DNA of 32,646 nucleotides, from the NCBI GenBank assembly GCA_017450695.1, contig JAFSTA010000040.1, forward strand, positions 1-32,646, read 5' to 3'. Both the position numbers and the translations under genes were made by a program. The notes below the pieces were generated by a model. It was not told the DNA's origin and made no database searches. It saw only the letters and a program-made list of their open reading frames with translations. Shown in pieces: positions 1 through 32,646 of the stretch. The DNA is from Kiritimatiellia bacterium. GTDB taxonomy: Bacteria > Verrucomicrobiota > Kiritimatiellia > RFP12 > UBA1067. How positions within the stretch are numbered: position 1 is the stretch's first letter; the number at the start of each line of letters is the position of its first letter.

Positions 1-78
1 AAGCGGGGGGCGGGGGGGGGGGTCGGGGGATGCCCCCGTCTCCTTGGTTCCTCGCACACCGCCCCCCAACCACCGAAC
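1..78 (-). repeat. G/C-rich region downstream of truB with degenerate minisatellite unit
   Basis: The plus strand has a run of 6 G (5-10), then 11 G (12-22), then 5 G (25-29) that pairs with 5 C (33-37) around a 3-nt loop. Read on the minus strand, the stretch from about 48 down to 1 (CCAAGGAGACGGGGGC, then C-rich) resembles one unit of the tandem array at 11194-11760, so it is probably a diverged copy. Between it and truB lies one AACCACCG octamer that touches the truB stop codon. No gene is visible. Confidence 0.6.
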
Positions 79-816
79 CTACAGGCAATCGCGGAGGCGG
101 TCGAGGGCGGAGGGGATCGGGATGACGTGCGCCTGGAGCTGGGCTTGCGTCCACTGTCCGAGCGTGGTGTAGGAGACGGCCTCGTCCGTCGTGAAGGGAC
201 CGGACTGGACGCGGCGCAGTTCCTGCAGACAGGCCCCGCATCCAAGGAGCTGGCCGAGGTCGTGCGCGATCGTCCGGACATACGTCCCTTTCGTGCAGAG
301 GATCTCGAAGGAGAAGAGCGGCGGCGTCCACTCCGTGATTTCCAGCTTATACACATGCACGAAGCGTTGCTTCCGTTCGACATCCTCGCCCATGCGCGCC
401 TTGTGGAAGAGGCGGCAGCCGTTGACGCGGACGGCGCTGACCATCGGCGGCGTCTGGAAGATGTCGCCCCGGAAATTCCGGAGAGCCTTCTCCACATCCT
501 CCCGCGTCACGGCCTCGCACGGCCGTTGCGCCACGATCTCGCCCTCGGAATCCTGCGTGTTGGTTTCCGTCCCCAGCAGGATTTTGCCGACGTACCGCTT
601 GTCTTTCGCCAGCATGCTGTCGAAGTACTTCGTCGCCTTCCCCAGCAGGATCACGAGAAGCCCCGACACGTTGGGGTCCAGCGTCCCGCCGTGCCCCGCC
701 TTCTCGATCTGGAAGACCTTCCGTACGCGGTTGACGACATCGTGTGAGGTCATGCCGACGGGCTTATCGACCAGCAGAAAGCCGTCGATCTGAAATGGAT
801 TCGGCCAGGATTTCAT
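79..816 (-). CDS. truB: tRNA pseudouridine(55) synthase TruB
   Basis: Converts U55 of the tRNA T-loop to pseudouridine in the cytoplasm. The GGTLDP motif carries the catalytic Asp (D47), after the family's N-terminal DGFLLVDKP block; GTYVRTIAHDLG near residue 185 is also typical. At 245 aa it is shorter than the roughly 300-aa enterobacterial enzyme and appears to lack most of the C-terminal PUA-like part. The open frame continues upstream to 918, but the ATG at 816 is preferred: it overlaps the rbfA stop codon (ATGA), and the extra upstream residues do not look like TruB. Last gene of the operon with glgB, tsaD and rbfA. Its TAG stop lies at the edge of an intergenic octamer repeat. Confidence 0.95.
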   Translation of the reverse strand: MKSWPNPFQIDGFLLVDKPVGMTSHDVVNRVRKVFQIEKAGHGGTLDPNVSGLLVILLGKATKYFDSMLAKDKRYVGKILLGTETNTQDSEGEIVAQRPCEAVTREDVEKALRNFRGDIFQTPPMVSAVRVNGCRLFHKARMGEDVERKQRFVHVYKLEITEWTPPLFSFEILCTKGTYVRTIAHDLGQLLGCGACLQELRRVQSGPFTTDEAVSYTTLGQWTQAQLQAHVIPIPSALDRLRDCL

Positions 817-1169
817 TCGGGGATATCCAGATGGTTCAGGAGATCCAGCACGTGGTCGCCCTTGGCGATGGAATCGGTGAGGACGAAGCGCAGACGGGGC
901 GTGTATTTCATCTTGCATTCGCGGTTGATGATCCGCTGCAACTCTCCCGCCGCGTGGCTCAGCTTGCTCATGTACCTTCCCCGTTCCTCCTCATGTCCGA
1001 AAATCGAGACCGTCACCGTGGCATTCCGCAAATTGTGCGCGGTCATCACATCCAGCACCGTGATGGCGCCGGTGTCGATCTTGTCGTCGCTCATAAAAAT
1101 GCGCGGCAGCGCCTCCGCAATCGAACGGCGGAGAAGCGCATTGATTCTTTCTTGTCTTTCAACTGGCAT
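813..1169 (-). CDS. rbfA: 30S ribosome-binding factor RbfA
   Basis: Small single KH-domain protein (118 aa) needed for late 30S maturation and 16S 5' end processing. The N-terminus (MPVERQERINALLRRSIAEA) and the middle segment with TVTVSIFGHEEE are typical of the family, and the length is normal. It starts 2 nt after the tsaD stop, with an AGGT-type Shine-Dalgarno inside the tsaD end, and its own TGA overlaps the truB ATG, so translation is probably coupled. The rbfA-truB order is a common bacterial arrangement. Confidence 0.93.
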   Translation of the reverse strand: MPVERQERINALLRRSIAEALPRIFMSDDKIDTGAITVLDVMTAHNLRNATVTVSIFGHEEERGRYMSKLSHAAGELQRIINRECKMKYTPRLRFVLTDSIAKGDHVLDLLNHLDIPE

Positions 1170-1171
1170 AC

Positions 1172-2245
1172 TTACCTCATCCCTTCCAATTCCATCTTGT
1201 CCCCTGCCTCCAGCGCGGGGCAGACATCCAGGGACATCGCGCCTTCGCGCACCCCCGCGCCCATGCCGGCCAGCCCGGCGATCATCGCGGCGTTGTCCCC
1301 GCAGTACCGCGGCTCCGCCAGCAGCAGCTGCACGCCGGCGCGGGCGGCCACCTCGCGCAACCGCGCGCGCAGCCGTCCGTTCAGCGAAACGCCGCCCCCG
1401 ACCGCCACGGCGGAGTAGTCATCCGACTCCAGCGCGCGCGCCGTCCGGTCCGCCAGCGCCCCGACGATCGCCTCCTGGTACGAGGCGGCGATCCGCGCAA
1501 CCGCCTCTTCACCGGCGGGCGGGTTGTTGCGCAGGTAGTACATCAGCGCGGTCTTCAGTCCGCTGAAGCTGACGCAGAGATCCGCGCGGAGGTCGCCCAG
1601 CGCGGGATTCCCCTCCTTCGTCCTGCCCTTGGGGAACGGGATCGCGTCCGGCGCCTGCACGGTTTTGGCAACGCGGTCGATCGCCGGCCCGCCGGGATAC
1701 CCCAGCCCCAGCAACTTCGCCGCCTTGTCGAAAGCCTCGCCCGCCGCGTCGTCCAGCGTCTGCCCGATGATCCGGTACTCGCCGATTCCCGGCTGATCGA
1801 CCCAACAGGTGTGGCCGCCCGAAACCGCCAGCCCCAGCACGCGCCCCACCCCGCGTGGATCGGGCGCGTCGGGCGACAGGAAGACCGAATACAGGTGCGC
1901 CTCGATGTGGTTGATCCCGATCAACGGCTTGCCCAGCGCGAGCGCAAGTCCCTTCGCCGCCGAAAGCCCGACGATCAGCGAACTCGCCAGCCCCGGACCG
2001 TAGGTGACCGCCACCGCGTCGATCCGTCCCCATTCCAGTCCGCCGAAGGCCTGCGCCACCGCCTCGCGGATCACGCCGCCGATTTTCTCGACATGGCTGC
2101 GCGAGGCGATTTCCGGCACGACCCCGCCGTAGGGCTGGTGCAACGGGACCTGACTGAACACGACGCTCGACAGGACGGTGCGTCCGTCTTCCACCACCGC
2201 TGCGGCGGACTCGTCGCAGGAGGACTCAATACCCAGTACGATCAT
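1172..2245 (-). CDS. tsaD: tRNA N6-adenosine threonylcarbamoyltransferase TsaD
   Basis: Transfers threonylcarbamoyl from threonylcarbamoyl-AMP to A37 of ANN-decoding tRNAs, with TsaB and TsaE as usual partners. The protein begins MIVLGIESSCDESAAAVV, the family's ASKHA nucleotide-binding start; INHIEAH carries the metal-binding His pair; VSGGHTCW and the late CGDNAAMIAG block are also typical. Length is 357 aa. The frame is open to 2314, but the ATG at 2245 overlaps the glgB stop (ATGA) and starts exactly at the conserved N-terminus. Second gene of the operon. A universal tRNA-modification gene translated in tandem with a glycogen branching enzyme is an odd pairing. Confidence 0.96.
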   Translation of the reverse strand: MIVLGIESSCDESAAAVVEDGRTVLSSVVFSQVPLHQPYGGVVPEIASRSHVEKIGGVIREAVAQAFGGLEWGRIDAVAVTYGPGLASSLIVGLSAAKGLALALGKPLIGINHIEAHLYSVFLSPDAPDPRGVGRVLGLAVSGGHTCWVDQPGIGEYRIIGQTLDDAAGEAFDKAAKLLGLGYPGGPAIDRVAKTVQAPDAIPFPKGRTKEGNPALGDLRADLCVSFSGLKTALMYYLRNNPPAGEEAVARIAASYQEAIVGALADRTARALESDDYSAVAVGGGVSLNGRLRARLREVAARAGVQLLLAEPRYCGDNAAMIAGLAGMGAGVREGAMSLDVCPALEAGDKMELEGMR

Positions 2246-4272
2246 TCCGCATCCTCGATTCGTTCCAGGACCATCGCCGTCCGGCAGGGCAGATAGACGC
2301 GGATGATCCAGCACAGTTCGTTCTCCCGCATCTGCCGGGCCAGCGCGAAGGTCTGCCCCGGCTCAATCCGGTCGTGTCCGCCGAAACGCGCGTCGTCCGT
2401 GGAGAGGACCAGCCGATAACCCCGCGACGCGGGCGGCACCAGCACGGGATAGTCGCTCACCGACTGTTCCCGGTGGAAATTGAAGAGGAAGAGCAGGTCG
2501 CCCCGCTCGAAGACGAGGATCTTGGAGTCGTCCGACGAGTAGTAGCGGCGGGGGCGCGTTCCCTCCAGCGCGCCGGTCTTTCGGAAGAGGTGGATCATCG
2601 CCTCGTCAAACTCCCCCAGGCACCAGAACAGCAGCTCCTGATTGTCGCGCAGCGACCACTGCCGGCGCGCGTACTGGTAGGAGAAGCCGTTGCCCTCGCG
2701 CGGGAAGTCAATCCACTCCGGATGCCCGAACTCGTTCCCCATGAAGTTCAGGTAGGCCTGTCCCGCCGTACCCAGCGTGGCGAGCCGCGCCAGCTTGTGG
2801 ATCGACACGCCGCGCTCCGCCAGCAGGCTGTTCTGGTCGCGGCGCATGGCGTTGTAAACCGCCGAATCGACCAGCTGGAAGAGGAGCGTCTTGCCGCCGA
2901 CGAGCGCCTGGTCGTGGCTCTCGACGTAGTTCACCGTCCGTTCGTCCGCGCGGCGGTTCGTCAGCTCGTGCCAGAGATAGCCGATGCTCCAGTTCTCGTC
3001 CCGCACGTCGCGCACGAGCTTGAACCAGCATTCCGGCACGCCCATCGCCATCCGGTAGTCGAACCCGATCCCGCCGTCCGTCACCGGCGCCGCCACGCCG
3101 GGCATCCCGCTCACATCCTCCGCGATGGTAATCGCGTCCGGGCGCAGCTCGTGGATCACGCGGTTCGCCAGGTTCAGGTAAACCCAGGCGTCCTCATCCA
3201 CCGTGTGGTCGAAGTACTGGCTGTAGTTCGTGAAATCGATCCCCAGCCCGTGGTGCAGGTAGAGCATGGAGGTCACGCCGTCGAAACGGAACCCATCGAC
3301 ATGAAACTCGTCCAGCCAGTAGCGGCAGTTCGAGAGCAGGAAGTGCAGCACATCGGTCTTGCCGTAGTCGAAGCAGCGGGAATCCCACGCCGAGTGCCAG
3401 CCGCGCAACCCGTCGTGGAAATACTGGTACGGCGTGCCGTCGAAGAGGGACAGCCCCTCGCGCTCGTTCTTGACGGCGTGCGAGTGGACGAGGTCGATGA
3501 TGACTTGGATGCCCGCCTCGTGCGCCACATCGACCAGCGACTTCAACTCCTCCGGCGTCCCGAACCGGGAGGAGCACGCGAAGAAGCTGGAGACATGATA
3601 CCCGAAGGAACCGTAGTACGGATGCTCCATAACCGCCATCAGCTGGATCGTGTTGTATCCGGCGCGGACGATGCGCGGCAGGGTCCGGTCGCGGAACTCG
3701 GCGTAGGTGCCGACCCCTTCCTTCTCCTGCGCCATGCCGACGTGCGCCTCGTAGATCAGCGGCACTTCGGGACGGACCCGGAACTCGGGGATCCGCCAGC
3801 GGTACGGCTCCTCCGGCTGCCACACCTGCGCGGCGAAGACCAGCGTCCGCCCGTCCTGCACCACACGCCTCGCGTACGCGGGGATGCGCTCGCCTCGTCC
3901 GCCCTCCCACTGCATCTCCAGGCGGTAGTACTGGCCGTGACGGATCGCCCGCGCGGGCAGACGCGCCTCCCACACGTCGCGCCCTTCCAGACGGCGCAAC
4001 CGGAACGCCTCGTCCAGCTTCCACTCCGTGAAGTCGCCCACGAGCCAGATCGCCGTCGCGTGGGGCGCCCACTCGCGGAAGACCCACTCCCCGTCCGCCA
4101 AGTGCAGGCCGTAATACTCGTGGGCGCAGGCGAACTGGGAAAGCGACCCCGGGCCGCGCGCCAGCTCGGTGGCGCGGGCCAAGGCCGTTTCAGCGCGTCG
4201 CTGGACGATTTCCGCAAACGGAAGCAGGTACGGATCGTCCATCAGATGAGAGCGATAAGCGGATTCGGGCAT
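2242..4272 (-). CDS. glgB: 1,4-alpha-glucan branching enzyme, eukaryotic-type GH13_8
   Basis: Makes alpha-1,6 branches in glycogen. An N-terminal CBM48-like domain (REWAPHATAIWLVGDFTEW) is followed by a GH13 barrel. Catalytic residues are visible as the nucleophile Asp in DGFRFDGVTSM, acid/base Glu in TIAEDVSGMPG and the third Asp in VESHDQALVG. The sequence follows the animal/Bacteroides-type branching enzymes rather than E. coli GlgB (no long extra N-terminal domain). The start is uncertain: TTG at 4290, ATG at 4272 and ATG at 4242 are in frame and none has a clear Shine-Dalgarno. 4272 gives an N-terminus of about the family's usual length. First gene of the glgB-tsaD-rbfA-truB operon. Confidence 0.9.
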   Translation of the reverse strand: MPESAYRSHLMDDPYLLPFAEIVQRRAETALARATELARGPGSLSQFACAHEYYGLHLADGEWVFREWAPHATAIWLVGDFTEWKLDEAFRLRRLEGRDVWEARLPARAIRHGQYYRLEMQWEGGRGERIPAYARRVVQDGRTLVFAAQVWQPEEPYRWRIPEFRVRPEVPLIYEAHVGMAQEKEGVGTYAEFRDRTLPRIVRAGYNTIQLMAVMEHPYYGSFGYHVSSFFACSSRFGTPEELKSLVDVAHEAGIQVIIDLVHSHAVKNEREGLSLFDGTPYQYFHDGLRGWHSAWDSRCFDYGKTDVLHFLLSNCRYWLDEFHVDGFRFDGVTSMLYLHHGLGIDFTNYSQYFDHTVDEDAWVYLNLANRVIHELRPDAITIAEDVSGMPGVAAPVTDGGIGFDYRMAMGVPECWFKLVRDVRDENWSIGYLWHELTNRRADERTVNYVESHDQALVGGKTLLFQLVDSAVYNAMRRDQNSLLAERGVSIHKLARLATLGTAGQAYLNFMGNEFGHPEWIDFPREGNGFSYQYARRQWSLRDNQELLFWCLGEFDEAMIHLFRKTGALEGTRPRRYYSSDDSKILVFERGDLLFLFNFHREQSVSDYPVLVPPASRGYRLVLSTDDARFGGHDRIEPGQTFALARQMRENELCWIIRVYLPCRTAMVLERIEDAE

Positions 4273-4341
4273 ACAAGAACACGGTTTCAAGTGGTCAACA
4301 AAGTTTCATCTCCCGGGAATATCTCACCCGGAAAAGAGGAT

Positions 4342-4370
4342 ATTTTACTATCCCGCCCCCCCCCTGTCAA
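4342..4370 (-). promoter_or_regulatory. Sigma70-type promoter of the glgB operon with G9 tract in its spacer
   Basis: On the minus strand TTGACA (4370-4365, perfect -35) is followed after exactly 17 nt by TAAAAT (4347-4342, 5/6 match). The spacer starts with nine consecutive G (4364-4356), then CGGGATAG. Transcription would start near 4335, about 60 nt before the glgB start. Gain or loss of a G would change the spacer to 16 or 18 nt. The match is by eye; no start site is known. Confidence 0.6.
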
Positions 4371-4538
4371 TCCCCAGTTGCCGCCGGCGCGACTCCGCGA
4401 CCCCGCCGCGCGACCCGGCGCATTTCTGCGCCGGCGCAGAACCAGCTGCCGCACAGTCGGCACCGCCCCCGCCCCCAGCTGCCCCCAGTCTCGTGGGTGC
4501 GGGGCACTGCCCCCGCACAGTCGGCACTGCCCCCGCAC
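4371..4538. repeat. GC-rich intergenic repeat downstream of the AraC gene
   Basis: The segment holds two copies of a short unit, CACAGTCGGCAC(C/T)GCCCCC, at about 4452-4472 and 4516-4535, plus an inverted arrangement of GTGCGGGGCACTGCCCC and GGCACTGCCCCCGCAC. In the coding direction of the AraC gene the repeat begins right at its stop codon (TAGGTGCGGGGG). No gene or RNA was recognised. Confidence 0.5.
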
Positions 4539-5294
4539 CTACGGCGCGAAGTGGGCGCGGCGGTACTGGCCGGGGGTCTGGCGGCGCAGCCGCTTGAAGG
4601 TGCGGATGAAATGGCTCTGATCCCAGAAGCCGCATTTCTCGGCGATGTCGGAGACTTTCATGGAGGTGGAGGAGAGCAGCTTGCGCGCGTGGTTGATGCG
4701 GATGGTGGCGATGTACTCGCCCGGCGGCATCTCCATCACCTGCACGAAGGTACGGCGGAACGAGGTCTCGCTCATGCCGGAGACGCGCGCCAGGTCGGCA
4801 AGCGGCAGGTGTTCCGCGAAATGCTCGTCGATATGCGCGACCGCCTTCTTGATCGCCCCGTACCAGTCCGGCTTCGACTCGCCGGAGGCGACGGTGCGGT
4901 AGAGGCAGACGGTACCGATGATCCTGCCGCGCACGTCGCGCAACGGGTAGATGTTGACGACCCGCAGGTCGGTGGAGCGGTCGGCGCCGTACCCGTAGAT
5001 GCGGTTGAGGATCGGCCTGCCCGTGCGGCGCACCTCGCGATCACGCGCCATGTATGTCTCGGCGAGCACGGCGGGGAAGACCTCGGAACTCTTCTTCCCG
5101 ATGATCTCCGCCTCGTTCTTGATGTTCGAGTTCTCGCAGTTCCGGCGGTTGTACGCCATGATGCGGTCCTGCTCATCCATCATGTAGAAGGTCGCCTCCG
5201 TCAGCGTGTCGAACAGCGCCTTGAACGTCTCCGCGTTCGGTCCGACCCGCCGCATGAAGTCCGCCTGCATCCGCTTGCGCTCCTGTGCCGTCAT
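4539..5294 (-). CDS. AraC-family transcriptional regulator with PAS-like sensor domain
   Basis: 251 aa. Residues about 20-130 look like a PAS-type sensor (FYMMDEQDRIMAYNRRNCEN, later VCLYRTV). Residues about 150-251 are an AraC-type double helix-turn-helix: LADLARVSGMSETSFRRTF is the first unit, VSDIAEKCGFWDQSHFIRTF the second. The ligand is unknown; the PAS-like fold suggests a small molecule. The ATG at 5294 has a good upstream Shine-Dalgarno (GAGGAGG). It is divergent from the secreted operon at 5508-8924 and is probably its activator, because two 21-bp-spaced repeats touch that operon's -35. Confidence 0.9.
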   Translation of the reverse strand: MTAQERKRMQADFMRRVGPNAETFKALFDTLTEATFYMMDEQDRIMAYNRRNCENSNIKNEAEIIGKKSSEVFPAVLAETYMARDREVRRTGRPILNRIYGYGADRSTDLRVVNIYPLRDVRGRIIGTVCLYRTVASGESKPDWYGAIKKAVAHIDEHFAEHLPLADLARVSGMSETSFRRTFVQVMEMPPGEYIATIRINHARKLLSSTSMKVSDIAEKCGFWDQSHFIRTFKRLRRQTPGQYRRAHFAP

Positions 5295-5312
5295 CCTCCG
5301 CCTCCTCTTCTT

Positions 5313-5325
5313 TGTTGCAGCAACA
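5313..5325. promoter_or_regulatory. Palindrome in the araC-type leader, possible operator
   Basis: TGTTGC-A-GCAACA is a perfect 13-bp palindrome just downstream of the predicted start site of the regulator gene. The position would suit repression or autoregulation. This is inference from symmetry and position only. Confidence 0.3.
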
Positions 5326-5332
5326 GGGACGG

Positions 5333-5361
5333 ATTGTACACTTTCCGCAGCCGTATCACAA
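5333..5361 (-). promoter_or_regulatory. Promoter for the AraC-family regulator
   Basis: On the minus strand TTGTGA (5361-5356) and TACAAT (5338-5333, 5/6 match) are separated by 17 nt. Transcription would start near 5327, leaving a leader of about 33 nt with GAGGAGG before the ATG at 5294. Confidence 0.5.
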
Positions 5362-5409
5362 TGAAAACTTCGTGGCTTGCTTGTTCACTCCTGACCACCG
5401 CCAGATTGG

Positions 5410-5445
5410 ACAGATTCTACACTTTTTTGAACACCTGCTACATTG
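5410..5445 (+). promoter_or_regulatory. Direct repeat, candidate AraC-type binding sites
   Basis: ACAnnTnCTACAnT occurs at 5410-5423 and again at 5431-5444, exactly 21 bp apart, and the second copy runs into the -35 hexamer at 5443. This is the geometry of the I1-I2 sites used by AraC-family activators. It fits the divergent PAS-AraC gene acting on the downstream operon. Confidence 0.45.
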
Positions 5446-5471
5446 ACTTTTTTCGGGGATTGTACCATACT
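5443..5471 (+). promoter_or_regulatory. Promoter of the secreted SUMF1 operon
   Basis: TTGACT (5443-5448), a 17-nt spacer and CATACT (5466-5471, 4/6 match). The start site would be near 5478, followed by a perfect AGGAGG (5496-5501) seven nt before the ATG at 5508. The weak -10 fits a promoter that needs an activator. Confidence 0.5.
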
Positions 5472-5507
5472 CTGATTGTTTATTTTGAATTTGACAGGAG
5501 GAATCAG

Positions 5508-6198
5508 ATGAGAAAGCTGTTGATAGTCGCCATTTGGGCGTTCGCCAGCGCCTTGTATGCCGGCGTGCCCGTCGATGCGCAGACCGGGAACAGGATCCGC
5601 GTCTGCACCAATGAATTGACCTTTGCCTGGGATTGGGACTGGGAGTGGATTCCGTCCAGTGCCCAGACCGCGACGGTCGTCGCGAGGGATACGGGGGGGG
5701 GGAATTCTGTTCAGCCAGAACATCTCGCGCCCCACTTCCTCCGTGACCTGGAACCTCTCGAACCTGATTGAGCCGAAGGTCCAGAGCAAGCGGGTCAACG
5801 TCACGCTCAGCTTCCCGCGCATCGCCGTTATGACGGCGTCGCGGACGGCCTCGTATGAGCTGCGGCAAGGCTCGTTCTCGCCGCGCGTCCGCGCCTGCGA
5901 GACCAACAGCGCGGGCTGGCGCCGGTTCGAGCTGCCGGTGACCTTCGACTTCAACGCGCAGTGGTTCCGCAACGCCTCGCAAATCACCTACATCCAGTGG
6001 AAGGATGTCATTGATCCGTCCATCCCCCTCTACGCACCGCCGTACAGGAATACCTGGGAGGGTTCGGACGGTTTCCTGACCGTCACCAACGGGTATCTTC
6101 CGGAGAGTATCTACCTCGCGTCGATCCACGAGGGCAACACGCGGCTCGCGCAATGCGAAATCTGCAATATGCAGGGCATGATGATCTTCATCCGCTAA
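5508..6198 (+). CDS. Secreted protein of unknown function, frame interrupted at a G10 tract
   Basis: The first part (5508-5702) begins MRKLLIVAIWAFASALYAG, a clear signal peptide, behind a perfect AGGAGG. After TVVARDTGGG the frame enters junk ending at 5771. The frame shifted by one base continues convincingly from GILFSQNISRPTSSVTWNLS to MIFIR and stops at 6198. The break falls in ten consecutive G (5693-5702); with nine the gene would encode one continuous protein of about 229 aa. It is probably a beta-rich extracellular protein; no known family was recognised. First gene of an operon with the two SUMF1-fold proteins, 16 nt before the next start. Either a phase-variable OFF state, a recent frameshift, or a homopolymer read error. 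Confidence 0.75.
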
Positions 6199-6214
6199 CG
6201 AAAGGAGAGACGAA

Positions 6215-7519
6215 ATGAAACGAATCGCGGGAACCCTGTTTTTGATTTTGTCGTGCGCACTCCCCGTCCTGGCGGACGGCTACGAGTTCTCCAACGTGAC
6301 GGTCATCCAGCACTGGCCCTGGAACCAGAAGACCGATATCGAATTCGATGTGAAGCAGCCGACGGGACGGCAGTCCATGTGCCACGGCGCGCGCATCGAG
6401 GTGACGGCGACGGTCGGCGGCGTCTCCACCGTGCTGGACGCGGCGACGCTCTCCGAAACCTACGTCTTCGGCGAGGGGCGCAAGCGCCTCGTCTGGGACC
6501 CGATGCCGCAGTTCGCGGGACAGGACATGCGGAACGTGCAGCTCTCCTTCCGCACGCTGGAGGAGGACGTCCCGCTCGGCTATCTCGTGGTGAAGATCGA
6601 CAGCGGCGACTGGTGGTACGAGCCCCTCTCCTTCTCGAACGAGGTCAACACCGCCACGTACAAGACGACCCACATGGCCTTCCGCTACATCCCCTCCTCC
6701 GTTTCCTCCACCTGGCTGGACATGACCGGCGGCAGGGACACCTTCCGCATCGGCTCGGACGCTTCGCGCGCCACCGCGCTGGGGATGAACGCGACGGATA
6801 TCTACATCGAGCAACAGGCGGACGTCCGTCTCACGAAGGGGTTCTTCATGGGGGTCTTCCCGCTGACGCGGGCGCAGTACGTCGGGCTGGGCTACACGCT
6901 ATCCGGTATCCCCACGAACGAGGTGCCCGTGCGCGGACTCAACTACAACCTCCTGCGCGGAAGCGACTCGGAGACGGGATACTGCTTCCCGACCAACCGC
7001 GCGGTCGCGTCCGACTCCCTCATCGGGCGTCTGCGCCGCCGGACGCGCCTCAATTTCGACCTCCCCACCGAAGCGCAATGGGAATACGCCTACCGCGCCG
7101 GATCCACCGGCGAGTACTTCTTCGTGGAGAGCGGCAACCTGGAAAACCAGATCCGCGAGTACGCCGCCTTCGACACGGGGAAAACCTTCCCCGTCGGCTA
7201 CAAGAAACCCAACCCGTGGGGACTCTACGACCTGATCGGCTGCTGCCACCAGTGGACCACCACGCTCCAGCGCAGCTACGCCTCGGACAATCTGGACGCG
7301 CGCATCCTGCACGAGGACGCGACCGACCCAGTCGGACAGATTCCCAGCTACAACACCCCCTACCGCGTCGTGCGCGGCTCGCACCAGGGCGCGGCCGGCG
7401 TCATGAAACGCGTCACGCGCGCCAGCTACCGTTTCGGGCTGCGGACGAATCAGGACGGTTCGAGTGGCGAAGGTATCAATATGGGTTGCCGCCTGGCGCT
7501 GACTTTGGATATCCAGTGA
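6215..7519 (+). CDS. Secreted SUMF1/formylglycine-enzyme-fold protein, copy A
   Basis: 434 aa with a signal peptide (MKRIAGTLFLILSCALPVLA), a beta-rich N-terminal domain (about 21-130) and a SUMF1/FGE-sulfatase domain (about 160-434). Typical of the latter are FFMGVFPLTRAQYVGLGY, NFDLPTEAQWEYAYRAGS, NPWGLYDLIGCCHQW and YRVVRGSHQGA. The Cys pair of true formylglycine-generating enzymes near the C-terminus is not seen (ASYRFGLRTNQ lies there), so sulfatase activation is unlikely. A structural or binding role outside the cell is more plausible. The ATG at 6215 follows AAGGAGA. Downstream neighbour is a diverged tandem copy, separated by a short GTAGGTAGTGGGTAGTGG repeat. Exact role unknown. Confidence 0.88.
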   Translation: MKRIAGTLFLILSCALPVLADGYEFSNVTVIQHWPWNQKTDIEFDVKQPTGRQSMCHGARIEVTATVGGVSTVLDAATLSETYVFGEGRKRLVWDPMPQFAGQDMRNVQLSFRTLEEDVPLGYLVVKIDSGDWWYEPLSFSNEVNTATYKTTHMAFRYIPSSVSSTWLDMTGGRDTFRIGSDASRATALGMNATDIYIEQQADVRLTKGFFMGVFPLTRAQYVGLGYTLSGIPTNEVPVRGLNYNLLRGSDSETGYCFPTNRAVASDSLIGRLRRRTRLNFDLPTEAQWEYAYRAGSTGEYFFVESGNLENQIREYAAFDTGKTFPVGYKKPNPWGLYDLIGCCHQWTTTLQRSYASDNLDARILHEDATDPVGQIPSYNTPYRVVRGSHQGAAGVMKRVTRASYRFGLRTNQDGSSGEGINMGCRLALTLDIQ

Positions 7520-7540
7520 CGAGTAGGTAGTGGGTAGTGG
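7520..7540 (+). repeat. Short GGTAGTG-type repeat between the SUMF1 paralogs
   Basis: GAGTAGGTAGTGGGTAGTGG starts immediately after the TGA stop of copy A. It belongs to the GGTAG/TACC family seen after the stop codons of the DapA-like and FG-GAP genes. Confidence 0.5.
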
Positions 7541-7565
7541 AATTGAGCAAGAAGGAGAAATGAAA

Positions 7566-8924
7566 ATGAAAAAGTATTTGTTCATGGTGCTGGCAGGCTG
7601 TGCGGCTGTTGCGCACGCCGCCCTCCCCGACAACGGCGGCTACACGATCTCCGATGTCACGGCGGTCTCGCAGCTGCCGTGGGACCGCAACGTGATCGTC
7701 AACTTCACCATCACGCCGCCCGCCGGAGCGCCGGAGGACGGGCTCCTGCGGCTGGAGATAGTCGCCTCGAACGGCATGGACCGCGTGTATGTCTCCGACG
7801 CCTCGATCTACGGCGCCTACTGCTCCGCCTCCGGCAGCCAGTCGATTTTGTGGGACCCGACGGTCGATCACGCCGGCGTGATGTTCAGCGACGTCACCTT
7901 CCACATCGCCGTGGCGGAGACGAACGTCACCGCCACGCCCTACCTCTCGGTCCGCCTCGCCGACGGCAAGATCGGCTACCACAGCCCAGCGATCACGAAC
8001 CGCATCACGAACGAGCGATTCCTGAACGACTACATGGTCTTCCGGCGCATCCCCGCCACCACCTCCGCCGAGTGGATGGCGCTCAGCGGCAAGGACACCT
8101 TCACCTTCGGCGCCGTCTCCAACGACTGCGCGTACTACTACAAAAACGCCGCCGACATGATCAAAGAGGAACCGCGCGAGATCAAGCTCACGAAAGACTT
8201 CTACCTGGGCGTCTTCCCTCTGACCCGCGGCCAGATGGAATGCCTCGGCTTCCAGAATCGGGGCGGCCAAACATCGGGCTACCCTTACAACGCGGCGGCG
8301 ATGGGCATCACCTACGACTTCCTGCGCGGCGCGGACGCGACCACGCAGTACAACTTCCCCGAACGCACGGACGTCTCCCCGACCTCCCCCGTCGGCGTGC
8401 TGCGCGCGCGCACCGGGCTGAACTTCGACCTCCCCACAGAGGCGCAGTGGGAGTACGCCTGCAGGGCCGGCACCACCAACGCCTACTGGTTCACGGAGAC
8501 CGACGAGGTGCCGACGGTGGTTTCGCTGACGAATCACGTGCGAAGCGCGTCCGTCACCCGCTTCCCCCCGAACGCCTGGGGACTCTACGCGATGGTCGGT
8601 TGCTGTCACCAGTGGACCACCACGCTCGGACGCACCACGGACAACGCCAACCTGAACAGCACGGGCAACCACAACTTCGTGCTCTTCGACGAGGGGGCGG
8701 TTGATCCCCTCGGCCCCGTACCCAACTACAACAGCCCCTACCGCATCGTGCGCGGGTCGCACTCCGGTGCCGCCGTGGACGGAGGGCAGAACATGTGGGA
8801 CGGCGTATGGCGCAACATCTGCTTACGCGTGTACCGCATCGCCTACCGCTACCCGCAGAAAACCAACGGTTCCGGTGCTGAAGTCAATCTGATGGGCGCC
8901 CGCCTCTGCCTCACCCTGCCGTAG
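7566..8924 (+). CDS. Secreted SUMF1/formylglycine-enzyme-fold protein, copy B
   Basis: About 452 aa, the same architecture as copy A: signal peptide (MKKYLFMVLAGCAAVAHA), beta-rich N-terminal domain with LPWDRNVIVNFTI and ILWDPTVDHAG, then a SUMF1 domain with FYLGVFPLTRGQMECLGF, LNFDLPTEAQWEYACRAG, NAWGLYAMVGCCHQWTTTL and YRIVRGSHSGA. The catalytic Cys pair of formylglycine-generating enzymes is not evident (a single Cys in NICLRVYRIAYRY). The open frame starts at 7530, but AAGGAG (7552-7557) is best placed for the ATG at 7566; 7560 is the alternative. Clearly a duplicate of copy A that has diverged strongly, keeping the core CCHQWTTTL. Last gene of the AraC-controlled operon. Confidence 0.88.
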   Translation: MKKYLFMVLAGCAAVAHAALPDNGGYTISDVTAVSQLPWDRNVIVNFTITPPAGAPEDGLLRLEIVASNGMDRVYVSDASIYGAYCSASGSQSILWDPTVDHAGVMFSDVTFHIAVAETNVTATPYLSVRLADGKIGYHSPAITNRITNERFLNDYMVFRRIPATTSAEWMALSGKDTFTFGAVSNDCAYYYKNAADMIKEEPREIKLTKDFYLGVFPLTRGQMECLGFQNRGGQTSGYPYNAAAMGITYDFLRGADATTQYNFPERTDVSPTSPVGVLRARTGLNFDLPTEAQWEYACRAGTTNAYWFTETDEVPTVVSLTNHVRSASVTRFPPNAWGLYAMVGCCHQWTTTLGRTTDNANLNSTGNHNFVLFDEGAVDPLGPVPNYNSPYRIVRGSHSGAAVDGGQNMWDGVWRNICLRVYRIAYRYPQKTNGSGAEVNLMGARLCLTLP

Positions 8925-9192
8925 GTATTGCGTACGCGACGGATCGCGGACCTCTCATTCGGGCAACGAGGACGTTGCCCCTCCCGTTCTCTCGCGCCTC
9001 CGCGTACCCCGTCGCGTCCGCTGCGTAGCGACGGCGCCCTCGCCGTCGGCTTTCAGGGTAGCGACACTCTTGTCGCTTTTCGGCGGCTCGTCAATTTAAC
9101 CATTGAACCATTTCAAAGCGAAGCGATTTCATTTTCTAATACACGGAACGGATCGATGAGGAAGCGGCACCGGCCCGCCCATTCGTTTCTTC
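8925..9192. repeat. Intergenic hairpin cluster and dispersed element downstream of the SUMF1 operon
   Basis: Three perfect hairpins with 4-nt loops follow each other: GGGCAACG/CGTTGCCC (8961-8980, loop AGGA), CGACGGCG/CGCCGTCG (9029-9048, loop CCCT) and AGCGACA/TGTCGCT (9060-9077, loop CTCT, followed by TTTT). From 9060 to about 9137 the sequence is an inverted copy of the element at 26637-26710. The 8950-9003 part is an inverted relative of 21036-21085. No convincing gene. Confidence 0.6.
9060..9080 (+). terminator. Possible terminator of the SUMF1 operon
   Basis: Stem AGCGACA/TGTCGCT with loop CTCT, followed by TTTT then CGG. It is short of T residues and also belongs to a dispersed repeat, so its role as a terminator is tentative. 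Confidence 0.4.
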
Positions 9193-9221
9193 TTGACAGA
9201 ATCTGCGCTGGCGGATACCCT
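9193..9221 (+). promoter_or_regulatory. Possible orphan promoter
   Basis: Perfect TTGACA (9193-9198), 17-nt spacer and poor TACCCT (9216-9221). Downstream are AAGGAGA and ATG at 9265, but only a 37-codon frame follows. Confidence 0.3.
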
Positions 9222-9264
9222 AACGGTATGTTTTACCTCGTTGTGGAAACGGGAAGGAGAGAGT

Positions 9265-9378
9265 ATGAGGGGAAAGAGTTGGATCAGTTTTATCTTGGGA
9301 TCTCAGGTGACGCCCGCGCAAAAACGCGCGGGCACAGAACCTGCCGCCTTCTTCTCCGCCTCTCAGTGGAACGGATAG
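9265..9378 (+). CDS. Possible small protein or gene remnant (37 aa)
   Basis: The ATG at 9265 follows a good Shine-Dalgarno in the same wording as the GH127 start (AAGGAGAGAGTATGA), and a TTGACA lies about 70 nt upstream. The frame starts MRGKSWISFILGS and ends QWNG at 9378. A strong 8-bp hairpin GCCCGCGC/GCGCGGGC (9312-9333) sits inside it. It may be a truncated former gene or a leader peptide. No family is recognised, and it is not certain to be translated. Confidence 0.25.
   Translation: MRGKSWISFILGSQVTPAQKRAGTEPAAFFSASQWNG
9312..9333. terminator. Strong hairpin between convergent genes
   Basis: Perfect 8-bp GC stem GCCCGCGC/GCGCGGGC with an AAAAAC loop. It lies in the convergent gap before manC, so it could stop transcription from either side, but no T-run follows. 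Confidence 0.35.
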
Positions 9379-9394
9379 CGTGATAACCGCCGCC

Positions 9395-10483
9395 CTACAG
9401 ATAGGCGGCGGCGTCTGGGCGCGTTTCGACTTTTCGCAGGAGTTCCTTCACCTGCTGGGCACGGGCCTTGGGGCAGATCAGCGTCACGCCGTTCGCCTGG
9501 ATCACCGCCAACCCGCTGCATCCGATCAAGGCGGTCAGGCGGTTGTTGGAGATCACGAGGTTGTCGGTGGAGTCGATGCTCTCGCATTCGCCGATCACGA
9601 CATTCTTCTGTTCGTCGTTCGGCAGATGGTCGGAGATGGACGACCAGGAACCGACGTCGTCCCAGCCGAAACAGCCGCTGGCGACCAAGATGTTCTCTAC
9701 CCGTTCCATGATCGCGTAGTCGATGGAGATGCGCGTCAGCCCCGGGTAGAGCCGATCCATCACGGCGAGCGCGGCGGGGATATCCCGTGCGGCGGCGAGT
9801 TCATCGGAGAGCTTCGCCAGTTCCGGCGTGAAGGTCTCCAACGCACGTTGCATGACGGAGGTCTTCCAGATGAACATCCCGGCGTTCCAGTAGTAGTCGC
9901 CGCCTTTCAGGTATGCGGCGGCCTTCTCGGCATCCGGCTTCTCGACAAACCGCTTCACCGCGTGGAAGCGGGTCTCGGTTTCGGAGGGAAGCGGATCGCC
10001 GACCTGGATGTAGCCGAAGCCGGTCGCGGGATACGTGGGCGTGATGCCGATGGTGACGATCCCGTCACGTGCGACGGCAACCGACATCGAGTCGCGCAGG
10101 GTCTGGCGGAAGAGCGCCGCGTCCTCCATCAGCTGGTCGGCGGTCAGGATGCAGACGACCGCGTCGGGATTCTGGCGACGGACAAGCCCGCAGGCGCAGG
10201 CGACGGCGGCGGCCGTGTCGCGCTTGTAGGGTTCGCCGATGATGTTCTCGGCGGGAATATCCGGCGCCGCCTCGCGCGTGGCGGGGACCAGCCGGGCGGC
10301 GGTGATGATCAGAATCCGCTCCGGCGGGAAAAGCCCCTGCAGCCGTTCGACGGCGAGGGTCAGCAACGCCTTTCCCCCGATAATCGAGAGAAACTGTTTC
10401 GGTTTGGCTTGGGTGCTGAGCGGCCAAAAGCGTTCCCCGTTGCCGCCAGCCATGATTACGGCATAACCGTTCATTTCCTGCAT
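9395..10483 (-). CDS. manC: Mannose-1-phosphate guanylyltransferase
   Basis: Makes GDP-mannose from mannose-1-phosphate and GTP for glycan synthesis. The N-terminal nucleotidyltransferase signature is AGGNGERFWPLS followed by KPKQF (residues 12-30); FVEKPD, WNAGMF and GWDDVGSW are also characteristic. At 362 aa it has only the guanylyltransferase part, without the C-terminal phosphomannose isomerase domain of the bifunctional enzymes. The start at 10483 has AAGGGGG upstream; a second ATG at 10474 (MNGYAV) is possible. It lies 34 nt downstream of pgsA and is probably cotranscribed with it. Confidence 0.92.
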   Translation of the reverse strand: MQEMNGYAVIMAGGNGERFWPLSTQAKPKQFLSIIGGKALLTLAVERLQGLFPPERILIITAARLVPATREAAPDIPAENIIGEPYKRDTAAAVACACGLVRRQNPDAVVCILTADQLMEDAALFRQTLRDSMSVAVARDGIVTIGITPTYPATGFGYIQVGDPLPSETETRFHAVKRFVEKPDAEKAAAYLKGGDYYWNAGMFIWKTSVMQRALETFTPELAKLSDELAAARDIPAALAVMDRLYPGLTRISIDYAIMERVENILVASGCFGWDDVGSWSSISDHLPNDEQKNVVIGECESIDSTDNLVISNNRLTALIGCSGLAVIQANGVTLICPKARAQQVKELLRKVETRPDAAAYL

Positions 10484-10517
10484 TTGATCCCCCTTTTGTT
10501 TGTTTCTTCCCCGGACG

Positions 10518-11147
10518 CTATTCCAGCGATTTTTTCACGTAGGGAAGATAGGCTTTGGTATAGGACAGGATCGACCACAGGGTGATCCCGATCAAAAAAC
10601 CTTCCAGGATATACACCACCCAAATCGGGATGAAGGAGGGGTGCAGGGAAATCCACAGGTAAATGAAAATCGCGATCGGGAATGTGCTCGCCGTGCGGAG
10701 CTTCCCGATCCACATCGCGCCGCAGTAGGCGTTGTACAGCGAGGCGACGGACCGGAGGAAGGTCACCCACTGGTCGCGCAGGATGTAGATCACGGTCAGC
10801 ACGAGCATCACCAGCGAGTGCGTGTCCTGTCCCGGTTGGCGGCAGAGCAACCAGAGCAGCGTGGGGAAGACGACCAGATAAAAAATCTTGTCCATGAGCG
10901 GATCCGCCATCGCGCCGAACTTGCTGACCACATTCCACCGGCGCGCCAGCTTGCCGTCGAACATATCGGTGAGCGACGCGATAATCAGCAGAACCGCCGC
11001 GCCCACGGCCCAGAAATCCGCCGCGACATATCCCTCGTGCGGCGGGACATACGCATGCACAACGGCCAGTACCAAAAACAGCAGGACGATCGGGAAGCGA
11101 ACCAAGGTAATGGCGTTGACTGTAAAACGATGTGCTCGATCATTCAT
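10518..11147 (-). CDS. pgsA: CDP-diacylglycerol-glycerol-3-phosphate 3-phosphatidyltransferase family protein
   Basis: Membrane enzyme (209 aa) that condenses CDP-diacylglycerol with an alcohol phosphate, probably glycerol-3-phosphate. The full CDP-alcohol phosphatidyltransferase motif is present: D61, D64, G65, A68, R69, G78, D82 and D86, with the expected spacing. Several hydrophobic helices surround it. The frame is open far upstream through the minisatellite to 11831, but those residues are repeat translation; the ATG at 11147 gives a normal N-terminus. No Shine-Dalgarno is visible. Another alcohol substrate cannot be excluded. Confidence 0.88.
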   Translation of the reverse strand: MNDRAHRFTVNAITLVRFPIVLLFLVLAVVHAYVPPHEGYVAADFWAVGAAVLLIIASLTDMFDGKLARRWNVVSKFGAMADPLMDKIFYLVVFPTLLWLLCRQPGQDTHSLVMLVLTVIYILRDQWVTFLRSVASLYNAYCGAMWIGKLRTASTFPIAIFIYLWISLHPSFIPIWVVYILEGFLIGITLWSILSYTKAYLPYVKKSLE

Positions 11148-11153
11148 GAGTCC

Positions 11154-11182
11154 AGTAAAGCACAATTCACGGCGCGTGACAA
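11154..11182 (-). promoter_or_regulatory. Promoter of pgsA-manC, possibly giving a leaderless mRNA
   Basis: On the minus strand TTGTCA (11182-11177, 5/6) and TTTACT (11159-11154, 4/6) are 17 nt apart. The expected start site, about 7 nt on, coincides with the pgsA ATG at 11147, which also lacks a Shine-Dalgarno. Confidence 0.45.
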
Positions 11183-11193
11183 GAGAGAAATAA

Positions 11194-11760
11194 CAAGGAA
11201 ACGGGGGACACCCCCGAACCCCTGCGGGAAGGGGCGGTGCAAGGAAACGAGGGCACCCCCGAACCCCTGCGGGAAGGGGACGGTGCAAGGAAAAGGGGCA
11301 GCCCCCCCGAACCCCCGCAGCAAGGGGGGGGACGGTGCAAGGAAAAGGGGGACGCCCACGAACCCCTGCGGCAAGGGGGCGGTGCAAGGAAACGAGGGCA
11401 CCCCCGAACCCCTGCGGGAAGGGGACGGTGCAAGGAAAAGGGGGACGCCCACGAACCCCTGCGGGAAGGGGACGGTGCAAGGAAAAGGGGCAGCCCCCCC
11501 GAACCCCTGCGGGAAGGGGGCGGTGCAAGGAAACGAGGGCACCCCCGAACCCCTGCGGGAAGGGGACGGTGCAAGGAAAAGGGGCAGCCCCCCCGAACCC
11601 CCGCAGCAAGGGGGGGGACGGTGCAAGGAAAAGGGGGACGCCCACGAACCCCCGCAGCAAGGGGGGGTGCAAGGAAAAGGGGGACACCCCCGAACCCCTG
11701 CGGCAAGGGGACGGTGCAAGGAAACGAGGGCACCCCCGGGGCGCCGCGGCAAGGGGGTTC
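11194..11760. repeat. GC-rich minisatellite, 12 units of 46-52 bp
   Basis: Units start with CAAGGAAA at 11194, 11240, 11286, 11338, 11385, 11431, 11478, 11526, 11572, 11624, 11670 and 11717. Each carries a C-rich block, CCCC(T/C)GCGG or GCAGCAAG, and a G-rich block, so each can form a GGGG/CCCC hairpin. Units fall into interleaved variants; 11240-11337 and 11526-11623 are identical over 98 bp, showing block duplication. All six reading frames are open through most of the array, so the predicted long proteins here are spurious. It fills the divergent gap between pgsA and the GH127 gene. Confidence 0.9.
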
Positions 11761-11793
11761 CCCGTCCTTTCCCGCCGCGCAAAAAAAGCGAAG

Positions 11794-11822
11794 TTGATTG
11801 GCGGGGCGGCTTGTGCTACACT
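11794..11822 (+). promoter_or_regulatory. Promoter of the GH127-xseB-LRR operon
   Basis: TTGATT (11794-11799), a 17-nt spacer and TACACT (11817-11822). The ATG at 11855 follows AAGGAGA (11844-11850). Confidence 0.5.
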
Positions 11823-11854
11823 ACTCCCCACGTTTTACAAGGCAAGGAGAGAGT

Positions 11855-13732
11855 ATGAATCGCTTTTGGGTTTGGTCTGTTTTCGCGGCGGCCTTTACGG
11901 GCATGGGATTCGCCGCAGAGTCTAGTACGGTCGCGAAGTATGACGACGTGAAGATCTTGGGGTACGTCGGTTCCCGTCTGGACAGCTGCATCCGCAACCA
12001 TGTCGCGGCGGAGGACCCCAACTACTTTGCGCTGGTCTTCCAGAACAAGAACGAGACGGGGGCTTGGCAGACGGAGTTCTGGGGCAAGTACATGCATGCC
12101 GCCGCGCCGTTCGCCACCTACACCGGATGCCCGCTTCTCAAGCAGAAGATCGCGGAGTCCGTGAAGCGCGTCATCGCCTCGCAGTTGCCCGACGGTTACA
12201 TCGGCAACTACCGCGAGGGAAGCCGCTGCGGAGGCGGCTGGGACGTGTGGGGCATGAAATACACGCTGCTCGGGCTGATCCACCAGTACGACGAGACGGG
12301 CGACGCGGAAACGCTCGCCGCCGCGCGGAAGCTGGCGGATTACCTCCTCTCCGTCTTCGGCCCCGGGAAAAAGGAACTGTACAAGACCGGCAATTACCGC
12401 GGGATGCCCAGTTGCTCCGTGCTGGAGCCGATCGTCTGGCTCTACAACCGCACGAAGGAGAAGAAATACCTTGATTTCGCCTCGTACATCGTCTCGCAGC
12501 TGAACGACACGAAAGACGGCGCGCGCCTGATCGACTTGGCGCTGGAGGGTGTCGCCGTGGGCGACCGCCCGAAAGAGGGCGACGTCTGGTGGGGCTGGCT
12601 CAACGGGCGCAAGGCCTACGAGATGATGTCCTGCTACCAGGGGCTGCTCGAATACTACGAGGCGACCGGCGACAAGCGTTGTCTGGACGCGGCGGTCGCG
12701 ACCGCGAAGAGCATCATCGACACCGAGGTGAACATCACGGGCGGAGCTGCCGCCCACGAGTGCTGGTATCACGGCAAGGCGCGTCAGGTGCAGCCGTTCT
12801 CCAAGACGATGGAGACCTGCGTGCTGACGACCTGGCTGCGCTTCTGCGAGAAGCTGCTTCTGGTGACGGGCGACCTCCGGTACGCCGACGAGATCGAGAA
12901 GACCTTCTACAACTCCTTCCTCGCCACGCTGAACCGCGACGGTTCCGTCTTCTCGCAGTACCTGTTGCTTTCGGGCTTCCGCTCCCCCGGGGAAGACCAC
13001 TGCAAGATGCTGACCAACTGCTGCAACGCGAACGGTCCGCGCGGCTTCCTCGTTTTCGTCCGCTCGCTGCTGACGGCGAACGGCGACACGGCGACGCTCA
13101 ACCTCTATTCCTCCTCGCGCGCCTCCGTGACTCTGCCGAAGCTGAACGAGAAGGTGACGTTCGAGACCTACACGCTCTACCCGAAGGAAGGGGCGGTCAC
13201 GATCTGGAACCGGACGCAGAAGCCGCTCGACTTCACGCTCAAGCTGCGCATCCCCGCGTGGACGCCGAGCGCGTCCGTCAAGCTCAACGGCAAGGCCGTA
13301 CCGGATGTCAAGCCCGGCGCGTACCTGTCGCTCAAACGGACCTGGACGCCCGGCGACGTGATCGAGCTTTCGTTCGAGATGGTCTGCCGAGCCCAGGTGC
13401 AGAACAACCACGTGGCCTTCACGCGCGGTCCGGTCGTGCTGGCGCGCGACATGCGGTTCCACGACGGCGATATCGGCGAGGCGATCCGCGGCTTCCCGGT
13501 TGACAAGCCGCTGGAGGCTTGCTCCGTCCGCACGGACAATCCGGAAATCTGGCAGGCGTACACGCTTCGGTTGCCGATGGGACTCCACTCGGAGAATCCC
13601 GAAAACAGAAAGCCGCAGGTGGTTCACTTCTGTGATTTCGCCTCGGCGGGAAACACGTGGGACAGCACCTCGTCGTATCGCGTCTGGTTCCCGCTGGAGC
13701 TGGATCCGTCGCATGTTTCCTACAACGAGTAA
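11855..13732 (+). CDS. Secreted glycoside hydrolase family 127-like protein (beta-L-arabinofuranosidase type)
   Basis: 625 aa with a signal peptide (MNRFWVWSVFAAAFTGMGFA), then the (alpha/alpha) barrel and C-terminal beta domains of the GH127/DUF1680 family. Zinc and catalytic residues known from the family (Glu-x-Cys, then Cys-Cys) appear as E320-T-C322 and C389-C390 (in LTNCCNANGPRG); E302 is a candidate acid/base. Family members release beta-L-arabinofuranose from plant glycans; the exact substrate here cannot be read from sequence. The ATG at 11855 is chosen over 11798 because of AAGGAGA and the signal peptide. The next gene, xseB, starts 13 nt after its stop. Confidence 0.88.
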   Translation: MNRFWVWSVFAAAFTGMGFAAESSTVAKYDDVKILGYVGSRLDSCIRNHVAAEDPNYFALVFQNKNETGAWQTEFWGKYMHAAAPFATYTGCPLLKQKIAESVKRVIASQLPDGYIGNYREGSRCGGGWDVWGMKYTLLGLIHQYDETGDAETLAAARKLADYLLSVFGPGKKELYKTGNYRGMPSCSVLEPIVWLYNRTKEKKYLDFASYIVSQLNDTKDGARLIDLALEGVAVGDRPKEGDVWWGWLNGRKAYEMMSCYQGLLEYYEATGDKRCLDAAVATAKSIIDTEVNITGGAAAHECWYHGKARQVQPFSKTMETCVLTTWLRFCEKLLLVTGDLRYADEIEKTFYNSFLATLNRDGSVFSQYLLLSGFRSPGEDHCKMLTNCCNANGPRGFLVFVRSLLTANGDTATLNLYSSSRASVTLPKLNEKVTFETYTLYPKEGAVTIWNRTQKPLDFTLKLRIPAWTPSASVKLNGKAVPDVKPGAYLSLKRTWTPGDVIELSFEMVCRAQVQNNHVAFTRGPVVLARDMRFHDGDIGEAIRGFPVDKPLEACSVRTDNPEIWQAYTLRLPMGLHSENPENRKPQVVHFCDFASAGNTWDSTSSYRVWFPLELDPSHVSYNE

Positions 13733-13745
13733 GGACGGAGGAAAG

Positions 13746-13997
13746 ATGGCGGCACAAACGAAAGAAACGGAAGAGGTCACGTTCGAAACCGCGCTGAACC
13801 GTCTCGAAACCATTGTCCAGACGATGGAGTCGGGCGAGACGAGCCTGGACAACATGATCTCCTCCTTTGAGGAAGGGCAGAGGCTGGTCAAGTTTTGTAC
13901 GGACAAGTTGAACGAGGTCGAGAAGAAGATCGAGAAGCTGGCGAAGGGGGCTGACGGCGGAATCCAGCCCGTCCCCTTCGACGTTTCGGAAGAATAA
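13746..13997 (+). CDS. xseB: Exodeoxyribonuclease VII small subunit
   Basis: 83 aa, the normal length for XseB. The two-helix pattern is typical: TFETALNRLETIVQTMESGE, then SLDNMISSFEEGQRLVKFC and a Lys/Glu-rich coiled segment. It partners XseA, not seen in this window, in single-strand DNA degradation to oligonucleotides. GGAGGAAAG precedes the ATG at 13746, 13 nt after the GH127 stop. The next gene follows after 11 nt, so a housekeeping nuclease subunit is transcribed with an extracellular glycosidase and a lipoprotein. Confidence 0.9.
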   Translation: MAAQTKETEEVTFETALNRLETIVQTMESGETSLDNMISSFEEGQRLVKFCTDKLNEVEKKIEKLAKGADGGIQPVPFDVSEE

Positions 13998-14008
13998 GGA
14001 GAAAGAAG

Positions 14009-14848
14009 ATGAAATTCTGTTGTATCGGATGGATGGCGGCGGCGGTCTTGCTGTCGGGATGTTTTCGGCAGAGCGCGCCGGAACGGCTGGTCACGGCGAA
14101 CAGCGTGGCGGCAGCCGTGTCCAATCGCGTGGAGGTCCAGGCGATCGAGTTGCCCGGCCAGCCCTTCGCGGCGGTGCCGAAGGAGTTCGCGGAGATGCCG
14201 AAGCTGACGCAGCTGCAACTGCGCGGAGCCACGGGCGTTTCCAATCTGGCGGGACTGGACCAGCTCAAGGGGCTGACCCTGCTCGATCTCTCGGAGACGA
14301 AGCTGGCGGCCATGCCGAAAGAGGTCTTCGCCCTTCCTGCGCTGGAAACGCTCTACTTCGCCGACAACGAACTGAAGGAGCTGCCGCCCGAAATCGGACA
14401 GCTGGCGGCGTTGAAGTACCTGAACCTCGACCGGAACCACCTGGCGAAACTGCCGGACGGGATCGGGAAACTCCCCGAACTGCGTTGGCTGCGTCTCAAC
14501 CAAAACGCGCTCACCGAACTGCCCGCCACGCTCGCGGAGGCGAAGAAGCTCCAGCGCATTTATCTGGAGAAGAACCAGTTCAAGGCGGTTCCCGAATGCC
14601 TCAAGGAAATGCCCCTGCTCGAAGACGTCGCGCTGGACAACAACCCGATCGAGACGATTCCGGAGTGGTTCACCAAGCTCCCCAAAGTCCGGCAGATCAA
14701 CCTCGACGGGACGAAGATCACCAAACTCCCGAAAGACCTCAGCGGCTGGCGCCGTCTCCAAATCCTCTCGCTCACCCGCTGCAAGCTGAGCGACGAGGAG
14801 CAAGACCGCATCCGCGCCGCCCTACCCCAGACCCACATCGCGTTCTAG
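14009..14848 (+). CDS. Leucine-rich-repeat lipoprotein
   Basis: 279 aa. The N-terminus MKFCCIGWMAAAVLLSGC ends in a lipobox (LLSGC, Cys18), so it is probably lipid-anchored. From about residue 50 to 260 there are roughly nine leucine-rich repeats of about 23 residues, e.g. LKYLNLDRNHLAKLPDGIG and LRWLRLNQNALTELPATLA, of the bacterial LPxx type. Such proteins usually bind partners; the partner is unknown. AAGGAGA overlaps the xseB stop. Its TAG stop is followed at once by the composite repeat at 14849-14939. Confidence 0.88.
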   Translation: MKFCCIGWMAAAVLLSGCFRQSAPERLVTANSVAAAVSNRVEVQAIELPGQPFAAVPKEFAEMPKLTQLQLRGATGVSNLAGLDQLKGLTLLDLSETKLAAMPKEVFALPALETLYFADNELKELPPEIGQLAALKYLNLDRNHLAKLPDGIGKLPELRWLRLNQNALTELPATLAEAKKLQRIYLEKNQFKAVPECLKEMPLLEDVALDNNPIETIPEWFTKLPKVRQINLDGTKITKLPKDLSGWRRLQILSLTRCKLSDEEQDRIRAALPQTHIAF

Positions 14849-14939
14849 GGTGATTGGGTGGTTGGGTGGTTAGCCTGCCGTGTACCGTCTAGAAGCTCTA
14901 GAATCCCTAGCCTACCAGCTACCAGCTACTAGCTACCAC
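14849..14939 (+). repeat. Composite short-tandem-repeat element, copy 1
   Basis: It fills the entire gap between two convergent stop codons. Order on the plus strand: GGGTGGTT octamers (14855-14870), a linker with TGCCGTGTACCG, CTAGAAGCTCTAGAATCC nonamers (14889-14908), then TACCAGC/TACTAGC heptamers (14912-14939). The LRR gene stop TAG is at one edge and the DapA-like gene stop TAG at the other. An inverted, longer copy lies at 18968-19106. Confidence 0.85.
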
Positions 14940-15833
14940 CTACAAGCTACGCAAACACCTGCGTACCTGTTTCCAGGCGGCGGCATCCAGCGGCTGGAAT
15001 GGCGCGGCGAGGACGTTTTGGATCAGGCCCATTTCGGCGAGGGCGCATTTGACCGCCTGGAGGAAACCGATCTGTCCCTGTCCGAGTCCGTAGAGCTTGT
15101 AGCTGCTGGCGGTGGTGAATGCCTGCAGATTCCGGACCGTGGCGAGATCGCCTTCCTTCGCCGCCCGGTAGAGCGCGGAGAAGGCCTTCGGCCAAAGGTT
15201 CGCGCCGGTACAGACACCGCCGTCCGCTCCCAGCAGGACCGCCTCGCCCATTGCCTCGTCCGGTCCCATGAAGAGCGAGAACCGTTCGCGGAACGGCGCC
15301 AGCGCGACGCGGAACTTGTTGAAGAGCGCGATGATGGAACTGGAGTCTTTCATGCCGATGATATTCGGATGCGCGGCAAGTTTCGCGACCGTTTCCGGAG
15401 CCAGCACGGTCTCCGTGTGGGCGGGCATGTTGTAGATGACGAGCGGAAGCGGAACGCGGTTTGCCAGTTCGGTGTACCAGTCGATGCACTGTTCCTGCGT
15501 CAGCTGGAAATAGTACGGGGGTGCGGCGACGACGCCGGACGCACCCAACGCCTTGCACCGTTTGGCGAAGGAGGCCGCCGCCTCCAGATTCGTTTCCGTA
15601 ATGCCGACCAACACCGGCACGCGCTTTTTCACAAGGCAGCAAACGGTTTTGACGAGGGCGGTGCGCACGGCGTAGTCCAAGTGCGGGCCTTCGCCGGTCG
15701 TGCCGAGCAGGAAGATGCCATCGACCCCGCCGTCCAGCAGATGCGCGACCATTTTCTCTGTCCCGAAGGGATCCAGTTGCCGCCGCTCGTCCAGCGGCGT
15801 GACCATCGGGGGAATCAATCCTTCTAGTTTCAT
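14940..15833 (-). CDS. DapA/N-acetylneuraminate lyase family protein
   Basis: 297 aa, a class I aldolase of the dihydrodipicolinate synthase/NanA family, which form or cleave pyruvate C-C bonds through a Lys Schiff base. GTTGEGPHL near residue 44, the Tyr in VIYNMPAHT and the Schiff-base Lys in IIGMKDSS are visible. Specificity (dihydrodipicolinate synthase, sialic-acid lyase or keto-deoxy sugar aldolase) cannot be decided; the location beside a secreted protein away from lysine genes favours sugar-acid metabolism. The frame is open to 15995, but the extra residues translate repeats; ATG at 15833 has GGAAAG upstream. Its last codons and TAG stop merge into the GGTAGCT repeat. Confidence 0.88.
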   Translation of the reverse strand: MKLEGLIPPMVTPLDERRQLDPFGTEKMVAHLLDGGVDGIFLLGTTGEGPHLDYAVRTALVKTVCCLVKKRVPVLVGITETNLEAAASFAKRCKALGASGVVAAPPYYFQLTQEQCIDWYTELANRVPLPLVIYNMPAHTETVLAPETVAKLAAHPNIIGMKDSSSIIALFNKFRVALAPFRERFSLFMGPDEAMGEAVLLGADGGVCTGANLWPKAFSALYRAAKEGDLATVRNLQAFTTASSYKLYGLGQGQIGFLQAVKCALAEMGLIQNVLAAPFQPLDAAAWKQVRRCLRSL

Positions 15834-15879
15834 TGTCGTTCTTTCCTTCGTTTTTTCCGCGCCGGGGCGACGCGGAAAC

Positions 15880-15995
15880 GGTTGGGTGGTTGGGTTTGGG
15901 AATCGAAAGCTGTCGATAGCTGTCGATAGCTGTCGATTGCACAGTCGATAGCTGTCGATTACGTTTGTTGCCTCCCCCCAGCTACCACCTACCAC
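15880..15995 (-). repeat. Composite short-tandem-repeat element with ATCGACAGCT decamers
   Basis: In the minus direction it starts at the TAG of the FG-GAP gene: GGTGGTAG heptamers (15997-15980), then ATCGACAGCT-type decamers (about 15960-15903), then AACCACCC octamers (about 15898-15880). The order heptamer, central repeat, octamer is the same as in the inverted reading of 14849-14939, with a different central repeat. No gene is present. Confidence 0.8.
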
Positions 15996-18926
15996 CTACC
16001 GGCCATCCTTTTTCCAGTCGTTGTTCTTCAGGTGGTAGAGGAAGCCGTCCTCGCAGCCGAGGATCACTTCCGGGATGCCGTCATTGTCGAAATCGACGGT
16101 GGTGGGGCTGGTGGTGTGGGCGGCGAGCTGCTGTCCGCTCATGTCGCCCATGTCCTTGAAGAACCAGTTGCCGTCCTTCGCCTCGACCTGGAGGAAGAGG
16201 CGCGAGTTCTTGCCGCTCATGATGATGTCGGCCTTGCCGTCGCCGTTCCAGTCGCAGATGGTGATCTTGCGCCGCCCCGTCGCGCCGCCGATGCCGCCGT
16301 TCCACACCTTGGGATCCTTGCGCGCGGTGGGATGGATCACTTCTCCGTTCTCGTTGCGGAACGCCTTGCGCGGCGCCTTCACGATGAGCTTTCCGTCCTT
16401 CTTCGCGCGCTCGAAGAAGGCGAGGTCTCCCTCCTGATCCACCATGACCAAGTCCGTCAGCCCGTCGCCGTTCATGTCGAACATGACCGGCGTGGTGCGC
16501 CACTGCGTGATCAGCTCCTTCGGATTGTCGGTCTTCTTCGGCTTGTACCAGCCGAAATCGAGTTCCGGCTGCTCGCCGTTCCACTCCACCTCGATGCCGA
16601 TCGGCGCGGCGAGCTTCGGGGCCTTGCGCGTCCCGATGTTGCGGAAGAGCAGCGGCTTGCCCCAGATGGAGCTTGCCATGATGTCCGGCAAGCCGTCCCC
16701 GTCCCAGTCGGCGACGCTCAGGCAGGTGTATCCCCACTTCGCCTCCGCCGGTCCCTGGATGGAACCGTTGTGGCCCGCCATAATGCGAATCGGACTTGCA
16801 GTGAGCATTCCGCCGCGCGAGGCGAAGTCGCGCTTCTCGTCAAACGGTTCGCAGTCCAGCAGTTTCGCCTCCGCCCACTTCGGCTCCGCCACGCCCGGAC
16901 CGCTCAGGTTCTCGAAGAAGCAGATGTATCCGGTGGAGTTGCCGCAAATCAGGTCGTAGTCGCCGTCGCCGTCCCAATCGACGCCCGCCGGGGTGCAGAG
17001 GATACCAAAGTTCACGCGATCCGCTTCCTGGCGCAGGAAGACCGGCGGATCAAAGGCCGGCATCCGGTCGATCACCTTTCCCGTGTTGCGGTAGAAGGCG
17101 ACGCGCCCGTCCTCCTCGCCGGAGACCATGTCCATCAACCCGTCGCCATCCCAATCGACTGCGGCGGGCGTGATGATGCACAGTTCCCCGTGCAGACGCG
17201 CGCCCTTCGAATCGCGCAGCAGGCGACCGGAGGTATAGACCGGCGCGGTGCGCGTCCCGATGTTCTCGTAGTAGGTGAGGTTGTCGAGGAAGTCGCCCAC
17301 GATGAGGTCGAGGTCGCCGTCCCTGTCCCAGTCGTGGAGCATCGGCATCGCGTTGCCGAAGACATCGACGGGCGTCTCGTTCTCCAAACGCACGATGCGC
17401 GGCGTACCCCACTTCTCCGCGCCGTCCGCACCGGACTCGTTGCGGATCCAATAGACGTGCCCGTGAATCTGCCCGTTCTTCCAGTTGCCGTTTTCGTCGT
17501 AGGCGTTGTGCCAGCCGTACTGCACCCAGTCGCCGATTCCGACAATCAGATCGTCCTTGCCGTCGCCGTCGTAGTCGGCAAGCCGCCACATATTGCAGCG
17601 GACACCGTTGTAGTGGATGTTGCCCGGCAGCCCCGCGAGCGGCCTGAGCCCTTCCCATCCCGTCTTCGGGAACTCCCAGGTGATCTGGTTCTGCCGCAGC
17701 ACCGCAATGCGCCCGTCGGGATAGGTCTTGGCGGAAACATTGCTGCATCCCTCTCCGACTTTCTTCGCGGGCTTGAAAACCGGAAAGGCGTTTTTCTTCC
17801 CCTTCTCCGTCGGGTTCTCGAAGTACCAGGTGCCGCGCCAAGTGGGGATGCCCCAGTTGGAGACGATGAGGTCGAGGTCGCCGTCCCCGTCGTAGTCAAA
17901 CGCCATCGGGTAACAGATCAACCCCGTCTTGAGGTAGGGCGTCGCCGCCGGGTTGTTGTACCGCAGCGGGGTGTAGTCGTGCGGACGAGACGGATCGAAC
18001 CGCTTGTACGCGAAACCCTTCGCCGACTTCCGCAGCCGCTCGGCGGCGACCAGCCGCCGCCGTTCCGTCACACCGGAAAGCGCGTCCGTCAGGTTCAGCA
18101 GATCGCAGGCCCCTTGTACACCGGTCGCGCGAACCACCGCCGTGCCGGTGTCGGGATTCCACGCGAGGATGCTCCCCGTGTGATCCGCGAAGCAGAACTC
18201 GCCGTGTACGAGGGCGGCGGAGAAGGCATTCTGAATCTGGATCGGAGTCCGCTGACGCTTCGCAACACCGGAGATCAAGTCGATCGATTCCGGTTGCTTG
18301 CAGGGAATCAGCAACCGGTCGCGGTCGTAATCGAAGAGCATTCCGCCGTGCGCCTGTGCGGGGGACGCGTAGGCGGCTTTGAGTACCGGTTTCCCGCCGG
18401 AAACATCGAACGCGGCAATCTCCCCGCTCCCGCGGTTGGCGATGTAGAGCAACCCGTCCGCGCCGAAGGCCAGCGTGCGCGGAACGGAGAGTCCCGTTGT
18501 CAAGCAGACACCGCCCTTGCCGTCGGAAAGACGATAACGGAAGAGCCTGTGCGCATTCGCGCCGAACGCGCTGGAAACGTAAAGGAAGTCGCCGTGAATC
18601 GCGAGACTCTCGGGACGCGCCTGTATCTTCGCCAGAACGCCCAGGTACTTGCCTTCCGGCGAGAACTTCAGGATCGCGCCCTTGGAGGAGTCGCCCAGCC
18701 GGTCGCCCAGATAGACGATTCCGTTGGCGGCGGCCACGCAGTGCGGTCCCTGCGCCTCTTTCCCTTTTTCGAGCCAGACGCCCTTCTTCGTCCACTCGTG
18801 CGCGTCCGACACGCGCCACTCTTCCACACAGACTTCCTCACGGACAACCAGAACACTCGTTTCCGAAAAGGCGGAAAGGGCGGAAACCGCCACCGCCACG
18901 CCGACAAAATTCAAAATCGTTTTCAT
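15996..18926 (-). CDS. Large secreted FG-GAP/VCBS repeat protein
   Basis: 976 aa with a probable signal peptide (MKTILNFVGVAVAVSALSAF). Residues about 60-300 look like an NHL-type propeller. From about 340 on there are nine calcium-binding FG-GAP loops of the form DxDGDGxxDL, e.g. FDYDGDGDLDLIV, DYDGDGKDDLIV, DWDGDGLMDMV, DWDGDGDYDLI, DWNGDGKADIIM and DFDNDGIPEVI. Such proteins are usually extracellular and bind glycans or partners; no catalytic residues can be assigned. It ends on TAG, the first bases of the GGTGGTAG repeat. The DapA-like gene lies downstream on the same strand, 162 bp away. Confidence 0.85.
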   Translation of the reverse strand: MKTILNFVGVAVAVSALSAFSETSVLVVREEVCVEEWRVSDAHEWTKKGVWLEKGKEAQGPHCVAAANGIVYLGDRLGDSSKGAILKFSPEGKYLGVLAKIQARPESLAIHGDFLYVSSAFGANAHRLFRYRLSDGKGGVCLTTGLSVPRTLAFGADGLLYIANRGSGEIAAFDVSGGKPVLKAAYASPAQAHGGMLFDYDRDRLLIPCKQPESIDLISGVAKRQRTPIQIQNAFSAALVHGEFCFADHTGSILAWNPDTGTAVVRATGVQGACDLLNLTDALSGVTERRRLVAAERLRKSAKGFAYKRFDPSRPHDYTPLRYNNPAATPYLKTGLICYPMAFDYDGDGDLDLIVSNWGIPTWRGTWYFENPTEKGKKNAFPVFKPAKKVGEGCSNVSAKTYPDGRIAVLRQNQITWEFPKTGWEGLRPLAGLPGNIHYNGVRCNMWRLADYDGDGKDDLIVGIGDWVQYGWHNAYDENGNWKNGQIHGHVYWIRNESGADGAEKWGTPRIVRLENETPVDVFGNAMPMLHDWDRDGDLDLIVGDFLDNLTYYENIGTRTAPVYTSGRLLRDSKGARLHGELCIITPAAVDWDGDGLMDMVSGEEDGRVAFYRNTGKVIDRMPAFDPPVFLRQEADRVNFGILCTPAGVDWDGDGDYDLICGNSTGYICFFENLSGPGVAEPKWAEAKLLDCEPFDEKRDFASRGGMLTASPIRIMAGHNGSIQGPAEAKWGYTCLSVADWDGDGLPDIMASSIWGKPLLFRNIGTRKAPKLAAPIGIEVEWNGEQPELDFGWYKPKKTDNPKELITQWRTTPVMFDMNGDGLTDLVMVDQEGDLAFFERAKKDGKLIVKAPRKAFRNENGEVIHPTARKDPKVWNGGIGGATGRRKITICDWNGDGKADIIMSGKNSRLFLQVEAKDGNWFFKDMGDMSGQQLAAHTTSPTTVDFDNDGIPEVILGCEDGFLYHLKNNDWKKDGR

Positions 18927-18967
18927 GCTTTCAGTCTATCACACCCTACAACCAACTGAAAAGCGAA

Positions 18968-19106
18968 AAAGGCTGGTGGCTGGTAGGTAGTAGCTGGTAG
19001 GCTAGGGATTCTAGAGGTTCTAGGGATTCTAGAATTCTAGAGCTTCTAGGGATTCTAGAGCTTCTAGACTGTGCTCGGCGGGCTAACCACCCAACCACCT
19101 AACCTT
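18968..19106 (-). repeat. Composite short-tandem-repeat element, copy 2 (inverted relative to copy 1)
   Basis: In the minus direction: GGTGGTTGGGTGGTTAGCC, linker GCCGAGCACAGT, CTAGAAGCTCTAGAATCC nonamers expanded to about seven, then CTACCAGC heptamers. The same parts in the same order occur at 14849-14939 on the other strand. The two copies bracket the DapA-like and FG-GAP genes. The element starts 9 nt after the Nudix stop. Confidence 0.85.
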
Positions 19107-19111
19107 GATTT

Positions 19112-19573
19112 TCACGCCAGCCACTGGTCACCGCAGACGAGGTCGCGGCTTTCGGTGCTGAGCCAGGTCGGCAGCACGGCCTGCAGCGCGGGCGGCAACA
19201 GGTTCGCCTCGGCGAGGCGGTCGAGCGGGTGCCAGCAGAAGTCGATCCAGGACTCCTGCGCCTCCGCCGGTCGTTCGGGGGAGAGCGAGGGGATCGACAG
19301 CTCGAAGACGAGGTTGACTTCCGCGTGCGGTTCGCCTTTTTGCAGGAAGGAGTTCTCGCAGCAGCCGAGGAATCGTCCCGCCTTGGATTCCACGCCCAGT
19401 TCCTCGCGAATCTCGCGCTCCAACGCGAACCGCGCGGTTTCGCGGAATTCGATGTGGCCTCCGGGCAGGTAGGTCTTGTCCGATCCCTTGGCGAGGCAGA
19501 GCAGGATCTGCCCGTCTTTCACGCAGACTCCGCGCGCGATCACTTCGATTCGGGTATATTCGTCCGTGTCCAT
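19112..19573 (-). CDS. Nudix hydrolase
   Basis: 153 aa. The full Nudix box is present: G-x5-E-x7-REIxEELGV in GGHIEFRETARFALEREI and the residues after it (about 38-61). It hydrolyses a nucleoside diphosphate-X compound; substrate unknown. ATG at 19573, with AAGGAG about 11 nt upstream at the end of the preceding gene; gap to the GspG-like gene 4 nt, so they are probably cotranscribed. Confidence 0.9.
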   Translation of the reverse strand: MDTDEYTRIEVIARGVCVKDGQILLCLAKGSDKTYLPGGHIEFRETARFALEREIREELGVESKAGRFLGCCENSFLQKGEPHAEVNLVFELSIPSLSPERPAEAQESWIDFCWHPLDRLAEANLLPPALQAVLPTWLSTESRDLVCGDQWLA

Positions 19574-19577
19574 GTCG

Positions 19578-20276
19578 TTATCGACTCCTTTCGCGGGAAG
19601 GTCGAAGGTTGATCTCCAGCACCTTCTCCGTACGATAAGGCTGGCGCGTCCACGTGTTCGTCCAGGCGGTGCCGGGATCGAAACGCGAGGGCAAGGGATA
19701 GATGTCGTCCTCCGTGCCGGGCGTTTTGTCGGGCCCGCACGAGAAGAGGACGGGGCAACCGTTGGTCAAGGCGTCGGGGTTATACACGTAGTCGCGGTTC
19801 CAGTGATCCTGCGGAAGCCGGGAGATGTACGGGCCATTCCAGCCATCCACCGTGAGGGGGTTGCGCACCAGCGCGATCAGCCCCTGTTCCTTCGTCGGAT
19901 AGACGCCGGTGTGGAAACGATAACGCCCGAGCGCCTCCGCCAGCCTGTTGACGCGTTCCAGCGTGGTGAGGATCGGGTTGCGCCGTTCCGGTGCCTGATG
20001 GGACATCTTGAAGATCGCGGCACCCAGGAGGAAAAAGACGAAGAGGATGAGCAGGTACAAACCGGTCTTGTGGCGCACGCCTTGGGGAAGGCCGGAGGAA
20101 AGCGCGGCTTTCTTCTGCTCGAACTCGCGGAGAATCCGTTCCTTCTTCCGCTGGTGCGCGAGCCGCTCGGAAGAGGCCTTCATCTTCGGAACGATCATCT
20201 GGCGACCGCAGGTCGGACAACGGGACGGCGGCTCTTCCGGGAAAACCGTTTTGCAATAAGGGCAACGAAAAGTCAT
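19578..20276 (-). CDS. Zinc-ribbon, transmembrane, GspG-like domain protein
   Basis: 232 aa. Residues 1-30 form a zinc ribbon (CPYC...CPTCGR). A charged Lys/Arg/Glu-rich segment follows, then one transmembrane helix (about 70-90, GLYLLILFVFFLLGAAIF). The C-terminal part resembles the GspG pseudopilin domain: YRFHTGVYPTKEQGLIAL, WNGPYISRLPQDHWNRDY, then SCGPDKTPGTEDDI with probable calcium ligands. The prepilin cleavage signal (GFTLIE) is absent, so it is not processed like a normal pseudopilin. The role is unknown. ATG at 20276, weak Shine-Dalgarno. Confidence 0.8.
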   Translation of the reverse strand: MTFRCPYCKTVFPEEPPSRCPTCGRQMIVPKMKASSERLAHQRKKERILREFEQKKAALSSGLPQGVRHKTGLYLLILFVFFLLGAAIFKMSHQAPERRNPILTTLERVNRLAEALGRYRFHTGVYPTKEQGLIALVRNPLTVDGWNGPYISRLPQDHWNRDYVYNPDALTNGCPVLFSCGPDKTPGTEDDIYPLPSRFDPGTAWTNTWTRQPYRTEKVLEINLRPSRERSR

Positions 20277-20300
20277 GGGGAAACGGGAAAAGAAAAAAGA

Positions 20301-20337
20301 AGCGTGTTAAACGGGCGAAACGCACGCTTAACACGCT
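20301..20337 (-). terminator. Rho-independent terminator of the histone-like gene
   Basis: On the minus strand a perfect 10-bp stem AGCGTGTTAA/TTAACACGCT (20337-20328 with 20310-20301, 17-nt loop) is followed by TCTTTTTTCTTTT. It lies just after the stop codon of the gene at 20361. Confidence 0.85.
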
Positions 20338-20360
20338 CGGGATACCAACTGCTCCAACCG

Positions 20361-20648
20361 TTACTTCTTCGCAGGGGCCTTCTTGGAAGCGGCCTTCTTC
20401 GGGGCGGCGGCTTTCTTCGGGGCGGCGGCCTTCTTCACGGCGGCCTTGGTGGCAGGAGCGGCGGCCTTCGGGGCAGCAGCCTTCTTCGGGGCAGCAGCCT
20501 TCTTCGCAGGGGCGGCGGCCTTCGGAGCAGCAGCCTTCTTCGGGGCAGCAGCCTTCTTCGCAGGGGCAGCGGCCTTCTTCGCAGGGGCAGCGGCCTTCTT
20601 CGCAGGCGCCTTAGCGGCAGCCTTCACACACTTCTTTGCACAAGCCAT
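20361..20648 (-). CDS. Lys/Ala/Pro-rich histone H1-like DNA-binding protein
   Basis: 95 aa made almost entirely of KKAAAP-type repeats (MACAKKCVKAAAKAPAKK at the start). This resembles the histone H1-like C-terminal tails found in some bacterial nucleoid proteins. It probably binds DNA non-specifically through its positive charge. The repeat is encoded by near-identical GCAGCGG/GCCTTCTTCG units, so copy number could vary. Good AAAGGAT upstream of the ATG, a 5' UTR hairpin and a strong terminator suggest it is a well-expressed single gene. Confidence 0.8.
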   Translation of the reverse strand: MACAKKCVKAAAKAPAKKAAAPAKKAAAPAKKAAAPKKAAAPKAAAPAKKAAAPKKAAAPKAAAPATKAAVKKAAAPKKAAAPKKAASKKAPAKK

Positions 20649-20676
20649 AACTTCATCCTTTGTTTAGGGTTAACCA

Positions 20677-20695
20677 TTGTTCTCCAACAGAACAA
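20677..20695 (-). promoter_or_regulatory. Inverted repeat in the histone-like gene leader
   Basis: TTGTTCT/AGAACAA with a 5-nt loop, 29 nt upstream of the ATG. It may be an operator or an RNA hairpin. Confidence 0.35.
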
Positions 20696-20703
20696 CTGGT
20701 AAG

Positions 20704-20732
20704 CATATACCATTTTTTTAGAAAGATTGCAA
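20704..20732 (-). promoter_or_regulatory. Promoter of the histone-like gene
   Basis: On the minus strand TTGCAA (20732-20727) and TATATG (20709-20704) are 17 nt apart, with an A-rich spacer in an AT-rich patch unlike the surrounding DNA. Confidence 0.45.
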
Positions 20733-20765
20733 GCAGAAAAAGCAAAAAACTGCACATTTTACTTT

Positions 20766-21165
20766 TTTTGGCGGGTGCGATATGCCCACGAGGCGCTTCG
20801 CGCCAGCTGAGAAGCGGGGAAGAAGGCAGTAGGGAATCATCGAAAGCTATCGACAGCTATCGACAGCAATCGACCACCGAACCACCCAACCACCCAACCA
20901 CCCAACCACCCGACCTTGAACCTATAGGCAAGACGCGGGGGCGACGCACGACCACAAAAGGCGGCGATACCGCCAGTACCGAACGGGGGACGCGCCCCGT
21001 CGCGTCCGCAACTGATTCTCACGCAGAGCCGCTGAGACGCGGAGAACGGGAGGGGCAACGTCCTCGTTGTCCGAATCGGGAGGGACGCGCCCCGTCGCGT
21101 CCGCAACGCCTAACCGCTTACCCAACGTAACACGCCTAACCCGCTTATCCGCCTTCCTTTCATTT
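20766..21165. repeat. Intergenic repeat mosaic upstream of corA
   Basis: 20792-20915 is a composite element (GGCGCTTCGCGCC hairpin, GGCAGTAGGGAATC, ATCGACAGCT decamers, AACCACCC octamers) nearly repeated at 22181-22290. It is followed by a GGCGG/CCGCC hairpin (20960-20974), two identical 26-bp copies of a GGACGCG/CGCGTCC hairpin segment (20987-21012 and 21082-21107), and a CGCAGAG/GAGACGCGGAG stretch. The part at 21036-21085 is an inverted relative of 8950-9003. No gene was recognised. Confidence 0.75.
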
Positions 21166-21170
21166 TAGGC

Positions 21171-21199
21171 TTGTCTTTTTCTCCGGAGGAGAGTAAAAC
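21171..21199 (+). promoter_or_regulatory. Possible corA promoter
   Basis: TTGTCT (21171-21176), 17-nt spacer, TAAAAC (21194-21199); 4/6 matches each. The spacer contains the palindrome CTCCGGAG. The leader is short, before the ATG at 21230. Confidence 0.35.
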
Positions 21200-21229
21200 T
21201 TTCCCGCGCAGTTACGAAAGGGCAAGGGT

Positions 21230-22168
21230 ATGGTAACAATCTATCACTGGGAAAACGGAGGTCTGAAGGAAACCGATCAGCTGACCGGTTCCTGTTGGAT
21301 CAACCTTGCCGACCCGACGACCGACGAGATCACGCAGGTGGTCGAGCAGACGGGCATCTACCGCGAGTTCGTGACCGACCCGCTCGACAAGGACGAACGC
21401 CCGCGTATCGAGACCGACACCGACACCGACGGGACGCTTCTGATCATCCATGTCCCCTACCACGAGTCGCACGAGAACCTGATTCCCTTCCATACCCTGC
21501 CTCTCGGCATCGTCTGGACGAAGCGCCACGTGCTGACCATCTGCAACCGCCAGACGCCCGTGACCAGCACCTTCCTCGATCAGAGCCGCCGCATCTGCTC
21601 GCCGGAGAACCGCTACCGCTTTATCTTCCAGATCCTGTGGCATTCCGCCATCCTCTACCTGCGCTACCTGCGCGACATCCGTCAGCGGGCGGACATGGTG
21701 GAGCAGGACCTGCACGAGTCGATCTCCAACGTGGCGTTGATGCGGTTGATGAACATCGAGAAGAGCATGGTTTACTTCACGACCTCCCTCAAGGCGAACG
21801 AGATCGTGATCAAGCAGCTTGTCAAGAAGTCGCGCCAGGTCACCTCGGAGGATGATTTCGATATGCTGGAGGACGTCCAGATCGAATACGAGCAGGCGCT
21901 GGCGATGGCGTCGATCCACAGCAACATCTTGACGGGTACGCTGGACACCTTCGCCTCCATCATCTCGAACAACCTCAACAACGTGATGAAGTTCCTCACC
22001 TCCATCACCATCGTCCTGATGTTGCCGACGTTGCTGGCGAGTATCTACGGCATGAACGTTCCGCTGCCGGGCATGAACAGCCCCTACGCCTTCACGGTGC
22101 TGATGGTCTTGTCCGTCCTGCTGGCGATTCTCGCGGCCTTTCTGCTGGCCCGGAAAAAGTTCTTCTAG
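21230..22168 (+). CDS. corA: CorA-type magnesium/divalent cation transporter
   Basis: 312 aa membrane channel. It has a long N-terminal cytoplasmic domain and two C-terminal transmembrane helices (about 255-275 and 288-308) with the signature YGMN between them (IYGMNVPLPGM). The helical DIRQRADMVEQDLHESISN stretch is typical. No close partner: both sides are intergenic repeats. ATG at 21230 with AAGGG nearby. Confidence 0.93.
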   Translation: MVTIYHWENGGLKETDQLTGSCWINLADPTTDEITQVVEQTGIYREFVTDPLDKDERPRIETDTDTDGTLLIIHVPYHESHENLIPFHTLPLGIVWTKRHVLTICNRQTPVTSTFLDQSRRICSPENRYRFIFQILWHSAILYLRYLRDIRQRADMVEQDLHESISNVALMRLMNIEKSMVYFTTSLKANEIVIKQLVKKSRQVTSEDDFDMLEDVQIEYEQALAMASIHSNILTGTLDTFASIISNNLNNVMKFLTSITIVLMLPTLLASIYGMNVPLPGMNSPYAFTVLMVLSVLLAILAAFLLARKKFF

Positions 22169-22449
22169 CCAGCGGGGGGCGGCTTGCGCCGCCAGCTGAG
22201 AAGAAGGCAGTAGGGAATCATCGATAGCTATCGAAGGCTATCGACAGCAATCGACCACCGAACCACCCAACCACCCGAGCCACCTAACCACCCAACCACC
22301 CAACCACCGAACCACCCAACCACCGAACCACCTAACCACCCAACCACCCAACCACCCAACCACCTAACCACCTAACCACCTAACCACCCAACCACCGAAC
22401 CACCCAACCACCGAACCACCCATCCACCCATCCACCGAACCACCCAACC
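22169..22449 (+). repeat. Composite repeat with about 24 AACCACCN octamers, up to the hrpA start
   Basis: After the corA TAG come a GGCGGC/GCCGCC hairpin (22178-22193), the GGCAGTAGGGAATC block and ATCGATAGCT decamers shared with 20792-20915. About 24 tandem octamers of AACCACC(C/G/T) follow (22253-22449) and run directly into the ATG of hrpA, leaving no Shine-Dalgarno. The other strand is GGTGGTTGGGTGG, able in principle to form a G-quadruplex. Confidence 0.9.
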
Positions 22450-25400
22450 ATGCCGCGTTTTTCCTTCCCAGACTCGTTGCCGATTTCCGCCCACGTGGAG
22501 GAAATTACCGCCGCTTTACGCGACAACCAGGTCATCATCGTTTCGGGCGACACGGGATCCGGCAAGACGACCCAGCTTCCCAAGATCTGCCTGCTGGCGG
22601 GACGCGGCAAACGCGGTCTGATCGGCATCACCCAGCCGCGCCGCCTCGCCTGCCTCGCGATGGCGCGTCGCGTCGCCGAGGAGTTCGGAGAGGAGGTCGG
22701 CAGCTCCGTCGGCTACCAGCACCGCTTTGACCGCAAGACCTCGCGCGCGACGGTCGTGAAGTTCATGACCGATGGCATCCTGCTGGCGGAGACTCGCACG
22801 GACCGCCTCTTCCGCGCCTACGACACCCTGATCATCGACGAGGCGCACGAGCGTTCCCTGAACATCGATTTCCTTCTCGGCATCCTGCACCGCACCTTGC
22901 CACGCCGTCCCGACCTGAAACTGATCATCTCCTCCGCGACGCTGGATGTCGGCCGCTTTTCGGAGTTCTTCCACCACGCGCCGGTGATCTCCGTGCCGGG
23001 TCGCCTCTTCCCCATCGAGACGCGGTGGCGTCCGGCGGAGGACGAGGACGATGCCGACCTGCCGCGCCAAATCGCGAATGCCGTCGATGAACTGATCGCG
23101 GAGGGGGAAGGCGACATCCTTGTCTTCCTTCCCGGCGAACGCGACATCCGCGAGGCGCAGGAGGTCCTGACGGGACGGCGACTCCCGCATACGGAAATCA
23201 TCCCGTTGCTCGCCTCCCTGCCCGCGGGGGAACAGCAACGCGCCTTCCGCCTCTCCCCAAACCGGCGCATCATCCTTTCCACCAACGTGGCCGAGACCTC
23301 CGTCACCATTCCCGGCATCCGGTATGTTGTCGATTCCGGTCTCGCGCGCATCAACCGCTACAACCCGCGCACGCACGTCCAGCGGTTGCAGGTGGAGCCG
23401 ATCTCCCAAGCCTCCGCGAATCAGCGCCAGGGCCGTTGCGGGCGCGTCGCGCCCGGCGTCTGCATCCGCCTGTACAGCGCGGAGGACTACCGTCGGCGCG
23501 ATGCCTTCACGCCGCCCGAAATCCTGCGTTCGTCTCTCGCCGGCGTCATTCTCTCGATGCTGGATTTGCGCCTGGGCGACATCGCGACCTTCCCCTTCCT
23601 CGACGCGCCGTCGCAAGCCTCGATCAAGGACGGCTACGCCGAACTGTACGTGTTGGGCGCGTTGGAGCGGAAGACGAACGGCAGGCCGTCCGAGGACTCG
23701 GACGAACCGCCACGCCTCACCCCGCTGGGGCGGCAGCTCGCACGACTTCCGCTCGATCCCGCCTACGCGCGGATTCTCTTCGCGGCGGCGGACGAGGGCG
23801 TGCTGGAGGAGGTGCTGATCATCGTCTCGTTCCTAGAGTGCGACGACCCGCGCCGCAGACCGATCGACAAACGGGAGGAGGCGGATCAGCTTCACGCCCG
23901 CTTCCTGAATCCGGTCTCGGACTTCCTCGCAATCCTGAAACTTTGGCACTGGTATCACGATCCCGAATTGCAGAACCGCCTCCGTCCGGGCGGGCCGTTG
24001 CGGAACTTCGACGCGCCCGCGCAACAGTCGCAGTCCGCGTTGCGCCGACTCTGCCAGTCGAACTTCCTCTCGTTCCCCAAGATGCGCGACTGGTGTGACC
24101 TGCGCGACCAGTTGGCGCAACTCTGCCGCGAACTGGGACTGCGCAACGCCTCGCGTTCGGGCGACGAACTGCCGGACGCGGCGATCCACCGCGCCCTGCT
24201 CACGGGACTGGTCACGAGCATCGGCAAGCGCGACGAGGAAGCGTCGGACTATCGCGGGACACGCAGCATCCGTTTCGCGCTCTTCCCCGGTTCGGGACTG
24301 GCGAAATGCAAGTCGCCGAAGAACGGCGGCGAACGCGAGCCGAACCGCCGTCCGCCCCGGCCCCCGAAGGGTTCCCTGCCCGCCTCCCGCGACTGGATTC
24401 TCGCGGCGGATCTCGTCGAGACCTCCCGTCTCTTCGCGCGTACCGCCGCCTGCATCGACCCCGAATGGATCGAGCCGATCGCCCGTCCGATCTGCAAGTA
24501 CAGTTACCACTCCCCCGAATGGGACGCCGAGCGCGGATTCGTCCGGATACAGGAGCGCGTTACCTTGCTTGGACTGGTGTTGACCGAGGGGCGTCCGCGC
24601 GACGATTCGCGCATCCATCCCGAAGAGGCGCGCGAACTCTTCATCCGCCACGGACTGGTGGCGGGCGAATTCCCGCGCCCCGTTCCCCCGTGCCTCGTCG
24701 CCAACCGCAACCGGATCGAGGCGTTGCTTTCCGCCGAGGAGAAGTTGCGGCGACACGGCGCGTTGTTCGATCCCGATGCCGCGTTCGCCTTTTACGACGA
24801 ACGGATCCCCGCCGAGGTCTCCTCCGCCAACGCCCTGCGCCGCTGGCTTTCGCAAAACACGGCGGAGGCGCGATGCCTCGTGATGACGGATACAGACCTG
24901 CCGCCCGCGAAGGATCTCGCGGCGGAGTTCCCCGATTCCGTCGTGTTGAACGGCCACCGCTTCCGGTTGACCTACCGGCACACCCCGGACGCGGAGGACG
25001 ATGGCGTCACCTGCACCGTGCCGGCGCATTGGCTGCCGACCGTGGCGGCGTGGCGTTCCGACTGGCTTGTGCCGGGACTGGTCGATGAGAAACTGCACTG
25101 GATGCTGACCGCCCTTCCCTCCAAGTTGCGCCGTCTGCTGGTGCCGTTGCCGGATACCATCGCCCGCCTCAAGAGCCGTCTCGAACCGGGACGGGAACCG
25201 CTTTTCGACGCCGTTTCCCGCGTTCTCTATGAAAGCGAGGGGATTCGCGTTCCATCGGGAACCTGGCGCGAGGACGACCTGCCGCCACACTTGCGGATGC
25301 GGTTCGAGGTGACGGAAAAGGAGGGCGACAAAGGCGAAAAGGTGATCGGGAACGGACGGAACATCGCCCTCTTGACCAAACTCTTCGCGCCCGATCAAGC

Positions 25401-26535
25401 GCATCCGGTTACGCACGTCACCATCGGCGGCAACTCACGCGGAGCCTATTTCCGCGACCACATCTCCAGCTGGGATTTCGGCGACCTTCCCGCCACGGTG
25501 CAGACCGGACAGACGGGCGGCTGGAACGTGACGCACACCCCCGCGCTGGTGGCGAACGCGGACGGGTCGATCTCGCTGCGACTCTTTGCCGACCCGGAAG
25601 AGGCGGCGATTTCGCACGAGGCGGGATTGTGCCGACTCTACGAACTCGCGCTCGGATACGAATGGCAGAATCTCGCGCAACCGCCGCGCCTCACCTTGGC
25701 GGCAACCCGTTTCCTGCAGACGCTGGAGACAACCCCCGCGCAACTCGGCGTGCAAATCGCCCGTGCCGCAATCCACGACGCCTTTCTCGCCAACCGTCCC
25801 GCCATCCGTACGCGGGCGGAGTTCCTGCACAGGCTCGGACGCGACACCGACGGGAGACAATCCGTCCCGACGCCCGCACCGAAGCGCGAGAAAACGCAGC
25901 CGAAACAACGCTGGAATTCCTTCTCCGATTTGGAGCTGGCGGTAAATCGATCCTCGGCACACGCCGGGACGGCGGCAACCGCGGGCAACGGAATCGCCCG
26001 TTTGCAGTCGCTGCGGACGGAGCGGGCGCGGTTGACCGCGACGCTCCTGCAAGAGGCTGCCGCCATCGAGGCGGAACTGGCGAACCCCGCATCCACGCAT
26101 TCGGGCGGCGGACGCGCCAAAGGCTTGTCGGAGCTGTCGCACCTGCTCACGGCGGGAGGTTTGCCGAATGCGGTCCGCGACGATTTGACGGAACAGCTCG
26201 CCTGGCTTTTCTTCCCGCGCTTCGCGGAGACATTGACCTGCGAACGATTGCGGGAATATCCGCGTTACCTCCACGCGATCCGAATCCGCATGGAACGATG
26301 CCGCAGCAATCCCGCAGGGGAACAACGGAAACAGGAACAGGTCAGGCCGTATTGGGAACGGTACACCGAATTCTTCGCGACGGATCCACTGCCGCGCCAC
26401 AACGCGGCGGCGCTGGACGAATACCGCTGGCTGGTGGAGGAATACCGCGTTTCCCTCTTCGCGCAAGAACTCCGCACCCCCGTTCCCGTCTCCCCCAAAC
26501 GTCTCGACACGCTCTGGGACTCCGTCCGCGTGTAA
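22450..26535 (+). CDS. hrpA: ATP-dependent DEAH-box RNA helicase HrpA
   Basis: 1361 aa, about the family's usual 1300. Helicase core: Walker A GDTGSGKTT (33-41), ITQPRRLACLAMA (Ia), DEAH Walker B (IIDEAHER), SAT (III), TNVAETSVTIPGI (V) and QRQGRCGRVAPG (VI). After that come the helicase-associated OB-fold domain and a long C-terminal region. It unwinds RNA and has roles in mRNA turnover and ribosome rescue in E. coli. It is the only open frame here. The ATG at 22450 directly follows an octamer array and has no Shine-Dalgarno. Confidence 0.94.
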   Translation: MPRFSFPDSLPISAHVEEITAALRDNQVIIVSGDTGSGKTTQLPKICLLAGRGKRGLIGITQPRRLACLAMARRVAEEFGEEVGSSVGYQHRFDRKTSRATVVKFMTDGILLAETRTDRLFRAYDTLIIDEAHERSLNIDFLLGILHRTLPRRPDLKLIISSATLDVGRFSEFFHHAPVISVPGRLFPIETRWRPAEDEDDADLPRQIANAVDELIAEGEGDILVFLPGERDIREAQEVLTGRRLPHTEIIPLLASLPAGEQQRAFRLSPNRRIILSTNVAETSVTIPGIRYVVDSGLARINRYNPRTHVQRLQVEPISQASANQRQGRCGRVAPGVCIRLYSAEDYRRRDAFTPPEILRSSLAGVILSMLDLRLGDIATFPFLDAPSQASIKDGYAELYVLGALERKTNGRPSEDSDEPPRLTPLGRQLARLPLDPAYARILFAAADEGVLEEVLIIVSFLECDDPRRRPIDKREEADQLHARFLNPVSDFLAILKLWHWYHDPELQNRLRPGGPLRNFDAPAQQSQSALRRLCQSNFLSFPKMRDWCDLRDQLAQLCRELGLRNASRSGDELPDAAIHRALLTGLVTSIGKRDEEASDYRGTRSIRFALFPGSGLAKCKSPKNGGEREPNRRPPRPPKGSLPASRDWILAADLVETSRLFARTAACIDPEWIEPIARPICKYSYHSPEWDAERGFVRIQERVTLLGLVLTEGRPRDDSRIHPEEARELFIRHGLVAGEFPRPVPPCLVANRNRIEALLSAEEKLRRHGALFDPDAAFAFYDERIPAEVSSANALRRWLSQNTAEARCLVMTDTDLPPAKDLAAEFPDSVVLNGHRFRLTYRHTPDAEDDGVTCTVPAHWLPTVAAWRSDWLVPGLVDEKLHWMLTALPSKLRRLLVPLPDTIARLKSRLEPGREPLFDAVSRVLYESEGIRVPSGTWREDDLPPHLRMRFEVTEKEGDKGEKVIGNGRNIALLTKLFAPDQAHPVTHVTIGGNSRGAYFRDHISSWDFGDLPATVQTGQTGGWNVTHTPALVANADGSISLRLFADPEEAAISHEAGLCRLYELALGYEWQNLAQPPRLTLAATRFLQTLETTPAQLGVQIARAAIHDAFLANRPAIRTRAEFLHRLGRDTDGRQSVPTPAPKREKTQPKQRWNSFSDLELAVNRSSAHAGTAATAGNGIARLQSLRTERARLTATLLQEAAAIEAELANPASTHSGGGRAKGLSELSHLLTAGGLPNAVRDDLTEQLAWLFFPRFAETLTCERLREYPRYLHAIRIRMERCRSNPAGEQRKQEQVRPYWERYTEFFATDPLPRHNAAALDEYRWLVEEYRVSLFAQELRTPVPVSPKRLDTLWDSVRV

Positions 26536-26875
26536 ACCAGAGAAAATTCAATCGCTGCGCCATTGTAAAATTCAATCGCTTCGCTTTAAAAAGTTAAATG
26601 GTTAAATTGATGGGACGCTGCGCGCGACTACGAAAAAAATTAAATCGCTTCGCTTGAAATGGTTAAATGGTTAAATTGATTAGCCGCCGTGAAGCGACAG
26701 GAGTGTCGCTTCCCCGAATGTCCCGCCCGGTTCAGCATTGCAAACGCGACGGGGGCATGCGACAGAGGACATGCGACACGCGCGGGCGACAGAATCGCTT
26801 TGATCTCTTTTGTCGCTTCGGTCCCTTTTACTCTTGTTGAGACTTTTGTTTCAGACCATGCCAGCTAAATCGTGA
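26536..26875. repeat. Intergenic region with AT-rich dispersed element and hairpins
   Basis: A partial copy at 26563-26612 and a full copy at 26637-26710 contain AATCGCTTCGCTT, AATGGTTAAATGGTTAAATT and an AGCGACA/TGTCGCT hairpin (loop GGAG). This is the inverted counterpart of 9060-9137. Further on are a GACAGAGGACATGCGACA stretch and a GCGACA/TGTCGC stem (26786-26816). No gene was recognised. Confidence 0.75.
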
Positions 26876-26904
26876 TTGACGGTGCGGGATTCCTTGGCTA
26901 TCAT
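26876..26904 (+). promoter_or_regulatory. Strong sigma70-type promoter of the amino-sugar cassette
   Basis: TTGACG (26876-26881, 5/6), exactly 17 nt, TATCAT (26899-26904, 5/6). The start site would be near 26911, with AAGGAG at 26929-26934 and the ATG at 26943. Confidence 0.65.
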
Positions 26905-26942
26905 TAGATTCGTCTATCGTGACAGAAAAAGGAGTTTCCGTT

Positions 26943-27887
26943 ATGGATTTCATGAGTACCGTGAAGGGTTCCCTGCTCGAAGGTTTTTATCCGGAAGGTT
27001 GGGATTTTAAGAAGATCGACAAATGCTGCAGCAACCGTCCGTCGGAGGTTTCCCGCAGACAGAAGTTCTGGCACAAGGGCTTCGCGCCGGTTTGTTGCGA
27101 GGACGTGCGCGAGTTTGACGTGAAAATGGGGCATGAGATCGCCAACGAGATTCGCCAGGCCGCCATCCGCAGGCAGAAGATTATCTTCATCCTTCCCGTC
27201 GGCCCGATGGGGATGTACAAGTGGGCGGTCTATTTCCTGCGCGAGTGGAAGCAGGACTGCCGCCACGTCTGGTGCTTCAACATGGACGAGTGGTCGGACG
27301 CGAAGGGCAACACCCTGGTCGGCGACGCCTCGTTCCAGTACGCGATGGAACAGGCGTTCTACAATCCCCTTGGCAAATATACGGTTCCCGCGGACCATCG
27401 GAACTTTGCCACGCGCCAGAACCTGCCGACCTACCCGGAGAAAATCGCCGCGTTGCGGGCGGAGGGGGCGAAGCTCGTGCTGGTCTATGGAATCGGGCGG
27501 ATGTGCCACATCGCGTTCTGGGAACCGATGATCGGCGCCGAGTTCAAGAGCGAAGAGGAGTGGCTTCGCCAGCCCTACCGCATCGGCGTGAAGCTGCACC
27601 CGCTGACGATCGAGCAGAACGCGCTGACCTCGTTCAAGAGCCGCACCACGCTCGTACCGTGCCGCGCCAATACGATGGGCCCCGGCATCCTCTTCCAGGC
27701 GGATTACGCGATCGGCGGTGCCGACGGTACGCTGGGACGCGGAATGCAGTGGCAGGGGATGAGTTTCTGGATGACGCTCCGTTACGGGCCTTGCCGCCAT
27801 GTGACGTCCTCGTACATCCCGACGCTGCCGGGCAAGCTCTTCTTCCTCAAGGAACTGGCGGGGCCGCTGGTTGCCGAAGCGAACTGA
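26943..27887 (+). CDS. Glucosamine-6-phosphate deaminase-like protein (NagB/6-phosphogluconolactonase family)
   Basis: 314 aa. NagB-type catalytic features are kept: Asp in CFNMDEWSD, and His and Glu in [14 protein letters not shown]. Family members convert an amino-sugar phosphate into a ketose phosphate plus ammonia, or hydrolyse a sugar lactone; the first fits its neighbours. It is longer and diverged from E. coli NagB (266 aa), so another amino sugar, e.g. a galactosamine phosphate, is possible. The frame extends to a GTG at 26919; AAGGAG at 8-nt spacing favours ATG 26943. First gene after a strong promoter. Confidence 0.75.
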
Positions 27888-27911
27888 CGCATATCAACAG
27901 GAGGTTTCATC

Positions 27912-28766
27912 ATGCTCGTCAATTTGGATGCCGTACTGAAAAAGGCGCAGGCCGAACACTACGCGGTCGGTCTCTTCAACACGCACGACACGGATATGCT
28001 CGAAGCGGCGATCACCGCCGCCGAGGAGGCGAACAGCCCGATCATCATCGGTACGGCGGAGGTGCTGCTGCCGTATGGCGATCTGCCGCTCATCACCCCC
28101 GCGCTGATCGCCGCCGCCCAGCGCACACGCGTTCCGGTCGTCGTCCATTACGACCACGGTCTGACCTTCGAGCGGACGATGGAGGCGCTCAAGCTCGGTT
28201 TCTCGTCGGTCATGTTCGACGCCTCGGCCTCGGCGTATGAGGAGAATGTCGCCGCAACGCGCGAGGTCGTCAAGATCGCCCACGCCTTTGGGGCGACGGT
28301 CGAAGGCGAGATCGGCCACATCGGTTCCGCGGCGGCGGGCGACGACCGCAGCAACCCCTACACGACCGTGGAAGAGGCGGTAGATTTCCAGTCGAAGACG
28401 GGCGTCGATGCGCTGGCCGTCGCCGTCGGGACCGCCCACGGCGTGTACAAGTCGAAGCCGAACCTGAACCTGCAGCGCATCCGCGAGATTCGCGCGGCGA
28501 TGGAGTGCCCGATCGTGCTGCACGGCGGATCGGGATTGTCGGACGACGACTTCCGCAACGCGATCCGCGACGGCGTGGCGAAGCTCAACATCCACACCGA
28601 CATGGTGGTCGCCGGGATGCGCGCGATGCGCGAGCAGTGCGAGGCGCACGACCCTGCCAAGCCCGCGACGTGGGACTACCTCGACACGCGCAAGGCGAAG
28701 GTCGAGGCGATCCGCAAGGTCATTCTCAACAAGCTGGAACTCTTCGGTTCCGTCGGAAAGGCGTAG
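27912..28766 (+). CDS. Class II fructose/tagatose-bisphosphate aldolase
   Basis: 284 aa zinc-dependent aldolase of the FbaA/GatY/KbaY group, cleaving a ketose bisphosphate into dihydroxyacetone phosphate and an aldehyde. Visible are VVHYDHG (zinc His and catalytic Asp), VEGEIGHIG, AVAVGTAHG (second zinc His) and LHGGSGLSDDDFRNAI; the length matches the tagatose type. Perfect AGGAGG (27899-27904) precedes the ATG. In this cassette it would finish the pathway after the deaminase and kinase. Confidence 0.88.
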   Translation: MLVNLDAVLKKAQAEHYAVGLFNTHDTDMLEAAITAAEEANSPIIIGTAEVLLPYGDLPLITPALIAAAQRTRVPVVVHYDHGLTFERTMEALKLGFSSVMFDASASAYEENVAATREVVKIAHAFGATVEGEIGHIGSAAAGDDRSNPYTTVEEAVDFQSKTGVDALAVAVGTAHGVYKSKPNLNLQRIREIRAAMECPIVLHGGSGLSDDDFRNAIRDGVAKLNIHTDMVVAGMRAMREQCEAHDPAKPATWDYLDTRKAKVEAIRKVILNKLELFGSVGKA

Positions 28767-28769
28767 CGC

Positions 28770-29474
28770 ATGAATGTATTGGCTATCGGTTGTCATCCCG
28801 ACGATGTGGAAATCGCCTGCGCGGGTACGCTCGCGAAGTGCGTGAAGCGCGGCGACCGCGTGGTCGTCGCCCACCTCTGCACGGGATCGCTCGGTCATGT
28901 GGTGATCCCGCCCGAGGAACTGGTTCCCATGCGCGCCGCCGAGGCGCGCGAGGCGGGCGCGTTGGCCGGCATCGAGGTGCTGGACGGTTTCTTCGGCGAC
29001 CTCGACATCTATTCGGACAACGCGCGTTCGCGGAATGAGGTGGTGGAGGTCATCCAGTACGCCCAGCCCGACTTCATCATCACCCACAATCCCGACGACT
29101 ACATGCCGGACCACACCGCGACCGCGAAGCTCGTCTTCGACGCCTCGTTCACCGCGACGCTCCCGAACTGGCCGTCCAAGACGAAGAAGCCCGCGAAGCT
29201 CGTCCCGATTTACTACATGGACACGCTGGCGGGCGTCAACTTCGTTCCCGACGAGTTCGTGGATATCACGGAGGAGATCGACCTCAAGATCCAGATGCTG
29301 GAATGCCACCATTCGCAACTGGACTGGATGCGCGAGCACGACCACATCGATTTCGCCGACATGGTGCGCACCTGCAGTCGGTACCGCGGCTACCAGTGCG
29401 GGGCCGGCTACGCCGAGGGGTTCCGGATGTGCAAGGCGTATCTGAAGGGAACCACGCGGCGCCTGCTGCCGTAA
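28770..29474 (+). CDS. PIG-L/LmbE-family N-acetylglucosaminyl deacetylase
   Basis: 234 aa. The zinc/catalytic signature CHPDDVE is at residues 8-14 and the second metal motif HNPDDYMPDH near 106-115; a SLGHVV loop and an R-x-x-E motif (MRAAEAREAG) also fit. Such enzymes remove the acetyl group from GlcNAc-containing compounds. It starts 3 nt after the aldolase stop, so translation is probably coupled. It would supply a free amino sugar to the NagB-like enzyme. Confidence 0.88.
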   Translation: MNVLAIGCHPDDVEIACAGTLAKCVKRGDRVVVAHLCTGSLGHVVIPPEELVPMRAAEAREAGALAGIEVLDGFFGDLDIYSDNARSRNEVVEVIQYAQPDFIITHNPDDYMPDHTATAKLVFDASFTATLPNWPSKTKKPAKLVPIYYMDTLAGVNFVPDEFVDITEEIDLKIQMLECHHSQLDWMREHDHIDFADMVRTCSRYRGYQCGAGYAEGFRMCKAYLKGTTRRLLP

Positions 29475-29490
29475 ATCGGAGGAGTCATCC

Positions 29491-30447
29491 ATGCGCAAGG
29501 CAATCGTCGGCGGATCGATTCTGGTCGATCGGATCAACGACATCAACGTCTATCCGAAGCCCGGGGAACTCGCGCGCATTTCCGCCGTTTCCCGGACACC
29601 TGGCGGACTCGTGCCGAACACGGGAACGGACATCCACGTCCTCGCCCCCGACATCCCTGTCTTCGCCTGCGGGAAAATCGGCGAAGACGATGACGGCCGT
29701 TACCTGATCGGGGAGTTGCAGCGGCGCGGACTGGACACGTCGGGCCTCGCGGTCACCGCCGACGAGCCGACCTCGTTCACCGACGTGATGAGCGTACCGG
29801 GCGGGGAGCGGACGTTCTTCAACTGTCCGGGCGCGAACGCCTCGTGGGGCTACGACGACTTCCCCTTCGACTTGGTTTCCGAAGGCGACATCGTGCTGCT
29901 GGGATATTTCCTGCTGCTGGCGAAGGTCGATGCGGGAGACGGCGTGCGGATGCTGCGGGAACTGAAACGGCGGGGTGCGATCACGGCGATCGACCTCGTG
30001 ACAGAGGACTCCGACCGGTACGCGCTCGTGCGCGAATGCCTGCCGTATGTCGATCACCTGATCGTCAACGAGACGGAGGCGGCACGTCTGGCGGGAGGCG
30101 ACCTTCCCGTCTCCGAGCTGCCGTCCGCGCTGTTGCGGTTCGGTGTACGGGAACGGGTCATCGTACACATGCCGGAGAAGGGAATCTCCTGCACGAAAGC
30201 GGGGATTCGTTCCGAATTCCCCTCGTGCCCGGTTCCGCCCAGTTTCATCAAGGGAAAGACGGGGGCGGGCGACGCCTTCTGCGCGGGTGCGCTGGTGGGC
30301 ATCTGGCGGGGACTCGACGAGCGGGAAATCCTGCGCCTGGGCGCCATCGCCGCGATCGGTGCGCTTTCCGCGCCGGGCGCCACCGAAGGAATGCGCTCCA
30401 TCGAGGAACTGGCGCACATAGCGGAAAAACTAAGCAACCGAGAGTAG
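29491..30447 (+). CDS. PfkB-family sugar kinase
   Basis: 318 aa. N-terminal GGSILVDRIN and ACGKIGEDDDG match PfkB kinases; the C-terminal signature GKTGAGDAFCAGALVG (about 252-267) has the catalytic Asp and anion hole. The substrate is not readable from sequence; the neighbouring deaminase and aldolase would fit a tagatose- or fructose-phosphate kinase. Strong GGAGGAG upstream of the ATG, 16 nt after the deacetylase stop. Confidence 0.85.
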   Translation: MRKAIVGGSILVDRINDINVYPKPGELARISAVSRTPGGLVPNTGTDIHVLAPDIPVFACGKIGEDDDGRYLIGELQRRGLDTSGLAVTADEPTSFTDVMSVPGGERTFFNCPGANASWGYDDFPFDLVSEGDIVLLGYFLLLAKVDAGDGVRMLRELKRRGAITAIDLVTEDSDRYALVRECLPYVDHLIVNETEAARLAGGDLPVSELPSALLRFGVRERVIVHMPEKGISCTKAGIRSEFPSCPVPPSFIKGKTGAGDAFCAGALVGIWRGLDEREILRLGAIAAIGALSAPGATEGMRSIEELAHIAEKLSNRE

Positions 30448-30531
30448 TTTGGCGTTCGCATTCGATTGCATCCGACAGCAATCGAGTGCAACCGGGCTGG
30501 AATTGATAAGGTGAAAGGAAGAGGAATCACC
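30448..30531 (+). other. Short intergenic gap with small hairpin
   Basis: CGATTG/CAATCG (about 30462-30485) forms a 6-bp stem with a 10-nt loop, and GACAGCAATCGA resembles the decamer repeats. The end, AGGAAGAGGAATCACC, gives the Shine-Dalgarno of the next gene. Confidence 0.4.
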
Positions 30532-32646
30532 ATGAAAAAACTGTTTGTCTGCGCGGCCTTGCTGACGGTCGCGTCGCTCGCGGCCTCTGCGGCGTCGTTG
30601 CGCGAGAGTTTCCGTTCGCCGCAGGGCGCGGCGCGGGAAAACACGGGGCCGCTCTTCTGGATGCACGGCACCGAGTCGGAGGCGCGTCTGCGCGAGTACG
30701 TGGGGCGCGTCGCCGAGAGCGGACAGGGCATCCTCACGATCGAGTCGCGCCCGCACATCGACTGGATGCGCGAAGGGTGGTGGCGTGATGTGGATATCGT
30801 GCTCGACGAGTGCCGCAAGCGCGGAATGAAGATGATGGTCTTCGATGATTACTGGTGGCCGAGTCAGGGCATGGGCGGCAAGTATCCCATTCCCGAACAG
30901 TTCCAATGCCGCGACATCAAGGGCACCGTCTATTGGAGCCACGAGGCTCCCGCGACGGTTTCGAACGAGGTCGCCCGCGTACAGGCCAAGGAGGTCGAGC
31001 CGGGCGTCTTCCGTATCGGCATGGACGGCGACAAGATCCTCGTCTATACCTGGTTCACCTCCAACGGCGGCTACCGGTTCCCGACCGTGAACGGGCTGGA
31101 CGAAGCCGCCGTCGATTGGTTTATCGCCCAATACTACCAGCCGTACTACGACCGTTACAAGGACGCTTTCCAGGACGGGACGATACCGGGTTTCTTCTTC
31201 GACGAACCGCAGTTCCGGTCCTGGTGGGGCGATGCCCTCGCGAAGGAACTCAAGGCGCGGGGCGACGATGCGGGCGAACTGCTCACCGCCCTCAAGTTCA
31301 AGCTCGCCGAGCCAGAGGATCAAGCCAGCGCCCTCTACCGCTACCACGACGCGCGTTGCGAAGTGTGGGGACGCACGATGTACGGCCGGCAGAGCGACTG
31401 GTGCGCGAAACACGGCGTGTTTTCGAGCGGACATTTCCTCGAACACGCCAACGACCACTACAATCCCGTCCTTTCCTGCGGCAATGTGATGCAGCAGATG
31501 AAGTACGTGGAGGTGCCGGGCGTCGATCTCGTCTGCCGCCAGTACTATCCAGACCAGCGCCAAATCGAGAAGCGCCAGATCGACTTCGGCCAGATGCCGA
31601 AATACGCGTCCTCCACCGCACACGTCTATAACCGCCACAACGGGATGAACTGGTGCGAGATTTTCGGCGCGTACGGTCAGGACATCACCTATCCGCAGAT
31701 GAAGTGGCTGTGCGACTGGCACCAGTACCAGGGATGCTACTATCTCATCCCCCACTCGTTCAATCCGAAGTCGCCGAACGACAGGGACTGCCCACCCTAC
31801 TTCTACAACGGCGGGTACGAGCCGCGCTATCCGCTCTTCCGGGTGTGGACGGATTACAACAACCGGTGTGCGCTGCTGCTCTCCGGCGGGGAACACGTCT
31901 GCCGTATCGCCCAATGCGTTCCCGGTATCAGCTACCACGTCGGCAAGACCATCCGTCCCGAAATGTTCGCGTTCGCGATCCAGGACGCGCAGCTCGACAG
32001 CGACTGGATGGGGTACGATGTCGTCGAGACCGCTCGTATCGAGAAGAACCCGCGCACGGGGCGTCCCGCGCTGCGTACCGCGAACGGCAAGGAATACTAC
32101 GATATCCTCACGCTTCCGGCAACGGAATACGTCCCGTTACAAACGCTGGAAAAGGCGCTTGCGTTCGCGAAGGTGGGCGGCGTGGTCGTTGGCTACGGCG
32201 TCAAGCCGTGCAACACGCCCACGCGCGGCAAGACGGCGGAGGACGTGAGGCGCGTGGTGGATGCGATCTTCGCGCGGCCGAACACGCTCTTCATCGAGGG
32301 CGAGCCCGACGGGGCGACGCTTCGTGCCGCGCTCGCGAAGGCGTATCCCAACAGCGACAAGCCGCTCGCCGTGCGCGAATTCGATTTCGTGGGCCTTTCC
32401 GCCGCAGACGGGCGGATGCTCGCCGTGAACCACTACGAGAAGGACGGCGACGTGCGCCTCTTCCTCGCGAACCAGGATGCCGCGCGTCGCCGCGATCTCG
32501 CGCTACGCGCGAAGTGGCCGGTGGAAAAGGCGGAACTGTGGGATCCGATGCAGGGCACGATCGAGAAGCCCGTCGTGGAGAACGGTCTCGTGAAGATCGC
32601 GCTCGAACCGAGCCAGGCCGTGTTCCTCGTGTGGCCGAAGGAGGCG
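30532..32646 (+). CDS. Secreted GH106-like (alpha-L-rhamnosidase-type) protein, partial at window end
   Basis: Open for 705 codons to the last base, so the C-terminus is missing. It begins with a signal peptide (MKKLFVCAALLTVASLAASA). The first half has the pattern of GH106-type glycosidases: GPLFWMHGTESEARLREYV, ECRKRGMKMMVFDDYWWPS and GFFFDEPQF, with Asp/Glu candidates for catalysis. The later part resembles the family's beta domains. The activity is assigned by pattern only, and a different retaining glycosidase is possible. It follows the PfkB kinase on the same strand and would supply sugar to the upstream cassette. Confidence 0.65.
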   Translation, partial: MKKLFVCAALLTVASLAASAASLRESFRSPQGAARENTGPLFWMHGTESEARLREYVGRVAESGQGILTIESRPHIDWMREGWWRDVDIVLDECRKRGMKMMVFDDYWWPSQGMGGKYPIPEQFQCRDIKGTVYWSHEAPATVSNEVARVQAKEVEPGVFRIGMDGDKILVYTWFTSNGGYRFPTVNGLDEAAVDWFIAQYYQPYYDRYKDAFQDGTIPGFFFDEPQFRSWWGDALAKELKARGDDAGELLTALKFKLAEPEDQASALYRYHDARCEVWGRTMYGRQSDWCAKHGVFSSGHFLEHANDHYNPVLSCGNVMQQMKYVEVPGVDLVCRQYYPDQRQIEKRQIDFGQMPKYASSTAHVYNRHNGMNWCEIFGAYGQDITYPQMKWLCDWHQYQGCYYLIPHSFNPKSPNDRDCPPYFYNGGYEPRYPLFRVWTDYNNRCALLLSGGEHVCRIAQCVPGISYHVGKTIRPEMFAFAIQDAQLDSDWMGYDVVETARIEKNPRTGRPALRTANGKEYYDILTLPATEYVPLQTLEKALAFAKVGGVVVGYGVKPCNTPTRGKTAEDVRRVVDAIFARPNTLFIEGEPDGATLRAALAKAYPNSDKPLAVREFDFVGLSAADGRMLAVNHYEKDGDVRLFLANQDAARRRDLALRAKWPVEKAELWDPMQGTIEKPVVENGLVKIALEPSQAVFLVWPKEA

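Follow-up and report, generated by a model that had tools for sequence, protein, structure and literature searches.

A dispersed mosaic of short tandem repeats abutting two stop codons in a Kiritimatiellia genome

Repeat arrays at gene ends

The window, that is, the whole stretch of 32,646 nucleotides analysed here, is contig 208 of a draft genome of 5.03 Mb in 287 contigs. Its genes were named from Pfam matches, and gene ends were taken from a simple codon-based gene caller that made at least one antisense error (27894-29492). The closest relatives of the DapA-like protein encoded in the window come from Kiritimatiellia MAGs of rumen and gut samples. An Rfam search of the window gave no match. 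Tandem repeats, detected in intergenic and coding DNA using Tandem Repeats Finder, belong to about a dozen families, one of which is the TAGGTGG family (F1, octamer unit GGTTNGGT). The arrays considered here, several of them assembled into mosaics of types A and B, are as follows:

62-81, reverse strand: short F1-like array reading from the truB stop (79-81); TAG then GTTCGGTGGTTGGGG
7520-7542, forward strand: short 7-mer array (AGTGGGT) after SUMF1 copy A; TGA then CGAGTAGGTAGTGGGTAGTGG
14846-14848: stop of the LRR gene; TAG then GGTGATTGGGTGGTTGGGTGGTTAG, as read from the sequence
14849-14873, forward strand: F1 array (GGTTNGGT)n, left end of type B, beginning at the LRR stop
14874-14887, forward strand: single-copy spacer of type B, GCCTGCCGTGTACCG, whose form is common to other copies (AGCCCGCCGAGCACCG; alignment of 10 copies)
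14888-14910, forward strand: 9-mer module of type B, TCTAGAAGCTCTAGAATCCCTAG (F8; TCTAG 9-mer)
14911-14950, forward strand: 7-mer module (CTACCAG)n (F6), right end of type B, crossing the DapA-like stop into the last codons of that gene
14940-14942, reverse strand: stop of the DHDPS/DapA-like gene; TAG then GTGGTAGCTAGTAGCTGGTAG
15881-15995, forward strand: composite of an F1 array, (TCGATAGCTG)n (F5) and (CCACCTA)n, between the DapA-like start and the FG-GAP stop
15996-15998: stop of the FG-GAP protein gene; TAG then GTGGTAGGTGGTAGC
18971-19104, reverse strand: second type B copy, between the FG-GAP gene start and the Nudix stop; 9-mer module expanded
19112-19114: stop of the Nudix gene; TGA, 8 nt, then GGTTAGGTGGTTGGGTGGTTAG
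20791-20925, forward strand: type A mosaic (hairpin GGCGCTTCGCGCC, AGCTGAGAAG, GCAGTAGGGAATC, (ATCGACAGCT)n, (ACCACCCA)n) between the two start codons of divergent genes
22169-22449, forward strand: type A mosaic whose (ACCACCCA)n array has 24.5 copies; the mosaic begins at the CorA stop, and the long array (22254-22449) reaches to the ATG of the HrpA-like helicase gene

The initial annotation had cited seven genes with a repeat at or near the stop codon. Five of these stand as described (truB, LRR, DapA-like, FG-GAP and Nudix). SUMF1 copy A, with only 2.7 units, is a weak example, and the AraC gene runs from its TAG into GTGCGGGGGCAGTGCCGACTGTGCGGGGGCAGTGCC, which belongs to another, longer repeat family. 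The examples are not independent of each other, as the LRR and DapA-like arrays belong to a single element, one at each end, and the Nudix array lies beside a second copy of that element. The remark that the repeat can supply the stop itself describes a real but rare situation: a TAG overlaps a TAGGTGG-like repeat in four genes out of 600, and the window contributes two of these.

In 166 kb of intergenic sequence we detected 219 arrays, compared to 1-5 when the same length was regenerated with an identical trinucleotide make-up, and the F1 pattern occurred 210 times compared to 0-1 in the simulations; the G-rich repeats are real and far from chance. Array density is 12-fold higher between genes than within them (1.31 and 0.108 per kb, respectively). 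The further families include GCTGAGAA, CACGGAAYA, TTAAATGG, ATCGAYAGCT, CTACCAG (F6) and TCTAGAAGC; 7-mer arrays such as CTACCAG are present, but 8- and 9-mers prevail. Among F1 arrays of at least four units, shorter ones being left out of the tally, 18 have four units and 14 have five. The word GGTTGGGTGGTTNGGTGG occurs 109 times in this genome and is patchy elsewhere, being found in 8 of 59 relatives and in 9 of 387 other genomes of a phylum sample, with its reversed control almost absent. As a separate observation, CACGGAAYA arrays frequently form inverted pairs at most 60 nt apart (10 compared to 0.8 expected in a 1.2 Mb sample).

Composite elements and turnover of gene gaps

The interval 14849-14950 represents a single copy of the dispersed type B mosaic, which is made of (GGTTNGGT)n, a single-copy spacer, (TCTAGAAGC)n and (CTACCAG)n, and both of its ends read inward as TAGGTGG-like words. 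Because type B fills the entire gap between the convergent LRR and DapA-like genes, its two ends abut two stop codons. The second copy, at 18971-19104, matches 14849-14945 at 90-91% in two pieces, and a search with the 97-bp composite returned 25 full or partial matches in this genome, of which those in C249, C98, C40, C117 and C167 are nearly full length; in 40 other genomes of relatives, none was found whole and matches were at the level of arrays only. Aligned copies have the spacer TAAGCCCGCCGAGCACCGTCTAGAAT in common and vary in unit number. For type A (hairpin, GCTGAGAAG, GCAGTAGGGAATC, ATCGATAGCT array, ACCACCCA array), about 40 matches are scattered over the genome, including the two in the window, where 20791-20925 matches 22169-22290 at 92%. 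Module order is not random, since the hairpin is followed by GCTGAGAA 35 times (2.8 expected), F1 by F5 14 times (2.6 expected) and F1 by F8 seven times (1.4 expected).

These observations bear on the proposal of the initial annotation that an element inserts or expands at a TAGGTGG-like word at gene ends. Since the array at 14849 and several of the other cited arrays are the ends of dispersed composites with common single-copy spacers, the word is a property of the element ends and not a target word. The same spacers led us to drop telomere-like or terminal addition at breaks, which the inward polarity of the ends had suggested.

We compared the gene gaps with those of a sister species (G001) whose proteins are 83-90% identical. 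At the LRR/DapA-like gap, homology to the sister stops exactly at the LRR stop, and the 373 nt found there have no similarity to the 91 nt found here. The sister keeps the same TAG stop but continues into a different repeat, CTTCTAGCTTTTAGCTACTAGCTTTTAG, with no TAGGTGG, which again argues against insertion at that word. Here the DapA-like protein terminates within the CTACCAG array, whereas its sister ortholog extends nine residues further, and no TAGGTGG array follows the DapA-like gene in twelve further relatives. Elsewhere, the gap is longer by hundreds of bases in one species or the other (519 compared to 83 nt, and 50 compared to 454 nt); intergenic regions therefore turn over fast. Insertion and replacement would both be compatible with the comparison to the sister.

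For types A and B we saw no target-site duplication, terminal inverted repeat or dedicated transposase. A reverse transcriptase was considered as copying agent and set aside; the genome has one RVT_1 match. Integron attC sites, whose GTTRRRY resembles GTTGGGT, were rejected as an explanation: no integron integrase in the genome scores over the TIGR02249 cut-off, and the window genes point both ways.

A GTAG-tagged palindrome, GTAGCGACGGCGCCCTCGCCGTC, forms a REP-like family with 77 exact sites genome-wide and is present at 9025-9047 of the window. Copies flank the only clear Y1 (RAYT-like) transposase gene on both sides (G000:C137:7013-7192, locus L121) and apparently also lie inside its reading frame. 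RAYT-driven spread of the F1 mosaics was likewise rejected, as GTAG palindromes surround this gene and no array of F1, F2, F5 or F6 comes closer to it than 1.5 kb.

Placement relative to stops and starts

Positional statistics were obtained on 1.215 Mb of the 5.03 Mb genome by re-placing each array 2000 times at a random position and on a random strand inside its own intergenic region. A stop is followed within 50 nt by a sense F1 array in 16 cases, compared to 7.9 expected (p=0.0015), and the literal TAGGTGG lies within 15 nt after a stop 11 times, compared to 3.9 expected (p=0.0015). Antisense F1 arrays are fewer than expected after stops (5 compared to 8.0), and sense F1 arrays are depleted within 50 nt upstream of starts (0 compared to 6.5). 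The sister species behaves similarly, with F1 arrays after stops four times (1.0 expected), TAGGTGG within 50 nt after stops six times (1.8 expected) and no sense array within 50 nt upstream of a start (1.2 expected). The enrichment after stops relative to shuffled positions, on which the initial annotation had staked its proposal, is thus about two-fold and reproduced in a second species. F6 sense arrays also follow stops in excess (7 compared to 2.7, p=0.0085), although several families and distances were tested and the weaker p values have to be read accordingly. F3, F4, F5, F8 and F11, which lie in the same intergenic DNA, gave no excess after stops in this test, a further argument against insertion or expansion at the TAGGTGG word.

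The placement differs in other genera. We analyzed 20 intergenic arrays from up to 11 array-bearing genomes, in 3-kb loci around the matches. In this small sample, annotated with a gene model trained on the genome of the window, 18 of the 20 arrays have a start codon on their 5' side; ten lie in antisense within 30 nt of a start (3.9 expected, p=0.0012), two lie close after a stop (3.6 expected), and no sense array lies within 30 nt upstream of a start (3.9 expected). Stop anchoring is therefore not a general rule, because in these genera the array adjoins starts in antisense. The rule common to all is that the G-rich strand reads away from the gene boundary and is absent just upstream of starts; the preferred side of the gene differs by lineage, being the stop here and in the sister and the start elsewhere.

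Two readings would give gene boundaries a direct role. In the first, an element or expansion would be seeded at a TAGGTGG-like word at a gene end, with the TAG stop often serving as first unit. Besides the excess of the word after stops in both species, this is consistent with the over-representation of TAG among the stops of genes with an array within 12 nt (11 of 16 compared to 211 of 584, Fisher p=0.015, one of several tests and uncorrected), with the sister's CTTCTAGCTTTTAGCTACTAGCTTTTAG repeat, which continues the last bases of the LRR gene itself (TTCTAG), and with the DapA-like C-terminus running into the repeat. We nevertheless judge it unlikely, given that the word overlaps so few stops, that the cited array belongs to a dispersed composite with non-repeat spacers, and that arrays of other genera adjoin starts in antisense and not stops. 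In the second reading, an active process of this lineage would build short tandem words onto gene boundaries, outward and always with the same strand polarity, the last bases of the gene (e.g. TAG) providing the first unit and lineages differing in whether the stop or start side is used; this we consider distinctly improbable.

A clearly stop-linked element does exist in this genome, and it is distinct from the TAGGTGG array. It combines the hairpin GGCGC-NNN-GCGCC with subsequent AGCTGAGAAG and GCTGAGAA repeats and is found 8-50 nt downstream of stop codons, in sense orientation. This hairpin-(GCTGAGAA)n element follows stops 36 times, compared to 9.9 expected (p at most 0.0005), and never in reverse orientation (9.9 expected); in the sister the corresponding counts are 15 (4.3 expected) and 0 (4.5 expected). 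As an exact 18-mer it was found only in this genome and the sister among 60 genomes. Such strict orientation would be compatible with the proposal, also made in the initial annotation, that the arrays mark transcript 3' ends or act as insulators, or with a role of the neighbouring hairpin-(GCTGAGAA)n in ending or protecting mRNAs. However, the stop link concerns the GCTGAGAA element and not the TAGGTGG array, the GCTGAGAA stem has little covariation and no T run, and arrays also lie between divergent genes (20791-20925). Stem changes within this genome comprise 9 compensatory, 4 G-U and 19 broken pairs, and we did not find covariation convincing as proof of an RNA role. A 3'-end or insulator function appears very unlikely, and none of the findings requires it.

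Intergenic DNA also contains strings of hairpins with differing stems and the same TAAGTGG/TAAATGG linker (e.g. loci L098, L099 and L062), laid out as GGCGGC..GCCGCC TAAGT GGCCC..GGGCC TAAAT GGGGC..GCCCC.

Relation to known repeats and origin of the stop anchoring

Our literature search found no paper on such repeats in Kiritimatiellia. The nearest precedent for the placement is the GGGNATC or GGGGA(C/T)T repeats of Xanthomonas and Nostoc, short G-rich tandem repeats that are found genome-wide and are mostly intergenic. They lie at most 50 bp from a gene boundary, in sense orientation at stops and in antisense orientation at starts; some overlap the stop, and they are not associated with the function of the genes (Rehm et al. 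2015, PMC4692102). F1 arrays follow the same rule: they are sense after stops, antisense at starts and seldom sense ahead of a start, and the stop side predominates in this genome, the start side in other genera. F1 arrays differ from the GGGNATC repeats in that the unit is the octamer GGTTNGGT and not the heptamer GGGNATC/GGGGAYT, and in that they are built into mosaics with other arrays and spacers.

Arrays might also act through G-quadruplexes, as GGTTGGGTGGTTGGGTGG might fold into a two-tetrad quadruplex, either as DNA or within the 3' region of the mRNA, and be selected there. Four or more GG tracts with short loops are present, and the array is presumably close in form to the thrombin-binding aptamer. 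However, T positions in array interiors are as conserved as G positions (90-95% and 89-97%, respectively), which selection on G tracts alone would not predict, and the companion modules CTACCAG, TCTAGAAGC and ATCGATAGCT are not quadruplex formers. The even conservation of G and T, together with a unit in which seven of the eight positions are kept at 79-93% and the remaining one is free, fits a constraint on the word better than quadruplex selection alone. The shared placement rule speaks for this explanation, since the GGGNATC heptamers, with a preferred four units, form quadruplexes in vitro (PMC4692102). On balance we regard selection as quadruplexes as quite improbable.

Two other classes of repeats are comparable. 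The short tandemly repeated repetitive (STRR) sequences of cyanobacteria and the TAACTGA repeats of Beggiatoaceae are patchy intergenic 7-mer arrays with possible horizontal spread (PMC4679880). Like them, the arrays described here are patchy and intergenic, present in some relatives and absent from others; in contrast, TAACTGA arrays lie just upstream of starts, and here several unit types occur together in a fixed order. Bacterial interspersed mosaic elements (BIMEs) and REP sequences are intergenic composites of several modules, often downstream of genes, defined by a GTAG-tagged palindrome (PMC3733652). Types A and B are likewise dispersed composites of recurring modules in intergenic DNA, but they consist of tandem arrays and, by inspection, have no GTAG- or CGTC-tagged palindrome core; the genome's own GTAG REP family and Y1 transposase gene are separate from them, with no link to the transposase.

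Taken together, our results favor the interpretation that 14849-14950 is probably a copied, dispersed mosaic, and that its stop anchoring is a lineage-specific outcome of placement and not of insertion at a target word. Both mosaic types, along with looser assemblies drawn from about a dozen modules, would spread by copying between intergenic sites, after which arrays would change length through loss and gain of units. Settlement would then be filtered by what gene edges tolerate: the G-rich sense strand is depleted just upstream of starts, and the space just after a stop or on the antisense side of a start may be permissive. This interpretation is supported by the dispersed composites, the ordered modules, the fast turnover, the strand polarity and the depletion before starts. 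Several observations pull the other way. The sense excess after stops combined with the antisense deficit is not obviously a product of tolerance only, so that a direct preference may contribute, the conservation of the GGTTNGGT unit looks like a constraint on the word and not like neutral slippage, and types A and B have none of the usual marks of transposition looked for above.

The interpretation offered by the initial annotation is partly supported. The placement rule was already known from the GGGNATC repeats, and what is found here is the octamer GGTTNGGT set in mosaics, another form of a known kind of bacterial repeat and not a stop-seeking element. Intergenic short-repeat arrays with the same strand rule occur in unrelated phyla, in Xanthomonas, in Nostoc and now in Kiritimatiellia. 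This genome is unusually rich in such arrays, with recognisable copies; these copies, a sister with wholly different gaps and other genera with the word on the other side of the gene make placement selection and directed insertion testable against each other.

The window also contains repeats of other kinds. At 11194-11738, a 46-bp unit is repeated 11.5 times in tandem, and higher-order periods of 145 and 286 bp are superimposed on it. A stretch of about 100 bp at 21009-21106 is repeated at 88-96% in many contigs, and its copies are locally tandem, recurring every 120 bp (C8:3467-4027). Finally, nine consecutive G (5693-5702) occur close to the beginning of a small frame that resembles a secreted protein and lies upstream of SUMF1 copy A. 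The reading frame is interrupted at this run, which may reflect a sequencing error or a phase-variable tract.
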